64,000 nucleotides of DNA from Rhodopseudomonas sp. P2A-2r (GTDB lineage: Bacteria > Pseudomonadota > Alphaproteobacteria > Rhizobiales > Xanthobacteraceae). Under the pieces are notes generated by a model. The model was not told the origin of the DNA. It saw only the letters and a program-made list of their open reading frames with translations, and did no database searches. Shown here in pieces: positions 1 through 64,000 of the stretch. The stretch covers positions 3,690,001 to 3,754,000 of the forward strand of contig NZ_CP110389.1 of NCBI RefSeq assembly GCF_026015985.1, given 5' to 3'. Both the position numbers and the translations under genes were made by a program. Every line of letters starts with the position of its first letter. Position 1 is the stretch's first letter.

Positions 1-401
1 TCGACAACCCGCTCGCCGACGGCGGCGATCCGATCGTTCTGATCCCGGCGATCCATCCGGACGTCGCAATCTTTCACGCCCCGATGGCTGACCGCTTCGG
101 CAATGTCTGGATCGGACGGCGCCGCGAACTGGCCGCCATGGCCTACGCGTCGGCAACCGTGCTGGTCACCGTGGAGCGAATTGTCGAGGAGAGCCTGCTG
201 GTCAACGAGATGAGCGCCGCCGGCGTGCTGCCGGCAATTTACGTCACGGCCGTCAGCCATGCGCCGCGCGGGGCGTGGCCCTACGGCCTGTGGGGCGAAT
301 ATGCCACCGATACGGCCGAGCTGGTCCGCTATGCCAAGGCGGCACGAACTGCCGATGGATTCGCCGACTATATGAGCAATGCACAGATGGAGCCCGCCTG
401 A
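1..401 (+). CDS. CoA-transferase subunit A, C-terminal part (cut by window edge)
   Basis: Reading frame 3 is open from the window edge to the TGA at 399-401, giving about 132 residues of the C-terminal half of a class I CoA-transferase alpha subunit (GctA/CatI kind). The frame begins with a segment rich in Asp, Gly and Pro and then a hydrophobic strand (VLIPAIHPDVAIFHAP), the usual late-domain pattern of these subunits. The stop overlaps the start of subunit B by one base (TGATG), so the two are translationally coupled. It would move CoA between an acyl-CoA and a free acid in the cytoplasm; the substrate cannot be read from the sequence. The missing N-terminus lies upstream of the window. Confidence 0.8.
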   Translation, partial: DNPLADGGDPIVLIPAIHPDVAIFHAPMADRFGNVWIGRRRELAAMAYASATVLVTVERIVEESLLVNEMSAAGVLPAIYVTAVSHAPRGAWPYGLWGEYATDTAELVRYAKAARTADGFADYMSNAQMEPA

Positions 402-1177
402 TGGTCCGCGTTCTTCCCCGTGAAGTGCTGATCTGCACCATCGCGCGACTGCTGGACGGCGTCCGCCACGTCGCTGTCGGCGCCTCCTCGCCGATCCCCG
501 CCGCAGGCGCCATGCTGTTGCGCGCCTTGAAGGAAGCGGACGGCGGCCGCGGCCCGCGTCTGTCGATCCTCGGCTCCGTCGAGCACAATTTCTTCACCAA
601 TGGCTCCGCCGAATTGTTCGACTGTGCCGGCCAAGGCCGCATCGACGCTTTCTTCCTGGGCGGCGGACAGATCGACGGCAAGGGCAACGTCAATCTGGTC
701 GGCGCCGGCGACTATCCGCAATCGAGCGTGCGATGGCCCGGCTCGTTCGGCTCGGCCTATCTGTATTACGTCGTGCCGCGGGTGATCCTGTTCCGAGAAG
801 AACACACGCCGCGAGTCATGGTCGAGAAGGTCGATTTCATCAGCGCGCCCGGCGTCAGCGACCCCGGCGTGTTCAGAACCGGCGGCCCGATTGCCCTCCT
901 CACCAGCAAGGGACTTTTCCGATTCGACAAGTCGCGCCCGGGCTTCGAACTCGAAAGCATCCATCCCGGACACAACCTTGCCGAAATCATGCAGGCCACG
1001 GGGTTCAGCTTCCTGCATGACGACAGGCCGGGTGAAACTGCCCTGCCGGATCGCACCACGCTGGACCTGCTGCGCGGCCGCGTGCTCGACGAAGTCGCGG
1101 AGACCTATCCCGATTTCGCCAAGCAGATGCGGCATGATCTTGCCGAGGCTGGGCAGACGTTGGCGCATGCGCTGTGA
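401..1177 (+). CDS. CoA-transferase subunit B
   Basis: 258 residues, full length for a class I CoA-transferase beta subunit. The ATG at 401 is chosen because it overlaps the stop of subunit A (TGATG); an in-frame upstream start would overlap subunit A far more. Near the N-terminus there is a GASSPIPA nucleotide/CoA-loop type segment (residues 27-34), and Glu61 in GSVEHN sits where GctB-type enzymes carry the catalytic glutamate; that assignment is by position only. The mid part (FLGGGQIDGKGNVN) is typical of the family. First complete gene of an operon whose other members suggest degradation of a hydroxylated acid through CoA esters. Confidence 0.85.
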   Translation: MVRVLPREVLICTIARLLDGVRHVAVGASSPIPAAGAMLLRALKEADGGRGPRLSILGSVEHNFFTNGSAELFDCAGQGRIDAFFLGGGQIDGKGNVNLVGAGDYPQSSVRWPGSFGSAYLYYVVPRVILFREEHTPRVMVEKVDFISAPGVSDPGVFRTGGPIALLTSKGLFRFDKSRPGFELESIHPGHNLAEIMQATGFSFLHDDRPGETALPDRTTLDLLRGRVLDEVAETYPDFAKQMRHDLAEAGQTLAHAL

Positions 1178-1213
1178 TCCGCATTCATCCGATCGCAGCC
1201 GGGGAGCCGAGCG

Positions 1214-3526
1214 ATGAGTAATGTCCAGCGCATCCAGCATTGCAGCCACTGGGGCGCCTACACGCTGCTGGTTCAGGACGGCCGGATCGTCGGCGTCGAA
1301 CCGTTCGCCCATGATCCGGCCCCCTCGCCGATCATCCATTCAGTGCCGGAATGGGCCAATCCGAAGCGGCGCATCCTGCGCCCGATGGTGCGCAAGGGAT
1401 GGCTCGAGAAGCGCGAACACAGCGATCGGCGCCAGCGTGGCACGGACAAGTTCATCCCGGTGAGCTGGGATGAGGCGACAACGCTGGTGGCGGATGAAAT
1501 CCGCCGCGTCGCCGGAACGCATGGTAACGCGGCGATCTTCGCCGGCTCCTATGGCTGGACCAATGCCGGCCGTCTGCATCACGCCTCGTCGCTGCTCAAG
1601 CGCATGCTCAACCTGGTCGGAGGTTTCACTCGCCACGTCGATACCTATTCGATCGCCGCCGGCCCCGTGATCCTGCGCCATACGCTGGGAAGCTCGGACG
1701 CCTGCGACGGCCGAGCGAACACGCTCGACACCATCGCCGAACATACGGACACGCTGGTGGTGTTCGGCGCGATGTCGCCGCGCACGGCCCAGACCGAAGC
1801 CGGCGGCATCGGCGTGCATCGGCTCGAAACCTATCTCAGGAAGATTGCCGCCCGCGGTGTCCGCATCATCCACGTCTCGCCGCTGAAGGACGACCTGCCC
1901 GACTGGGTCGGCGCCGAATGGTGGCCGATCCGCCCGAATACCGATACGGCGCTGATGCTCGGCCTCGCCGGCGAGATCCTGCACGCGGGCCGCCATGCGC
2001 AGGACTTCCTCGCCCGCTGCACCAGCGGCGCCGACCAGTTGCTGAACTATCTGAACGGCTCATCCGACGGCATCCGCAAGAACGCCGCGTGGGCCGCGGA
2101 GATTTGCGGGCTCGATGCCGAGGCGATCCGTCAGTTGGCGCGACGCCTCGTCGATACGCGCAGCATGCTCACCGTGAGCTGGAGTCTGCAGCGCGCGCAC
2201 CACGGCGAGCAGCCGTTCTGGGCCGCGCTCGGCCTCGCCTCGGTGATCGGGCAGATCGGGCTGCCCGGCGGCGGAGTCGGCTATGGCTATGGATCGCTCG
2301 GCGGCGTCGGCTCGCCGTTCAATCTCGGCAAATCGCCGGCCATCTCGCAGCTGACACGGCCGATCGACAGCTTCATCCCGGTGGCGCGCATCAGCGACAT
2401 GCTGCTCAACCCCGGCGCGACCTTCACCTATGAAGGCGAGACGCGGACCTATCCGGACACGCGACTGGTTTACTGGGCCGGCGGCAATCCGTACCATCAC
2501 CATCAGGATCTGAACCGGCTTTCCGAAGCCTGGACGCGGCCGGAAACCATCATCGTGCAGGATCCGATGTTCACCGCCACGGCCCAGCGCGCCGATATCG
2601 TGCTGCCGGCGACGACCTCGATCGAACGCAACGACCTGGCCGGCAACAGGCGCTCCGACTTCATTATCGCCATGAAGCAGGCCATCAAGCCGGTCGGCGA
2701 CTCGCTGCCCGACTTCGAGATTTTCGATCGGATCGCCGCCAAGCTCGGCGTTGCCGACCGCTTCAACGAAGGCCGCGACGAAATGGGCTGGGTGCGCCAT
2801 CTCTACGACCAGAGTCGCGCCGATGCCGCCGAGCGGCTGGCCTTCGAGATGCCTGACTTCGACACGTTCTGGCGCGACGGCTATGCGCGTTGCCCGGTGC
2901 GCGCCGACCACACCTTTCTGGCGGACTTCCGCGCCGATCCCGCGGCGCATGCGCTTAACACCGAGAGCGGCAGGATCGTGCTTGGCAGCGAGACCCTCGC
3001 CCGTCTCGGTTATGCCGATTGCCCGGCGCATCCTGCCTGGGTCGAGCCGGCGGAGTGGCTCGGCAATCGCCACGACGTGGGCGATCTGCACATGATCTCG
3101 CATCAGCCTGCCGGCCGTCTGCACAGCCAGATCGAAACCGGCATCGCCAGCGCATCCACCAAACGCAACGGCCGCGAACAGGCCCGGCTGCATCCCGACG
3201 ACGCCGCCGCGCGCGGCATTAGAGATGGCCAGACCATCCGCATCTGGAACGCGCGAGGCGCCTGCCTCGCCACCGCCGATGTCACCGACAGCGTGCGGCC
3301 GGGCGTATTGGTGCTGCCCACCGGCGCCTGGTTCACTCCGCGCGACGGCATGGGTATCGAGGCCGCCGGCAATCCAAACGTGCTGACGCTCGATATCGGC
3401 ACCTCTCAATTCGGCCAGGGCTGTTCGGCACACACTTGCCTTGTCCGCGCCGAGCCGCACATTGCCGATCAACGCGACGCTTTCGAAGAATACCAGGAAA
3501 GACTGGTCGCACTCGCGACCGCCTGA
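1214..3526 (+). CDS. BisC/DMSO-reductase-family molybdopterin oxidoreductase
   Basis: 770 residues, the size of biotin sulfoxide reductase and TMAO reductase Z. It has no N-terminal Cys motif for an [4Fe-4S] cluster and no Tat signal, so a cytoplasmic enzyme is expected. Residues of the DMSO-reductase active site can be placed: Tyr113 and Trp115 in SYGW, and Ser146 in DTYS where the molybdenum-coordinating serine lies. The QRAHHGEQ and GLPGGGVGYG segments are typical of the BisC branch. It probably reduces an S- or N-oxide, or works as a hydroxylase on a pathway intermediate. It lies 36 bases after CoA-transferase B and 15 bases before the next gene. No dedicated electron-transfer subunit is present. 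Confidence 0.86.
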   Translation: MSNVQRIQHCSHWGAYTLLVQDGRIVGVEPFAHDPAPSPIIHSVPEWANPKRRILRPMVRKGWLEKREHSDRRQRGTDKFIPVSWDEATTLVADEIRRVAGTHGNAAIFAGSYGWTNAGRLHHASSLLKRMLNLVGGFTRHVDTYSIAAGPVILRHTLGSSDACDGRANTLDTIAEHTDTLVVFGAMSPRTAQTEAGGIGVHRLETYLRKIAARGVRIIHVSPLKDDLPDWVGAEWWPIRPNTDTALMLGLAGEILHAGRHAQDFLARCTSGADQLLNYLNGSSDGIRKNAAWAAEICGLDAEAIRQLARRLVDTRSMLTVSWSLQRAHHGEQPFWAALGLASVIGQIGLPGGGVGYGYGSLGGVGSPFNLGKSPAISQLTRPIDSFIPVARISDMLLNPGATFTYEGETRTYPDTRLVYWAGGNPYHHHQDLNRLSEAWTRPETIIVQDPMFTATAQRADIVLPATTSIERNDLAGNRRSDFIIAMKQAIKPVGDSLPDFEIFDRIAAKLGVADRFNEGRDEMGWVRHLYDQSRADAAERLAFEMPDFDTFWRDGYARCPVRADHTFLADFRADPAAHALNTESGRIVLGSETLARLGYADCPAHPAWVEPAEWLGNRHDVGDLHMISHQPAGRLHSQIETGIASASTKRNGREQARLHPDDAAARGIRDGQTIRIWNARGACLATADVTDSVRPGVLVLPTGAWFTPRDGMGIEAAGNPNVLTLDIGTSQFGQGCSAHTCLVRAEPHIADQRDAFEEYQERLVALATA

Positions 3527-3541
3527 GAGGACACAGAGAAC

Positions 3542-4111
3542 ATGACCAAGCCAGCCATCAGCCGCTTCCCCGTTCCCGAGATCTCCAGCCTGCCGGACGA
3601 CATCCGCACCCGCATCCTCGCGGTGCAGGAGAAGTCCGGCTTCGTGCCCAACGTGTTCCTGACGCTGGCGCACCGCCCGGAGGAATTCCGCGCGTTCTTC
3701 GCCTATCACGACGCGCTGATGGACAAGCCGGGTCCGATCACCAAGGCCGAACGCGAGATGATCGTGGTGGCCACCAGCAACGCCAACCAGTGCCAGTATT
3801 GCGTGATCGCGCATGGCGCTATCCTGCGCATCCGCGCCAAGAACCCTCTCATCGCCGACCAGATCGCGGTGAATTACCGCAAGGCCGACATCACGCCGCG
3901 CCAGCGCGCCATGCTCGACTTCGCCATGAAGGTCTCGATGCAGGCCTATGAGGTCGGCGATAGCGATATCGAGACGCTGAACGGCCACGGCTTCAGCGAA
4001 GAGGACGTCTGGGATATCGCCGCCATTGCCGCCTTCTTCGGCATGTCGAACCGGCTTGCCAACGTCACCAGCATGCGGCCGAACGACGAGTTCTATGCCA
4101 TGGGGCGCTGA
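3542..4111 (+). CDS. AhpD-like / carboxymuconolactone decarboxylase family peroxidase-related protein
   Basis: 189 residues. The fold signature is the CxxC-x3-H motif QCQYCVIAHG around residues 80-89, where the Cys pair and the His form the redox/proton relay of AhpD-type alkylhydroperoxidases. The N-terminal part (SLPDDIRTRI, SGFVPNVF) is that of the 'uncharacterized peroxidase-related enzyme' subgroup, longer than simple gamma-carboxymuconolactone decarboxylases. A GAGG-type ribosome site precedes the start. Placed between a molybdoenzyme and an aldolase, it may remove peroxide or handle a reactive intermediate; this is inference from context. Confidence 0.85.
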   Translation: MTKPAISRFPVPEISSLPDDIRTRILAVQEKSGFVPNVFLTLAHRPEEFRAFFAYHDALMDKPGPITKAEREMIVVATSNANQCQYCVIAHGAILRIRAKNPLIADQIAVNYRKADITPRQRAMLDFAMKVSMQAYEVGDSDIETLNGHGFSEEDVWDIAAIAAFFGMSNRLANVTSMRPNDEFYAMGR

Positions 4112-4169
4112 GCCCCATCACCACAGCGGCCGGCAAGAGCCGCAGCGACGAATTTCAGGGAAACGGTCC

Positions 4170-4856
4170 ATGAGCCATCCAAGCGCCTCAGACATCGCCA
4201 CGCGGCAGGCCATCATCGATGCCTGCCGCGAGATGTCGGCGGTGGGCATCAATCAGGGCACGTCGGGCAATATCAGCGTGCGCACCGGCGACGGCATCCT
4301 GCTGACGCCGTCGGGCGTGCCCTACGACACGATGCGCCCGGAAGATATTGTCGCGATGAAATGGGACGGTTCGTGGACCGCGCCGGAAGGCCGCGTGCCC
4401 TCGACGGAATGGCGCTTTCATCTCGACATTCTCAGGGCGAAGCCCGAGACGAACGCCGTGGTACATGCGCATCCAGTTTTTTGCACCATCATCGCGATCA
4501 TGAACCGCGCGATCCCGGCGATCCACTACATGATCGCCGCGGGCGGCGGCAACGACATCCCCTGCGCCCCCTATGCGCAGTATGGCACCGCGGAGCTGTC
4601 GCAAGCGGCGCTCGACGCGCTGCGTTACCGGCGCGCCTGCCTGCTGGCGCATCACGGACTGATCGCCATCGGCCCCAACCTGCGCAAGGCGATGTGGCTT
4701 GCGGTCGAGGTCGAGGTCCTGGCCAAGCAGTATCACGGCTGCCTGCAGCTCGGCACGCCGCCGCTGCTGCCGGATGCCGAGATCGACAGCATCCTGAAGC
4801 GATGGGGACAATACGGCCTGCGCGACAGCGACAACACGCCGAAGACCTCGACCTAA
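4170..4856 (+). CDS. class II aldolase/adducin-family protein (fuculose-phosphate aldolase type)
   Basis: 228 residues. The start at 4170 gives MSHPSASDIA; longer in-frame starts overlap the preceding gene. Family marks: GTSGNISVR (residues 31-39, phosphate-binding loop), a His-rich metal site VHAHP (near 99) and AHHG (near 160), and TEWRFH with the acidic residue expected to be the catalytic base. These enzymes use Zn2+ to cleave sugar 1-phosphates into dihydroxyacetone phosphate and an aldehyde, or act as epimerases/decarboxylases. Directly followed by a PfkB kinase, which fits a kinase-then-aldolase route for an uncommon sugar or sugar acid. Confidence 0.87.
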   Translation: MSHPSASDIATRQAIIDACREMSAVGINQGTSGNISVRTGDGILLTPSGVPYDTMRPEDIVAMKWDGSWTAPEGRVPSTEWRFHLDILRAKPETNAVVHAHPVFCTIIAIMNRAIPAIHYMIAAGGGNDIPCAPYAQYGTAELSQAALDALRYRRACLLAHHGLIAIGPNLRKAMWLAVEVEVLAKQYHGCLQLGTPPLLPDAEIDSILKRWGQYGLRDSDNTPKTST

Positions 4857-4889
4857 CCAACCTGCCCAACAATTTGTGAGACTTGCCAG

Positions 4890-5849
4890 ATGGCCCATCC
4901 CCACGACGTCAGCGTCTGCGGCACCTACATCCTCGACATCCTCGGCGTTCCCGTCACGGAAATCCCGGCCGGCGGCGGCCGTGCGCTGATCGATGAGATC
5001 AAGCTCACGGTCGCCGGCACCGCGGGCGGCACCGTCGTGCCCTGTGCGCGCCTCGGCCTGAAGGCGCTGGCCGTCGGCGCCGTCGGCGACGACGAGAAGG
5101 CCGACTGGGTCCTGCAGGCGATGACGCGCGTCGGCATCGACATTTCGGTGATGGAGCGGATGGTCGGCGCGCCGACCTCCGCCACCATCCTGCCGATCCG
5201 GCCGGACGGCTCGCGCCCGGTGCTGCATGCGCGCGGCGCTTCGGCGCGCTGGAAGATTTCACCCGAGGCGCAGAAAGCCGCATGCGGCAGCAAGGTGCTG
5301 CATCTCGGCGGCGTCGGATCGCTGCTGGCGATGGACGGCGAGCCGACTGTGGCGCTGCTGCGCGATGCCAAGGCGGCCGGCTGCATCACCACCGTCGATC
5401 TGATCCAGGCGCGCGCCGAAACGCTGAAGCTGGTCGAACCCTTGATGCCCTATACCGACTTCTTCATGCCAAGCATCGACGAGACCCACGCGCTGGTCGG
5501 CACCGACGACCCCGCCGCCTGCGCGCAATATTTCATCGGCAAGGGCGCCGGTGCCTGCGCCATCTCGCTCGGCGAGCACGGCTCCTTCGTCATGACGCGC
5601 GATGGACGACAATTCACCGTGCCGGCCTTCGAGGTGAAGGTGCGCGACACCTCGGGCTGCGGCGACTCCTATACCGGCGGATTCATCGCCGGACTGGTGC
5701 GCGACTGGGACCTGCTGGACTGCGCCCGACTGGCGACAGCCACGGCAGCCATCGTCGCGACGGGACTGGGCTCCGGCGCCAACCTCGTGTCCTTCGAGGA
5801 AACAGTGAAGGCGATGAACACCCTGCCCGTTCGCGGTTCGCGCGCCTGA
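4890..5849 (+). CDS. PfkB-family carbohydrate kinase
   Basis: 319 residues, normal for ribokinase/PfkB sugar kinases. The first PfkB signature is present as GTAGGTVVPCARLG (about residues 49-62), and the second, at about 253-266, reads DTSGCGDSYTGGF, with the catalytic Asp (second D) and the Gly-rich anion hole; the usual Ala of GAGD is Cys. It would transfer phosphate from ATP to a sugar-like substrate in the cytoplasm. It sits 33 bases after the class II aldolase and before an SDR dehydrogenase, so it probably primes the substrate of that aldolase. Substrate unknown. Confidence 0.87.
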   Translation: MAHPHDVSVCGTYILDILGVPVTEIPAGGGRALIDEIKLTVAGTAGGTVVPCARLGLKALAVGAVGDDEKADWVLQAMTRVGIDISVMERMVGAPTSATILPIRPDGSRPVLHARGASARWKISPEAQKAACGSKVLHLGGVGSLLAMDGEPTVALLRDAKAAGCITTVDLIQARAETLKLVEPLMPYTDFFMPSIDETHALVGTDDPAACAQYFIGKGAGACAISLGEHGSFVMTRDGRQFTVPAFEVKVRDTSGCGDSYTGGFIAGLVRDWDLLDCARLATATAAIVATGLGSGANLVSFEETVKAMNTLPVRGSRA

Positions 5850-5902
5850 TCGACTTTCAGCGACTGCCTTCCCGGAATCATAAACGTCTCAAGGAAACTG
5901 TC

Positions 5903-6649
5903 ATGACTAGACATGCCATCGTGACCGGCGCGAGCCGCGGCATCGGACGCGCCATCGCGCTAGGCCTTGCGCAGCGCGGCTACAACCTCGCCCTCACCGA
6001 CATCGCGGCACAGGAAGGCGTGCTGATGGAAACCGTCGCCGAAGTGAAGACGCTCGGCCAGGAGTGCGTTCCGGTGCTCGCCGATGTCAGCAAGCTCGAG
6101 GACTGCCGGCGTTCCGTGGCGGAGGCCGTGGCCGGCCTCGGCCATGTCGATGTTCTCGTCAACAACGCGGGCATTCTGCGCCTCGCCAGCATCGAGGAGA
6201 CCACGCCGGAGCACTGGGACCAGACCTTTGCCGTCAACGTCCGCGGCGTATTCCAGATGACCCAGGCCATGGTCGCTCACATGAAGGAGCGCAAGTATGG
6301 CCGCATCGTCAACATCGCCTCGCTGGCCGCGCGCACCGGTGGTCCCGGCCAGTCACACTACGCAGCGTCGAAATCGGCCGTGGTCGGCTTCACGCGCGTT
6401 TCCTCGATGGAATTCGGCGGCCATGGAATCACGGTGAATGCCGTTTGCCCCGGCATCATCCTGACCGAGATGGGCCGCAACAATCTGCGCGATCCGGAGC
6501 GCGTCGCCTATTTCGAGAAGATCACCGACCTGCATCGCCTCGGCGAGCCGGAGGACGTGGTTGGCCCGGTCGCCTTCTTCGCCTCAGACGATTCCGCCTT
6601 CGTCACGGGACAGGCGCTCAATGTCGATGGCGGCATCTTCTACAGCTAG
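5903..6649 (+). CDS. SDR-family NAD(P)-dependent oxidoreductase (FabG-like)
   Basis: 248 residues, a classical short-chain dehydrogenase. The start at 5903 gives MTRHAIVTGASRGIGRA with the TGxxxGIG cofactor loop at residues 8-14; an AAGGAAA ribosome site lies 6 bases upstream. Further marks are NNAG (about 89), the catalytic Ser near 142, and YAASK with the Tyr/Lys pair near 155-159. The C-terminal VTGQALNVDGG is typical of the FabG branch. It would oxidise or reduce a hydroxy/keto group on the pathway intermediate; the neighbouring kinase, aldolase and CoA-transferase make a catabolic rather than fatty-acid role more likely. Confidence 0.87.
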   Translation: MTRHAIVTGASRGIGRAIALGLAQRGYNLALTDIAAQEGVLMETVAEVKTLGQECVPVLADVSKLEDCRRSVAEAVAGLGHVDVLVNNAGILRLASIEETTPEHWDQTFAVNVRGVFQMTQAMVAHMKERKYGRIVNIASLAARTGGPGQSHYAASKSAVVGFTRVSSMEFGGHGITVNAVCPGIILTEMGRNNLRDPERVAYFEKITDLHRLGEPEDVVGPVAFFASDDSAFVTGQALNVDGGIFYS

Positions 6650-6679
6650 GCTTGCAGCAACAACGGATAGGAATGACCC

Positions 6680-7666
6680 ATGGCGACCTTCAAGGCCATC
6701 AGAATCGACAAGGCGGAAAAGGGCACCACCGCTGCGCTCGTACAGTTCGACGAGGCGGAATTGATGGATGGTGATGTCACCGTCCGCGTCGAGTGGTCGA
6801 CGCTGAATTACAAGGACGGCCTGGCGCTGACCGGGAAATCGCCGGTGGTGCGACGTTTCCCGATGATCGCCGGCATCGACTTCGCCGGCACGGTCGAGTC
6901 CTCCACCAATCCGAATTGGAAGGCCGGCGACAAGGTGATCGGCAACGGGTGGGGCATGGGCGAGACCCATCTCGGCGCCTTTGCCGAAAAGGCGCGCGTC
7001 AAGGGCGACTGGCTGGTCCGCCTGCCGGAGAGCATGAACACACGCGATGCCATGGCGATTGGCACCGCCGGCTACACCGCCATGCTGTCAGTGCTGGCGC
7101 TGGAAAATCACGGGCTCAAGCCGGCCGATGGCCCTGTGGTCGTCACCGGCGCGGCCGGCGGCGTCGGCTCGGTTGCGATCGCCCTGCTATCAAAGCTTGG
7201 CTACCACGTCATCGCTTCCACCGGCCGGACCTCGGAGGAAGGCTATCTGAAAGGCCTCGGCGCCGCCGAGATCATCGACCGCAACGAGCTCTCGGCGCCC
7301 GGCAAGCCGCTCGCGAGGGAGCGCTGGGCGGGTGGCATCGACAGTGTCGGCTCGACCACGCTGGCGAATTTGCTGGCGATGACCAAGTATCGCGGCGCCA
7401 TCGCGGCGTGCGGCCTGGCCGGCGGGATGGACCTGCCCTCGTCGGTTGCGCCGTTCATCTTGCGCGGCGTCTGCCTGCTCGGGATCGATTCCGTGATGTG
7501 CCCGATCGAACTGCGCAGGCAGGCCTGGGCACGCCTGTCCACCGATCTGGATGCCACCAAGCTGGCTGAAATAACCCAGGAGATCACGCTCGACCAAGTG
7601 ATCGACGCCGGCGCCGGGCTGCTGGCTGGGCAAGTGCGCGGTCGCACCGTCGTCAAGATCGCGTAA
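6680..7666 (+). CDS. acuI: acrylyl-CoA reductase-like MDR oxidoreductase (AcuI/YhdH family)
   Basis: 328 residues, zinc-free medium-chain reductase of the YhdH/AcuI family. The N-terminal half has NYKDGLALTG (residues 47-56) and GIDFAGTV, and the Rossmann part has VTGAAGGVGSVA (about 155-166), the family-typical NADPH-binding loop. Known members reduce acryloyl-CoA to propionyl-CoA with NADPH. It is the last gene of the operon starting beyond the window edge, with a CoA-transferase at the other end, so removal of a reactive enoyl-CoA is a reasonable role. The symbol follows the family; the exact substrate is not proven by sequence. Confidence 0.83.
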   Translation: MATFKAIRIDKAEKGTTAALVQFDEAELMDGDVTVRVEWSTLNYKDGLALTGKSPVVRRFPMIAGIDFAGTVESSTNPNWKAGDKVIGNGWGMGETHLGAFAEKARVKGDWLVRLPESMNTRDAMAIGTAGYTAMLSVLALENHGLKPADGPVVVTGAAGGVGSVAIALLSKLGYHVIASTGRTSEEGYLKGLGAAEIIDRNELSAPGKPLARERWAGGIDSVGSTTLANLLAMTKYRGAIAACGLAGGMDLPSSVAPFILRGVCLLGIDSVMCPIELRRQAWARLSTDLDATKLAEITQEITLDQVIDAGAGLLAGQVRGRTVVKIA

Positions 7667-7940
7667 CCTCGGCCATCGCCGGATCCAGACGTGCGCTTTG
7701 CGCCACGGGCGGCCGGTCAGAGCGACACGACCTGCAAGGATCCATAAATAGCTTCGGATTGCGCAAGCTCAACGAACGTTCAGTAGGGCGGCGCCAGCCA
7801 GAGCTCCGTTCCAGGCGTTCCGGCTATCTGAACAGAAGCCGTTCCAGCAGCTTGCAAGCCATTTTCGACTGGAGGCGATGGCGTATGGTTCGCAAGCACA
7901 AGAATTGCATGGACAGGAAGGTCGAGTCCGGAGCCAATAC

Positions 7941-9017
7941 ATGAATCTCATCAACCTGGATATTCGGATGCTGCGCTCGCTCACGTCGGTCGTGGAGACC
8001 GGCAGCATCACCGAGACGGCGCGGCGGCTGGGCCGCACGCAGCCGGCGATCACGTTGCAATTGCAACGGCTTGAGGAACTCACCGGCAAGCCGATCTTCG
8101 TCCACGAGGGGCGCAAGCTGTATTTGACGACCGACGGCGAGATCGTGCTGTCCTACGCCAAGTCGATCCTCGGCTTTCACGACGAGCTACTGTCGCAGCT
8201 GGCCTCGCCGGATATCGAGGGCCACGTCGTGCTTGGCACGCCGGATCTCTATGCCGCATTCCTGCTACCCTCGATCTTGAAGCTGTTTCGCAAGACGTTT
8301 CCGCGCGTGCAGGTCGACCTGAACTGCTCGCTGTCGACGCCGCTGGTCGGCTGTGTCCGGCGCGGCGAGGTCGATATCGCGCTGGTGACGCGGATGAACG
8401 ATTTTACGGGCGGCCAGGTGGTGCGCCAGGAGCAACTGATCTGGATGACCGGCGAGCAATCGACGGCCTACAATGAAAGCCCGATCCCGCTGGCGCTGCT
8501 GCCGCCCGGCAACATCTACCGCGACCATGCGATCGAGCGGCTGGAATCGCAGCGGCTGCGATGGCGCCTCGCCTGCGTCAGCGACAGCGTCGGCGGACTG
8601 CAGGCCGCTGCTTTCGCCGGCATCGCGGTCACGGTGCTGGGGCGCAGCGCGCTGGTTCGCAACATGCGTGAGATCGGCGCCGCCGAAGGCCTGCCGCCGC
8701 TACCGAAGGTCGACCTGCTGCTCTACAAATCGGCAACCGCGACTTCGAAAGCGGCAAGCGCCCTTCATGATTATCTGGCGCACTACCTGAACCTCGACGA
8801 CGAACTTCTGCTTGGCACCGAATTGCCGCTCACGGTCGGACATCACCCTGGCTCGGCGGGCCTGTCCGAGCAACCCGCCCTGAAGGCATCCTCGAGCGCC
8901 TGCACATTTATGCACGCCGGTGACGGGCAGGACGGCGCCGCCGCAGAAATCCCGGGCACGCGACGCATCCGCCCGCCCGACCAGGTCTACCGCCCCCGCG
9001 CCAGGCGGCCGGTCTAG
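7941..9017 (+). CDS. LysR-family transcriptional regulator with long C-terminal tail
   Basis: 358 residues from the ATG at 7941 (MNLINLDIRMLRS); the in-frame ATG at 7878 would add a non-LysR leader. The winged-helix domain covers residues 1-60 (ETARRLGRTQPAITLQLQRL), followed by a periplasmic-binding-like effector domain. LysR proteins normally end near residue 295-310; here about 70 residues of low-complexity Pro/Arg/Ala-rich sequence follow, which may be a true extension or the result of a lost stop. The last 4 bases overlap the end of the convergent coxM gene. It is placed to control the catabolic operons on either side. Confidence 0.85.
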   Translation: MNLINLDIRMLRSLTSVVETGSITETARRLGRTQPAITLQLQRLEELTGKPIFVHEGRKLYLTTDGEIVLSYAKSILGFHDELLSQLASPDIEGHVVLGTPDLYAAFLLPSILKLFRKTFPRVQVDLNCSLSTPLVGCVRRGEVDIALVTRMNDFTGGQVVRQEQLIWMTGEQSTAYNESPIPLALLPPGNIYRDHAIERLESQRLRWRLACVSDSVGGLQAAAFAGIAVTVLGRSALVRNMREIGAAEGLPPLPKVDLLLYKSATATSKAASALHDYLAHYLNLDDELLLGTELPLTVGHHPGSAGLSEQPALKASSSACTFMHAGDGQDGAAAEIPGTRRIRPPDQVYRPRARRPV

Positions 9018-9808
9018 CCGATCGCCGCGGCCACCGCCTTCTTCGCCATCACGGTGATGAGATGCGCGCGGTACTCGGAATCGGCATGAATGTCCGAACT
9101 CATATTGTCCGCCGAGACCTTGATCGAGGCGACCGCGGCGGGCGTGAAGGACTCGGCCAGCGCCGCCTCCATTTCCGGCACCCGGAATACGCCGGGACCA
9201 GCACCGGTGACGGCCACGCAGACACCGCCAGGCGATTGAACCACGCAGACACCGACCACCGCATAGCGCGAGGCCGGCGACTTGAACTTGGCGTAGCCGC
9301 CCCGCACGGGCACCGGGAAGCGCAGCGACGTGATGACTTCACCGGGCTCTAACGCCGTCTCGAACAGGCCGGTGAAGAAATCCGCCGCGGCGATCTCGCG
9401 GCGGTCGGTGACGATCGTCGCGCCCAGCCCCAGCACAGCCGCCGGATAATCCGCGGAGGGGTCGTTGTTGGCGACGGAGCCGCCGATGGTGCCGCGGTTG
9501 CGGACGGCGGGATCGCCGATCCCGACCGCGAGCTTCGCCAGCAGCGGGATGGCCGTTGCCACGATCGCGGATTCCGCGACGTTGACATGACGCGTCATCG
9601 CGCCGATCACCAGCGTGTCGCCTTCGACTGAAATCGACGACATCGCGGGAATTTTTGACAGGTCGATCAGCGCGGCCGGCGTGGCGAGGCGCTGCTTGAT
9701 GGTCGGCAGCAGCGTCATACCGCCGGCCAATGGCGTGCTGTCGGGGATGCTGCCGAGCAGTGCGACGGCTTCGGGCGATGTGGCGGGTTGGTGGAATGCG
9801 AAGGTCAT
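9014..9808 (-). CDS. FAD-binding subunit of xanthine dehydrogenase/CO dehydrogenase-type molybdenum hydroxylase
   Basis: 264 residues, the medium (CoxM-like) subunit. It carries the FAD-binding marks of the family: [11 protein letters not shown] near residue 28 and the [17 protein letters not shown] segment near 110-126 that wraps the flavin. It passes electrons from the [2Fe-2S] subunit through FAD to an acceptor. Start ATG at 9808 lies 9 bases after the stop of the large subunit. Last gene of a seven-gene minus-strand operon. Its end overlaps the 3' end of the opposing LysR gene by 4 bases. Confidence 0.91.
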
Positions 9809-9817
9809 GGCGTGTTC

Positions 9818-12205
9818 CTATTCCGCCGCTTGCGGCATGGTCGCGTTCTGGATGATCCGCCAGATCCGGTTCGGCGTCGCCGGCATGTCGACATGCTGTA
9901 CGCCGAGATGCGACAGCGCATCGACGACCGAGTTGATCACGGCGGCGGGCGAGCCGATCGTACCGACCTCGCCACAGCCTTTGACGCCCATCGGCGTATG
10001 CGTGCACAGTGTCGAGTGGGTCTGAACGTTCATGTTCGGCACGTGGTCGGCGCGCGGCATGGTGTAGTCCATGAACGAGCCGGACAGCAGCTGCCCGGAC
10101 ACCTCATCATAGACCGCACCCTCGAACAGAGCCTGCCCGACGCCCTGCACGATACCGCCATGCAGCTGGCCCTCGACAATCATCGGATTGATCACGGTGC
10201 CGACGTCATCCACCGCGGTGTAGCGCGCCAGCGTGACAATGCCGGTCTCGGGGTCGATCTCCACCTCGGCGATGTGGCAGCCGCCCGGATAGGTGAAGTT
10301 GATGGGGTCGTAGTAAGCCTGCTCTTCAAGCCCGGGCTCGAGTACTTCGAGCGGATAATTGTGCGGCACGTAGGCCGCCCCGGCGATCTCCTGGAATGTC
10401 TTGCTGCGGTCGGTGCCTGCGACCGAGAACACGCCTTCCTTGAACTCGATGTCCTGCTCGCCGGCTTCCAGCAGATGCGCTGCGATCTTCTTGCCCTTGA
10501 CCACCACCTTGTCACCGGCCTTCGACAGCGCAGCGCCGCCGACCACCAAAGAGCGCGAGCCATAGGTGCCCATGCCGAACTGTACGCGGTCGGTATCGCC
10601 GAACACGATGTCGACATTCTCGAAATTGACGCCGAGCTTTTCCGAGATGATCTGGGCGAAGGTCGTCTCATGGCCCTGGCCGTGATTGTGGGTGCCGATC
10701 AGCACCGTGACCTGCCCGGTCGGATGCACACGGACCGTGGCGCTCTCATAAAGACCGCCGCGCGCACCGAGCCGGCCGGCAAAGCGCGATGGCGCCAGGC
10801 CGCAGGCTTCCACATAGGTGGAGTAGCCAAGCCCGCGGAACTTGCCTTCGCGTTCGGACGCCGCCTTGCGTTCGGCGAAGCCGGCGACGTCGGCGGCCAC
10901 CAGCGCGCCTTCCAGACAACCCATCGGGTCGCCGGAATCATATTCGACCAGCATCGGCGTCTGGTAGGGATAGGCTTCCTTCGGAATGATATTGCGGCGG
11001 CGGATCTCGACGCGGTCGATGCCCATTTCGGCGGCGGCGACATCGACGATGCGCTCGACCACGAAGGTGGCTTCCGGCCTGCCCGCGCCGCGATAGGCGT
11101 CGACCGGCACCGTGTTTGTGAATACCACCTTGACGTTGCAGTAGATCACCGGAGTCGTATAGACGCCGCCGAGCAGCGGCGCGTATAGGTTGGTCGGGAT
11201 GTTCGGCCCGAAGGTCGAGAGATAGGCGCCCATGTTGGCCAGCGTGTTGACCTTCAACGCCAAAAACTTGCCGTTCTCGTCAAGCGCCAGTTCGGCTTCG
11301 GTGACGTGGTCGCGGCCGTGGCGGTCGGAGACAAAACCTTCCGAGCGATCCGCGACCCACTTGATCGGCCGACCGACGCGCTTCGCCGCCCAGGTGATCA
11401 CGGCTTCCTCGCCGTAGTGGAACTGCTTGACACCAAAACCGCCGCCGACATCGGGGGCGACGACGCGCAGCTTCTGCTCGGGAATGTTGAGCACCAAGGC
11501 TGCCATCAGGAAGCGCACCACATGCGGAAACTGGCTTGTGGTCCACAACGTGTAGTGACCGGTGCCGGCGTTGTATTCGGCGATCGCCGAGCGCGGCTCC
11601 ATGGGATTGCCGATCAGGCGGTTGTTGACCAGGCTGAGCCTTGCCACATGCGCTGCCTTGCGGAACGCGACCGCAACGGCTGCCTTGTCGCCCATCTCCC
11701 AGTCGCAGCACAAATTGTTCGGCACGTCGTCGAACAATTGCGGTGCGCCGGGACGCACGGCTTCCAGCACGCCGACCACTGCCGGCAGTACCTCGTAATC
11801 GATCACCACCAGTTCGGCCGCGGCGCGCGCCTGCGCCAGCGTGTCGGCAACCACGAACGCCACCATGTCGCCGACGAAGCGGACTTTGCCCTGCGCCAAC
11901 ATCGGGAATTTCGGCTCCTTCATCGGCAAGCCTTCGGCGTTGCTGATGCCCCAGCCGCATGGCATGCCGCCGAGACCGTCGGCGGCGACGTCATCGCCGG
12001 TCAGGATCGCCTCGACGCCCGGCAGCGCCAGCGCCGCTTTGGTGTCGATGCTGCGGATCACCGCATGGGCGTGCTGCGAGCGGATGAAGACGCCGACGGT
12101 GGCGTCCGGCCGCTTCATGTCGGCGACATAGTTTCCGCGACCGGTGAGGAAACGGAAGTCTTCCTTGCGGCGCGGCGATTCACCAATTCCGATGATGTTC
12201 GACAT
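9818..12205 (-). CDS. molybdenum-binding large subunit, form II CoxL-type hydroxylase
   Basis: 795 residues, the molybdopterin-cytosine-dinucleotide subunit of the xanthine dehydrogenase family. The active-site loop reads AYRGAGRPE near residue 370, the 'form II' type, not the AYxCSFR loop of true CO dehydrogenase, so CO oxidation is unlikely. The conserved base-catalyst glutamate is present in [11 protein letters not shown] near residue 745. N-terminal [13 protein letters not shown] and GRGNYV are usual for the family. Such enzymes hydroxylate aldehydes, N-heterocycles or aromatic acids. It follows the [2Fe-2S] subunit by 3 bases and a polyamine-type ABC importer is co-transcribed upstream. 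Confidence 0.93.
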
Positions 12206-12208
12206 GGC

Positions 12209-12697
12209 TCAGTCTCCGATCGCGGGGGCGTTCATCGCGGCGGCGCCGGCGATGATCGATGTGACGATATTCTGGTAGCCTGTGCAGCGGCAGATGTTGC
12301 CTTCGAGGCCGTGACGCACCTCGGCCTCGGTCGGATTCGGGTTCTTGCCGACCATCGCCATTGCGGTCATCACCATGCCCGGCGTGCAGAAGCCGCATTG
12401 CAGGCCGTGGTTCTGGTGAAACGCTTGCTGCATCGGATGCAACTGGTTGGAACCGCCCTTGGCCGCCAGCCCCTCGATGGTCATCAGCGTGCCACCCTCC
12501 AGCGCGGGCGCCAGCAGCGTGCAGCTTTTCACCGCATCGCCGTTGAATAGCACCACGCAGGCGCCGCACTGGCTGGTATCGCAGCCGACATGGGTGCCGG
12601 TGAGGTTAAGGTTCTCGCGCAGCAGTTCGGATACCAGCGCGGCCGGCACGACATCGACCGTTCGCGCGCGGCCGTTGAGAGTGAAGTTGACGATCAT
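12209..12697 (-). CDS. [2Fe-2S] small subunit of molybdenum hydroxylase
   Basis: 162 residues from the ATG at 12697, chosen because GGAGG stands 6 bases upstream and the protein then starts MIVNFTLNGR as in CoxS proteins. Two clusters are ligated by the plant-ferredoxin pattern CDTSQCGAC plus a later Cys (about residues 40-62), and by the C-terminal helical pattern CGFCTPGM and CRCTGY (about 101-140). It carries electrons from the molybdenum site to the FAD subunit. First of the three hydroxylase genes and directly downstream of the ABC ATPase gene. Confidence 0.92.
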   Translation of the reverse strand: MIVNFTLNGRARTVDVVPAALVSELLRENLNLTGTHVGCDTSQCGACVVLFNGDAVKSCTLLAPALEGGTLMTIEGLAAKGGSNQLHPMQQAFHQNHGLQCGFCTPGMVMTAMAMVGKNPNPTEAEVRHGLEGNICRCTGYQNIVTSIIAGAAAMNAPAIGD

Positions 12698-12720
12698 GGT
12701 GGACCTCCGGTGGGCTGGCA

Positions 12721-13826
12721 TCAGGCGAGAATGCGGGCGCGGCCTGCGGGCCAGGTGGCCAGCAGCAGATCGCCGATATCGAACGGGTCGCGGAAGAACG
12801 TGCGCTCCGGGATGTAGGCGATAAATTCTTCATCAGGGACGGTGTCGAGCATCACCTTGACGAAAGATCCCTGATATTCGATCGCCAGCACGCGGCTTGG
12901 CAGCGCGGTCGCCCCCTCCCCGGGCCGGCGGAACTGGCGCGCATCAGTTCAATATCATCGCGACGCACGGCGAGGTCAATGCGGTCGCCAGCGGCAATCC
13001 TGTTGCCGGGCTGCAGGCCGATATGAATGCCGCTACGGCTGGGCTGCGACAGCACGAGGTGGTCCGCGCCCACAGCCTCGACCTTGCCGGACAGCACGTT
13101 CTGTCCGCCGAGAAACTCCGCGACATAACGGTCGCGCGGATTGGCGTAGACGTCGCGGGCGGGACCGGACTGCTTGATCTTGCCCTTTTCCATGACCACC
13201 ACGATATCGGCCAGCGCGATGGCCTCCAACTGGGTGTGGGTGACGTGAACGAAGGTAATGCCGAGTTCGCGCTGCATGCGGCGCAGTTCCTGCCGCATCT
13301 GCACCCGCAACTGTTCGTCGAGCGCCGACAGCGGTTCGTCCAGCAGCAGCACCCGCGGCTCGGTAATCGCCGCGCGCGCCAGTGCAACGCGCTGCTGCTG
13401 GCCGCCGGACAGGTTGGCCGGCAGCCGGTCGGCCAGCTCGGTGAGACGCACTTTCTCCATCATGCTGTCGACGGCGCGGTAGCGCTCGGCCTTCGACTGG
13501 CCGCGGACCCGCAGCGCGAAGGCGATGTTGTCGCGCACGGAGAGATGCGGAAACAGCGCGTAAGACTGAAACATCATGGCGGTGCGGCGCTCGATCGGCG
13601 CCAGTCCGACGACATTGTCGCCGCCGATCACGATCTCGCCGGCCGTCGGGTCCTCGTGGCCGGCGATCATGCGCAGGATCGTGGTCTTGCCGCAGCCGGA
13701 GGGCCCGAGGAAGCAGCAATAGGCACCGTCCGGGATCTTCAGGTTGACGCCGTCCACCACATTGGTCCGGCCGTCGTAGCTTTTGCAGAGCCCCGCCAGT
13801 TCGATATCGCCGCCGCCGGATCGCAT
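12721..13826 (-). CDS. spermidine/putrescine-type ABC transporter ATP-binding protein (single-base frameshift)
   Basis: PotA-like ATPase. The frame from ATG 13826 shows Walker A GPSGCGKTT, the signature LSGGQQQR and Walker B VLLLDEPLSALDE, then a TOBE-type C-terminal domain. At about 12911-12925, a G/C run, the frame is lost: the original frame runs into an early stop, while the other frame continues smoothly through LPSRVLAIEYQGSFVKVML to a stop at 12721 with the normal domain end. The span is 1106 bases, one short of a multiple of three, so a single missing base explains it. The start lies 11 bases after the permease gene, with AGGAA between. Confidence 0.82.
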
Positions 13827-13837
13827 GATCGAATTCC

Positions 13838-14731
13838 TCAATGGGTCGGGGTCGCGCGAATACCGCGACGCTTGTTGATCAGAACGATGGCGCCGATGCT
13901 GATGCCGATCGTAAGGAAGGAGACAACCGTGGTCACCGTGCCCAGCGCATAGAGCGACGGCGAGGTGACGTTCAGCGTCATGCTCCAGATCTCCAACGGC
14001 AGGGTATTGAGTGAGCCCGCAGTCTGCAGCGAGCGAGCGAACTCGTCGTATGACAGCGTGAAACCGAACAGAGCGACCGCGACAAGGCCGGGAGCGAGGA
14101 TCGGGATCACCACCATGCGAATGGTCTGCCAGCGGCTGGCGCCGAGATCGCGCGCGGCCTCTTCCCATGAATTGTTGAAGCGCGACATCACCGCAAACAT
14201 GACCAGCACGCCGAACGGCAGCGTCCACGACAGTTGCGCGCCCATCGCCGAGGAGTACCAGTTGGCATTGATGCCAACCCACTGGAACAGCAGGCCGATG
14301 CCGATGCCGAGCACCAGACCGGGTGCGACCAGGCTGCCGATCATCAGGTAGAACACGAAGGTGTCACCGAAGAAGCGGCGGCGGAACGCCAGCCCGGCCA
14401 TGAAGGAGAACACCAGCGTGATCACGGTGACCATTGCCGCCAGCTTGATGGAGCGGTCGAACGATCCCTTGACGTCGCCGGTGCGCGCCTGGGTGATCAG
14501 GTCGACAAACCAGTGCAGCGAATGACCCTTCATCGGGAACACGAGGCCGCCGCGGATATCCTGGAACGACAGGATGTAGATGCAGATCATCGGCCCATAA
14601 AGCGCGATGACGTAGAGCGTGAACACGGTGGCCAGCGCGTAGAAGGTCCACGGCCGCCCGCTGCGCGGCGAAAGCGCGCCACGGCGGGCTTTCGCCGCGG
14701 GCACGGCCAGCTTGTCGAGCGCCACGGTCAT
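13838..14731 (-). CDS. ABC transporter permease, PotC-like
   Basis: 297 residues, about six membrane segments. The binding-protein-dependent transport signature near the C-terminal third (EEAARDLGASRWQTIRMVVIP) is the EAA loop that docks to the ATPase. It is the second permease of a spermidine/putrescine-type importer; its start overlaps the stop of the upstream permease gene by 4 bases (ATGA). The proline- and arginine-rich N-terminus before the first membrane segment is cytoplasmic. The substrate is not shown by the sequence; linkage to a molybdenum hydroxylase suggests an amine, organic acid or heterocycle. Confidence 0.9.
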   Translation of the reverse strand: MTVALDKLAVPAAKARRGALSPRSGRPWTFYALATVFTLYVIALYGPMICIYILSFQDIRGGLVFPMKGHSLHWFVDLITQARTGDVKGSFDRSIKLAAMVTVITLVFSFMAGLAFRRRFFGDTFVFYLMIGSLVAPGLVLGIGIGLLFQWVGINANWYSSAMGAQLSWTLPFGVLVMFAVMSRFNNSWEEAARDLGASRWQTIRMVVIPILAPGLVAVALFGFTLSYDEFARSLQTAGSLNTLPLEIWSMTLNVTSPSLYALGTVTTVVSFLTIGISIGAIVLINKRRGIRATPTH

Positions 14732-15555
14732 TGCGTGATCTCCCGGCGAATATCGACCGCGCGCAGGATCAGCGAGATCACCACCACCAGTACCACGGTG
14801 AGCAGCACGGCACTGGCGGCGGCGATCGGGTACTGCAGCACGCCGACATTCTCATAGAACGCGCTGACGACGGAGGCCGAGCTGCCGCCCGACATCACCT
14901 TGACGACGAAGAAGTCGCCCATCACGATCGACACCACGAAGATCGAGCCGAGGCCAATGCCGCTCTTCGACATCGGGATCACGATATAGCGCATGATGTC
15001 GAGCCGGCTGGCGCCGGCATCGAGCGCGGCCTCGATCACCCGCTTGTCGATCCGCGCCATCGAATTGAAGATCGGCACCACCATGAAGATGGTGAGCTGG
15101 TGCACATAGGCGATCACCACCGCGAGACCGGAATACAGCAAAACTTCCAGCGGCGCGTTGATGATACCCACGCCCTGCAGTGAGGAATTGACCAGGCCTT
15201 CCTTGCCGAGCAGCGGGATCCAGGAAATCATCCGGATGATGTTCGAAGTCCAGAACGGCACGGTACAAACCAGAAACAGCCCTATCGCCAGCAACTGGTT
15301 GCGGACATGGAAGACCAGGAAATACGCCACCAGGAAGCCGATGATCAGCGTAAAGAACCAAGTGAACACGGTGAACTTCAGTGTTGCGACATAGAGGTGG
15401 AAGGTCTGCGCCGAGGTCAGCACGTCCACGTAATTGGCCAGCGTGAAGGTCGGGATCAGACCGCCAAAGCCGTCGGTCTCGAACACGCTCGCCACCAGCA
15501 CCACTAAAATCGGCAGCAGGAAGAACGGAATCAGCACCAGCATCAGCGGCGTCAC
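14728..15555 (-). CDS. ABC transporter permease, PotB-like (start region probably frameshifted)
   Basis: 275 residues from a GTG at 15555, with six predicted membrane segments and an EAA-type loop (EAALDAGASRLDIMRYIVIP). No ATG is available in this frame before a stop. In the neighbouring frame an ATG at 15605 gives MIQASTMLRK, and adding one base to the T5/A5 run at 15575-15579 joins this to NLSAWLYVTPLM, a normal PotB-type N-terminus. So the true gene probably spans 14728-15605 with one base missing. It forms the membrane channel with the PotC-like subunit. Confidence 0.86.
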   Translation of the reverse strand: MTPLMLVLIPFFLLPILVVLVASVFETDGFGGLIPTFTLANYVDVLTSAQTFHLYVATLKFTVFTWFFTLIIGFLVAYFLVFHVRNQLLAIGLFLVCTVPFWTSNIIRMISWIPLLGKEGLVNSSLQGVGIINAPLEVLLYSGLAVVIAYVHQLTIFMVVPIFNSMARIDKRVIEAALDAGASRLDIMRYIVIPMSKSGIGLGSIFVVSIVMGDFFVVKVMSGGSSASVVSAFYENVGVLQYPIAAASAVLLTVVLVVVISLILRAVDIRREITQ

Positions 15556-15661
15556 ATACAGCCAGGCCGACAGATTTTTCGCAACATCGTGGAAGCCTGA
15601 ATCATTTCAGTTGACCGAAGGGCCTCCGCCGCAGCGCATGTCGCCGCGACGGAGGATGGCA

Positions 15662-16987
15662 TCATGCAATCTTGAAGTCGTTCCAGCGCTTGTTCATGTA
15701 GGCCGCCTCGTCCATCAGCGTGTTCCAGCACGAGATGTTCTTGACGCGGTCGAGGAACGAGCCGCCGTCGCGCTTGGTGCCGGCCTTCTCCATCGGCACG
15801 CCGTAGGGGTCGTTGATGACCGTGGGCGCGGGCTTGCCGTCGTACCAGAAGTCCCATTCCGCGGGCGTCAGGAATTTTTTCGCGGTGGACGGCACCGGGC
15901 TGTAGTAGCCATAGCGACCGACAAAGCCACCCTGCCAGCCCGACAGGTACCAGTTGAGATATTCGTAGGCCGCATCCAGCTTCTTGCCAGACAGGTGCTT
16001 CATCAGGCCCATGCCGTTGCACCAGCCGCGATAGCCTTCCTTGCCGTCCTTGATATTGACCGCGGCATAGACACAGGGGATTTCCTTCACGCGCACCGCA
16101 GCCACCGCGGGCGACCACATCGACTGGATCACCACCTCGCCCGCGGCCATCAGCTGAACCGACTGGTCGAAAGTGGTCCATGTCGCGCGGAACTGGCCGG
16201 CCTTCTTCAGCTCGATCAGCTTGTTGCAGGTGAAGTCGATCTCCTCCTTGGTCATGTTGCCCTTGTTCTTGTACGTGATCAGCCCGGCGCTCTCGAAGCA
16301 CAGCGCGGCGTCCATGATGCCGATCGCGGGAACATCGAGGATCGCGGCCTTGCCCTTGAATTTGGGATCGATCAGGTCCTTCCACTGCGTCACCTCGTGG
16401 CCGACCAGGTCGGGGCGGTAGCCGATCGAGTCGGCATTGTAGACCTGCGGCAGGAACGTGGCCCACTCGGTGACACCGTCGTGCAGATCGGTGGAATTGG
16501 CCTTGGCGATATACATCGCCTCATAGGGCGAGATACCCTGGCGCGGGATCTTGTGGCCGTCGATCTCGCCTTTGGTGAAGATCGGCAGGATGTTGTCGAA
16601 TTCCTTGATCTTCTTGACCTCGATGCCCTGGATCACCGAGCGCTTGGCGGCCAGCTTGGCCTGCCATCCCTCGAGATCGGCGATATCCACCGAGTCAGGT
16701 TGGCTGATGAAGCGGTTGATCGCGGCCGACGTGTCGAGGTTCTGCATCGTGACCTTGAAGCCGAGGTCCTTGGCCGCCTGGTCGCCGATCGCCTTGACCA
16801 CCGAATACGACACGCCGACGTGGCGCAGCTCGATGTCCTTGATCTCCTGCGCCCAGATGGTCGGCGCGCCGATCACCTCGGAGCCGATCGCGGCGCCGGC
16901 GATCGCGGCGCTGCCTTTCAGCACGGCGCGTCGCGAAAGTCCCTTTTTCACGGCTCGCTTCGCGTCAGCATTATCCTCGTCCAACAT
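15662..16987 (-). CDS. ABC transporter substrate-binding protein (PotD/extracellular family 1), Tat-exported
   Basis: 441 residues. The N-terminus has a Tat signal: SRRAVLKG followed by a hydrophobic stretch rich in Ala/Gly to about residue 45 (GAPTIWA). The mature part resembles periplasmic spermidine/putrescine-type binding proteins. Tat export implies folding in the cytoplasm before secretion. It heads the seven-gene minus-strand operon SBP - permease - permease - ATPase - coxS - coxL - coxM, so the hydroxylase most likely acts on the compound this protein binds. Confidence 0.9.
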   Translation of the reverse strand: MLDEDNADAKRAVKKGLSRRAVLKGSAAIAGAAIGSEVIGAPTIWAQEIKDIELRHVGVSYSVVKAIGDQAAKDLGFKVTMQNLDTSAAINRFISQPDSVDIADLEGWQAKLAAKRSVIQGIEVKKIKEFDNILPIFTKGEIDGHKIPRQGISPYEAMYIAKANSTDLHDGVTEWATFLPQVYNADSIGYRPDLVGHEVTQWKDLIDPKFKGKAAILDVPAIGIMDAALCFESAGLITYKNKGNMTKEEIDFTCNKLIELKKAGQFRATWTTFDQSVQLMAAGEVVIQSMWSPAVAAVRVKEIPCVYAAVNIKDGKEGYRGWCNGMGLMKHLSGKKLDAAYEYLNWYLSGWQGGFVGRYGYYSPVPSTAKKFLTPAEWDFWYDGKPAPTVINDPYGVPMEKAGTKRDGGSFLDRVKNISCWNTLMDEAAYMNKRWNDFKIA

Positions 16988-17523
16988 GGCTCTCTCCGTC
17001 GCGCTGGGATGGGGCAGAGGGCGGCGAGATGGCGCGTGCTCGCAACCGCATCGATCGCGGCGAAGGTGCGATGTAAGTGGCTGCTTTGTAAAATCGGAAG
17101 TCGAAATGCGAAGTATAAGGGCTGCTAATGGTCCGCCTGGCTGCCTACAGCTGCGGCGGCAGCTGCTACAATTTGACCTTTACTTCCGGAATCGGGTCAT
17201 GCGTGGCCCTGTTGGCGCCATCGATCAAAGGCCCCTCGGCGATAAATCGTCGAGGGGCTGCCGCAGGTCCAGCGCCCCATAGATTCCTGGACATCGGGAT
17301 ACGTTTTCGATACGACCGCAATTGCCGGCGAACTTCCGCATCGAGTCCGTCTGGATAACCTTGCCAATAGGACCGGGCGCCTCGATGTCATCGCGGTTCG
17401 GAGCCGTGACATCGGACGCACGCATTCGCTGACTGCGATTACCGATCATGTATCGTCGAAAGCGAAATAACTTCCTTCAAGGCAAGCTAACATGTCCGGT
17501 ACCAGGCCCCTCGATAAACGTTC
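16988..17523. other. intergenic region upstream of the binding-protein gene
   Basis: About 535 bases between two minus-strand operons. No reading frame here looks like a protein. It contains the hairpin at 17231-17258 listed separately and should hold the promoter of the downstream transporter/hydroxylase operon, but I cannot place -10 and -35 boxes with confidence. Confidence 0.5.
17231..17258 (-). terminator. hairpin, probable terminator of the amidase/urt operon
   Basis: GCCCCTCG at 17231-17238 pairs with CGAGGGGC at 17251-17258; the stem extends inward through GCGAT/ATCGT with one wobble pair and a short A/T loop. Read on the minus strand it is followed by CTTTGAT. It stands 266 bases past the stop of the amidase gene, far for a terminator, so the call is moderate. 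Confidence 0.45.
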
Positions 17524-18462
17524 CTACAGAAGGGCCTTCGGCAACAGCATATGGATGCCCTTGTTGCCGTCGACGAGCTGTGTCACGCGCAGATTTCCGG
17601 CGAGCGAGCACAGCATGTAGGCCTGATTGCGCGACAGGTTGGTGCGGTCGCAGACCTGCTTCACCATCTCGCGCACCGCCTGCTTGGCGGCATCGTCGAG
17701 ATCCTCGTCAAGACCGATCGAGATCAGATGCGTGGTACTCTCCGCAAATGGCCATTTCAGATCCATGTCCTTGCGGACGGTAAGACGGAACGTGCCGGTC
17801 ACGCCGGTCTCGAGTGCGGTGATGCAAACCTCGCCGTCGCCCTGCACGCCGTGGCCGTCACCGGCGAAGAACAAAGCGCCTTCGTTGAACACCGGCAGAT
17901 AGAGCGTTGTGCCGGCACGCAGCTCCTTGTTGTCCATATTGCCGCCGAAGCTGCGTGGCACCGGCGAACCGCAACGGCCCCAGGCCGGCGGCGGCGCGGT
18001 GGCGATAATTCCGAAGAACGGGTCGAGCGGAATTTCAGTACCCCATGGCATCACGCAGACGTTCTTCTTGTGATCGACGACCGGATGAATGGTCTCGTAT
18101 TCGGTGAACTCGTCTGGCAGCGTACCGAGCAGCGGCAGGATCGCGACAAAGCCCCAGTCCTGACGCACCTTCACGTCGAGGATATCGATTTGCAGTACAT
18201 CGCCGGGCATAGCGCCCTTCACGTAGACCGGGCCGGTGATGAAATGCGGTCCGGCGCCCTGAACAAGCTGATCGAGCGCGGCCAGATAATCTGCGGGCAC
18301 GATACTGAGGTCCGCCGGCAGTGATTCCTTGCCGCCTGCGGGAAAGGAATGCAGCGTGACGGTGTCGCCGGAGGCAATTTCAAGCACCGGCTTAGTCGTG
18401 CTGTCGATGTAACCCCACACCATGTTTTCGGGGGCGGACGAGATTTCGTGGCGGCGGGACAT
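17524..18462 (-). CDS. acetamidase/formamidase family protein
   Basis: 312 residues from ATG 18462 (MSRRHEI), selected because AAGGAG lies just upstream; a longer in-frame start at 18483 would bury that site. The protein belongs to the FmdA/AmdA family, which hydrolyses formamide, acetamide and other short amides to ammonia and the acid; family marks include AMPGDVLQIDILDV near residue 90 and GDGHGVQGDGEV near 195-206. It is last in a urtABCDE-like operon (24 bases after urtE), so the transporter may bring in short amides instead of, or besides, urea. No signal peptide, so cytoplasmic. Confidence 0.88.
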   Translation of the reverse strand: MSRRHEISSAPENMVWGYIDSTTKPVLEIASGDTVTLHSFPAGGKESLPADLSIVPADYLAALDQLVQGAGPHFITGPVYVKGAMPGDVLQIDILDVKVRQDWGFVAILPLLGTLPDEFTEYETIHPVVDHKKNVCVMPWGTEIPLDPFFGIIATAPPPAWGRCGSPVPRSFGGNMDNKELRAGTTLYLPVFNEGALFFAGDGHGVQGDGEVCITALETGVTGTFRLTVRKDMDLKWPFAESTTHLISIGLDEDLDDAAKQAVREMVKQVCDRTNLSRNQAYMLCSLAGNLRVTQLVDGNKGIHMLLPKALL

Positions 18463-18486
18463 GAATAACTCCTTAGGTGACAATGG

Positions 18487-19185
18487 TCAGATGGCGATGT
18501 GGCGCTGCAGAAGTTCGCGGCTGGAGGATTCCATGCGGCCGGATTCGACGACGCTGCCGCGCGACAGCACGACGAAGGCGTCCGCAAGGCTGATCGCGAA
18601 ATCGAGATATTGCTCGACCAGCAGCAGCGAGATTTTTCCTTTGAACGACGCCAGCACGTCGCGAATGGCCGCGACCACATTGGGCTGGATGCCTTCGGTC
18701 GGTTCATCCAGGATCAGCAGCGAGGGATTAGTGACCAAAGCGCGCGCGATCGCGAGCTGCTGTTGCTGGCCGCCCGATAGTGCGCCACCGGGGCGCCGCC
18801 ACATCTGGGTCAGCACCGGAAACAGCGCAATCGTGTCGTCAACCAGCGCGGTGCCAAAGGTGCCGTGCGCCCGCGCGGCGGCTTCGATATTTTCAGCCAC
18901 CGTCAGCTCGGCAAATATCTCACGGCCCTGCGGCACATAGGCCACGCCGTGGGCCGACCGCCGGTTCGGTGACCAGCCGGTGATCTCGGTGTCGTCGATC
19001 AGCACCCTGCCCCGGGTGACGGGCAGCACGCCCATCAGACATTTCAGCAGCGTCGTCTTGCCGGCGCCGTTGCGGCCAAGCACCGCGACGCATTCGCCGG
19101 GAACGATGTCGAACTTGACCTGGCGCAGCACCTGCGCGCTGCCGTAATGCTGGTCTAGTCCTTCGACGCGGAAATGCATAATCAT
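18487..19185 (-). CDS. urtE: urea/amide ABC transporter ATP-binding subunit UrtE
   Basis: 232 residues, a LivF/UrtE-type ATPase. Walker A GRNGAGKTT, signature LSGGQQQQLAIARAL and Walker B LLILDEPTEG are all intact, and EGIQPNVV follows the Walker B as in UrtE. The start at 19185 overlaps the urtD stop (ATGA). It powers uptake together with UrtD. Order and overlaps of the five genes match known urt operons. Confidence 0.91.
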   Translation of the reverse strand: MIMHFRVEGLDQHYGSAQVLRQVKFDIVPGECVAVLGRNGAGKTTLLKCLMGVLPVTRGRVLIDDTEITGWSPNRRSAHGVAYVPQGREIFAELTVAENIEAAARAHGTFGTALVDDTIALFPVLTQMWRRPGGALSGGQQQQLAIARALVTNPSLLILDEPTEGIQPNVVAAIRDVLASFKGKISLLLVEQYLDFAISLADAFVVLSRGSVVESGRMESSSRELLQRHIAI

Positions 19186-19907
19186 CGCCCCAGATAGACG
19201 TCGATGACGCGTTCGTCGGCGCGCGCATGGGCCATCGATCCCTCGAACAGCGTGCGGCCCTCGTGCAGCACGGTGACTCGGTCGGCGACCTTTTCGACGA
19301 ATTCCATGTCGTGCTCGACGATGACGATCGCCCGGTCGGCACGCTTCAGACTGCGGACGAGCGCCACGGTGCGCTCGGTCTCGTCGTCGGTGAGGCCGGC
19401 CACGGGCTCGTCGAGCATCAGCACCTTGGGGTTCGACGCCAGCACCATGCCGATCTCCAGCCACTGCTTCTGGCCGTGGCCCAGTTCCGCCGCGGAACGC
19501 TGCGCGAGGTCGCGCAGGCCGATGGCTTCGAGTACCTCGTCGATGCGCGTCGCCAGTTCGCCGGGCGAGAGCGAACGCCGTACTCCGCCCTGCGCGCCGA
19601 TGGCGATGTGCTGGTGTACGTTGAGGCCCTCGAAGACGCTCGGCTTCTGGAACTTTCGCCGGATGCCGGCCCGAGCGATGTCCGATTCGCTGCTGCGCGT
19701 GACGTCCGTGGTGTCGTCGAAGATCACCCGCCCGCGCTTCGGGTGAGCAATGCCGGAGACCACATCCAGCAGCGTCGTCTTACCAGCGCCGTTGGGGCCG
19801 ATCACGGCGCGCACCTCGCCGAAATCCACCGCCAGCGACAGCGCGTCGATGGCGCGGAAGCTGCCGAATTCCACGGTGATGTTGTCGACCAGCAACGCCA
19901 CCGCCAT
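19182..19907 (-). CDS. urtD: urea/amide ABC transporter ATP-binding subunit UrtD
   Basis: 241 residues from the ATG at 19907, which overlaps the urtC stop by one base (TGATG). A LivG/UrtD-type ATPase with Walker A GPNGAGKTT, the variant signature LGHGQKQWLEIGM that is characteristic of UrtD, and Walker B VLMLDEPVAGLTDDE. It forms a heterodimer with UrtE under the UrtB/UrtC channel. Confidence 0.91.
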   Translation of the reverse strand: MAVALLVDNITVEFGSFRAIDALSLAVDFGEVRAVIGPNGAGKTTLLDVVSGIAHPKRGRVIFDDTTDVTRSSESDIARAGIRRKFQKPSVFEGLNVHQHIAIGAQGGVRRSLSPGELATRIDEVLEAIGLRDLAQRSAAELGHGQKQWLEIGMVLASNPKVLMLDEPVAGLTDDETERTVALVRSLKRADRAIVIVEHDMEFVEKVADRVTVLHEGRTLFEGSMAHARADERVIDVYLGR

Positions 19908-21001
19908 CACGGCAACTCCGGCGCTTCGGCGGCGATGCGCTTGACGCCCATCGGACGCACCAGCTTCATCTTCGCGAGGTCGATCAGCCCGTTGGGAAAT
20001 ACCAGCACGATCATCACGATCAGGCCCGACAGGATGAACGGCCAAAGCTCCGGCGCCGCCGCCGACAGCCAGAACTTGATCGCATTGACGAGCACCGCGC
20101 CGATCACGGCGCCGATCAGATTGCCGCGCCCGCCGATTGCCACCCAGACCGCGATCTCCAGCGACAGTTCAGGCGACAGTAGACGCGGGTTGATGATGCC
20201 GACCTGCGGCACGTAGAGCATGCCGGCTACCGCCGCAATCACCGCCGACAGGCACCACACCGCGAGCTTCAGCCGCAGCGTATCGTAGCCCAGCGTGCGC
20301 AGCCGCACCTCATCGTCCCCCGCCGCGACGATCATCACCCCAAAGCGGCTCGCCAACAGCTGGCGGCACCCGAGCAGCGTCAGGCCGAGCACCACAACCG
20401 AGAGCGCGGCCATGGCGATCACGACGCCCGGAGCGCCGACCGGCCAGCCGAACGCGACCGTGAAACCCGTCATGCCGTTATTGCCGCCGAAGCCGGTATC
20501 GTTGCGATACATCAGCAGCATCGCAACGTAGACCAGCGCCTGCGTGATGATCGCGAAATAGACGCCACCGACCCGCGAGCGAAACGACACGTAACCGAAC
20601 ACGCCGGAGACCAGCAGCGTGACGACGGCGGCCACCAGCAGCGCGTAAGGGAAGAAGCCGAAGCCGGCCCAGTAAAACGGCAGATCGGTCCAGCCCATGA
20701 ACTGCATGAAGTCCGGCGCCCTCCCCGTCACCTCGTAGGAGTGCTTCAGCAGATACATCGCCACGACATAGCCGCCGATACCGAAGAACAGGCCGTGGCC
20801 GAGCGACAGGATGCCGAGGTAGCCCCAGATCAGATCGAGCGAGATCGCGAGCACCGCGAACGCCGCCAGCTGACCGACGGCATTGGCGAGATAGGGTGAC
20901 AGCCCGGCAGACGTGAAGGCCGACCCCGCCAGCAGCACGGCAACCGCAAGCACGATCAGCAGCAGACAGAGGAAGGGGCGATCCGACGCCAGCGGCTTCA
21001 T
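19907..21001 (-). CDS. urtC: urea/amide ABC transporter permease UrtC
   Basis: 364 residues from the ATG at 21001 (MKPLASDRPF), overlapping the urtB stop as ATGA. A LivM-type permease with about ten hydrophobic segments; LSLGHGLFFGIGGY is the conserved loop of the family. It forms the membrane channel with UrtB. A longer in-frame start exists but would run deep into urtB. Confidence 0.91.
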   Translation of the reverse strand: MKPLASDRPFLCLLLIVLAVAVLLAGSAFTSAGLSPYLANAVGQLAAFAVLAISLDLIWGYLGILSLGHGLFFGIGGYVVAMYLLKHSYEVTGRAPDFMQFMGWTDLPFYWAGFGFFPYALLVAAVVTLLVSGVFGYVSFRSRVGGVYFAIITQALVYVAMLLMYRNDTGFGGNNGMTGFTVAFGWPVGAPGVVIAMAALSVVVLGLTLLGCRQLLASRFGVMIVAAGDDEVRLRTLGYDTLRLKLAVWCLSAVIAAVAGMLYVPQVGIINPRLLSPELSLEIAVWVAIGGRGNLIGAVIGAVLVNAIKFWLSAAAPELWPFILSGLIVMIVLVFPNGLIDLAKMKLVRPMGVKRIAAEAPELP

Positions 21002-22611
21002 TTGCGCCGCCCCTTGATCGCGAACAGGCCGTCCGGGCGCCATTGCAGGAAGGTGATGATCATCAAGAGCACGATGACCTTGGCGGCCACCGCGCCCCAC
21101 AGCGGTTCGATCAGCACGTTGATCTGGCCGATGCCGAGCGCCGCCACAACGGTACCGATGATGGTGCCGACGCCGCCGAGCACGACGACCATGAAGCTGT
21201 CGATGATGAAGTTCTGCCCCATCTGCGGATTGACGCTGTAGATCGGTGCCAGCGCCAGGCCCGCCAGACCTGCGAGGCCTGAGCCCAGCCCGAAGGCCAG
21301 CCTGTCGATCCGCCGCACCGGAATGCCGATGCAGGCTGCCATGCTGCGGTTTTGGGTGACGGCGCGGATGTTGAGGCCGAGCGGCGTCAGCCGCATCAGC
21401 CCCCAGGTGATCGCCAGCGTCACGATCGCGAAAGCGATGGCGAACATCCTGTTCCAGGTGAAGATAAAATCGCCGATCACCGGCACGCCGCCGGTAACAT
21501 AGAACGGCGTCACGAAGTTGAGATTCTGGGTGCCGAACGTCACCCGCACCAGATTGATCAGGAACAGGCTGACAGCCCAGGTGGCCAGCAAGCTCATCAA
21601 CGGTCGCTTGTAGAGATGCCGTAGCAGGATCGCCTCCAGCGCAATGCCGATCCCGGCCGTCACGAGAAACGCGATCGGGATGGCGATGACCAGATACCAG
21701 TCGAGCAGCGCCGGCGCGGCGTGGCGCAGGCCTTCCTGCACCAGCCAGGTGACGTAGGCGCCGATCATGATCATCTCTCCCTGCGCGAGGTTGATGACGC
21801 CCATCAGGCCGAAGATCACGGCGAGTCCGATCGCCGCCATGAACAGGATGCTGGCAAAGCTCAATCCGTTGTAGAGCGCCGCCAGCACATCGCCGGTCAG
21901 GATGCCGCGATTGATCGTGGTAACGGCGGCATCGACGGCGCTCTTGAATTCCGGATTGGCGGCGTAAGCGGGATCGGCGGTCATCGGCCGGATCTGCGCC
22001 AGAGCCCGGCGATCCGGCGTCGCCGCGATACGCTTGAGCGCGCCGATCCGCTTGGCCGGATCGGTCGAATTCAGCGCGGCGGCCTGGGCGGTGGCCAGGA
22101 TCTGCGCTTTCAGCCCGGCATCGCTCTCCTCCTCGGCGGCGATCTCGAACAGGCGGTCCGGCAGGCCGTTGGTCTGCCGCTCGAGCGCGCGCAGCGCCGC
22201 GGCGCGTTGGCCGACATCCGTCGCTGTACGCAGTTGGAGCGTCGCGGCGGCGGTCTCGAACAGCGCCCGGTTTCGCAGGCTGAGAAAGGGCTGGCGGTCA
22301 CGCTCGCCGCCGGTGCGCGGCGCGCGCGTGACGGCATCCTGCGGTCCCTCGCCGGTGATAAGGACGGCACCGCCAGCATCGCAGGTCAGCTTGCGGTCGA
22401 TCATCGCGCGGGCCAGAGGCGCGGCCCATCTGCGATCGTCTGGCGAGCCGTCCTGCGCCAGCCCCGTCAAGGCACGGCCGGCCTCGCCCATCGCTGTCGT
22501 GTCGCCGCACAGCTTCGCGACCAGTTCGGCACGTGGCGCCTCCGCTGCGACCAGCGCGGACGGATTCCAGGCCGCGATCAGGATCGCGGCAATAGTCCAG
22601 CAGTTTCGCAT
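20998..22611 (-). CDS. urtB: urea/amide ABC transporter permease UrtB
   Basis: 537 residues from ATG 22611 (MRNCWTIAAI). About 230 N-terminal residues come before the LivH-type permease: a signal-like segment then an Ala-rich periplasmic domain with HEAT-like helices. That extension is typical of UrtB and separates it from LivH. The permease part begins at about residue 245 (NGLSFASILFMAAIGLAVIF) and includes NLAQGEMIMIGAY. It forms the channel with UrtC. Confidence 0.91.
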   Translation of the reverse strand: MRNCWTIAAILIAAWNPSALVAAEAPRAELVAKLCGDTTAMGEAGRALTGLAQDGSPDDRRWAAPLARAMIDRKLTCDAGGAVLITGEGPQDAVTRAPRTGGERDRQPFLSLRNRALFETAAATLQLRTATDVGQRAAALRALERQTNGLPDRLFEIAAEEESDAGLKAQILATAQAAALNSTDPAKRIGALKRIAATPDRRALAQIRPMTADPAYAANPEFKSAVDAAVTTINRGILTGDVLAALYNGLSFASILFMAAIGLAVIFGLMGVINLAQGEMIMIGAYVTWLVQEGLRHAAPALLDWYLVIAIPIAFLVTAGIGIALEAILLRHLYKRPLMSLLATWAVSLFLINLVRVTFGTQNLNFVTPFYVTGGVPVIGDFIFTWNRMFAIAFAIVTLAITWGLMRLTPLGLNIRAVTQNRSMAACIGIPVRRIDRLAFGLGSGLAGLAGLALAPIYSVNPQMGQNFIIDSFMVVVLGGVGTIIGTVVAALGIGQINVLIEPLWGAVAAKVIVLLMIITFLQWRPDGLFAIKGRRK

Positions 22612-22670
22612 CAAATCCACCAATGGCCGCCGGCCCGTTCGGCCCGGCGGCCGCCCCGCCCGATCGCCAC

Positions 22671-23913
22671 TCAGCTATACGGGCTGAACGGTACGGGTTT
22701 CGGCGCGTCCTTGGACTGCCAAAGGATGTCGAAACCCTGCTTCGCATTGACCGATCCGATGAAGACGCCGCGCGACACGTAGTTGTTCTCGGCGGTCATC
22801 GAGATCTTGTAGCCGGACGGGCAGTCGAAACTCAGGCCGGCGAACGCCTTCTGCACCTCGGGCACATCGAAAGAATTGGCCTTTGCCGCCGCCATTGCCC
22901 ACAGGTGAACCGAGATCATAGGCCGAAACCATCGGATCAATCACAACGTCGCCCTTGAACGGCACTTTCTTGGCGACAACGTAGTCCGCCCACTGCTTTA
23001 GGAAGGTTGTATTGGCGGCGCCCGGTGCGTTCTGCAGATAGGCCCAGCAATTCAGATGGCCGACCAAAGGCTCGGTGTTGAGGCCTTCGAGATCGGCCTC
23101 GACCATGTCGAGGCCGAGCACCGGGATGTCGGTCGCCTTGATGCCCTGGTTGGCGAATTCGCGCAGGAAGTCGGGGATCGACGATCCCACGACCGTCAGC
23201 ACGACGACCGGCTTGCCGCCGCCTTGATCGGCAAAGGCGCGGATCTGATTGACGAGGGTCTGGAAATTCGAGAAGCCGAACGGGACGTATTCTTCCTTCC
23301 AGGCGGTCTCTGGAATGCCCTTCGACTTCCAATAGCCTTTCAACTGCTTGTTGATGGTCCGCGGCCAGACATAGTCCGATCCGATCATGAAGAAGCGCTT
23401 GGCGCTGACGCCGTCCTCGCTCATCAGATAGTCGACGGCGGGAAGAACCGAGCTCGCCGGCGGCGAATTCACATAGACGACGTTCTTGGAGTTCTCGTCG
23501 CCTTCGAAATGCAGCGGATAAAACAGCAGCCCCTTGGACTGTTCGACCACAGGCAGCACAGATTTGCGCGACACCGAGGTCCAGCAGCCGAACAGTGCTG
23601 CGACTTTATCCTGCTCCAGCATCTGCTTGGCGACCTGCGCATAGATCGGCGCATCGGAGGCCGGATCGGACACGGCCACCTCGATGGTGCGGCCGTTGAC
23701 GCCGCCCTTGGCGTTGATTTCTTCGGCGGCCATCCGAACCACATGGTTCAGGCGTCCTTCGAGATTGGCCATGGTGCCAGAGGACGAAAACAGGCAACCG
23801 AGCTTGACCGTGCCGCCGGCGGCATGGCCGGGGCGAATGAGAGTGGGCGCGGCCAGTGCAGCCGTGACGGCCCCGGTCGCATGAAGGAACGAACGGCGAG
23901 ACAGCAAGCTCAT
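22671..23913 (-). CDS. urtA: urea/amide ABC transporter substrate-binding protein UrtA (single-base frameshift)
   Basis: Tat-type leader SRRSFLHATG then a LivK/UrtA-type binding protein of about 413 residues. Marks: GCLFSSSGTMA, a Cys in FGCWTSVSRK, and VLPVVEQ. Near 22914 the frame changes: up to VSAYD it runs in one frame, then SVHLWAMAAAKANSF to SPYS continues in another until the TGA at 22671. The span is 1243 bases, one more than a multiple of three, so one inserted base (likely 22914) restores a normal UrtA. First gene of urtABCDE plus amidase. Export by Tat is usual for UrtA. Confidence 0.88.
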
Positions 23914-24200
23914 GAATCTGACCCCTTATAGTCGTGCAAGGTGGCCGGAGTTCACGCCGTCATTGACGAACAGACAACGCCAAATATCATACAGCCCTGC
24001 TCAACGAGCAAGCAGCGACGCCCGTCTACCGACCTTGATGTCAATTTTGCCATTTTGGCGGGGCGGATCTGCTATAGCACGGTCGCAGATGCTTAATGAC
24101 GGCCGTGTTCGCCAACGAACGCAAAAGCTGGTGCATGGGACCGGCTCGCCAGACGACTAATCCGGTCAACGCATAATGTGGCAGATGAAAGTAGACGCCG

Positions 24201-24578
24201 ATGCGACACTCTCAGCACACTGACAGCGAGATTATTCACCTTCTCCATGAAGCCGAGACGGGCATTCCGATTGCCGAAATTTGCAGCACGGCGCACGTCT
24301 CACTGCGCACCTTCTATCGCTGGCGCAAGCGCTACGGCAGCCTGACGCCGGCGGCCTTGCTGCACATGAAGGAGCTGCAGCTCGAAAATCAGCGCCTCAA
24401 GGCGCTCGTCAGCCGACTTTCGGAACGCCGCAGCGACGGGACGGCGACAGCATCTCCCGTTCCCCGGCGGGCCGACTACGGATCCAGCGGGCAAAGGTCG
24501 GCATCCCCGTCAAACCTGCCGCCGCACGCACATGGAGCTTCCCTGGGGCGCTTCGCCTCGGTTCGCGGCATGCGCTGA
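24201..24578 (+). pseudogene. orphan IS3-family OrfA-like transposase fragment
   Basis: The first 75 residues form a helix-turn-helix (EICSTAHVSLRTFYRWRKRYG) followed by a coiled segment (LQLENQRLKALVSRL), the architecture of IS3-family OrfA proteins. After residue 75 the sequence becomes Ser/Ala/Arg-rich and non-family, and no OrfB integrase with DDE follows. It is an orphan, probably truncated copy at the edge of a relic-rich area, next to the start of the urt operon on the other strand. Confidence 0.6.
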
Positions 24579-24589
24579 ACGCTCCCGCG

Positions 24590-25050
24590 CATGATGGCGC
24601 TCTCGCTCCATGGGAACGAAATTGGCCGGTGCAACCCGCGGTGCGCAACCCCGCTCTGGCACAGGGCATCGGCGATCGCACCAGCCCCGCCGCAACCGAT
24701 GATCAGTGCCTGCCGTCCCTTCGCGTCAAAGCGGAGGCTTGCGGTGGCAATGAGGAAGCCAACCCCGTCGACGTTATCACCACTGAACGTCCCGTCGGGC
24801 ATGCGCCGGATGACATTGACGGCCTGGAGTCGACGGGCACGGTCGGCGAATTGATCGAGACGGCCGACATATGGCGCTTTTGAGGAAGCGTCACGCGCAA
24901 CTGTACGCATTTTTCCATCCTCTCAGCTTTCGCAGGAAGTCGGCGAATTGCTCCGGCGCGATGTCCGCCGGGATCATCACCGCATCGAGAGCGCGGTCGG
25001 CAAAACGCTGGCTGAATAGCGCAAGTCGCGGCGCGCGACATGAGCTTGGA
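24590..25050 (-). pseudogene. shikimate dehydrogenase (aroE) fragment, frameshifted
   Basis: Three minus-strand frames carry successive pieces of an AroE-like protein: DAVMIPADIAPEQFADFLRK and WKN from about 25010 to 24915, then VTLPQKRH near 24895, then RARRLQAVNVIRR, GDNVDGVGF and the Rossmann piece LIIGCGGAGAIADAL down to about 24640. At least two frame changes and the loss of both ends make it non-functional. Homologs reduce 3-dehydroshikimate. It abuts the orphan transposase gene, pointing to an old insertion or deletion. Confidence 0.6.
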
Positions 25051-25059
25051 TGTCATGCC

Positions 25060-25550
25060 TTATCAACTACGCAGCTTCATTGGACCGAACGGCGCGACAA
25101 GACCACTTTAAGGCGGCGCTGTCCGCGCGGAGCAGTCATCCGTGTGGATCGCGAAAAGAGCAGGAGCAAGAAGAGCGTCTTTCGACCATCAACTCTGAGT
25201 TGCCTTACATTGGAGATTGAGCGCATCTGCAATAGCTTCGCTTATTTAACAAGGATGGCCGAACCAAATAATACAATCATGACGGAAGAGGAATACTTCA
25301 GGTTTCGTTTGAAGGGCTGTCACGTCGTTTGCAAGGATTTACGTTTACGGAACAGTTCCCTTAGCCGGCTCATTCACCGCTTATCGAGTTTCGCAATGCA
25401 CTCGCCTCGGCGACTGACACTGCATCGCATCTTCATTCAGCCCAGCTGCCTGAACGAAAGGTGGCCACTCACCAAAATAGCGGAAAGCTCTCGCGCTCTG
25501 CCCCACATCGAGGATACCCCTATGCGGGAGACAATTGAGAGTGGGGCTAA
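25060..25550. other. gene-free stretch
   Basis: About 490 bases, less GC-rich than the flanks. Open frames cross it but their translations lack any domain, signal peptide or ribosome site I can support. I see no repeat or RNA gene here. Confidence 0.4.
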
Positions 25551-25556
25551 GAAGCC

Positions 25557-26042
25557 TCAGTGCTCGTTGACTGCAGCGCCGAGCTTGATCAGGCTCAGCG
25601 AGCGGTTCGCGGTCTCGCGCAGGCGGCAGTAGCTCGCGTCGCCCTTGTACATGCCGGGCTCGATTTTGTCGAAGACCACGCAGAAGCGATCACGCGACGC
25701 GGCGAAAGTTTTCTGCGAGTCCTTGACCGCCTTGATCACGTCGGCGAACCCGCCGGCCTCAACCTTCTTCAGCGCCTCATTGGTTTTCTGCGTCCAAATG
25801 GCGAGTTCGCGCGCCGCGCAGGCTCTCCATTTGGCGACGTCGTCATTCGTGCCCTCTGCCGCTTTGATGCAGGGGTCGGCGACGAGCCCGACGCACGCGC
25901 CGCCGAAACCGCCGGTCTCCTCCGCGGTCTTCAGGCAGGTATCGATCACTGCAGCGTCGGCTGGCCCGGTGCCTTGGGCGAAAGCCATCGATGCGAGCGG
26001 GAGGCCTGCGGCGAGCAACGCGGCGGCAAGTTTGAGCTTCAT
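25557..26042 (-). CDS. secreted LprI-like protein (DUF1311)
   Basis: 161 residues with a clear signal peptide (MKLKLAAALLAAGLPLASMAFA, cleavage near residue 22). The mature part has four or more Cys (CLKTA, ACVGL, DPCIKAA, RACAARE, RFC, YCRLRE) and the DUF1311 pattern around WRACAARELAIW. LprI proteins in mycobacteria inhibit lysozyme; in most bacteria the role is unknown. Located in the periplasm. Stands alone, with relic DNA on both sides. Confidence 0.75.
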   Translation of the reverse strand: MKLKLAAALLAAGLPLASMAFAQGTGPADAAVIDTCLKTAEETGGFGGACVGLVADPCIKAAEGTNDDVAKWRACAARELAIWTQKTNEALKKVEAGGFADVIKAVKDSQKTFAASRDRFCVVFDKIEPGMYKGDASYCRLRETANRSLSLIKLGAAVNEH

Positions 26043-26521
26043 TGGAGATCTCCGTTCGGTGCGTCGAAAATATGGAACGCAATGACACCGCGAGCAATGA
26101 AGCTCAGCGAGACGATCGACCGTCGGGTGTGGCGGAAGGCCCGGACGGCGAGTGGGAAGAGGAGAGGTGAGGATATGCGGCTTCGGCTACGCCCTCTTTA
26201 CTCAATATCTTTGAATCCGCCTTGACCTGAATTGTGAGATTTCGACCAATAGGTGATCCATGCAGCCTTGGTCATCGAAGGCCCTGCGTAGGTTCACCTG
26301 AAAACGGATTTGTTGGCGCTCTCGCCCAGGCTTTGTCGGCTTCGCTTCCGGTGCCGTTGTCGCCGCAAGCCCGGCTTCGGTGCTGCACCTGTTGCGTTGA
26401 GGACGCTACGCTGACGTACAATGACGGCACACTGGTTTTAGGCACGCACCGGCTACGTCGCTGACAAAACTATGAGACTTAGAAGTTGAACAAGATCGCC
26501 ACTAAGACCGACTGAAGTGGC
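26043..26521. other. gene-free stretch
   Basis: About 480 bases between the lprI-like gene and a small membrane protein gene. Divergent promoters are expected, but no convincing boxes or coding frame are seen. Confidence 0.4.
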
Positions 26522-26869
26522 ATGAAACGAATTGTGATTTTTTCGGCACTCTTCCCGCCTCTCGCGCTGGTCGTGTTCACTGCGCCTGATGGGTTTAAGA
26601 ATCTTCTCAATTGGTTGGTTGAGGCCTACGCGATCGCGATTATCCCGGCCTTGCTGCTGGCTTGGGTCGATTGGGCGCTTTCCGCCAAGCCACTCCGAGT
26701 TATGGGAACGGCGGTCACGGCAGCACTAGCTGCAGTGTTGATCGTGCGCTTCATGTCGGGAGGAACAGACGAGTTGTGGCCGGTCCTGATGGTTGGGCTT
26801 GTCGGAGGGATACCGGCCGCGGTGTGTTCGCGGCTATCCGGTGAACGATCGTCAAGCACGATCGTGTGA
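26522..26869 (+). CDS. small integral membrane protein, unknown function
   Basis: 115 residues with four hydrophobic segments (about residues 3-20, 32-50, 58-78 and 85-102) and a short charged tail. I recognise no domain for certain; similar short membrane proteins are common in Bradyrhizobium. The frame starts with MKRIVIFSALF, a normal membrane N-terminus. Isolated, with another small membrane-protein gene 66 bases downstream on the same strand. Confidence 0.55.
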   Translation: MKRIVIFSALFPPLALVVFTAPDGFKNLLNWLVEAYAIAIIPALLLAWVDWALSAKPLRVMGTAVTAALAAVLIVRFMSGGTDELWPVLMVGLVGGIPAAVCSRLSGERSSSTIV

Positions 26870-26935
26870 GCGAACTAGAGACACGTCGATGGCCAATCCC
26901 GTTGATAACTCTTCAGAGATTGATGAGCCGACTCC

Positions 26936-27220
26936 ATGCAGTTTTTCTTATATGAAATTGTCGCCCGCACTATTGCTGCTTACTTGTGTTTCGACACCTA
27001 TCGTACGATTCACCGAGGGCTTATCGATGGAAGATACGTGCCCTTTGAATCCGATGCGATGAACTGGATTCTAGATTCATTTAGGGACAAGGCCGCACTG
27101 ACTGTCCATCGCGACGCCACACCGATACGATTTTGGATATCCATGGGACTAGAACTACTGCTTCTCTTGGGCTGTCTCTATGTTGCTACGTTCGGCTGGC
27201 CGCAGACGGGCACCTCGTGA
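26936..27220 (+). CDS. small protein with N- and C-terminal hydrophobic segments, unknown
   Basis: 94 residues. A hydrophobic start (MQFFLYEIVARTIAAYLCFD) is followed by a polar middle with Trp and several Arg/Asp (GRYVPFESDAMNWILD), then a membrane helix (LELLLLLGCLYVATFGW). No family recognised. Follows the other small membrane protein and could be transcribed with it. Confidence 0.5.
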   Translation: MQFFLYEIVARTIAAYLCFDTYRTIHRGLIDGRYVPFESDAMNWILDSFRDKAALTVHRDATPIRFWISMGLELLLLLGCLYVATFGWPQTGTS

Positions 27221-27387
27221 CGGCCGCACCCTTTGCGCACATAACCAATAAGCGTGGCATGACGTTGCCTGCACACGACCGAAAGGTCAATTTGGCTGGC
27301 GAGGTTTTCGTCGCTCCTGAGCCAGGTTGCGAAGCTGCGTCCGATACGCTTCGGCCGCTTCGATCAACTGCAGAGAATCTATAAATA

Positions 27388-27594
27388 CTAAGCGCGCCGC
27401 GCCGTCGCGAGGTAAGGGTTGGAGTACAGCGTCAGCGACAGCGGCTTGCCGTCCTTGCTGCGGAAGCCGCCTGCGCCCTTCTTCCAGCCGGCATCGTCGA
27501 GCAGCTTCTCGGCCTTCTTCGGATCGTAGGCCAGCAGGGCGCTTTGATCGGTCGCGCCGCGAACGGCATCCAACCGAAAAAATCGACCGGCAGT
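27388..27594 (-). pseudogene. fragment of peptide ABC transporter substrate-binding protein
   Basis: A stretch of about 65 codons reads GATDQSALLAYDPKKAEKLL, then DDAGWKKG and GKPLSLTLYSNP, which is the domain-interface part of SBP_bac_5 (DppA/OppA) proteins. It lacks both the N-terminal two thirds and the C-terminus. It begins directly where the GGDEF-EAL gene ends, so the join is probably a recombination scar. Confidence 0.6.
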
Positions 27595-27595
27595 G

Positions 27596-30033
27596 CTAGG
27601 CAACATTTGTTCGGGAGCGAGATGAATAGGACTGGTCGTCAACATCATCGAATGGAACTGGTCGGCCAAGCAAGTAGCCTTGAGCAAAATTAGCACCGAG
27701 CACCCTCAGTATTTCGAGTTGTTCGATCGTCTCCACACCTTCGGCGGTTACAGACATGTCGAGCCCGGTGGCAAGTGTCACGATTGACGATATGATCGCC
27801 GAACTGTTTTGATGCGCTGTCAAACGACCAATGAACGACTTGTCTATTTTGATTTTATCGAAGGGAAATGCTGTCAGGCAACTCAGAGATGAATATCCGG
27901 TACCGAAGTCGTCAAGGGCAAGAGAAATCCCAATGCGTTTGAATTTCTCCATTAAGGTGTGAGTTTCTGCCGCTCTTTCCAATAGGACCGATTCAGTAAG
28001 CTCGATTTCCAGCCGCTGCGCAGGCAGTCCTGAATTGTGCAATGCCGATTGGACGATGTCGAATAGTTCTGCTTGTTTGAATTGCACAGGGGACACGTTT
28101 ACGGCGACCTTGGTGTCGGACGGCCACGATGCGGCATCGTTGCAGGCCCTCCTGATAACCCATTCTCCGAGAGGCAGGATGAGGCCGCTCTCCTCCGCGA
28201 GGGGGATGAATTGGTCGGGTGGTATGAGCCCTCTAGTTGGGTGGCGCCAGCGAACAAGTGCTTCGAAACCCCGTCGATGGCCGGACAGAATGTCAAAGAA
28301 TGGTTGATAGTGCAGCTCGAACTGACAGAGTGCGATGGCATCCCTCAGGTCGCTTTCAAGTGTGAATCGGGCTTCCAATTCCGTGGACATGGCTTCATCA
28401 TAAAGCGTAAAGCAGTTGCGGCCAGCTGATTTCGATCGATATAGCGCAAGGTCGGCCTTCTTGAGTAACTGCTCTTGGTCACTGCCGTGCAACGGTGCCA
28501 TCGAAACGCCGATACTGGTTCCGATCTCCACCCGGTGGCCGGGCAACGAGAATGGTTCGCCTATGAGTTTTGAAATGCGAGCCGCTAGGTTGATGGAAGC
28601 GCTCTGCTGATCGTCAGAACCCATCTGGATAATCGCAAATTCGTCGCCTCCCAACCTCGCGAGAAAGTCGGTTTCCCGCAATGCGGACCTCAGGCGACGC
28701 GCGACCTGCTGAAGAAGGGTGTCGCCGGCCGCGTGTCCCAGCGAGTCATTGATGTTCTTAAAGCGATCGAGATCAAGCATGAGGATAGAGAAGCTCTCCC
28801 CATACATGCGCTCTCGCGCGTTAACGTTCTCCAATCGGTCGAGAAAAGACGCCCTGTTCGGAAGCCCTGTCAAAATATCGGTCTGCGCGAGCTCCAGAAC
28901 GCGCCGGTTGGCATCCGCGAGACGGCGTGAGTTACGCCCAGCGAGGCTGAGATATATGGCCAAAAAGGTAGTGATGACAATTCCGGCTGCAAGGACGGTA
29001 AGGGCGCGATCGTAATGTGTGATCAGTCGACCATTGGTCGCTGGGGTGGCCAGTACCTTCCAACTGATATCGCCTATCGTGAGAGTGCCAGACCAAGTAA
29101 GGCTGCTTGCGATAGCCAGCCTCGACTGAGGACTCTGGTGATCTGATGAGAAATCTGGAGCAGCTTGATCTCCTGCCTTCACTTTGCGGTAGGCCTCGGG
29201 CGAATATACGCTAATGCTGACAGCCGCAGTTGCCGCCATTGTGTCACGGACTGACTGAAGCAATTGTGGCAGAGACAATATCCCGACGACAAAGCCAGCC
29301 AGATTGCGCCGCCGGTCGATGACTAGTGTACGGGACGTTCCCTTTACGTAAACCGGCACGCAAACCAGCACGCCGAGAGGGTGGATACCATCGTTTGTCT
29401 CGTAAAGCTTTGCACGTAGCGCCGTGATGAGATTGTTGTCGCGTGCGCGCTCTAGTGTGACCCAGCGCTCAGGAACTGTCGAATAGTCCAGTCCGTAAAC
29501 TCTCGAGGTCTTTGGCTCGGTGGAAAAAAGATAGGGAAATACTCGTCGCTTTGCGGCGCCGTTGTAACTGCGTCATTGGCGGCCAGAGATTTGATCTGAT
29601 ACCCCGAGATACCGTCGCTAACTGCCGCGGCTTCGTATTCCGTGCGTTCCTTCCGGTTAATCCTCGGTATCCAGCCCACACGGAGGATGCCCGGACGATG
29701 TTCGAACAAGCGATCGCTAAACGCCTCAAATTCGCTGCGGCTGATTTCCTCATTGGCAGATTCGAACAGGGTGCGAAGCGCGAGTAGTCGGCTGGTGTAT
29801 TCGCTTATGCCATTTTGCATGATGATGGTCTGGGTTTCGGCAACGGCCTCGAACTCCAGTTTTGCGACCCGCTCCTCCCATTTCCCGACGGCATATGCAC
29901 CGGCCAAAGACAGCAGAAGGCCAATGATCGCGGCAACCAGCGCCGGCCGCCACGGTGATGACCGTGATGTCGAGAGGCGTCGCCACTCGATCACGTCTCC
30001 CTGGCGAGGGCTATGCCGGTCCTTGTCGCTCAT
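27596..30033 (-). CDS. CHASE-GGDEF-EAL membrane protein (single-base frameshift)
   Basis: A bifunctional cyclic-di-GMP protein of about 812 residues. From ATG 30033: a cytoplasmic head, membrane helix (residues 30-48), a periplasmic CHASE domain, a second helix, then GGDEF with intact LGGDEF and the inhibitory RxxD (RETD, five residues before), then EAL with FEALVRW, DDFGTGYSSL and AEGVET, all catalytic marks kept. The frame breaks in the A6 run at 29524-29529: adding one base joins YFPIFF to STEPKTSRVYGLDYS and on to VCVPVYVKG. The span of 2438 bases is one short of a multiple of three. Divergent from a periplasmic binding protein gene. Confidence 0.84.
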
Positions 30034-30313
30034 CTTTGCTCCTCGTCTGGGTCATACGACCGATCCCGGCGCCGTCGTCGGCGGATGATCGAGGATGGAC
30101 CTTCAACAAAGTCACAAGTCTGCAGACCAATCGTGCCTAGTATGTTCACTTAAGTTAATGATTGGTTCCGTAGGTATAATACGCCCCGTTTCGCTAATAA
30201 AGATCGCGCGGTTCATCGAAATCCGGACCGATGACGGTGGATTAGCCAGCTCTTCATACCGTGTGGATATCTTGCGTTAGTGGACGATACGTTTCATCTC
30301 TCAGAGATATCCC

Positions 30314-31477
30314 ATGTACCAAGTGCGGCGAGCGATTTTTACCGGTCTAATGACCGCCTTCCTCACGACGAGTCCGCTTCGTGTCAGTGCTGACGAGTTC
30401 GGGGTCAGCTCCGATGCTATCCTGTTCGGTCAAGCGGCTGTGCTTGAGGGGCCTTCATCGGCGCTGGGTCAAGGCATGCGGCAAGGTATCCGAGCCGCAT
30501 TCACGGAGATAAACGCTAAGGGCGGGGTGCACGGCCGCAAGCTCAAGCTCATCAGTCGCGATGATGGTTATGACCCCGACCGGTCGATCGCTGAGACCAT
30601 AAAGCTGATTGACGATGACAGGGTGTTTGCTTTGATTGGCGCGGTTGGTACGCCAACCGCAACCGTAACAGTTCCAATTGCAGCCTCCAGGAATGTGCCG
30701 TTCATCGGTCCGTTCACTGGAGCGGACTTTCTGCGGGCAACGGAGCTACATAACGTCGTCAATATTCGTGCGAGCTACGGCGCTGAAGCCGAGGCCTGGA
30801 TCAAGCATCTGACCGAAGATCTTCATTTTACAAGAATAGCGATATTCTATCAGGACGATTCCTTCGGGCGCGATGGCTTGGCCGGCGTGAAGCGCGCTCT
30901 CGAACGCCGCGGCCTGGAGCTAACTGCTGAAGGCACGTTCGAGCGCAACACGAAAGCTGTCAGTTCTGCGCTGCGCACTCTTAAGCGCGCCGAGCCGGAA
31001 GCGGTTGTGATGGTCGGAACCTACAAACCGTGCGCGGAATTTATCAAGCTTTCGCACAAGAGCGGCTTTAGTCCGACTTTCGTCAACGTATCCTTCGTCG
31101 GTGCTGATGCCTTGGCGAAAGAACTCGGTGCGGATGGCGCAGGGGTTGTCGTTTCTCAGGTGGTGCCGTTTCCCTGGGACGCCTCAGTGAAAGTCGTGGC
31201 CGATTACCAAGCTGCGCAAAAATTGCTCGATAGCTCTCTAGAGCCAGGGTTTGTTTCGCTCGAGGGATATCTCTCCGGCCGTCTCGTGGCTGCCGCGCTC
31301 GAAATGTCTGGACCGAATCCGACGCGGGCAGATCTGTTGCGACTTATCAATGACGGCAGATTTGACATTAGTGGAAACATCATGACGTTCGGTACCGCGG
31401 CTTACAATATCCCCGCTCGAATCTTTCTAACCGTTATCCAGCCCGACGGCAGCTTCAAGGCGGTGGAAAGGCTGTAA
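30314..31477 (+). CDS. periplasmic LivK-like ligand-binding protein
   Basis: 387 residues with a signal peptide (about residues 1-26, cleavage after VSA). Family marks of branched-chain amino-acid type binding proteins: GQAAVLEGPSSALG, GIRAAFTEINAKGGVHGRKL, and IGPFTGADFLR. No permease or ATPase genes are adjacent. It is divergent from, and 280 bases away from, a CHASE-GGDEF-EAL gene, so it may serve as a ligand sensor for that protein instead of a transporter component; this is inference from gene order. Confidence 0.8.
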   Translation: MYQVRRAIFTGLMTAFLTTSPLRVSADEFGVSSDAILFGQAAVLEGPSSALGQGMRQGIRAAFTEINAKGGVHGRKLKLISRDDGYDPDRSIAETIKLIDDDRVFALIGAVGTPTATVTVPIAASRNVPFIGPFTGADFLRATELHNVVNIRASYGAEAEAWIKHLTEDLHFTRIAIFYQDDSFGRDGLAGVKRALERRGLELTAEGTFERNTKAVSSALRTLKRAEPEAVVMVGTYKPCAEFIKLSHKSGFSPTFVNVSFVGADALAKELGADGAGVVVSQVVPFPWDASVKVVADYQAAQKLLDSSLEPGFVSLEGYLSGRLVAAALEMSGPNPTRADLLRLINDGRFDISGNIMTFGTAAYNIPARIFLTVIQPDGSFKAVERL

Positions 31478-31560
31478 GATTCGCCAGGAATTGTTCAGAA
31501 TCCTTCGGCCGATCGATCCCCTCAATATCATGTCTTGAGTTGCCGCCGAGTCAGAGAGAG

Positions 31561-31937
31561 ATGGTCCAGGAAATCTACGCAGGGCGATATCGGCCAGCAT
31601 GGGATCAGCGTGTATGCGAATTGGCCGGCTTGGCGAATGCCCTGCGTGTCAACGGTTTCGAGGACGAAGAGATCGTGCGCGGGATGCAGGAGCATTTTCG
31701 ACTGGGACGTCTCTTCCCGCCGAGGATCCTCAATACGACGAAATCTTCGAAAGCTACCAACAATCGATTGATGTCCTCAGCGACCACCCGGCAAGATCGA
31801 TATTCGGGCTCCAGGACAAAGCTTCTGCGATCCGAAATCTGAAAGACGACGACGAGGCGGTCGCTGCGATCGCAAGGTCGCTGGCCAGCGACATCATGAA
31901 GGGAGCCCTTCACACATACGAGCCGAAGACGACGTAG
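31561..31937 (+). CDS. hypothetical protein (single-base frameshift)
   Basis: From ATG 31561 (MVQEIYAGRYRPAWDQRVCE) the frame encodes a soluble helical protein up to FRLGRLFP, then breaks at the C3 run 31716-31718; adding one base gives EDPQYDEIFESYQQSIDVLS, DLKDDDEAVAAIARSLASD and a stop at 31937. The combined product of about 126 residues is acidic and has no domain I recognise. The smooth composition across the break argues for one real gene. Confidence 0.4.
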
Positions 31938-31989
31938 ACCGCTGAGTCAGCGCCCGTCGGCTACGGCCGGCGGGTCGACCGCCACTCTT

Positions 31990-32249
31990 AAAGACGATGA
32001 TGGCTGCGAGCCACGGGAAGTCTTTTGAGCGAAGCGGGGCTTCCGGTGCTGGAATCCCGAATACATTGCGGGCGGCGTGCACAGCCGCCAACCCCACCCC
32101 GCGCCAAGATAAAGTAGGCCCGCCAAGAGTTGAGGCTCTATGCTGCCCAACATCTCCTTCGCAAGCGGGGCGGCGGCTCCAAAAAGGAAAGCGGATGCGA
32201 GCGCCATCGGGACGCCGGGCCAAAGGGGAGATGGCGTGTGTCCTGACAT
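31990..32249 (-). pseudogene. truncated EamA/DMT-family transporter
   Basis: The N-terminal two membrane segments of a drug/metabolite transporter are present (SAFLFGAAAPLAKEML, LLAGLLYLGAG), then a one-base break in the C4 run at 32097-32100, after which the other frame gives VGLAAVHAARN and PWLAAIIVF. The remaining eight or so helices are missing. A full-length DMT protein has about 290 residues, so this is a remnant. Confidence 0.55.
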
Positions 32250-32453
32250 TTTACCCTAACTCCGCCTGTCAAAGATTTTTTGCTGGTGAACGGATGCAGC
32301 ACCCTATTCAGTTAAAATGGGATGGACGACTATTGCCAGTGCCACTATTCGTTGATCTCCTCTTACCGTCCACTCGGATAACTTGTTCGAGGCTCCGCCC
32401 ATGACCTTCAGCTGGGCTGATATGGCCGACGTTCGTCATTCTCACATCCCGCG

Positions 32454-33854
32454 TTACCCCTCAAGCGAGACACACGCACGTAATCCACCTTCAGCGCGAT
32501 TTGAAATCGTGAGTTGTCCCCGATGCGCCTGTATCGTCGACAGGGCGATCGCCAAGCCCAAGCCGATCCCGCCCGTCTCGCGGCTTCTCGAGCTTTCGAC
32601 GCGGTAGAACGGCTGGAAGACCCGCTCCAGTTCAGCTTCCGGAATTCCCGGCCCGTCATCGTCGATAGTGATCTCGACCAAGTGGTTTGCTGAGGAGATT
32701 GTCGTTCTCGCCCGCTTGCCATACTTCACGGCATTGTCGATTAGGTTGATGAGCGCGCGCTTCAGCGCGGCCGGCTGGCAGTCGCAGATGATGGGCTGCG
32801 CCGGCTCCATGACCACAGGAAGCCCGAGGTCGGCCATGTCATCGACCACCGAGGCGAGAAGTGCCGTCACATCGGTTCGACGACGCGGCTCCGCAATCGA
32901 CTCGTCGCGGGCGTATTCCAGCGTTGCGGCGATCATGGCATCCATCTCGGCTATCGTCGCCAGCATCCTATCACGCTCGGGCACATCCTCGACCGTTTCC
33001 GTGCGCAACCGCAGCAGCGTCAGTGGCGTGCGTAGATCGTGGGATATTGCAGCCAGTATCCGTGTGCGATTCTCCACAAGCGCACGCAGGCGCGCCTGCA
33101 TGTTATTGAAGGCCCGTGACGCCTGCTGCATCTCCACCGTGCCCGCCTCGGGCATCGGCAGCGCATTCAGATCATTGCCGAGTTTCTCGGCTGCGGCCGA
33201 CAGCGAGGCGAGTGGCGCCGTGACACGCCTGACGACCCATACGGAGACGGCGAGAAGCATGATGGCCATAAGCGCCATCGATAGAAGAAACTGCCTCGAA
33301 ACGGCCGGTCCGCCCTGGGGTAGCGCAGTGGTGAACGAGAGCCATTGCCCGTCCGTCAGCGGAACCGCGACCTGCAGATCGCGAAATCCGCCAAAGGGAC
33401 CGAAGCTGCCAAAGCCGTGCATCATCGGCCCGCGCCCCATCATCGGGCGCAAGCCTCCGAAAGCGGACATCGGACCGCCCGGGGATGCAGACACAAGCGG
33501 CCGCTGTGCGCCGCCGATAGACAGTTGATCGGCGAGAAATCCGGCAATGGCGTCGGCAACGTCTGCATTACCATCGGCTGATGTCATTGCTGGAGCCTGT
33601 GCCGACAATGCAACGCGAAACGTCGGGTCACTGAGCGCCGTAACGATCCGAGGGCGCGCCTCGGGTGGCGTGTCCTGAACGAGCCGGACGAGGTTCGCCA
33701 TGCGCTGCGCTGCAGCAAACCCGCCAACCGCGCGCACCGCCTGTTCGCGGTCCAGCGAATAGATCCACGATCCTGCTGCATGTGAGATAACCAGGCCAAC
33801 AAGAAGTGCAAGCAACGTCTGTCCGAAGAGACTGGCGGGAAATACTCGGGTCAT
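32454..33854 (-). CDS. OmpR-type sensor histidine kinase with Met/Gly-rich periplasmic loop
   Basis: 466 residues. First membrane helix near residues 8-30, a periplasmic domain to about 180, second helix, HAMP (RRVTAPLASLSAAAEKLG), HisKA with the phosphorylated His in ISHDLRTPL, and HATPase with NLIDNAVKYG and DDGPGIP. The periplasmic loop contains a Met/Gly/His cluster (RPMMGRGPMMHGFG, about residues 138-151), like metal-binding Met motifs. Start ATG overlaps the response regulator stop as ATGA. The partner regulator is the gene just upstream. Confidence 0.91.
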   Translation of the reverse strand: MTRVFPASLFGQTLLALLVGLVISHAAGSWIYSLDREQAVRAVGGFAAAQRMANLVRLVQDTPPEARPRIVTALSDPTFRVALSAQAPAMTSADGNADVADAIAGFLADQLSIGGAQRPLVSASPGGPMSAFGGLRPMMGRGPMMHGFGSFGPFGGFRDLQVAVPLTDGQWLSFTTALPQGGPAVSRQFLLSMALMAIMLLAVSVWVVRRVTAPLASLSAAAEKLGNDLNALPMPEAGTVEMQQASRAFNNMQARLRALVENRTRILAAISHDLRTPLTLLRLRTETVEDVPERDRMLATIAEMDAMIAATLEYARDESIAEPRRRTDVTALLASVVDDMADLGLPVVMEPAQPIICDCQPAALKRALINLIDNAVKYGKRARTTISSANHLVEITIDDDGPGIPEAELERVFQPFYRVESSRSRETGGIGLGLAIALSTIQAHRGQLTISNRAEGGLRACVSLEG

Positions 33855-34576
33855 TCCTGCTTCACCGCTGGTGCAAACATATAACCGCCTCCCCAGACCG
33901 TCTTGACGATTTTGGGATCGGCCGGGTCACGTTCGAGCTTCTTGCGCAGCCGGCTGACCTGAGTATCGATACTGCGATCGATCGCATTGGCGGAGCGCCC
34001 GCGCGCCAGATCGAGAAGCTGATCGCGGTTCAGCACGTGCTGCGGGCGCTCCACCAAGGCGATCAACAGATCGTATTCTCCAGTGGAGAGCGGCACCGTG
34101 ATCCCATCGTCGTTCAGCAGCTCTCTTGTGCTGACGTCCAATTGCCAGCGATCGAACCGATAGCGTTTGGGACGGGAAGCGATGTCCAGCTCATTTAACT
34201 TGCTCCGGCTGCGTCTCAACACGGCCCGGATGCGTGCGACCAGCTCCCGGCTGCCGAACGGCTTTGGCAAATAGTCGTCAGCGCCCATCTCCAGCCCGAT
34301 GACCCTGTCCACCTCCTCTCCCTTTGCGGTCAGCATGATGATCGGGATATTGGACCCCGCACGCAGGTTACGGCAGAGCGATAGGCCGTCCTCACCCGGC
34401 AGCATCAGATCGAGGAGGATCAGGTCGATGCGACCATTGGCGAGAACCTTGTGCATGGCCCGGCCATCGGCGGCAACGCTGACCCGGAATCCCTCTTTGG
34501 CCAGCGCGCGCGAAACGAGGTCGCGGATCTCACGATGGTCATCAACAACAAGGATGTGTGCCCCGTTTTGCATCAT
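33851..34576 (-). CDS. OmpR-family response regulator
   Basis: 241 residues. Receiver domain with Asp pair DDH near the N-terminus, phosphorylated Asp in LILLDLMLPGEDG (about residue 55) and Lys in LPKPFGSRE (about 105); then an OmpR winged helix with the recognition part ANAIDRSIDTQVSRLRKKLE and VWGGGYMF. It is first in an overlapping pair with the kinase and divergent from the Spy-like gene, which is its most likely target. Confidence 0.92.
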   Translation of the reverse strand: MMQNGAHILVVDDHREIRDLVSRALAKEGFRVSVAADGRAMHKVLANGRIDLILLDLMLPGEDGLSLCRNLRAGSNIPIIMLTAKGEEVDRVIGLEMGADDYLPKPFGSRELVARIRAVLRRSRSKLNELDIASRPKRYRFDRWQLDVSTRELLNDDGITVPLSTGEYDLLIALVERPQHVLNRDQLLDLARGRSANAIDRSIDTQVSRLRKKLERDPADPKIVKTVWGGGYMFAPAVKQE

Positions 34577-34755
34577 CGGACTATAGACGACGTCTTCGAA
34601 GCCGCTTCACGGAAATTGTCACCAATTGCCGCAACCGCTGCGACTGGCACACTTTGTCACACATTTCCGCACTGCTGTAATACTTGGGTGGAATGCGCGG
34701 CCCTTCATGCCTTCGAGCAACGGGCATTTCTGTTGCCAGACATTGGGAGACCGTC

Positions 34756-35385
34756 ATGAAGACGAAGGCATTGTTGATCGGTGGTATTGCTGCTGTCACG
34801 CTATTTGCTGGCGGATGGGCTTTGGCACAGGCAGCGGGTCCCGGCAGCTTCGGCCCGCCGTTCATGGGAGGCATGGGCCCCGGAGGTATGGGCCATGGGG
34901 GCATGGGATCTGGCGGCACGGGACATGGCATGATGATGCAGCACATGGGGCCCGGCATGCACGAGGGCAAGGGAGCGAGCATGATGGGTGGAGCAGCCGG
35001 CTCTGCCCTCGCTAACCCTGCGCAAATCGAGACTCTCAAGAAGGATCTCAATATCACTGCGGCACAAGAGCCGGCTTGGGCGAAGTATGCCAAGACGGCC
35101 CAGGATGCGGCGGCAACCATGAAGGCCAACAGGGAGGGCATCGATCACAGTGCGATCGCCAAGCTCAGCCAGCAGGACCGCATCGCCTTCATGACCGCGA
35201 TGCGGGAGCAACGCGTAGCCCAGTTCGAACAGGTCCAGGCTGCGGCGAAAGAACTCCTGTCAACCCTCGATGACAAGCAGAAAGTCAAGGCGCAGGAGAC
35301 GCTGCCCGGACTCGCGTTCGGTCCCGGCACCATGCGCAGCGCAGGTATGGGCATGGGCATGGGACGCATGCACGACCGGCATTAG
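34756..35385 (+). CDS. Spy/CpxP-like periplasmic protein, Met/Gly/His-rich
   Basis: 209 residues from ATG 34756 with GGGAGA upstream. Signal peptide MKTKALLIGGIAAVTLFA to about residue 26. A first third dense in Met, Gly and His (GPGGMGHGGMGSGGTGH, MMMQHMGPGMHEG) looks able to bind metal. The helical rest carries an LTxxQ-like motif (LNITAAQEPAW) of Spy/CpxP periplasmic chaperones and ends in another GMGMGMGRMH patch. Divergent from a two-component system whose sensor has a similar Met/Gly/His patch, so envelope or metal stress control is likely. Confidence 0.82.
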   Translation: MKTKALLIGGIAAVTLFAGGWALAQAAGPGSFGPPFMGGMGPGGMGHGGMGSGGTGHGMMMQHMGPGMHEGKGASMMGGAAGSALANPAQIETLKKDLNITAAQEPAWAKYAKTAQDAAATMKANREGIDHSAIAKLSQQDRIAFMTAMREQRVAQFEQVQAAAKELLSTLDDKQKVKAQETLPGLAFGPGTMRSAGMGMGMGRMHDRH

Positions 35386-35407
35386 CGGAGCGATGGCTGC
35401 TGCGGCC

Positions 35408-35437
35408 AGAAGAGGAGAGCAGCGCCTCTCCTCTTCT
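35408..35437. terminator. bidirectional hairpin terminator
   Basis: AGAAGAGGAGAG (35408-35419) pairs perfectly over 12 bases with CTCTCCTCTTCT (35426-35437), loop of six. It stands between the convergent Spy-like and OsmC genes, 23 bases past the first and 58 past the second. A/G-rich and T/C-rich arms give U-containing tails in both directions but no long U run. Confidence 0.6.
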
Positions 35438-35494
35438 CCCATGCGAATGCCATTCACCGTCCGGGGCAGTTTAGCACCACTAGGCGCTAACGGA

Positions 35495-35914
35495 TTATTC
35501 TGATTCTCGTCGCCGGATCACGCCTCCGAGTTTTGTCACTGCAGCCACGGTATTTGAAATCGTGCCGTATTTGCGGACATTGGTGTGAAGGAGTTCAAGA
35601 CGCTGATCGCTTTCATCGGTATCCACGATCAGTTCGTAGTCGACCGAAATCATCTTCGGCGGACTGTCCTGCCTGACCCCGTGAAGCTTCACCTCCACGC
35701 CCCTCAGATTGAACCGGAGCATCGGCGTCACCCGCTCGATGCCCTTGATCATGCAAGCGGCGATCGCGGCCAGGAACAACTCCGCCGGGTTGAATGCATC
35801 AGGCCGGCCGCCAATGTCCGTGTCGAGGACGATTTCGGCATCTTTCGTGGATGCAATGCTGCCGTGGGAATCGATCCGCCTGGCGCTAACGCGATATTCG
35901 AGCATCGGCGCCAT
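35495..35914 (-). CDS. OsmC-family protein
   Basis: 139 residues from ATG 35914 (MAPMLEYRV), one base after the stop of the upstream CxxC gene. OsmC/Ohr fold marks: NPAELFLAAIAACMIKGIERV with the single conserved Cys (ACM); the second Cys of peroxidase-active OsmC is not at the usual place, so a thiol peroxidase role is not certain. Last of a three-gene minus-strand set with a CxxC mini-thioredoxin and a YraQ-type permease, all translationally linked. Confidence 0.84.
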   Translation of the reverse strand: MAPMLEYRVSARRIDSHGSIASTKDAEIVLDTDIGGRPDAFNPAELFLAAIAACMIKGIERVTPMLRFNLRGVEVKLHGVRQDSPPKMISVDYELIVDTDESDQRLELLHTNVRKYGTISNTVAAVTKLGGVIRRRESE

Positions 35915-35915
35915 G

Positions 35916-36170
35916 TCAGACAGCAAGCCAGCGTGCGACGGCATCGGCTTTCGGCAAACCGCCCGCATGCACGACTTTTCCGTCGATGACGACGCCGGGC
36001 GTCGAGACGATGCCGTAGCCGGCAATGGCGGCGTAGTCCGTCACCTTTTCAATGGTGACGGGAACGCCGAGCCTGTCGGCCTCTTTCTGGACCATCTCCG
36101 CGGTCGCAACGCAGCGGGCACAGCCCGAACCCAGAACCTTCACATCCCTCACCTGAAATCCCTCGCTCAT
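35916..36170 (-). CDS. small thioredoxin-like CxxC protein (redox-active disulfide protein 2 type)
   Basis: 84 residues. The start ATG at 36170 overlaps the permease stop (ATGA). The single redox centre is GSGCARC (CxxC at about residues 16-19), followed by a thioredoxin-like fold with cis-Pro in VSTPGVVIDG. These mini-thioredoxins occur next to YraQ/DUF318 permeases and are thought to supply or take up a thiol-bound cargo; the cargo is unknown. Cytoplasmic; no signal. Confidence 0.86.
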   Translation of the reverse strand: MSEGFQVRDVKVLGSGCARCVATAEMVQKEADRLGVPVTIEKVTDYAAIAGYGIVSTPGVVIDGKVVHAGGLPKADAVARWLAV

Positions 36171-37228
36171 GGAAACAGAAAATTGAACAGGAAACCGACC
36201 GCGAGGATTCCCATTCCGACAACGCCGATGAAGACCGCAATCAGCCGGGTCGTCAGTACCTTGCGCAGGATGATCATTTCCGGCAGCGACAGCGCAATGA
36301 CCGACATCATGAAGGCGAGCACCGTGCCGAGTGCGGCGCCCTTTGCGAGCAGCGCCGTGACCACCGGGATGATACCGGCGGCGTTGGAATACATCGGGAT
36401 GCCGATCAGCACGACAGCAGGCACCGACCACCAGGCGTCCCTTCCCATGATCGAGGCCAGCAAATCCGCCGGCACATATCCATGGATGAACGCACCGGCG
36501 GCGATGCCCGCGATGATCCAGGGCCAGACCTTGCCGACGATTTCATGGATCGCATCGATCCCCGCCTTGATGCGGTCGACGATGGCAACGTTTTCGGGCG
36601 GGAGGTCCACCGTACTCGATCTAATATTGCGGACCCACTCCTGGAGCCAGGTTTCCAGATGCAACCGCCCGATGACCCAGCCGGAGACGATGGCAACGGA
36701 AAGACCGAATACGAGATAGGTGAGCGCTACTTTCCAGCCTACCAGCCCAAACAGCAGGCCGAGCGCCACCTCGTTCACCATGGGCGCCGAAATGAGGAAC
36801 GAGAACGTCACACCGAGCGGCACACCCGCGCTGACAAAGCCGATAAACATCGGGACCGCCGAACAGGAGCAGAATGGCGTCACGATGCCGAGGCCGGCCG
36901 CCAGCACGTTGCCGACGCCTTCGCGCTTTCCGGCCAGCAGCGCCCTCGTCTTCTCCGGCGAGAAGAAGCTGCGCACGAAGCCCATGGCGAACACCACCAG
37001 CGTAAGCAGCATCAAGACCTTCGGAGTGTCGTAAACGAAGAAGCCGATGGCCTCGCCCAGATGGCTGCTCCGATCGACGGCAAGTGACGCCACCACCCAG
37101 TCGGAGAACGGCACCAGTTGGTTGTAGACAAGTCCCCAACTCAGGAGCGCAAGTACCGTCACGCCAATCCATATCACGGCGGACGGACTTCGGCCGGGCA
37201 CATGGTTGTCGATTGTATGAATGCTCAT
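36167..37228 (-). CDS. YraQ/DUF318-type permease
   Basis: 353 residues, about eight membrane segments. The diagnostic loop TPFCSCSAVPMFIGF with a CSC pair lies near residue 120. Related to ArsP organoarsenical permeases and UPF0718. It is the first of three overlapping genes with a CxxC mini-thioredoxin and an OsmC protein, which suggests export or import of a thiol-reactive compound such as a sulfur or metalloid species. It starts the operon, 21-190 bases downstream of the promoter region before the decayed cytochrome genes. Confidence 0.86.
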   Translation of the reverse strand: MSIHTIDNHVPGRSPSAVIWIGVTVLALLSWGLVYNQLVPFSDWVVASLAVDRSSHLGEAIGFFVYDTPKVLMLLTLVVFAMGFVRSFFSPEKTRALLAGKREGVGNVLAAGLGIVTPFCSCSAVPMFIGFVSAGVPLGVTFSFLISAPMVNEVALGLLFGLVGWKVALTYLVFGLSVAIVSGWVIGRLHLETWLQEWVRNIRSSTVDLPPENVAIVDRIKAGIDAIHEIVGKVWPWIIAGIAAGAFIHGYVPADLLASIMGRDAWWSVPAVVLIGIPMYSNAAGIIPVVTALLAKGAALGTVLAFMMSVIALSLPEMIILRKVLTTRLIAVFIGVVGMGILAVGFLFNFLFP

Positions 37229-37587
37229 GCCGCATCCCCACTGAGTGCCGGACGGACACCACGGCCGCTACCCAGGGAGCAGACACGCTGTCTCGGACTG
37301 CTATGAGCAAAGCTTCACATTTTCGCGTGCTGCGGCGGCGCAGCCACATCTTAAATTGTAAGTACCTCGCTCTGGTGCCGGCGCATTGAGCAGGATCAAG
37401 AAAATCAGCCCGCAAACGCCTTCCGTGTCTCACCTGACTGTGAAACAAACGTGCAGTCCTGCTGTCCTTCCTCGCAGGCGCCGCCGATCTCTACGCTGTC
37501 GGAGGTTTCTAACATGTTCTGGCACGCAGGGAACCTCCAGGCGATGAGAAGTCCGGCCCCGATCATCATCTCGGCTGTGCGAAATCA

Positions 37588-37915
37588 ATTTTGAACCCGG
37601 CTGCGGCGCCAGTGTGCGAGAATTGGCGGCGAAGGCGGCGATATCATCTTCCGCATAGTGTCCGGCAATGGTCCGCATGACCGGGTTGTCGCGATGGCTT
37701 TGATTGTAGGAATTCATCACGGCAACGAACTGATCCTCGGGCCAGCCGATGATCTGCGGCACGCCGCCGGAGACATGCCCGGAGACATGGTGGCCGGTCA
37801 CGCATTCCACCTACAGATGCGGGCCCAGCTTGCCGTCTGCTGCTAACGAGATCGACGCATGCCGTTGCGCCAGCAACCCGGCCATAAGAACCGCCGGGTG
37901 CGGCGATCGACCCAT
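37588..37915 (-). pseudogene. c-type cytochrome (FccA/sulfide-dehydrogenase type), disabled
   Basis: From ATG 37915 the frame reads a Pro/Leu N-terminus, is interrupted by an in-frame TAG at about 37811-37813, and goes on with GGVPQIIGWPEDQFVAVM and DIAAFAANSRTLAPQPG, a cytochrome c domain of the flavocytochrome-c sulfide dehydrogenase type. The haem motif is damaged: CVTGH in place of CxxCH. Both the stop and the lost Cys make it non-functional. Its start overlaps the end of the preceding cytochrome remnant (TGATG), so the two were once an operon. Confidence 0.62.
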
Positions 37916-38217
37916 CAGTCCACTTTCGGGCCGGCTTTGCTGTCCGGCGTCACGTCGACCGACATGGCCCGTCCAGTCAATTTCGGCGCAGCGCGACAGT
38001 CCTTCATGCACGGCTCCTTTTTCCAGAATGATCTCTCCGCGGTATCTCGATCGTCCTCGTAGAAGGCCGCGGCATTCGGCATCTTGATCGATGAGAAAGT
38101 GTTCCGGTTGAGCTCGAAATTCTCGTCCTTGATAATGTCATTCATGTTGAGGACATAGGCGGTCAAGGCGTTGATGCAGATCAAGGCCGCCTCGTTCCTG
38201 CCGGACAACACTTGCAT
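37915..38217 (-). pseudogene. C-terminal remnant of a second c-type cytochrome
   Basis: 100 codons that read as the end of a class I cytochrome c: INALTAYVLNMNDIIKDENF, then a FSSIKMPN segment and a tail with PCMKDC, resembling sulfite/thiosulfate-pathway cytochromes (SoxD/SorB kind). No CxxCH is left: the N-terminal haem part is missing. The gene meets the promoter region of the YeeE genes at 38217, where a deletion probably removed the front half. Confidence 0.5.
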
Positions 38218-38243
38218 ACATTTGAATATTTAGGAGACTGCAC

Positions 38244-39023
38244 ATGCCGTCACTTTTTGACAAAGCGTGGTCGCCATACGTCGCAGGCATCGTGATTGGT
38301 CTGCTGCAGATCCCGGCCTTTCTGATGATCGAGACGGCACTGGGGGCGTCGTCATCCTACGTCACGGTTGGCGACGCGATCGCAAGCTGGTTCGATCCGT
38401 CATTGCTCAAGATCGACTACGTCAGCCGGCATCTGGCGATCAATCCCAAGAACCTCTGGCAGGTGGCGCTGGTCATCGGCGTTGCGATTGGCGCGTTCGT
38501 CTCGATGAAAATTTCCGGCGCGCGGCGACAGCCCATCTCTCCAATCTGGGCACGCGCGCTCGGCTCTTCATCATGTACATTGCGCTATGCCGTCGCGTTC
38601 GGCGCGGGATTTCTGATGCTGTTCGGCGCGCGCATCGCCGATGGCTGCACCAGCGGCCACGGCCTGTCCGGCATGGCGCAGCACTCAGTCGGCTCTACCG
38701 TCGCGGTTGCCGCCATGTTCGCCGGCGGCATCGTCACGGCTTCGCTCCTGCTTCGTCGAGATCTGACTTGGGAGATCAATCATGTCCAGTTCTGTCGGTT
38801 TTGCCATCCTCACCGGCGTCGCCATGGGAATCGTATTCGGTTTTGCGCTGGAGAAATCGCGCGTGTTCGAACCCGGCATGATCGTCGGCCAGATGCAGTT
38901 GCGCAACTTCATCATGCTCAAGGTCTTTCTGACGGCGGTGGCCACCGGGGCGGTCGTTCTCGCGGTGCTCAATGGCTTGGGCTACGTCAAACTGCAGCCG
39001 AAGGCGACCCTTTATGCGGCTGA
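38244..39023 (+). CDS. YeeE/YedE-family sulfur transporter, part 1 (reading frame runs on)
   Basis: Start ATG 38244 with AGGAG upstream. The first ~178 residues form a YeeE/YedE half with several membrane helices and the family motif GARIADGCTSGHGLSG around residue 133-148, whose Cys is thought to carry thiosulfate or persulfide. From about 38770 the frame enters the next gene and gives an Arg/His-rich tail with no family likeness; the true stop probably lies just before 38782 and was lost through a one-base indel. Pairs with the second YeeE gene. Confidence 0.72.
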   Translation: MPSLFDKAWSPYVAGIVIGLLQIPAFLMIETALGASSSYVTVGDAIASWFDPSLLKIDYVSRHLAINPKNLWQVALVIGVAIGAFVSMKISGARRQPISPIWARALGSSSCTLRYAVAFGAGFLMLFGARIADGCTSGHGLSGMAQHSVGSTVAVAAMFAGGIVTASLLLRRDLTWEINHVQFCRFCHPHRRRHGNRIRFCAGEIARVRTRHDRRPDAVAQLHHAQGLSDGGGHRGGRSRGAQWLGLRQTAAEGDPLCG

Positions 39024-39402
39024 CGTCGTAGGCGGGCTGTTGCTGGGGGCCGGCATCGCGCTTGCGGGTGCCTGCCCTGGAACGACGCTAGCCCAGATCG
39101 GCGTCGGGTACCGCGACGCCATCTTCACACTCGTGGGAGGACTGTCCGGAGCCGTGGCATTTTCCTACGCACAGCCCTGGCTCGACAAAGCCCTGATCGG
39201 CACTGGCCCGAAACTGATCTTCACCGACATGGTCGGCATTCCCTATTGGCAGGGGGCCATCGGCTTGGCCCTCGTGATCGTCGTCGTTCTGGCGCTAATG
39301 GAACGGGTCAGGTCTTGGCGCAAGGATCTCGGTTCAGACGCCGATGGTGATGCCGCGCATATTTACCACCCGACTAAGCAGCGTGTGGCGCCTGCCGAAT
39401 GA
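38782..39402 (+). CDS. YeeE/YedE-family sulfur transporter, part 2
   Basis: 206 residues, about five membrane helices. The conserved Cys motif is GAGIALAGACPGTTLAQIG (about residue 95). Two-gene YeeE/YedE systems of this kind move thiosulfate-like sulfur across the inner membrane. It overlaps in sequence with the run-on of part 1, in a different frame. Next to decayed sulfur-type cytochromes and upstream of the sulfide oxidation genes. Confidence 0.86.
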   Translation: MSSSVGFAILTGVAMGIVFGFALEKSRVFEPGMIVGQMQLRNFIMLKVFLTAVATGAVVLAVLNGLGYVKLQPKATLYAADVVGGLLLGAGIALAGACPGTTLAQIGVGYRDAIFTLVGGLSGAVAFSYAQPWLDKALIGTGPKLIFTDMVGIPYWQGAIGLALVIVVVLALMERVRSWRKDLGSDADGDAAHIYHPTKQRVAPAE

Positions 39403-40119
39403 GATGCCATCCCTTCTGTGAATCAATACCAGGCCGCATGCCCGGCGCGACCTGGCCCTTGGGATAAGCGAAGGGCTCTCGCGGTCAGGTTCGGGGATAA
39501 GTCTGGCCACCGCAGGTCAAACGCCAAATCGGAACCGGTCCGATCTCTCGCTAGCAGGGATCCGCTTTCCTCGCCCGACCAGTCGGCACTTTCACACCGG
39601 TCGCAGTTTTGCTCGGTTTCTGCGCTAGTTCGACGTAGTCGGAAGCAACCTTGCGCCCCGACCAGAGCGAAGGGAGACCGGGCGAATGAAACCACATTCC
39701 GTTATTTGTCCGATGATCGTGCTGGCCACCCTGAACGTGGCGGCAGCCGAGTCTCTCGAGCAACGATTTGGACCCGACAGGGAGAGAGGCCATCGCGCCG
39801 AGCGGGAGTTCGAGGGAAAGCGCGATGGCTTCAGGAATCGCGATCGCGCCAACTTCCTTGGAGTTGAGCGGCAACCCGATCCTGAAGAGTTCGCCCCTCA
39901 CCACGATCTGCATCACTCTCCACCGATTGGATTGCAAAAGTAGATTGGCATCGTCGCTACGAACGAAGGGCGGCCTAGAAGATTGCACGCGTCACTGCGA
40001 GATTGCGAGTTTGTTTCGGTCGGATCAGCGATCAACGACATAGGGACAGGTGCTCATGCGGGGCGTGCGGGGCGGCCCCACCGCTCGTGTCATCCGGCAT
40101 CCGCGTCACCGATCGCCCG
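39403..40119. other. largely empty intergenic region
   Basis: About 700 bases after the YeeE genes. Apart from the weak small frame at 39686-39943, no frame has family likeness. No hairpin, repeat or RNA gene was seen. Confidence 0.4.
39686..39943 (+). CDS. possible small secreted protein, weak
   Basis: 85 residues with a signal-like start (ICPMIVLATLNVAAAES) and a GGGAGA-type site upstream; the rest is very rich in Arg, Glu and His and has no domain. It could be a small metal-binding periplasmic protein or chance. I would not rely on it without homologs. Confidence 0.25.
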   Translation: MKPHSVICPMIVLATLNVAAAESLEQRFGPDRERGHRAEREFEGKRDGFRNRDRANFLGVERQPDPEEFAPHHDLHHSPPIGLQK

Positions 40120-40374
40120 TTATGAAACCAACCGGCGGTCAATCTTTCGCGCAATCCAGAACGACAGTGGCATCGCAACCACGAACCCGCCCAGCACCAC
40201 CATTGGAATAAGCTTCATAGCCTGGTCTGCGAGAGTTCCGATGCTGAGGACGGTCAGCAAACCGCACCCCGCCAAGGTAGTACCGAGAACAATCCAGACG
40301 ACAACGGCAATCTTGATTATAGCAAATCTTCCTTCCGATCCTTGCAGAATCGAGCAAATCCGTTCGCAAGAATA
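40120..40374 (-). CDS. small two-helix membrane protein, start unclear
   Basis: The frame ending in TAA at 40120 encodes IIKIAVVVWIVLGTTLAG, a short turn LSIGTLADQAMKL, and a second helix IPMVVLGGFVVAMPLSFW with an Arg-rich end. That layout is too regular to be chance, but no ATG precedes the first helix in this frame before a stop near 40375, so the start is non-standard or a one-base indel hides it. It lies 23 bases from the end of the opposite-facing regulator in the same direction of transcription. Confidence 0.38.
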   Translation of the reverse strand, partial: YSCERICSILQGSEGRFAIIKIAVVVWIVLGTTLAGCGLLTVLSIGTLADQAMKLIPMVVLGGFVVAMPLSFWIARKIDRRLVS

Positions 40375-40397
40375 TCATACTGCCTGAGACGGAAGTG

Positions 40398-40742
40398 TCA
40401 TTGATTTGGGTCAACCGCATTGACCGAAAAAAGCCGCGGCGACGGAAGAATTTTCATCAGGGTCCTGATGAGCTGCTCCACGCGGGAGTCCTTGATGCGG
40501 TACCAGCGCTTTTGCTTTTCCCTTCGGCACGAAACGAGACCGGCATCACGCATCCGTCCAAGATGCTGAGACAGAGCCGCTCGGCTCAAACCGGCGGCAT
40601 CGGCAAGAAGACCGAGGCTGCACTCGCCCTGTTCGATGAGCTTTAACAGAATGAGAAGCCGCCGCCTGTTGCCGACTTCGCGGAGAACAGCGGCGATCTC
40701 CTTCGCTTCAAATTCGCTGAACCCTGACGAAATGAACGTCAT
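40398..40742 (-). CDS. ArsR-family transcriptional regulator
   Basis: 114 residues. The winged helix includes RRRLLILLKLIEQGECSLG and the recognition helix SRAALSQHLGRMRDAGLV (about residues 52-70). Cys is found at GEC and SCRRE, but not in the SqrR pattern seen in the two later ArsR genes, so another signal is likely. It follows the RND pump gene by 14 bases on the same strand; it may regulate the pump operon from its end. Confidence 0.86.
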   Translation of the reverse strand: MTFISSGFSEFEAKEIAAVLREVGNRRRLLILLKLIEQGECSLGLLADAAGLSRAALSQHLGRMRDAGLVSCRREKQKRWYRIKDSRVEQLIRTLMKILPSPRLFSVNAVDPNQ

Positions 40743-40756
40743 CGCGAACCCACATC

Positions 40757-43700
40757 TCAACCAACGGATTTCCCGCCCCTCAGCGCGATGTAGATCGCCG
40801 GGATGACGAGAACGGTGAGCAGCGTCGACGACGCCAGCCCGAACAATAGCGAAATCGCCAGCCCCTGGAAGATCGGATCGACGAGAATCGTCGCTGCGCC
40901 GATCATCGCCGCCAGGGCGGTGAGAAGGATAGGCTTGAAGCGGACCGCGCCCGCTTCCAGCACGACCTCGCGCAACGGCCTGCCATCTCCGCCGCTGTGG
41001 CGAATGAAATCGACAAGTAGAATCGAATTGCGGACGATGATGCCGGCCAGCGCGATGAACCCGATCATCGAAGTCGCAGTGAACGCTGCCCCAAGAAGCC
41101 AGTGACCGATGAGAATTCCGATCAATGTCAGAGGGATCGGCGTGAGAATCACTAGCGGCAACCGGAAGCTGCGGAATTGCGCCACCACCAGCACGTAGAT
41201 TCCCAGGATGGCGGCCCCGAAGGCAGCGCCCATGTCCCGGAAAGTCACGTAAGTGATTTCCCATTCGCCGTCCCACAGGATGGAGGGCCGCGACTCGTCC
41301 GCCGGCTGTCCATGTAGGCTGATCACCGGCTTTGGTAGCGCGCCCCAGTCATGAGCGTCGACGCGGCTGGCAACCTCGAGCATACCGTAGAGCGGCGCCT
41401 CGAAGCGGCCTGCCAGTTCGGCCATCACCATGTCGGCAAATCGTCCGTCGCGGCGGAAGATGGTCGGTGATCCCTCCTCCGTGGTCGCTTTCACGACCTG
41501 GCCGAGTTCAACGACCGTCTTGCTTCCCGGCAATGTGTTGGCGGGCACCGGCGTTGAAGCCAGCGCCTCGGTCCACGCCAAGTCGCGCTTCGGCAGCCGC
41601 ACGGCGATCTCGATCGGATTGCGGTCTTCGCCACGGTGCGAATAGCCCACCGATACGCCGCCGAACAGAGTCTGGATGGTGTCGTAGACGTCACGCTGCT
41701 CGACCCCGAAAAATTCAAGCCGATCCTGGTCAATGGACAGCCGCAGCCGCGGTCGCTTCTCGCCGATCAGATCGTCGATATCGACAATGAACGGCACCTC
41801 GGCGAAGATCTTCTTCATTTCGGCCGTGACGGCCCGGCGCGTCGCCGAATCCGGCCCGTAGATTTCGGCCAGAAGAGTTGCAAGCACGGGCGGTCCCGGC
41901 GGCACCTCGACCACCTTGACGCTGGTACCTGCCGGCGCGTTGACCGCCTTCAGGCGCTGACGCAGATCCAGCGCGATGTCGTGGCTCGCCCGCTTGCGGT
42001 CGGAGCGCGCCGCGAGGTTGACCTGCAATTCGCCGAGTTCGGGCCGCTCCCGTAGGTAATAGTGGCGAACGAGGCCGTTGAAATTGAACGGCGCCGGCGT
42101 GCCGGCATAGGATTGTACCGAGGTGATTTCGGGTAGAGCGCGCGCGATGAGGCCCGCTGCAAACAGCGTCCGCTCGGTATCCTCAAGGCTGGCGCCTTCC
42201 GGCAGATCGACCACGACCGCGATCTCGGACTTGTTGTCGAACGGCAGTAACTTGACCGTCACGGATTTTGTCGCAAACAGCGTCATCGACAACAAGGTGG
42301 CAATGCCGACGCCGATCAGGAAGATCCAGGAGTTGCGCTTGCTGCGGACGATCGGAGCAGCGATGCGCCGGTAGATCCTCCCCAGCGCGCCTTCGTCATG
42401 CGCGACGTGCGCCGCAACCGCGGCATCGCCCTTCGGCGCCAGCCGCAGCATCAGCCACGGCGCTACGACCATGGCGACGAAGAACGAGAACAGCATCGCC
42501 GCGGAGGCATTGGCCGGGATCGGCGCCATGTACGGGCCCATCAGCCCCGACACGAACAGCATGGGCAACAGGGCGGCAACGACCGTCAGGGTCGCCACGA
42601 CCGTCGGGTTACCGACCTCCGCCACAGCCTCGATCGTTGCCTGCAGACGCGGGCGCCCGTCGCGCATAGCCCAATGGCGGGCAATGTTCTCGACCACCAC
42701 GATGGCATCGTCGACGAGAATACCGATCGAGAAGATCAAGGCAAACAGGCTGACGCGATTGATCGTGTAGCCCATCAGATTGGCGGCAAACAGCGTCAGC
42801 AGGATTGTCGTCGGAATCACCACGAGGGTGACCAGCGCCTCGCGCCAGCCGATCGCGATGGCGATCAGAATGACGATCGAGATCGTCGCCAGCCCGAGGT
42901 GAAACAGGAGTTCGTTCGCCTTTTCGTTGGCGGTCTCGCCATAGTCGCGGGTCACTGTGACCTGGACGTCATCGGGGATCAGGCGAGACTTCAGCCCCTC
43001 CAGTCGCTGCGCAATGGCCTCGGAAACAACCACCGCATTGGCGCCTGCCCGCTTGGCAAGCGCCAGACTCACGGCGGGCACACGCTGCCAGCTGCCCTTG
43101 TTATCGCGCGCATCGTTCCAGACGCGGTGCTCAGCCGCATTCGGCCCGATCACCACCGCGGCGACGTCCTTGACGTAGACCGGACGTCCGTCGCGTGTCG
43201 AGATCAGCAGCAAGCCGATATCGGGAATGCCGGCCAGAGTCTGGCCAGCCGACACGGTGCGCACGATCCCGGCATCCCGGACCTGTCCCGCCATGAACGA
43301 GCGGTTGGCGTCCTTTACCTTGGCAACGAGTTGCTGGAGTGTCACCCCGAACAGCGACAGTTTTTCCGGATCCGGCTCGACCCTGATCTGCTGGGCGCCG
43401 CCGCCGGCGATGTAGGTCAGGCCGATGCTGTCGACCTTCATCAGTTCGGAGCGAAGCTTGTCGGCGAGTTCGTAGAGATCCTTGTCCGACCAGCGGTCGG
43501 CAGCCTCGGGCTTCGGTGAAAGCGTGAGGACGGTCACAGCGACATCGTTGATGCCGCGACCGACGATCAGGGGCTCCGGAATACCGACGGGGATCTTGTC
43601 GAGATTGGCGCGGATCTTGTCGTGCACGCGAAGGATCGCGTCTTCCGACTTTGTACCGACCAGAAAACGCGCAGTGACCAGGACACGGTCGTCTTCGGTC

Positions 43701-43963
43701 TGGCTGTAGACATGCTCCACGCCATCGATGCCCTTGACGATCGCCTCGAGCGGCTTTGTGACCAGTTCGACGGCATCCGGTCCATGCAGGCCGTCGGCAT
43801 TGACCCGAATATCGACCATCGGGACGCTGATCTGGGGCTCTTCCTCGCGCGGAATGACCACGACGGCCATAACGCCGACGATCAGTGCGGCGAGCAGAAA
43901 CAGCGGCGTAAGCGGCGAATTGATCGTCGCCCTTGTTAGTCGCCCGGACAGGCCAAGATTCAC
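40757..43963 (-). CDS. RND-family efflux transporter, inner-membrane pump
   Basis: 1068 residues with twelve membrane helices in the usual two blocks and two large periplasmic loops. The proton relay is recognisable in SIGILVDDAIVVVENIA (helix 4, Asp pair near 410), typical of the HAE-like branch, not the heavy-metal CzcA branch. GTG start at 43963 overlaps the adaptor stop (GTGA). It exports a drug-like or metabolic compound together with the adaptor; no outer-membrane channel gene is adjacent. Confidence 0.9.
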   Translation of the reverse strand: MNLGLSGRLTRATINSPLTPLFLLAALIVGVMAVVVIPREEEPQISVPMVDIRVNADGLHGPDAVELVTKPLEAIVKGIDGVEHVYSQTEDDRVLVTARFLVGTKSEDAILRVHDKIRANLDKIPVGIPEPLIVGRGINDVAVTVLTLSPKPEAADRWSDKDLYELADKLRSELMKVDSIGLTYIAGGGAQQIRVEPDPEKLSLFGVTLQQLVAKVKDANRSFMAGQVRDAGIVRTVSAGQTLAGIPDIGLLLISTRDGRPVYVKDVAAVVIGPNAAEHRVWNDARDNKGSWQRVPAVSLALAKRAGANAVVVSEAIAQRLEGLKSRLIPDDVQVTVTRDYGETANEKANELLFHLGLATISIVILIAIAIGWREALVTLVVIPTTILLTLFAANLMGYTINRVSLFALIFSIGILVDDAIVVVENIARHWAMRDGRPRLQATIEAVAEVGNPTVVATLTVVAALLPMLFVSGLMGPYMAPIPANASAAMLFSFFVAMVVAPWLMLRLAPKGDAAVAAHVAHDEGALGRIYRRIAAPIVRSKRNSWIFLIGVGIATLLSMTLFATKSVTVKLLPFDNKSEIAVVVDLPEGASLEDTERTLFAAGLIARALPEITSVQSYAGTPAPFNFNGLVRHYYLRERPELGELQVNLAARSDRKRASHDIALDLRQRLKAVNAPAGTSVKVVEVPPGPPVLATLLAEIYGPDSATRRAVTAEMKKIFAEVPFIVDIDDLIGEKRPRLRLSIDQDRLEFFGVEQRDVYDTIQTLFGGVSVGYSHRGEDRNPIEIAVRLPKRDLAWTEALASTPVPANTLPGSKTVVELGQVVKATTEEGSPTIFRRDGRFADMVMAELAGRFEAPLYGMLEVASRVDAHDWGALPKPVISLHGQPADESRPSILWDGEWEITYVTFRDMGAAFGAAILGIYVLVVAQFRSFRLPLVILTPIPLTLIGILIGHWLLGAAFTATSMIGFIALAGIIVRNSILLVDFIRHSGGDGRPLREVVLEAGAVRFKPILLTALAAMIGAATILVDPIFQGLAISLLFGLASSTLLTVLVIPAIYIALRGGKSVG

Positions 43964-44948
43964 GGTTGCACCAGTACATCGCCGGCGCGAATGCCGGACA
44001 GGATTTCAAGGCCGTTCGAAAAATCGGACGTCGGCAGATCGCGGCCGCGCTGCACAGGCGCGCTGATGGGGCGGTCCGCCTGCCGCACCAGGACATAGTC
44101 GATGCCGAAGCGCGTCGTGACATAGGTGGACGGAATTACGAAGGCCGTCCGCTCGCCCCCGCAATCCACACCCGCAATCGGTCGCCGACAAAATACTCAC
44201 CGAGACCATCTACCGTCGCGTCAGCGACCACGCGTCCGTCCTCGATCTGGGGGTAGACAAGTTCGATCGTACCCGACTTCGGCGCATGGTCGCCGAACTC
44301 GGCTCCGTCAACACGGATTTTGTCACCGGCCTTCAGACCACGTGCGTGGCGCTCGGGAACGCGTAAACGCAACTTGAAATTCTGTTGCGCGATCATGGCC
44401 ACCGCGTCGCCGGGCAGGACCACCGAGCCCACGGCGACCTGCTTCTTCAAGACGCGGCCGTCGGCGGGGGCCAGGACCTGCCCTTCGTTGAATTGCTGCT
44501 GGACGACGGCCCGCTCTGCCGTTCGCGCACGCAGGCCGTTTTCGGCGACGTTGAGAGCCGTCCTCGCCTCATCCAGCTTGACACGTGGAAGCGTACCGCG
44601 CTCCACGAGGCCTTCGGTTCGCGAATAGTCGGTCTGCGCCTGGGTTGACTGCGCCTGCAGCGCGTCGATCTGCGCATCGAGCGACTTCATCTGCAGCGCC
44701 AGCTTTTCATCGCCAATTACCGCGATCACCTGACCACGCGTTACCGGATCGCCCTCCCGCACATTGAGCTGAACAATCGTGCCGCCAATTCGCCCGCGCG
44801 CTGGAACGACGCTCACACTCTCGACAGTAGCGAAGACAGCCTTCTCATCGGAGACAGCGCGAGTGGCTACCGTGAGCGTCTCCGCGCCCGCGATCGGGAC
44901 ACCGAGGATCGTCGCGGCCACAGCCGCAGTCCTTATCAACAGCCACAT
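43960..44948 (-). CDS. RND efflux periplasmic adaptor (single-base frameshift)
   Basis: About 329 residues. Start ATG 44948 (MWLLIRTAAVA) opens a signal peptide; then a lipoyl/barrel-sandwich part (GGTIVQLNVREGDPVTRGQ), a coiled hairpin rich in Gln (DAQIDALQAQ), and the second half ADGRVLKKQVAVGS. In the C5 run at 44156-44160 one base is missing: restoring it joins RVWIAG to GERTAFVIPSTYV and on to ILSGIRAGDVLVQP. The span of 989 bases is one short of a multiple of three. It bridges the RND pump to the outer membrane. Confidence 0.86.
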
Positions 44949-45055
44949 TGGGATACTCGCAATCCTGTATAAATGCTTTAAAGGACGGTGCATCTGCAGA
45001 TGCACGGTTGCAGGCTTGGAAACGCAGTCATTGACCTGCCTCAACACACGACGGC

Positions 45056-45406
45056 CTACGTCTGCGTAGACTTTCGATGCTGCGGCTTTGCTTTTAGCGC
45101 CTTTTGCGACGGGCAATATGCGCGATACAGCGTCGTTAGAATCTCGCGCGCGGGATCGCTCGCGATGGAATAGTGGATCGACTGAGCATCGCGCCGAGCC
45201 GAAACCAGCCCATCCTTGCGAAGGAGCGCGAGGTGCTGGGACACAGTCGAATCGCGGAGGCCGAGGAACCCGGCAAGGTCTCCGACCGAGCGCTCGCCAT
45301 CGATCAGCTGACAAATGATCAGCAGCCGGTGTCGATTGCCCAAGGCCTTGAGGAGGTCGACCGCGCCATCCGCGGCAGCTTCCATCAATTCGATTTCCAT
45401 ATTCAT
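45056..45406 (-). CDS. SqrR/BigR-like ArsR-family persulfide-type repressor, copy 1
   Basis: 116 residues from ATG 45406 (MNMEIE). Winged helix with LGLRDSTVSQHLALLRKDG. Cys32 (LLIICQL) and Cys98 (YRAYC) are 66 residues apart, the same spacing as Cys41/Cys107 of Rhodobacter SqrR, which form a polysulfide bridge that frees the DNA. The start lies 7 bases from a -10 box, so the mRNA is probably leaderless. It faces the sulfide:quinone oxidoreductase gene divergently, as in Rhodobacter. The C-terminus ends in a Lys/Gln-rich tail. Confidence 0.88.
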   Translation of the reverse strand: MNMEIELMEAAADGAVDLLKALGNRHRLLIICQLIDGERSVGDLAGFLGLRDSTVSQHLALLRKDGLVSARRDAQSIHYSIASDPAREILTTLYRAYCPSQKALKAKPQHRKSTQT

Positions 45407-45442
45407 GGTTGCGTATATACGATGTTTCGAATATACAGTCAA
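45407..45442 (-). promoter_or_regulatory. promoter/operator of SqrR-like copy 1, leaderless start
   Basis: On the minus strand: TTGACT (complement of 45437-45442), 17-base spacer, TATATA (45414-45419), then 7 bases to the ATG at 45406. The spacer and -10 contain an inverted repeat GTATAT...ATATAC that overlaps both boxes, as expected of an autorepressor. The site also lies about 75 bases upstream of the divergent sqr gene. A nearly identical element lies before the second SqrR-like gene. Confidence 0.72.
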
Positions 45443-45513
45443 CCATTGCAGCCCAAGAAGCTGGGATCAACCGGCTCGGCCGCACGCAGAAAGCGCAGCA
45501 AACGGAGGCGACC

Positions 45514-46797
45514 ATGGATATCGTTGTTATTGGAGCAGGTCTTAGCGGGACGCTGATGGCCTATGAAGTTTTGCCGAACCTGCGGCCGGGCGATCGGCTA
45601 ACCGTCATTTCCCAGGGGCCGGTCTATCACTTCGTCCCCTCGAACCCCTGGGTGGCGATCGGCTGGCGCAAGCGTAGCGACATCGAAATCGACCTCGTCG
45701 ACATCATGAAGCGCAAAGGCATCCGACTGTTGACGCAGGGCGCCCAGCGCGTGCATCCGGTTGAAAACCGGGTCGATCTCGCAGACGGCACGTCGGTGAG
45801 CTACGACTATCTCATCGTGGCCACCGGGCCACAGCTTGCGTTCGACGAGATCCCGGGTCTTGGCCCGGACGGCCACACGCAATCGATCTGCCACGTCGAT
45901 CACGCGGCCGACGCCAACGCCGCCTTTGAACTGCTGGCCGCAAACCCGGGACCCGTGGTGATCGGCGCCGTCCAGGGCGCGTCGTGCTTCGGTCCTGCCT
46001 ACGAGTTTCTGTTCATTCTGGAAACTGAGCTGCGCCGGAGGAAGCTGCGGGATCGCGTGCCCATGACCTTCGTCACCTCGGAACCCTATATCGGACACCT
46101 CGGACTGGACGGCGTCGGCGACACCAAGGGCTTGCTCGAGAGCGAAATGCGAGAAAAGCATATCAAGTGGATCACCAGTGCCCGCGTGACCTCCGTTGAA
46201 CAGGGACGTATGGCCGTGGAAGAACTCGCGGATGACGGATCGGTCCGCAAGACCCACGATCTGCCGTTCTCATATTCAATGATGCTTCCGGCATTCCGGG
46301 GTGTGGATGCCGTCCGCGGCATCGACAAGCTCACCAATCCCCGCGGTTTTGTCATCGTCGACAAGCACCAGCGTAATCCGGAATTTCCCAATGTGTTTGC
46401 GGTGGGCGTGTGCGTGGCGATTGCTCCGACGGGGGCAACTCCCGTCCCTGTCGGCGTCCCTAAAACAGGCTTCATGATCGAGTCAATGGTGACCGCGACA
46501 GCCATGAATATCGGGGCTTTGCTAAGGGGCCAGACGCCGACGGCACAGCCGACGTGGAATGCGATCTGTCTGGCGGATTTCGGCGACTCAGGCGTCGCAT
46601 TCCTGGCGCAGCCGCAAATTCCACCCCGCAACGTCAACTGGTCTTCCAAAGGCGAATGGGTCCATCTTGCCAAGGTTGCGTTCGAGAAATACTTCCTCCG
46701 CAAAATTCGCCGCGGCGAAAGCGAACCGTTTTACGAACGGTTCCTGCTCGACAAGCTGAACATCGCAAAGATCAAAGAGCTTAAGACAGGAACATGA
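45514..46797 (+). CDS. sqr: type I sulfide:quinone oxidoreductase
   Basis: 427 residues, the length of Rhodobacter Sqr, from ATG 45514 with GGAGG upstream. FAD-binding GxGxxG (VVIGAGLSG) at the N-terminus, a second dinucleotide-like loop ATGPQ, and a C-terminal amphipathic end. Cys126 (SICHVD), Cys158 (GASCFG) and Cys352 (NAICLA) match by position the three redox Cys of the type I enzyme (127/159/353 in R. capsulatus). It oxidises sulfide to persulfide/sulfur and reduces quinone. Start of the operon with trxC, DUF2892, DUF302 and AhpD-like genes. Confidence 0.9.
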   Translation: MDIVVIGAGLSGTLMAYEVLPNLRPGDRLTVISQGPVYHFVPSNPWVAIGWRKRSDIEIDLVDIMKRKGIRLLTQGAQRVHPVENRVDLADGTSVSYDYLIVATGPQLAFDEIPGLGPDGHTQSICHVDHAADANAAFELLAANPGPVVIGAVQGASCFGPAYEFLFILETELRRRKLRDRVPMTFVTSEPYIGHLGLDGVGDTKGLLESEMREKHIKWITSARVTSVEQGRMAVEELADDGSVRKTHDLPFSYSMMLPAFRGVDAVRGIDKLTNPRGFVIVDKHQRNPEFPNVFAVGVCVAIAPTGATPVPVGVPKTGFMIESMVTATAMNIGALLRGQTPTAQPTWNAICLADFGDSGVAFLAQPQIPPRNVNWSSKGEWVHLAKVAFEKYFLRKIRRGESEPFYERFLLDKLNIAKIKELKTGT

Positions 46798-47237
46798 GCA
46801 CGACCATGCAGATCGTCTGCGGACATTGCGGGAAGATCAACCGGCTCCCCACCGATCGGACCGCGACCGCAGCGCGATGCGGATCCTGTCATCAGCCCAT
46901 CTTTGATGGGCACCCCGTCGAGGTCGACGAGGCGGACTTCAATCGCCACCTGGCGCAGAGCAGCGTTCCCCTCCTTGTCGATGTATGGGCTCCCTGGTGC
47001 GGTCCATGTCGCTCCATGGCGCCGATGTTCGAGCGCGCCGCCAGGGAACTTGAACCGAATGTCCGCCTGCTCAAGCTGAATTCCGACACCGCGCCGTCGG
47101 TGTCCGCGCGTCTGGGGATCAGCGGCATACCGACACTGCTGCTGATGCACGGCGGCCGCGAAATTGCGCGGACATCGGGAGCAATGGATACCCGGACCAT
47201 CGTTAGCTGGACACAGGCCGGGCTAAGACAGGCCTGA
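46794..47237 (+). CDS. trxC: thioredoxin TrxC (thioredoxin 2)
   Basis: 147 residues, overlapping the sqr stop by ATGA. An N-terminal zinc-binding domain with two CxxC pairs (CGHCGK and CGSCHQ) precedes a thioredoxin fold with active site WAPWCGPC near residue 67 and cis-Pro in ISGIPTLLL. TrxC reduces disulfides and persulfides. Its tight coupling to sqr suggests that it clears persulfide made by Sqr, handing electrons from NADPH through thioredoxin reductase. Confidence 0.91.
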   Translation: MSTTMQIVCGHCGKINRLPTDRTATAARCGSCHQPIFDGHPVEVDEADFNRHLAQSSVPLLVDVWAPWCGPCRSMAPMFERAARELEPNVRLLKLNSDTAPSVSARLGISGIPTLLLMHGGREIARTSGAMDTRTIVSWTQAGLRQA

Positions 47238-47268
47238 TCATTCTCAAACCCAAGCAAAGGGACACGTC

Positions 47269-47472
47269 ATGAATATCGATAAAGCAGTGCTCACATTCGC
47301 CGGATTTGTTGTGTTGCTCGGCCTCACCCTCGGCTGGCTGGTCAACCCGTACTGGTTTCTGCTCACCGCTTTCGCGGGATTGAACATGGTTCAGGCGGGA
47401 ATCACCGGCTTCTGTCCGGCCGCGATCATCTTCAAGAAGCTTGGCGTCCGCAGCGGCTGCGCCTTCTCCTAG
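47269..47472 (+). CDS. DUF2892 inner-membrane protein (YgaP membrane-domain type)
   Basis: 67 residues, two membrane helices (LTFAGFVVLLGLTLGW and a second around residues 31-50), and a CPAA motif followed by KKLGVRSGCAF. This is the membrane half of YgaP, where it is joined to a rhodanese; here it stands alone, so a separate sulfur carrier is likely. Common in sulfide-responsive operons of alphaproteobacteria. Confidence 0.86.
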   Translation: MNIDKAVLTFAGFVVLLGLTLGWLVNPYWFLLTAFAGLNMVQAGITGFCPAAIIFKKLGVRSGCAFS

Positions 47473-47534
47473 CTATTGCGCTCGGCATTCAATCGCCGAC
47501 AGTACTGCGGCTCCCATGATTCAAAGGAAAACAC

Positions 47535-47924
47535 ATGACCTACCATTTCTCGAAGACGGTCAAGATGCCGTTTGAAGCTGCCGTTGTCGCCACAACGGAA
47601 GCCTTGAAGAAGCATGGTTTCGGTGTCCTGACGCAGATCGATGTCAAAGACACGCTGCAGAAGAAGATCGGCGTCGATTTTCGGCCATACCTCATTCTGG
47701 GCGCCTGCAATCCGAAGCTGGCCTATGAGGCGCTGACGCTCGAGGACAAGGTCGGCACGATGTTGCCCTGCAACGTCGTCGTCCAGCAGCGCGAGGCAAA
47801 TGCCGTGGAAATCTCGGCGGTCGATCCGGTGGCATCGATGGGCGCCATCGACAATCCGAAACTCGGCAGCGTCGCCGGTCAGGTCCGGGATCTGCTGCAG
47901 CAAGTCATTTCAGATATCGGGTGA
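47535..47924 (+). CDS. DUF302-family protein
   Basis: 129 residues. The DUF302 fold shows in VVATTEALKKHGFGVLTQID, GACNPKLAYEAL and PCNVVVQ. Function unknown; these proteins are repeatedly found in sulfur-oxidation and sqr loci. No signal peptide. Third small gene after sqr and trxC, with 62 bases to the DUF2892 gene. Confidence 0.86.
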   Translation: MTYHFSKTVKMPFEAAVVATTEALKKHGFGVLTQIDVKDTLQKKIGVDFRPYLILGACNPKLAYEALTLEDKVGTMLPCNVVVQQREANAVEISAVDPVASMGAIDNPKLGSVAGQVRDLLQQVISDIG

Positions 47925-48040
47925 GATTCAGGCTCATCAATTCACTACGGGGCGGAGTTCTCGAAGCACCGAGCTACGGTCCAATCTAATTCGGTATTGC
48001 GCTCGCGAGAACTTGCCACCTCACTCACAGGATTTATCAG

Positions 48041-48388
48041 ATGTATAAGAACTGGCCTGCCATGACAGGCGACCTTTCAATCGCACTGAAGGAGGTCCGC
48101 AGCGGTGCGCCGGACGTGATGAAGGGGTTTTCAGCGATCGCGCAGGCAGCGTTGAAAGCCAACGCTCTCGACACCAAAACCAAGGAGCTCATCGCGCTCG
48201 CGATCTCGGTCGCGACCCGTTGCGACGGCTGCATCGGCTTTCATGCTGAGGCAGCGGTGCGCCATGGCGCCAGCCGCGATGAGTTGATGGAAACGATGGG
48301 CATGGCGATCTACATGGGCGCCGGTCCCAGCGTCATGTACGCCGCGCAAGCGATCGAGGCATTCGACCAGTTTGCCGCCAAGACTTAG
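48041..48388 (+). CDS. AhpD-like CMD-family thiol protein
   Basis: 115 residues with the redox motif CDGCIGFHAEAAVRHG (CxxC-x3-H, about residues 66-73). A member of the small CMD/AhpD family that reduces peroxide or persulfide through its Cys pair. It closes the sqr operon; a hairpin follows at 48483-48513. Confidence 0.86.
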   Translation: MYKNWPAMTGDLSIALKEVRSGAPDVMKGFSAIAQAALKANALDTKTKELIALAISVATRCDGCIGFHAEAAVRHGASRDELMETMGMAIYMGAGPSVMYAAQAIEAFDQFAAKT

Positions 48389-48482
48389 CTCGCCAAGGAG
48401 TGGGTACCGGACCGTCGCCTCACACGAGGGAGGACGCCGGGCAGTCCCACTGGGGGCCGCCCAGGTGGTCCCATAAAGATGC

Positions 48483-48513
48483 CGAGCATCGACTTAGTCT
48501 AGATCGATGCTCG
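48483..48513. terminator. hairpin after the sqr operon
   Basis: CGAGCATCGA (48483-48492) pairs perfectly with TCGATGCTCG (48504-48513), loop of 11 with a CTAG-like centre. It is 95 bases after the AhpD-like stop and before the next gene, where an operon end is expected. No U tract follows. Confidence 0.4.
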
Positions 48514-48615
48514 CGAAATCCATCGGGGATCATCCCGTCTTCACAACGCACCGTCACTAGCCGGATATCACAAAACCAGGTTACTGTAGGTCAATCTTGG
48601 CCGGACAACGATCCT

Positions 48616-48849
48616 ATGACGAAGCAAGGAAAGGTCCTCCTGTTTCCACGCAAGCCTTCCATGAAATTGAAAGGCGAGCGCGAGGACGATCACCATCACC
48701 GGATGGTGGTAAATGTCATTGCTTTCGCATTCGTCTTTGTTTTTTTCATCGGAGCCTATTTTATCGTGGAAAGGCTTCTGAGCATTCCACAGCATCTCGA
48801 TTGCAATTTTTCAGTTCGTCGCCCCTGCAAGGCTGGCTTGGGTCAGTGA
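48616..48849 (+). CDS. small single-helix membrane protein, unknown
   Basis: 77 residues from ATG 48616. A basic start (MTKQGKVLLFPRKP), a His-rich bend DDHHHRM, one membrane helix (NVIAFAFVFVFFIGAYFIV) and a short end with two Cys (LDCNF, RRPCKAG). Small proteins of this pattern are frequent in Bradyrhizobium and relatives, function unknown. Located between the sqr operon and the second SqrR-like gene. Confidence 0.6.
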   Translation: MTKQGKVLLFPRKPSMKLKGEREDDHHHRMVVNVIAFAFVFVFFIGAYFIVERLLSIPQHLDCNFSVRRPCKAGLGQ

Positions 48850-49006
48850 CTATTCTGGCTTTGCCAAGTTGGGTTACTTCATCCGCCATCCTTTGACTTA
48901 GCGGACTCTTCTTTGCCGGGGGGACATCGGCCAATTCGTCACGAAAGGCGAAAGCTCTAAGCGTGCCGGGTAAGCCGCGGCGTCGTTCGCGCTTCGAATA
49001 CCAGAA

Positions 49007-49336
49007 TCACTTCTTACGAGCCGCCTTGGTCTTGGGTGGCATGCAATAAACGTTATAAAGCGTTGTCAACACCTCGCGCGCTGGCTCGCTCGCGATCGAA
49101 TAATAGATGGTTTGACCATCGCGGCGAGCCGCGACCAGACCGTCCTTGCGCAGCAACGCAAGGTGCTGGGACACTGTGGAGTCGCGAAGGTCTAGGAATG
49201 CAGCGAGGTCACCGACCGAGCGCTCTCCTTCAACCAGTTGACAGATGATCAGCAGTCGATGCCGGTTTGCCAGCGCCTTCAAAAGATCGACCGCGCTGTC
49301 GGCCGCGGCTTTCATAACTTCAACGGTGATATTCAT
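49007..49336 (-). CDS. SqrR/BigR-like ArsR-family persulfide-type repressor, copy 2
   Basis: 109 residues from ATG 49336 (MNITVE). It is a close paralog of the gene at 45056-45406, including the recognition helix DSTVSQHLALLRKDG and Cys32 and Cys98 at the same 66-residue spacing that marks SqrR-type sulfur switches. The C-terminus is a Lys-rich tail. It lies divergent to cydA, so a link between reactive sulfur and bd oxidase expression is suggested. Confidence 0.88.
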   Translation of the reverse strand: MNITVEVMKAAADSAVDLLKALANRHRLLIICQLVEGERSVGDLAAFLDLRDSTVSQHLALLRKDGLVAARRDGQTIYYSIASEPAREVLTTLYNVYCMPPKTKAARKK

Positions 49337-49372
49337 AATTGCGTATATACGGCTTATCGAATATGCGGTCAA
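49337..49372 (-). promoter_or_regulatory. promoter/operator of SqrR-like copy 2, leaderless start
   Basis: TTGACC (complement of 49367-49372), 17-base spacer, TATATA (49344-49349), 7 bases to ATG 49336. Over the 30 bases at 49341-49370 it matches 24 of those at 45411-45440, with the repeat GCATAT...ATATAC over both boxes. About 230 bases upstream of cydA on the other strand. Equal distances to the start in the two copies make an identical transcription start and leaderless mRNA likely. Confidence 0.72.
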
Positions 49373-49599
49373 TGGTCTCAAGGGCGCGTCCGCGGGTCCA
49401 TCGGAATCCGGAACTTTGACCAACCGGCGCACGGCGGGAATTTGAGCCTGATCAATCGGGTTCAGAAAAAAGGGCCATGATCTTCAAGAAACGGGGTGGT
49501 CGTGGCAGCCCGGCGTTTTTTCAGGCGAATGGCCGTAGCGGCGAAGTCGGTACGCGAGCCAATCGTCAGAATTTTTATACTCGACTGGAAACTTCTGAA

Positions 49600-51183
49600 A
49601 TGACGACTCCTCTGCTTGTGGAACTCTCGCGGGCCCAATTTGCGCTGACCGCCATGTATCACTTCTTGTTTGTGCCGCTGACGCTCGGGCTGTCGGTGCT
49701 CGTCGCGATGATGGAGACCGTCTTCGTCATGACGCGCCGGACGATTTGGCGAGACATGACGAAGTTCTGGGGTCTGCTGTTCGGCATCAACTTCGCCCTG
49801 GGTGTCGCCACCGGCATTACGATGGAGTTCGAGTTCGGCATGAACTGGGCTTTCTATTCGCACTATGTCGGCGACATCTTTGGTGCGCCGCTGGCAATCG
49901 AAGCTCTTATGGCGTTCTTTCTGGAGGCGACGTTCATCGGCCTGTTCTTCTTCGGATGGGACAAACTCTCGTCGCGCGCGCATCTCGCCGTCACCTGGCT
50001 GGTGGCGCTGGGTAGCAATCTCTCGGCGCTTTGGATCCTGATCGCCAACGGCTGGATGCAGAATCCGGTGGGCGCCGCTTTCAATCCCGACACCATGCGC
50101 ATGGAGGTCATCGACTTCGCGGCGGTCCTCTTCAACCCGACGGCGCAAGCGAAGTTCGTTCACACTGTGTCGGCTGGCTACGTCTGCGGCGCCGCCTTCG
50201 TGCTCGGCATTTCGGCTTTCTACCTTCTCCGCGGCCGTCACGTGCAGCTTGCCAAGAGGTCGTTCGTGATCGCGGCGGCGTTCGGCGTCGCAGCTTCCCT
50301 GTCGGTGATCGTGCTGGGTGACGAAAGCGGTTACACCCTGACCGATAACCAGAAGATGAAGCTCGCCGCGATGGAGGCGATGTGGCACACCGAGCCAGCG
50401 CCGGCGGCGATTACTGCATTCGGCATTCCAGATATGAAGACACGAACGACCGACTACGCCATCCAGGTCCCGTGGCTGATGGGCCTGATCGGGACCCGTT
50501 CGGTCGATCAGCAAATTCCGGGCATCTTCGAACTGGTTACAAAGACCGAGGGAAATATTCGCGAAGGCCTTGTCGCCTACGACGCCCTTGAGACGCTCAA
50601 AAAGAACCATGCGGACCCCGTCGCCCGCGCCATCTTCGAGAAGACCCGCGGCGACCTCGGTTATGCCCTGTTGTTGAAGCGCTACATCGCCGATCCAAGG
50701 CAGGCGACGACTGAGCAGATCAGCCAGGCAGCCTGGTCAACGGTGCCGAGCGTTCCGTCGCTGTTCTTCGCGTTCCGCTTCATGGTTCTGTTCAGCTTCG
50801 CGTTGCTGGCGGTGTTCGCGACTTCGCTCTGGTACACGATGCGGGAAGCAGCGGCGCCCTGCTGGTTGTTCCAGCTCGCGCTGTGCGCCATGCCGCTGCC
50901 TTGGCTCGCAGCAGAACTGGGCTGGTTCGTAGCCGAATTCGGTCGCCAGCCATGGATCATCGATGGGGTCCTGCCGACCTTTCTTGCGACATCGGAGCTC
51001 GGAATCTCCGACCTGTTGCTGACGATCGCCGGCTTCACGGCGGTCTACGGCGTGCTGGCGGTCATCGAGGTCAGGTTGATGTTGCAGGCGATCAAGAAGG
51101 GGCCCGATGCGATCACCGGCAATGCCAGCCCGCTCGGCGACTTTGGCGCGGTCACAAGCTTCGGCTTTCGGCCGGCCGAGTGA
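49600..51183 (+). CDS. cydA: cytochrome bd ubiquinol oxidase subunit I
   Basis: 527 residues from ATG 49600; a start 41 codons upstream would add a non-family leader. Haem ligand His21 (AMYHFLFVPLTLG), the long Q-loop after GYTLTDNQK, and the GWFVAEFGRQPW motif are present, so this is a true bd enzyme of the long Q-loop type, with a total length like E. coli CydA. It oxidises ubiquinol and reduces oxygen without pumping protons. bd oxidases tolerate sulfide, which fits the sqr neighbourhood. Confidence 0.94.
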   Translation: MTTPLLVELSRAQFALTAMYHFLFVPLTLGLSVLVAMMETVFVMTRRTIWRDMTKFWGLLFGINFALGVATGITMEFEFGMNWAFYSHYVGDIFGAPLAIEALMAFFLEATFIGLFFFGWDKLSSRAHLAVTWLVALGSNLSALWILIANGWMQNPVGAAFNPDTMRMEVIDFAAVLFNPTAQAKFVHTVSAGYVCGAAFVLGISAFYLLRGRHVQLAKRSFVIAAAFGVAASLSVIVLGDESGYTLTDNQKMKLAAMEAMWHTEPAPAAITAFGIPDMKTRTTDYAIQVPWLMGLIGTRSVDQQIPGIFELVTKTEGNIREGLVAYDALETLKKNHADPVARAIFEKTRGDLGYALLLKRYIADPRQATTEQISQAAWSTVPSVPSLFFAFRFMVLFSFALLAVFATSLWYTMREAAAPCWLFQLALCAMPLPWLAAELGWFVAEFGRQPWIIDGVLPTFLATSELGISDLLLTIAGFTAVYGVLAVIEVRLMLQAIKKGPDAITGNASPLGDFGAVTSFGFRPAE

Positions 51184-51213
51184 GCCCCGGTCAACGATCA
51201 AGGAAATACAGTC

Positions 51214-52367
51214 ATGATTGACACTCTCTTGGACTACACGACGCTGCGCCTGATCTGGTGGGTGTTGCTCGGCGTTATTCTGATCGGCTTCGCCGTCACC
51301 GATGGCTTCGACATGGGGGTCGGCGCGTTGCTGCCTTTCGTGGCCAAGACCGACATCGAGCGGCGCGTCGCCATCAACACCATCGGCCCGGTTTGGGAAG
51401 GCAACCAGGTCTGGTTCGTGCTCGGCGGTGGCGCGATCTTCGCGGCATGGCCAGCACTCTACGCGCTGAGTTTCTCCGGTTTCTACCTTGCCATGTTTCT
51501 GGTTCTGTTCGCGCTGATCCTGCGACCTGTCGCGTTCAAATACCGATCCAAGCGAGACAGCGTGGCGTGGCGCCGTAATTGGGACTGGGCGCTGTTCGTG
51601 GGGGCGCCGTCCCGGCGCTGATATTCGGCGTCGCCGTCGGCAATGCGCTGAAAGGCGTCCCGTTTCACTTCACTGACGATCTGCGCCCGATCTACGAAGG
51701 TACGCTGTTCGGGTTGCTGAATCCGCTCGGGCTGTACTGCGGTCTTGCCTCGCTCGCCATGCTGGTGATGCACGGCGCGGCATGGCTGGCCTTCAAGGCA
51801 GAGGGCAATGTCGCCGACCGGGCCGCCTCGACGGGACAGAAGGTAGCAATGATCACGGCAGTGCTGTTCGCCTTCGGCGGAGTTCTGATCTGGCTCGGGG
51901 CGTTCGGCGGATATCATGTGACCAGTGCGATTGCCTGGGACGGCCCCTCCAATCCGCTCGGCAAGACGGTGACACTGGATTCGGGGGCTTGGCTGAACAA
52001 CTTCCGGGCCACGCCATGGCTGGCCATCGTACCGTTTCTCGGGATCATTGCGCCACTGTTCGCTGCGATCGGTTTCCGCGCGCGGCGTTCGGGACTGACT
52101 TTGCTGGCTTCAAAACTGGGAATTGCCTGCATAATCTCGACCGTCGGCTTAGCGATGTTTCCCGTCATCCTCCCTTCCAGCACGCATCCCGGCGATTCAT
52201 TGACCGTGTTCGATGCTTCATCGAGCCAGACGACATTGCGCAACATGCTGATCGTGGTCGTGATCTTCCTGCCGATCATCCTCGCCTACACCGCCTGGGT
52301 ATACAAAGTGCTGTGGGGCAAGGTCAGCGCCACGACTGTCGAGAGCGCCGGCACGGCGGCCTACTGA
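51214..52367 (+). CDS. cydB: cytochrome bd ubiquinol oxidase subunit II (single-base frameshift)
   Basis: About 384 residues. The first frame begins [12 protein letters not shown] and contains [17 protein letters not shown]; at the G5 run 51600-51604 it is lost. One more G joins NWDWALFVG to [14 protein letters not shown] and leads to a normal end at 52367. The span of 1154 bases is one short of a multiple of three. It binds haem with CydA and forms the core of the oxidase. Start 30 bases after cydA. Confidence 0.9.
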
Positions 52368-52391
52368 GCGAAAAACAACGGAGACGACAAG

Positions 52392-52523
52392 ATGTGGTAT
52401 TTCGCCTGGATCCTCGGCCTCGGCCTTGCGGCCACCGTCGGCATTCTCAATGCGCTTTGGTATGAGTTGCGCACCGTCAGGGAGAAGGCAGAAGTGGTGC
52501 CCCCTCCGATGCCGACACCTTAA
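52392..52523 (+). CDS. cydX: cytochrome bd accessory subunit CydX
   Basis: 43 residues. GGAGA precedes the ATG by 7 bases. The start MWYFAWILGLGLA and the following hydrophobic helix, then NALWYEL, are the CydX pattern (the small third subunit that stabilises the CydAB haems). The tail is Pro-rich. It is 24 bases after cydB. Confidence 0.9.
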   Translation: MWYFAWILGLGLAATVGILNALWYELRTVREKAEVVPPPMPTP

Positions 52524-52697
52524 GCGGCCGTCGATGAACGCAAGTCCAACGTCAGTCCTGATCCGCACACGCTCGATTTCGAAGAGCTATCGCAGCGATC
52601 GACGAACCGTAAGGCACCTCTATTCGATCCGGACCGGCTTCGACGAAGCAGCCATTCTGATCACCTTCCCTTTCGCACTCTCTGGAAGACTTTCCTC

Positions 52698-53072
52698 ATG
52701 CTGATCGCCGTTGCCAGCCAGAATTTTCGCACCGTTACCGGCCATGCCGGCAAGAGCCGCCGCTTCCTGGTGTTCGACGCCGCTCCGGGCAGCGCGCCCC
52801 GCGAAATTGACCGGTTCGACCTGCCGAAAGAGCAGTCCATTCACGAATTCCGCGGAGATGGTCCTCACGCGCTCGATGCCGTCAAGGTCGTGATCGCAGG
52901 CAGCGCCGGCGCCGGCTTCATCAACCGCATGGCCGCGCGCGGCGTTCAGGCGGTCACTACCGCAGAGACCGACCCGACTATCGCCGTCGAGCGTTTCCTG
53001 GCTGGTACGCTTGCTCCGTCGGCACCCCACGAACATGGCGAAGAAGGCGGATGCGGTTGCAATTGCTCCTGA
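52698..53072 (+). CDS. NifX/NifB-type dinitrogenase cofactor-family protein
   Basis: 124 residues. The domain of dinitrogenase iron-molybdenum cofactor proteins is seen in GHAGKSRRFLVFD and VVIAGSAGAGFINRMAARGV. The C-terminal end is His- and Cys-rich (HEHGEEGGCGCNC), which could bind a metal or cluster. No nif genes are nearby. Proteins of this type occur beside redox and sulfur genes, with unknown roles. Downstream of cydX and convergent with the multihaem cytochrome gene. Confidence 0.84.
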   Translation: MLIAVASQNFRTVTGHAGKSRRFLVFDAAPGSAPREIDRFDLPKEQSIHEFRGDGPHALDAVKVVIAGSAGAGFINRMAARGVQAVTTAETDPTIAVERFLAGTLAPSAPHEHGEEGGCGCNCS

Positions 53073-53079
53073 CCATTGA

Positions 53080-53113
53080 CCAGCCGAGCCGCGTCCAGAC
53101 GCGACTTGGCTGG
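53080..53113. terminator. hairpin between convergent nifX-like and cytochrome genes
   Basis: Arms 53080-53095 and 53098-53113 pair over 16 positions with two wobble-type mismatches and a two-base centre. It starts 8 bases after the nifX-like stop and ends 42 bases before the cytochrome stop, so it may serve both strands. Confidence 0.5.
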
Positions 53114-53154
53114 CCACTCAGGCTCAATGAATATGTGTCCGGGTCGACTTCCGC

Positions 53155-55230
53155 TCAGTAGCGCGCATCCGCCGGCTTCTTGTCTTTCGGCCAGTCGTTC
53201 AGCTTCGGTGCGAAATCGGGACGCGGCTGGTGGGTGAAATACTCCGCGACGTCGAGAGCTTCCTGATCGGAAAGCCCGCCCTGCCCCAACGGAAAATTCT
53301 CATGGAAGCCGACTGGCATGTTGCGTTTGACAAAGGCCGCAGCAGTGTAGGTACGAGCCATGCCAGCGCCGATGTTGAAAGACTCCTCGCCCCAAAGCGG
53401 CGGATAGACGTAGCGGCCATCAGCCTTCTTCAGCCCTTCGCCGTTTTCGCCATGACAGACAGCACATTGAGCAGCGTAGACCTGTTTGCCGCTCTCCATA
53501 TTAGGCTTGAGAGACGCGTCGATCTTACCGACGCCGCGGCCGGCAACCTTGTCGTCCGGTTTGGTCTCGCGCTTCATCCAGTCGAAGTAGGCCACCATGG
53601 CCGCCATGTCTGCGGAATCGGTCGGCAACGGCTTGCCGTTCATGGAGCGCACGAAGCAGCCGTTGATCCGATCCGCGAGTGTGATGATACGCCCCGCTCG
53701 AGGCGCATAGCTGGGGAAAAAGGCGGAGACGCCGATGAAGGGCGATCCGTCAGCGACGGTGCCTGCATTGAGATGGCAGCTGGTGCAATTCAGAGCATTG
53801 CCCACGTTGGCCGGCAACAATGCCTTGGTTTCCAGATGCAGCCTGGCTCCTCGAATGGCCTGGTCGGCGTTAGGCAACGCGAGGAGATCCGCCAGTCGAG
53901 GTGTGTCGAAAGCGGAAGAATCCGTCTCCTTTGGATCGAGTTCAGCCCGCATCTTTTTGACCGCAGAAGCGGCAACCGGCGCGGCGTGATTGCCGAAACC
54001 TTCCCGAACGAAGCTCAGGATTTCGGAGATTTCCCCGTCGGACAGCCTGCTGAAGGCTGGCATCGTATAGACGCGCGCATGGGTGGCTGTTGCGGCGGTC
54101 TTCCAGCCAGTCAATGTCAGATGGATGAGCGTTGCCGGATCAGCCGTCGCGACCGTGGGATTTTGCGTGAGCGGCGGGAACACGCCCTTTACGCCGGCAC
54201 CGTCCGGACGGTGGCAATCGACGCAGAACTGAGCATAGCCCAAGCCTCCACGCGTGGTGAACAGGGTGGCTGGCACCGTATCCGCTTCGGCGACCGACGC
54301 GGCGGGGGCTGGCAAATCGCCCTCTCCCGGCGGCAGCGATTTCAGGTAGGTGGCAATAGCGGTCAGATCGGCATCAGCAAAATGCTGGGTACTGTTGTGA
54401 ATGACCTCCGTCATTCCACCGGAGGCTGTTGCAAAGGCATTCTGGCCGGTCTTCAGAAGCAGTGCGGTCTCTTCCACCGTCCAGAGGTTTCGAAGGCTGA
54501 CAGCACGCCAGGCCTCGACCGTCTCGCCCGCCAGAAAGAACTTGCCGCTGGATCCGGCGTCGCCCATGGCCTTTTCCTGGAAACCGATGCCGCGCGGCGT
54601 GTGGCAAGCGCCGCAATGGCCCGGGCCCTGGACAAGGTAGGCGCCGCGATTCCAGACCGCGTCCTTCTCCGCATCCGGTTGGAACGGCGCGGCATCCAGG
54701 AATGCAAAATTCCAGAACGACAGCGTCCAGCGCATGTTGAAGGGCCAGCTCATGGCCAACGGCTTGTTCGTCTGTTTGACCGGCGCCTGCCCGTCCTTCA
54801 GGTACGTAAACAGCGCGCGCATGTCCGTTTCCGTGATCCTGGCATAGGAGGGATACGGCATCGCTGGGTAGAGGTTGTGCCCGTCGGCGGCCACGCCGCG
54901 TCGCATCGCGCGATCGAATTGTTCGAACGAGTATTTACCGATACCGGTTTCGGGGTCGGGCGTGATGTTGGTCGAGTACAGCGCTCCGAACGGCGTCATA
55001 AGCTCGCGCCCGCCAGCCATCGCCGGACCGTTGGCCGCCGTATGGCACGCGATGCAATCGCCGAGCTGCGCGACGTATTCGCCGCGCTTGATCAGCGAGG
55101 AAACTTGCGCGGAATCGGAAGCTGGCTGGAGAATGGCTCTTTCCTCCGCTGCAAGTGCAGCCGTCATCCAGGCAACGCCAAGAATGACAGAGGCTCCGAT
55201 GCTCGCAGACAGTGACCGGCCAAGCTTCAT
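53155..55230 (-). CDS. five-haem cytochrome c: alcohol-dehydrogenase-type triheme unit fused to a TsdA-like domain
   Basis: 691 residues from ATG 55230 with GAGGA upstream; signal peptide to about residue 28. Three CxxCH motifs in the first part (CIACH near 61, CGACH near 207, CVDCH near 336) match the membrane-bound alcohol/gluconate dehydrogenase cytochrome subunit. Two more in the second part (CTSCH near 483, CAVCH near 590) match thiosulfate dehydrogenase TsdA, which also keeps RINGCFVRSMNG, with the Cys that ligates the active haem. It would pass electrons from thiosulfate or a partner to the bd oxidase or other acceptor. Convergent with the NifX-like gene. Confidence 0.88.
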   Translation of the reverse strand: MKLGRSLSASIGASVILGVAWMTAALAAEERAILQPASDSAQVSSLIKRGEYVAQLGDCIACHTAANGPAMAGGRELMTPFGALYSTNITPDPETGIGKYSFEQFDRAMRRGVAADGHNLYPAMPYPSYARITETDMRALFTYLKDGQAPVKQTNKPLAMSWPFNMRWTLSFWNFAFLDAAPFQPDAEKDAVWNRGAYLVQGPGHCGACHTPRGIGFQEKAMGDAGSSGKFFLAGETVEAWRAVSLRNLWTVEETALLLKTGQNAFATASGGMTEVIHNSTQHFADADLTAIATYLKSLPPGEGDLPAPAASVAEADTVPATLFTTRGGLGYAQFCVDCHRPDGAGVKGVFPPLTQNPTVATADPATLIHLTLTGWKTAATATHARVYTMPAFSRLSDGEISEILSFVREGFGNHAAPVAASAVKKMRAELDPKETDSSAFDTPRLADLLALPNADQAIRGARLHLETKALLPANVGNALNCTSCHLNAGTVADGSPFIGVSAFFPSYAPRAGRIITLADRINGCFVRSMNGKPLPTDSADMAAMVAYFDWMKRETKPDDKVAGRGVGKIDASLKPNMESGKQVYAAQCAVCHGENGEGLKKADGRYVYPPLWGEESFNIGAGMARTYTAAAFVKRNMPVGFHENFPLGQGGLSDQEALDVAEYFTHQPRPDFAPKLNDWPKDKKPADARY

Positions 55231-55448
55231 AGGAATTGTCCTCGAACGACCATCTCCAGCTCCGGAGCGGATCGGGAGGCAGGCCTTTAACCTTATGAAA
55301 AGTCCGAGATGGCGGCGCATTGCGACAGGTCAATCAACCGCAAAGTGTGCGCAGCGGCTGCACTCCAATATGGACGGACAGGCCGCTCCGACGGGCCATA
55401 TTGTGATGAATCAATATAGAGCGACGGAAACCCGACGATAAATAGTGG

Positions 55449-57111
55449 ATGATGAATCAGCGGCAGCCGATCGGTCACATGGTGAAAAATCTCCAGTCCG
55501 TCCAAAATAGCACCACAGCCGATGAGGGTGCTTTTGACCTTGCGCGCCGTATCGGCGCCGCCGGGTTTCGCGCGACGTTGGCGTGGCAGGTCGCACGATC
55601 ATTGCTTCGACTTCTGTTCGCCGGCTCGCTGGCGGTCTTTGCCGGGCGCCTGATCCAAAGCGGTATCTTCGACTCGGTTGTGCTGGCCTTCACGCTTGCC
55701 AGCCTCGGCCTGACGGCCATTGGCGGACTGTTCGCCGATCTGCGGGCGGCGAGCGCCGAGGCCGAGCTGGTCGATGGGATCCGCGCATCACTGCAGGACG
55801 CCACGGCTAGAATGTCGCCTGCGCGTATCCGAACAAAGCCTGCCGGAGATTTGATCGCCGGCCTTCAACGGCATCCACCTGCGCTCGCCAGTCTGGTGAT
55901 CAGCCACACTGCCGCGAAGTCGCTGCTCGGGATCGGTCCCCTGCTCGTCGCCGCGACGCTCGCGTTCGTGTCATGGGAAGCGACGCTGATGCTGCTATTG
56001 GCGATCCCCGTGATGATCGTCTTCTTTGTGATGCTCGGTAGCATGATCCGCGGCAAGGCCGAGATTCAGGAAAAGGCGTTCGGTCGGCTGGCTGCGCAAT
56101 TTTCTGACCGCATCCGGACGCTGCCGACGGTCCTCGCCAATCACGCCTTGCAAAGCGAGCACGGCAAAATCGAACGCAGGATGACGGCCTACGCTGACAG
56201 CACGATGGGCGTTCTCAAGGTCGCATTCCTGAATGCCGGCATCATCGACTTTTTCTCGGCGCTCGCCATCGCCGTACTCGCCGTGCTGCTCGGACTCGGC
56301 CATCTCGGACTGGCTCATGTTCCGGGCTTTTCGGGACTCGCGCTGTGGCAGACCCTGTTCGTTCTGATCATCGCGGCTGAGTTTTTCGTGCCTTTCCGGC
56401 GCTACGCAGAGCTGTATCACGTCAAGGCCGAAGGCCAGGCCGCGGCCAAGGAATTGGATTGGTTTTTCGACGGCAGGAATGCCGCGCAGCGAAGCGACAC
56501 GGATACCGTATGGCCATTCGTTCCTCTCTGCGCCGGCGAGACGACCACACTGCCGCCGGCGGGCCTTGTCGTCGTCTCCGGCCCGAGCGGATCCGGAAAG
56601 TCGACCATGCTGCGCATGCTGGCCGGCATCGAGACGCCATCGTCCGACATCGCCGCTCCCCTGCCGATCGAGACCTCCGGATGCGACTGGATCGCGACGG
56701 ACATCTACGTGCCGGCGGGGACTCTGGCGGAGGTCGTCGCATGGAACCGCGGCCCCGTGAGACGCTTCGCCTTGCAGGAAGCGTGTGAAAACGTCGGGCT
56801 GATCGATGAAAACTTGCTGCCGGGCGGTCTCGATGCGCGAGATCGTCGAAGGGGGCGGCAATCTCTCCGGAGGTCAGCGCATGCGGATCGGGATTGCGCG
56901 CGCGCTGCTTTCCCATGGTGTGGTTCTAGCCGATGAACCCACAGCCAAGCTCGATCCACTGACCGCCCAATCGGTCCGGCGGGCACTGATCGAGGTGGCA
57001 GGACAGCGTCTCGTTATCGTAGCGACCCACGATGAGGCGCTCATCCAGGCTGCGAACCTTCGCTTCACGCTCGTCCTGCAGCAACAATCCCGGAAGGCCG
57101 TCGCGGCATGA
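55449..57111 (+). CDS. cydD: cysteine/glutathione exporter subunit CydD-like (single-base frameshift)
   Basis: About 554 residues. ABC exporter half: six membrane helices then an ATPase with Walker [10 protein letters not shown] and, past the break, [17 protein letters not shown] and [13 protein letters not shown]. Around 56838 one extra base shifts the frame: before it [10 protein letters not shown], after it [13 protein letters not shown]. The span of 1663 bases is one more than a multiple of three. Homologs export glutathione or cysteine to the periplasm and are needed to assemble cytochrome bd. Confidence 0.86.
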
Positions 57112-58750
57112 CTGCGCAACCGATTCCCATACTCGTCAGAGCGGAACACCCCTCTCCCCGGTAGCCGCGAAATCGCCATGGCGGCTGGCATTGGTGCTCG
57201 CCGCTGCGACCGCGGCTTCCGGCATCTTGCTGACCGGCATCTCGGTCTGGTTCCTGGGTGCCGTTGCCTTGGCAGGATTGGGCCCGGCTGCACTTTTGTT
57301 CAATTTTCATACGCCGGCCGCCTTCGTGCGACTGTTCGCATTGAGCAAGACGGTGGGCAAATATGGCGAACGGGTGGTGGGTCATCGCGCTGCTTTGCTG
57401 GACCAAGTTCGACGCCGCTCGCAGCTCTTCATCGCCATGGCGCGAGCGCCGATGACACGCGCTGCCAGTTGGCAGCTCGGCAATCAGGACAGACTGTCCG
57501 ACTACATGGAGGACGTCGAGGACGTCGACTATGCGCGTTTGCGCGTAGGAATGCCCGCGGCTGTCCTGTTGGCGGGATTGGTGGTTCTGACCGGAGCAAC
57601 GGCCCTCCTCGCCCCACTTGCTCTGGTGCCCATCGCGGTCGTGCTCGCCGCCATCGCGATGGCGTTACGTCATGCCATGCCTCGGGCGACGGCTCTATGG
57701 ACCGCGGCCAGGTCATCCCAACGCTCAGCAGGACGCCGGCTCGGAGCCGCGCTTGGTGCCGTCGTCCCGCTGCAGGCGGAGCGCGCATTTCCGGTCGTTC
57801 TTGCGGCCGGTTTCGCGCACTTCAATGAGGTCGAATCCAATCGTCTGGCGCAAAAGCGCGCATTGGCTGTTCTTGACATGGTTGCGGGTCTGGCCGGCCC
57901 GCTTGCGGCCGTCAGCATCCTGCTCGCAGCGTGGTATGCGGGAGACCGCGGCGCAGCGCTTCTGGTCCCGGCTTTTATCGCGTTCGGCTGGCTTGCTCTG
58001 GGGGAGACGGTCCAGAACGTCTCGCGCATCGTGCTTGGACGGGTGCGACAGGAAGCAGCCACGGAGAGCCTTCGGGACTGGGCTTCGACGGGCTCCGAAC
58101 CAGCGTTATCGTCCGACACGCCAAGGCTCCAAACAATGGTCCTGCGGAATGTGCCGCGGCAGGCGCCGGATGGCCGCCGACTCGGCGACCCGGTCAACCT
58201 GACTTTCCGGGCCGGACACCCTACCGCCCTGCTCGGCGCAAGCGGTTCAGGCAAAACGACCCTGCTTAAGCAGATCGCTGGTTGGGTTGGCGCAGACAGC
58301 CGCGGTCAATTCATTGGCAACGGCGTCGTCATGCTCAGCGCATATCGTCGGGCCTTGTCGCATCTGTGCCTCCACGACGCGGCAATTCTGTCCGACACAG
58401 TCCGCGAAAACCTGTTTGCGTCTCACCGGTCGGATGCCGATTGCTGGCGAGCCCTCGCCATCGTCGAACTCGAGGACCGGATGGAGCTGGCCGGCGGGCT
58501 CGATGCATGGATCACACAGGACATGTTTTCGCTCGGCGAGTGTCAGCGCTTAAATCTCGCCCGCGCGCTTCTCAGCGATAGCCCAATCGTGCTTCTCGAT
58601 GAACCCGTCGAACATCTGGATTCCGGGCAAGCGACACGGCTGTTGAAACGCACGCTGTCGGAATTGGCGGGTCGGATTGTTATCTACTCGACCCATGGCG
58701 ACTTCGAAGTAAACGAGGTCATTCGAGTCCCACTGACACCCCACCGCTAG
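57108..58750 (+). CDS. cydC: cysteine/glutathione exporter subunit CydC-like (single-base frameshift)
   Basis: About 547 residues. ATG 57108 overlaps the cydD stop (ATGA), but its frame stops after 18 codons. The main frame, from [17 protein letters not shown], shows six helices and an ATPase with [23 protein letters not shown] and [12 protein letters not shown]. One more C in the C4 run at 57149-57152 connects the two. The total is one base short of a multiple of three. The signature loop LGECQRL is a relaxed LSGGQ, typical of CydC. Works as heterodimer with CydD for bd oxidase maturation. Confidence 0.84.
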
Positions 58751-58832
58751 GGGAACCCGACGTTGCCGCCCGGCGGCGATTGCGTCTGTCGCACTTCCGG
58801 GACGCAGCTATCTACAACCACGAGGATGAATA

Positions 58833-59465
58833 ATGATGTCTCTTCATATCGGCGATACAGCACCTGACTTTACGGTCGAAACCACAAAAGGCGAGCTTTC
58901 TTTCCATAAGTGGGCCGCGGGCTCCTGGGTGTTTTTCTTCAGCCATCCGGCGGATTTTACACCGGTTTGCACGACGGAAATGGGCAAGACTGCCAAGCTC
59001 GCGCAGCAGTTCGCGGCCCGCAACACGAGACCGCTCGGGCTCTCTACCGACACGGTGGCCGAGCATCTCAAGTGGATCGAAGATGTCAACGACACCCAGG
59101 ACACCGACCTCCAATTTCCGATCATCGCCGACGCAGACCTGAAGATCGCCCGGCTCTACGATATGATCCACCCCAGCCAAAGTGACACCGCGGCAGTCCG
59201 GTCGGTCTTCATCATCGATCCCAAGCAGAAGATCCGCCTGATGATGACCTATCCAATGAATGTGGGCAGAAATTTCGACGAGATTCTCCGCGTGATTAAT
59301 GCCCTGCAGTTGGCCGATCGGCAGCATATAGCCACGCCAGCGGACTGGCACCCCGGTAACAAGGTCATTATTCCGCTTTCGATTGTGGACGACGATGCGG
59401 TCAAAGCCTTTCCTCAGGGCTGGGACGCGCCGCGCCCCTACCTGCGGCTGACCAACGTCGATTGA
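58833..59465 (+). CDS. peroxiredoxin, 1-Cys Prx6 type
   Basis: 210 residues. The peroxidatic Cys lies in PADFTPVCTTE (about residue 46), and the Prx6 marks SVFIIDPKQKIR and GRNFDEILRV follow. No second resolving Cys is seen. It reduces peroxides with a small thiol or a thioredoxin-like partner. GAGGATGA precedes the start. Downstream of cydDC and ahead of a strong hairpin; fits the thiol-protection theme. Confidence 0.91.
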   Translation: MMSLHIGDTAPDFTVETTKGELSFHKWAAGSWVFFFSHPADFTPVCTTEMGKTAKLAQQFAARNTRPLGLSTDTVAEHLKWIEDVNDTQDTDLQFPIIADADLKIARLYDMIHPSQSDTAAVRSVFIIDPKQKIRLMMTYPMNVGRNFDEILRVINALQLADRQHIATPADWHPGNKVIIPLSIVDDDAVKAFPQGWDAPRPYLRLTNVD

Positions 59466-59492
59466 CGCAGCGGCATTCGAGACCGCCCCTCC

Positions 59493-59530
59493 GAAGGACT
59501 GGCGTTCCGCACCCGGAACGCCAGTCCTTC
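59493..59530. terminator. strong bidirectional hairpin
   Basis: 16-base perfect stem: GAAGGACTGGCGTTCC (59493-59508) pairs with 59515-59530, loop GCACCC. It lies 27 bases after the peroxiredoxin stop and 46 before the end of the convergent methyltransferase gene. Its strength makes it the clearest terminator of the window, although the U-run is weak. Confidence 0.7.
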
Positions 59531-59576
59531 CGATGTTTCGTGACCTGGCGTTCAGGGCGTTCCGGAATGATCGCCA

Positions 59577-60188
59577 TTACGGCGCTTTACGTGCCGTCAG
59601 TCCTATGACGGCCGACATCCCGCTGTGGGCTGCGCCTTCGTGCATCTCACGTTCTTCTTGAGTGATGGTAATCTCGCGGCAAGCGCTGAAAGCCTCCTGC
59701 AGCATTTCGCGCGTGTACAGGTTTTCGACGTTCTTCGGGCCCCCGGTCCCGTATTCGAGCTGCTTGGGGGTGTATCCTTGGAGGATCAGCAGTCCATTTG
59801 GCTTGAGCGTACGAAGGACACCGCGCCACTTCTCCGCGCGCCCCGCCGGCGAACTGAACTGGGTAAAGATATCGATCACGACGTCAAAGGTATCCGCCGG
59901 ATAATCCCACGCCTGGACATCCGACCGGATCAGCGCGATATCGACGCCGCGCTCCCTTGCCAGCGCGGCGGCCTTGATTTGCGCCGATTCTGAAAAATCG
60001 AGCGACACGACGTCGAGCCCCTGCTCGGCCAGCCAAACGCCATTGCGTCCTTCGCCGTCGGCAATCGCAAGCGCCTTGCCATATCTGGGCAGCAACATTT
60101 TGCAAGACGCCAGAAAATGGTTTGGCTCCTTGCCGAAGATGAAATCTGGTCCGCCGAAACGAGTCTCCCAGACATCGTGTTCGCTCAT
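59577..60188 (-). CDS. class I SAM-dependent methyltransferase
   Basis: 203 residues from ATG 60188 with GGAGA upstream. Motif I is ALAIADGEGRNGVWLAEQG (near residue 50), and the acidic loop DVVSLDFSE follows; the tail contains the Rossmann end FDVVIDIFTQF. It resembles TehB-like and thiopurine-type methyltransferases that act on small thiol or metalloid compounds, but the substrate is open. Alone on this strand, facing the peroxiredoxin gene across a strong hairpin. Confidence 0.86.
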   Translation of the reverse strand: MSEHDVWETRFGGPDFIFGKEPNHFLASCKMLLPRYGKALAIADGEGRNGVWLAEQGLDVVSLDFSESAQIKAAALARERGVDIALIRSDVQAWDYPADTFDVVIDIFTQFSSPAGRAEKWRGVLRTLKPNGLLILQGYTPKQLEYGTGGPKNVENLYTREMLQEAFSACREITITQEEREMHEGAAHSGMSAVIGLTARKAP

Positions 60189-60421
60189 CTTTTCTCCGCT
60201 CGCTTTGTGGATGCCTTGCCGACTCGACGACTCCGATTGATCGATCGGCTCGGCCAAACAATCATTAGGCATGTTGATGTATCTGAGCTTTTTGTTCAAC
60301 AGCTACCTCTGCTAACATGGCGATCGGATGGATCGATGGGCGATAAATCCGGAATACCCGCTGAACCGGGTTCGATGTTGCGGCGGGCGCCACCACCAGA
60401 CGGTGACGCCGCCTCCCCCGC

Positions 60422-61057
60422 TTACTTCGCCGCCGCTTTACGAGCGTCGGCTATAGCCAGTTTGAATCCGGCAGCATCGAGCACGCCCGGCACGCGGAAA
60501 GTGCCGATGATGAACGCCGGCGTGCCCTGGAATCCGAATGCTTCGGCCTGCGCGTTGTTGCGCGCCAACACAGCGTCGACCGCGGCCTGATAGGTGGCGA
60601 GATCCTGCGTGGCACGGGCGACGTCGATCCCGGCCTTCTGCAGATAGTCGCGCACGCTGCCTTCGCTCAGCCGCCCGGAGGTCTGCATCAGCGCCGCATG
60701 CGCCTCAGCGTGCTTGCCCTGATACTTGGTCGCCAGCGTCAACTTCGCCGCATAGCCGGAGGCGCCGCCGAGGATCGGCCAGTCCTTCAGCACGATGCGC
60801 AACTGGCCGTCCTCGCCCGCGACATTTCGCAGGTCCTTTTCCGCTCTCTTGCAGTACGGACACTGGTAGTCGAAGTAGCTGGCGACGGTAAGATTGCCGT
60901 CGGGATTACCCAGAATCGGATTTTCCTTGTCGCGCAAAACGGCATCGCGGGATAGCGCCGCGTCGGCCGCCGATTGCGCCGCCGCATCGACGCCCGTCAG
61001 ATAGAGGCCGCCCATGCCGATGAAGGCCGTCGCCAGAAAGTTTCTGCGCGTTTTCAT
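60422..61057 (-). CDS. DsbA-family periplasmic thiol:disulfide protein
   Basis: 211 residues. Signal region with TRRNFLATAF and a hydrophobic stretch (Tat-like RR). The active site is DYQCPYCKRA near residue 70, CPYC as in DsbA-type oxidants. The C-terminal thioredoxin part has GTPAFIIGT with the cis-Pro. Start overlaps the upstream ScsB-like stop (ATGA). It probably gets its redox state from the ScsB-like protein next to it. Confidence 0.9.
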   Translation of the reverse strand: MKTRRNFLATAFIGMGGLYLTGVDAAAQSAADAALSRDAVLRDKENPILGNPDGNLTVASYFDYQCPYCKRAEKDLRNVAGEDGQLRIVLKDWPILGGASGYAAKLTLATKYQGKHAEAHAALMQTSGRLSEGSVRDYLQKAGIDVARATQDLATYQAAVDAVLARNNAQAEAFGFQGTPAFIIGTFRVPGVLDAAGFKLAIADARKAAAK

Positions 61058-63150
61058 TTCGTGGTCTCCGTTGGTTTGGATGATGCAAGAGGAACTTTTT
61101 CCGCCTGATCGAAGGCGGCGATAAGGGCAGATGTCGACAGCAATTCGGGCAGCGCGATGCCGTCCGGAGCGTTAGGCCCGAACACGATGTTGAACGGAAT
61201 ACCGTAGCGGCCGTGTGCGCGCATGAACCGCGCGATGGATTCGTCGGGCCGGGTCCAGTTGCCCTGCACCGGCGTCACGTCGGAGCCGAGCCGCTGCGCG
61301 ATCTCGGCGGTGTCGATCACCAGCAGTCTGTTGACCTTGCAGGTTACGCACCAGTCGGCGGTGATATCGACGAATACGGTGCGGCCCGCGCGGACCAGTT
61401 CGTCGACTTTGGACTTGGAGAACGATTGCCACGCAATCGCCTGGCCGCCGGTTTGCGACGACAATGCCAGCGGACCGAGCCACGCCAGTAGCGTTACTGC
61501 AACGATGGCAATGCCGGCAGCCAGCGCCGGCCGCGCCGCGCGCGCCAGGCGCAGTCCGGCCAGGCCAATGACGATCGCTCCGCCCACGGCTATCGCCGGC
61601 CGGGCGCCACCGACGCTGCCGAGCACCGTCACCAGCCAGGCCGCGGTGCCGAGAAGTCCGACCGCCAGTACCCGCTTCACCAGCAGCAACCAGCGGCCAG
61701 GACGCGGAATAAACCTTGCCATCGACGGAAACGCCGCCACCAGCAGGTAGGGAGACGCCATCCCGATCCCCAAAGCTGTAAAGATCGCGAAGATTTCCGG
61801 CGCGCCGCGCGCCAGTGCAAAGCCCACCGCGGTGCCGACGAACGGCGCCGAGCACGGTGTCGCGAGCAGCGTGGCGACAAACCCTGCCATGAAATGCGAA
61901 CCGAGCGACGTGCCGTGGGCCTTCGCCGCCAGCCGGTTGTTCAGCCCGAACGGCAGATTGAACGACAGCAGGTCGAACAGGCTGGCGGCGAACAGTGCGA
62001 GCACGATTGCCATCGCCGCGAGAAACAGCGGCTGCTGGAACTGAATGCCCCAGCCAAGACTGACCCCGGCCCATTTCATCAGCACCAGCGCCGCCGCCAG
62101 AACCAGAAACGAGACGATCATGCCGGCCGCGCAGGCCGCAAAGCCAGCGCGTACCCGGCGACGGTCACTGCTGTCCTCCTGCACGAACCCCATCAGCTTC
62201 AGCGACAGCACCGGAAACACGCAGGGCATCAGATTGAGCGTCAGCCCGCCCAGCAGCGCGGTGGCGATGATCACCAGCAGTGCGAGCCAGGACACCGCTG
62301 TCGGGGCCTCCGGCTGCGCGACCGGCGCGGACCGCCGCGAGGAACTGGCCGTGACCGCCTGGTCACCGTTGACCACGACTGCATTCAGCGTGCGTTCCGC
62401 GAGGCCGGCCGCGGTGCTGTCCGGCAGCACCACGGTAAACGTCGCCACACCGTCGCCGTCCAGCACCAGTTCGGGCCTGGCCGCGACGATCGGCGGATCG
62501 CTGTCGATCAACACGTCCGGGCTGGCGAACGGCGCAATTGCCGACGCCGTGATCTGCAGCTTCTCCGGATCGGTGCCGAGCCGGGTGATGGAGTGGACCG
62601 TGATCGCCGGCGATTGTGGCAACGGCACCTTTGCCAGCCACGCTACGATCTGCTGCTGGCCGGCGCGCGGCGCCAGATCCGGGCCGAACGTGGCCTTGAG
62701 GGCATATTCCTCCCGCACGCAAACGTTGCTGCAGGCATAGATCGCGAGCTTGAGGACGATCGCGGTGTCTGCCGCCGGATCGCGCCGCACGATCTTCACC
62801 GGAAATACGACCTCGCCGGAATAACCGATGGTGTCGAGACCGAGGATGGACGTGCGATGCGGCAGCGGCCAGTTCACCTCGGGAGCCTTGATGTTGGACG
62901 ACGCCGTCCAGTCGAACTCAGGCGGCAGCCCGGCATCGCCTGGCGATTTCCAATAGGTCTTCCAGCCCGGACCGAGCAAGACGCGGACGCCTAGCCAGAT
63001 CGAATGCGGGTCCGCAATATCGGTGTTGCCGACAATGAGGTTGGCGGTGATATCGGGCCTCGCGGGCGCCGCCGCGGACGGCGGAGCGGCGAAACCGGCG
63101 AGCAGCGGAATGAAAACGAGCATCGACCAGCAGCGGGAGCGGACAGTCAT
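61054..63150 (-). CDS. ScsB/DsbD-like transmembrane thiol reductase
   Basis: 698 residues in three parts: an N-terminal secreted domain after the signal peptide (about 1-290), with a Cys pair YACSNVC near 130; a DsbD-type membrane domain of eight helices with NLMPCVFPVLSLKLMGF and the second Cys in ATPCSAPFVG; and a C-terminal thioredoxin domain with ITADWCVTCKVN near 620. Electrons pass from the cytoplasm to periplasmic thiols. The co-transcribed DsbA-type gene is the natural partner. The wide N-domain is characteristic of ScsB, not of DsbD. Confidence 0.91.
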   Translation of the reverse strand: MTVRSRCWSMLVFIPLLAGFAAPPSAAAPARPDITANLIVGNTDIADPHSIWLGVRVLLGPGWKTYWKSPGDAGLPPEFDWTASSNIKAPEVNWPLPHRTSILGLDTIGYSGEVVFPVKIVRRDPAADTAIVLKLAIYACSNVCVREEYALKATFGPDLAPRAGQQQIVAWLAKVPLPQSPAITVHSITRLGTDPEKLQITASAIAPFASPDVLIDSDPPIVAARPELVLDGDGVATFTVVLPDSTAAGLAERTLNAVVVNGDQAVTASSSRRSAPVAQPEAPTAVSWLALLVIIATALLGGLTLNLMPCVFPVLSLKLMGFVQEDSSDRRRVRAGFAACAAGMIVSFLVLAAALVLMKWAGVSLGWGIQFQQPLFLAAMAIVLALFAASLFDLLSFNLPFGLNNRLAAKAHGTSLGSHFMAGFVATLLATPCSAPFVGTAVGFALARGAPEIFAIFTALGIGMASPYLLVAAFPSMARFIPRPGRWLLLVKRVLAVGLLGTAAWLVTVLGSVGGARPAIAVGGAIVIGLAGLRLARAARPALAAGIAIVAVTLLAWLGPLALSSQTGGQAIAWQSFSKSKVDELVRAGRTVFVDITADWCVTCKVNRLLVIDTAEIAQRLGSDVTPVQGNWTRPDESIARFMRAHGRYGIPFNIVFGPNAPDGIALPELLSTSALIAAFDQAEKVPLASSKPTETTK

Positions 63151-63152
63151 CG

Positions 63153-63893
63153 TTAGCCCTCCTTCGCAGGCGCGTCGGCCGGCGCGGCCTGATCGAGGCG
63201 CACCGTGGGCGCCCCATGCTTGCGGTCAGTCAGCACGACGACCTTGGTGCCCACCGGCAGCCGGTTGAACAGGTCGATGACGTCCTGGTTGATCAGCCGC
63301 ACGCAGCCACTGGAGACGTTGCTGCCGATGCTGCCGGGATCGTTGGTGCCGTGGATCCGGTACAGCGTGTCCTTGCCGTTCTGGTACAAATACAGCGCAC
63401 GGGCGCCGAGCGGGTTGTCGATCCCCGCCTGCATGCCGCGTCGATACTGTTCAAGCTCGGGCTGCCGCTTGATCATCGGCGCTGGCGGCGTCCAGGTCGG
63501 CCACGACGCCTTGTGGCGGATTTCCGCGGTGCCGCTCCAGCCAAAGCCTTCGCGGCCGACACCGATGCCGTAACGCATCGCGTATCCGCCCTCCATCACC
63601 AAATAGAGAAACTTGGCGCCGGGGTCGACCACGACTGTCCCCGGTTGCTGCTCAGTCACATAACTCACGCGCTGCTTGAGATACCTGGACGAGACCGTAT
63701 TGGCCTCGACCGCCGGAACCGGGAATTTTTCGTTCGACATGGCGGCGTATTGCGGCGGCACGGCGGCAGCTAAATGGGCTTCGGGCGGAGCGAAGGTCTG
63801 GTTGCAGGCCCCCAGCAACACGGCAAGCCCCGCAAGAGAAAGCCCACGCAGCAGCGGACGTGCCGCGCGACGCGCGGCGAATTGCGTTATCAT
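63153..63893 (-). CDS. L,D-transpeptidase (YkuD family)
   Basis: 246 residues. Signal peptide with a lipobox-like LLGACNQ near residue 30, so it may be a lipoprotein. The catalytic motif HGTNDPGSIGSNVSSGCVRL holds His, Ser, Gly and the nucleophile Cys (near 207). It makes 3-3 or protein-peptidoglycan links with meso-diaminopimelate. First gene of the minus-strand set with the ScsB and DsbA genes (2-base gap). Confidence 0.92.
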   Translation of the reverse strand: MITQFAARRAARPLLRGLSLAGLAVLLGACNQTFAPPEAHLAAAVPPQYAAMSNEKFPVPAVEANTVSSRYLKQRVSYVTEQQPGTVVVDPGAKFLYLVMEGGYAMRYGIGVGREGFGWSGTAEIRHKASWPTWTPPAPMIKRQPELEQYRRGMQAGIDNPLGARALYLYQNGKDTLYRIHGTNDPGSIGSNVSSGCVRLINQDVIDLFNRLPVGTKVVVLTDRKHGAPTVRLDQAAPADAPAKEG

Positions 63894-63901
63894 GAAGATC
63901 T

Positions 63902-63966
63902 CCAGGGATTTCGGACGCAGCTAGGCTATCGGCCGCTGACGCGGCGGTGCTACGCCAAATCCCTGG
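63902..63966. repeat. inverted repeat upstream of the L,D-transpeptidase gene
   Basis: CCAGGGATTT (63902-63911) and AAATCCCTGG (63957-63966) are perfect inverted copies, 45 bases apart. They start 9 bases upstream of the start codon on the minus strand, so they fall in the leader or promoter region. Could be a regulatory stem or a paired operator. Confidence 0.4.
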
Positions 63967-64000
63967 GAGGTCGGAAGGGAGAGCCCGCCAGCCATTGTAC

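Follow-up and report, generated by a model that had tools for sequence, protein, structure and literature searches.

Two genes for SqrR-like repressors lie within a few kilobases of each other in a 64,000-nucleotide stretch of Rhodopseudomonas sp. P2A-2r (contig NZ_CP110389.1, positions 3,690,001 to 3,754,000; hereafter the window), one divergent from sqr and the other from cydA. SqrR of Rhodobacter capsulatus, a member of the ArsR family, is a persulfide-responsive repressor of sqr, and BigR of Xylella and Agrobacterium, which carries the same Cys pair, represses the persulfide dioxygenase gene blh. The locus raises the question of what the closely matching promoter regions of the two repressor genes encode, and whether they place both sulfide oxidation and cytochrome bd under one type of repressor. 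Here, we analyze both regions (Table 1) and propose, as the probable explanation, that these paralogous SqrR-like repressors are translated from leaderless mRNAs and that about 45 bp hold operator, core promoter and start codon as one fused unit.

Table 1. Features of the two divergent regions, in window coordinates.
Feature	Position	Strand	Description
arsR1	45056..45406	-	SqrR-like repressor, 116 aa, C32/C98; divergent from sqr; hlyD and RND genes come next, also on the - strand
Predicted operator dyad, arsR1/sqr	45399..45434	.	ATATTC-N7-CGTATATACG-N7-GAATAT; 22 arm and core positions symmetric
Divergent promoter toward sqr	45409..45437	+	TTGCGT-17-TATACA; overlaps arsR1 promoter
arsR1 promoter	45414..45442	-	TTGACT-17-TATATA, 7 nt to ATG at 45406-45404; predicted leaderless
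sqr	45514..46797	+	sulfide:quinone oxidoreductase; PDB 3sz0, E 1.6e-144; GGAGG at 45504-45508
thioredoxin	46794..47237	+	adjoins sqr, as in many relatives
arsR2	49007..49336	-	SqrR-like repressor, 109 aa, C32/C98; divergent from cydA
Predicted operator dyad, arsR2/cydA	49329..49364	.	symmetric at the same 22 positions (arms and core) as the arsR1/sqr dyad
cydA-facing half of operator-promoter	49339..49367	+	TTGCGT-17-TATGCG; poor -10, TTGCGT fully kept
arsR2 promoter	49344..49372	-	TTGACC-17-TATATA, 7 nt to ATG at 49334-49336; predicted leaderless
FixK/FNR-like box	49442..49455	+	TTGAGCCTGATCAA; 9/10 match; starts 158 nt upstream of cydA ATG
cydA	49600..51183	+	cytochrome bd subunit I
cydB	from 51214		after cydA; frame change near 51600 in this assembly

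The repressor pair and its promoters

ArsR1 and ArsR2 are 76% identical over 109 aligned columns and both match the Pfam ArsR-type winged helix HTH_5 (46.9 and 48.3 bits, cut-off 22) and NF033788 (82.8 and 91.0, cut-off 55). C32 and C98, 66 residues apart in both proteins, are kept in 24/24 relatives of at least 62% identity, beside the window pair, and in 30/30 pattern-sampled repressor genes. In ArsR1 they align with both Cys of the SqrR chain (13ct/6o8l), which we take to be C41 and C107, and with those of YgaV. The HTH_5 match, the identity and the alignment to SqrR confirm the initial annotation's assignment of two ArsR paralogs with Cys32 and Cys98. Residues 50-68, taken as the region with the recognition helix, are identical in the two proteins, and from this we infer that ArsR1 and ArsR2 may bind each other's sites. 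They group together as sisters in 32% of bootstrap trees of 66 repressors; arsR2 may have arisen by in-situ duplication or been acquired.

The -35 boxes, TTGACT at 45437-45442 for arsR1 and TTGACC at 49367-49372 for arsR2, are each separated by 17 nt from a TATATA -10 (45414-45419 and 49344-49349). Re-measuring both sites reproduced what had been claimed at the outset, namely 24/30 matching bases between 45411-45440 and 49341-49370 and identical spacing of -35, spacer, -10 and ATG. In 30-base bins going upstream, the two regions share 23 matches beside the ATG and then 11, 8, 6 and 9, the 11-match bin taking in the -35 box, and similarity drops to background just past that box. Because of this profile, and because only 49/98 coding third positions are identical, the likeness of the promoters appears to exceed duplication drift.

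The same geometry is found among relatives, summarized by the consensus signature TTGAC-N17-TATATA-CGCAAST-ATG; Bradyrhizobium BTAi1 (locus L017) is one relative that carries the element. A -10-like hexamer lies 7 nt ahead of the ATG in 24/25 homologues sampled by protein with 62% identity or more, a count that leaves out L021 and L068, where the start codon was not resolved, and in which the in-frame start with the best promoter fit was taken wherever that fit reached 9/13; the picture is unchanged when the start is set by alignment to residue 1, with no start choice. Information content is at least 1 bit at 20/36 positions from -36 to -1 and at 0/54 positions from -90 to -37 (24 sequences). 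TTGAC is in place in 15/24 relatives, the rest having TTGC, TTGT, TTGAT or a one-base shift.

Shine-Dalgarno (SD)-like words of at least four bases occur in 1/30 mainly protein-sampled and 0/30 pattern-sampled repressor genes, compared with 32/49 annotated neighbor genes on four plasmids. Genes of the arsR1/arsR2 type thus combine a -10 about 7 nt from the ATG with the lack of an SD. Since the -10 placement is conserved and SD-like words are missing, leaderless starts, which the initial annotation had called probable, are well supported for arsR1, arsR2 and their homologues at the sequence level. This class of start is common in a relative, as 192 start sites lie exactly at start codons in a published account of Bradyrhizobium japonicum. 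A leaderless SqrR-type repressor was not found among literature titles and the opening lines of abstracts, a survey with most subscription journals outside its coverage.

A dyad that enters the coding sequence

Each site is a dyad of two abutting SqrR-like 16-mers with its right arm inside the coding start, a feature new to this analysis; in both genes this arm spans the G of the ATG, the whole of codon 2 and two further bases, in codon 3. The predicted operator is close to the published SqrR site, reported as ATTC-N8-GAAT: the 16-mer ATTC-N8-GTAT and its mirror ATAC-N8-GAAT keep the N8 spacing exactly, and one half-site per 16-mer (GTAT or ATAC) is one base off GAAT or ATTC. The likeness had first been followed as far as the ATG; the dyad similarity continues into codon 3. 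A perfect 36-bp palindrome was considered and dropped, as the sites are self-complementary at only 22/36 (arsR1) and 24/36 (arsR2) positions, in the arms and core and not in the N7 spacers.

At the stringency used (up to 3 mismatches), the two sites stand alone in the 6.74-Mb genome (four overlapping hits), with 0 matches for the backward control. The 39-mer is present in 83/391 family genomes, again with 0 in the backward control. An order-wide search matched 40/397 genomes, but its backward control matched 10, and the search is noisy outside the family. Relatives have a weaker right arm (GAAAAT), with dyad column 3 matching in 4/53, and the arm is missing from the sphingomonad group (ATGAAAGCC).

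Codon choice in the right arm was examined in 54 deduplicated genes. The rare ATA encodes Ile at codon 3 in 27/33, compared with 9/286 from codon 6 on (p 7e-26, such p-values being optimistic because the compared sequences are related), and Lys at codon 2 is AAA in 40 and AAG in 6, compared with 58 and 183 elsewhere. ORF bases 4-8 score 3.49/5 for symmetry to the left arm, versus 2.41 when the same bases are permuted, with 50/53 loci above; the next five ORF bases lack such symmetry (1.32 versus 1.49 permuted). This permutation, which gives the smaller effect, replaced a control on internal codons (1.09/5) that was too lenient because internal codons are G+C-rich. AT3 is 0.83, 0.94 and 0.72 at codons 2-4, 0.32 and 0.42 at codons 5-6 and 0.51 at codon 13, over a baseline of 0.19. 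A/T-rich codons 2-4 could instead help leaderless translation, and the hydrophobic residue 3 likewise fixes the T at ORF base 8.

In the proposed mechanism, two reduced dimers would occupy ATTC-N8-GTAT and ATAC-N8-GAAT next to each other, covering spacer, -10 and start codon and shutting the promoters in both directions. Rising sulfide would lead to a persulfide bridge between C32 and C98 and to release of the dimers from the DNA. RNA polymerase would then start at the A of AUG, giving expression of arsR, together with hlyD-RND at arsR1, and of sqr-trx; ArsR2 is an extra copy beside cydA. If this is true, a single 45-bp element combines the starts of transcription and translation with repressor binding, and therefore no untranslated step would separate operator release from repressor protein. 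The signature would then find the sulfide regulon in relatives, set the start codon of repressor genes and predict a sulfide-inducible HlyD-RND pump. To judge from the sequences compared, the compact start-in-operator design is probably common to many related bacteria. A wider joint reading holds that the start and first codons themselves serve as outer arm in a double operator, that selection for DNA binding maintains the rare ATA in two or more alphaproteobacterial orders, and that a second copy extends the sulfide regulon to a terminal oxidase through cross-binding paralogues; taken as a whole, we regard it as unlikely.

Predicted control of sqr and possible control of cydA

The initial annotation suggested that the two repressors may link reactive sulfur to sulfide oxidation and to the bd oxidase alike. 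The pairing of arsR1 and sqr is supported by synteny: sqr/arsR-hlyD-RND is a common arrangement among relatives, and hlyD and rnd follow arsR in 24/26 loci (L011-L036). Coupling to cydA is less well supported: the cydA-facing -10 is TATGCG and the operator is absent within 1.5 kb upstream of cydA at all 34 other distinct cydA loci scanned.

One account of the cydA side, to which we give slightly less than an even chance, is that ArsR2 only autoregulates, that cydA has a promoter of its own near 49490 driven by a FixK/FNR-type activator, and that the copy landed beside cydA by accident. The FixK/FNR-like box upstream of cydA argues for it, and the four closest cydA relatives (80-88%) have such a box (9-10/10) starting at -66 to -70 and no arsR. 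The reverse -10 starts with TATA in 36/39 loci with divergent sqr versus 9/15 without (p 0.0095), a comparison in which L023, counted as without sqr, has a partial sqr and may be misfiled. The window box, however, is imperfect and lies about 90 bp further upstream than in these four relatives, shuffled sequences yield on average 1.17 such matches per window, and the cydA-facing TTGCGT is fully kept. Among 26 other cydA entries, 20 have no box of at least 8 in 420 bp and 6 have a box elsewhere. A sigma-70 scan of 49300-49660 gave one promoter-like match (49311-49339, + strand), overlapping the arsR2 start.

Direct repression of cydA by ArsR2 from the shared operator, so that the paralogue pair would couple reactive sulfur to sqr and cydAB, is a reading we hold only tentatively. 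One of only two genomic operators sits between arsR2 and cydA, and cydA lies less than 10 kb from the operator in 2/13 other genomes with both (8.1 kb in G244, 5.4 kb in G329); this tally was made by hand, with about 0.05 expected by our own estimate, a 10-kb limit set after seeing the data, and the distance unknown for 7/13 genomes because operator and cydA are on different contigs. A Chelatococcus plasmid, one of four annotated plasmid neighborhoods opened, carries arsR-DUF2892-blh-arsR-yeeE-sulP and then MarR-cydDC-cydAB-cydX, with cydA 9.4 kb from arsR, and G262 has a SqrR-type regulator of another subfamily between sqr and cydBA. Against direct repression, besides the poor -10 and the missing operators, the operator core is about 265 bp from the cydA ATG, the FixK/FNR-like box lies between them, and cydB is frame-broken in this assembly, through either an assembly error in a G run or a real break. 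The weak -10, the box and the split cydB had all been missed in the initial annotation. Autoregulation by ArsR2 is likely, its control of cydA is plausible on circumstantial grounds, and it is possible that ArsR2 also tunes cydA. The cydA copy would be a test case for whether a regulon that grows through copies of a repressor and its operator can rewire respiration.

That the promoter likeness is leftover duplication, and that the A/T-rich starts come from leaderless translation rather than from an operator spanning the start codon, is improbable: A/T enrichment does reach codon 4, past the dyad arm, and amino-acid constraint sets some bases, but there is a sharp edge near -36 both between the paralogues and among relatives, same-residue codons are identical in 42/79, and the arm symmetry exceeds that of permuted bases of the same composition and stops at ORF base 8.

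Relation to known regulators

Under the fused operator-promoter-start explanation, the window pair resembles SqrR in fold, in two Cys at aligned positions, in sqr linkage and in the ATTC-N8 half-site spacing. It differs in the second half-site GTAT, in two sites abutting around CGTATATACG, in the predicted leaderless start inside the operator and in the second copy beside cydA.

To our knowledge, ygaV of E. coli, which like arsR1 and arsR2 encodes a SqrR homologue, is not adjacent to cydAB. Cytochrome bd repression by a SqrR homologue is already in print for E. coli, where cydAB read counts are reported to be raised in a ygaV mutant and cytochrome bd is described as a target of YgaV repression, direct or indirect; the cydA-coupling idea thus has a precedent. 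A 28-nt leader is reported for YgaV by primer extension, which means that not all members of the wider family are leaderless.

Like lambda cI, Tn1721 tetR and Rhodobacter sphaeroides acuR, arsR1 and arsR2 are predicted to be repressor genes with leaderless mRNA. The published account of acuR, also from an alphaproteobacterium, describes an operator over the promoter and repression of its own operon (PMC3017554). AcuR is TetR-type and its repeat is placed there in the region 36 bp upstream of the ATG, whereas the dyad described here includes the start codon.

ArsR1 and ArsR2 are related in fold and sequence to the BigR chain 3pqj, yet score 74.7 and 86.9 bits against the NCBIfam BigR equivalog NF040642, below its curated cut-off of 155. 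In Chelatococcus, Nitratireductor and Paracoccus, relatives of ArsR2 (61-66%) adjoin yeeE genes and genes for blh or an MBL-hydrolase.

Repressor pair and predicted leaderless promoters

Two divergent gene pairs, arsR1(-)/sqr(+) and arsR2(-)/cydA(+), lie 4 kb apart in the window, which belongs to a single-contig genome of 6.74 Mb. The initial annotation described the two repressors as paralogs with common Cys32 and Cys98, and this was borne out: C32 and C98 are present in both proteins, which share 76% identity and do not differ across residues 50-68 (LRDSTVSQHLALLRKDGLV). The solved structures closest to ArsR1 by sequence are HlyU, YgaV, SqrR (13ct/6o8l), NolR, and BigR, and the sqr product matches SQR structures (e.g., 3sz0, E 1.6e-144). 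Because ArsR1 and ArsR2 score below the NCBIfam BigR equivalog cut-off, we name them SqrR-like and not BigR. The window also encodes a third regulator of ArsR type, located downstream of RND and lacking the operator element.

Features of the window discussed in the text
Feature	Coordinates	Strand	Remark
FixK/FNR-type box	38171-38184		perfect, TTGATGCAGATCAA; ~60 bp upstream of YeeE-like ORF
YeeE/YedE-like transporter (presumed)	38244-39402		two overlapping ORFs in different frames
third ArsR-type regulator	40398-40694		
arsR-hlyD-RND run	40757-44951		
arsR1	45056-45406	-	faces sqr
operator dyad, arsR1/sqr	45399-45434		predicted
sqr	45514-46797	+	
arsR2	49007-49336	-	faces cydA
operator dyad, arsR2/cydA	49329-49364		predicted
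FixK/FNR-like box	49442-49455		
cydA	49600-51183	+	
cydB	51214-52367		two overlapping ORFs in different frames
small protein	52698-53072		after cydB

Both arsR promoters read TTGACY-17 nt-TATATA-7 nt-ATG exactly, confirming the identical geometry first proposed for them, and going outward from ATG their upstream regions match at 23, 11, 8, 6, and 9 positions per 30-base bin. Homologs were sampled at 80 loci of named genomes, 25 of which have at least 62% protein identity and a placeable start; L021 and L068 were left out, although L021, cut by a contig end, has the same promoter-ATG spacing when its start is fixed by alignment. A -10-like hexamer lies 7 nt before ATG in 24 of the 25 (exception, L029), with start codons picked with preference for a promoter match; fixing starts by alignment gives the same promoter picture for L011-L036. 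Among the 24 (window pair subtracted), the hexamer is TATATA in 14, and TTGAC is in place in 15, the others having TTGC, TTGT or TTGAT, with TTGAC displaced by one base in L020. Homologs below 62% identity are mixed: many of 50-61% (sphingomonads, Caulobacter, Pelagibius) retain the spacing and others do not. When 24 distinct sequences (L029 among them) are compared, conservation is 1 bit or higher at 20 of the 36 positions between -36 and -1 and at none of the 54 positions further upstream.

A search with the 39-mer promoter-to-ATG pattern, which contains the ATG spacing and is thus not independent evidence on it, matched 85 places in 83 of 391 Xanthobacteraceae genomes (backward control, 0). 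Shine-Dalgarno-like words of at least 4 bases were found for 1/30 and 0/30 repressor genes in two sets, versus 32/49 annotated neighbors on four plasmids. Two Rhodobacter SqrR-like genes (L062 and L063, around 4001) have TAAAGT ~8 nt before ATG and no such word; they are possibly leaderless too, with a different predicted promoter.

Predicted operator and coding sequence

Both predicted operators have the form ATATTC-N7-CGTATATACG-N7-GAATAT. They can be parsed as ATTC-N8-GTAT directly followed by ATAC-N8-GAAT; the SqrR site reported in PMC9774250 is ATTC-N8-GAAT. The dyad's right arm overlaps the gene start, taking in the last base (G) of ATG, all of codon 2, and two bases of codon 3. Codon use was tallied in 54 genes after deduplication, namely the window pair, 30 genes sampled by pattern, 24 relatives with at least 62% identity, and sphingomonads of 61%. 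Ile is encoded at codon 3 by ATA 27, ATT 5, and ATC 1 times, and from codon 6 onward by ATA 9, ATT 34, and ATC 243 times. The fraction of A/T-ending codons is 0.94 at codon 3, 0.72 at codon 4, 0.32 at codon 5, and 0.51 at codon 13, against a baseline of 0.19. Of ORF bases 4-8, 3.49 of 5 match the mirror image of the left arm (2.41 with the same bases permuted; above in 50 of 53 loci), and all 5 do in the window pair; symmetry is absent from the five bases that follow (1.32 versus 1.49 permuted). This pattern fits a putative DNA-level constraint extending into the gene, and part of it is explained by A/U-favoring leaderless translation and a hydrophobic residue 3. Read on the opposite strand, the arsR1 element contains TTGCGT-17-TATACA facing sqr, which has a GGAGG of its own.

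Leaderless repressors are already known (lambda cI, Tn1721 tetR, and R. sphaeroides acuR; PMC3017554), as are SqrR-type repressors and the cytochrome bd link in E. coli. What appears new in combination is a predicted leaderless SqrR-like divergon common to several alphaproteobacterial groups, a start codon within a predicted double operator marked by a codon signature, and the second repressor copy at cydA; a literature search, with most subscription journals outside its coverage, found no publication on this combination.

Gene neighborhood in relatives

In loci L011-L036, hlyD and RND genes follow arsR in 24/26 and sqr adjoins it in 15/26 (partial in L023), making the arsR1 arrangement the common one, to which arsR2 next to cydA is an addition. 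Of 54 loci compared (24 sampled by protein and 30 of the 85 pattern places), 39 have a divergent sqr less than 500 bp away, and some of the rest have trx or CMD genes in its place. Relatives in Bradyrhizobium, Acidocella, Kaistia, and Caulobacter keep the arsR-hlyD-RND run, which adjoins sqr in most of them, not in Kaistia; gene order suggests that hlyD-RND is a sulfide-inducible efflux pump. The 39-mer is absent from all 17 other sampled genomes of the genus, so the cluster was probably acquired or widely lost. Two matches occur only in this genome and G398 among the 391, and each copy in G398 is followed by hlyD-RND.

Possible control of cydA

The pair had been described as facing sqr and cydA and possibly coupling both to reactive sulfur; the divergent layout holds at both, and direct coupling to cydA is plausible but less likely than not. 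In its favor, the operator pattern occurs at these two sites only in the whole genome at the stringency used, and cydA lies less than 10 kb from an operator in 2 of 13 other genomes having both (G244 and G329; a hand tally, the 10-kb limit set afterwards and the two on separate contigs in 7/13). A Chelatococcus plasmid carries a repressor relative (66%) 9.4 kb from cydA within a run of sulfur genes; the three other plasmid neighborhoods inspected have no cyd gene within 6 kb. Between sqr and cydBA of G262 (L192, 2625-5983) sits an SqrR-type regulator of another subfamily whose Cys residues are 66 apart. Also in favor are the reported repression of cytochrome bd by YgaV in E. coli (PMC11858517, PMC9774250) and the induction of cydAB by sulfide in A. 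baumannii (PMC7315123). However, no operator is found within 1.5 kb upstream of 34 distinct other cydA loci, which comprise 32 of the 69 other places from a cydA genome search (43 entries, 35 distinct, with L055 set aside for having only 1 base upstream). The hexamer facing cydA is TATGCG; TATA is present in the reverse hexamer at 36/39 loci with sqr versus 9/15 without. The FixK/FNR-like box near cydA also speaks against direct coupling; the four closest cydA relatives have such boxes at -66 to -70, although 20 of 26 other cydA entries have none within 420 bp.

A further point against is that the oxidase operon is broken as assembled, the two cydB ORFs matching residues 1-130 and 130-384, respectively, of the intact 384-aa protein of a relative (L181). 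The frame change, near 51600 inside a G run, may be an assembly error; together with the split in what we take to be the YeeE/YedE-like transporter, it would fit a homopolymer-error pattern. The small protein after cydB has no match in NCBIfam and is presumably NifX/NafY-like; its relatives lie upstream of operator-bearing arsR in two genomes, Rhodopseudomonas rhenobacensis (L018) and G022 (L191).
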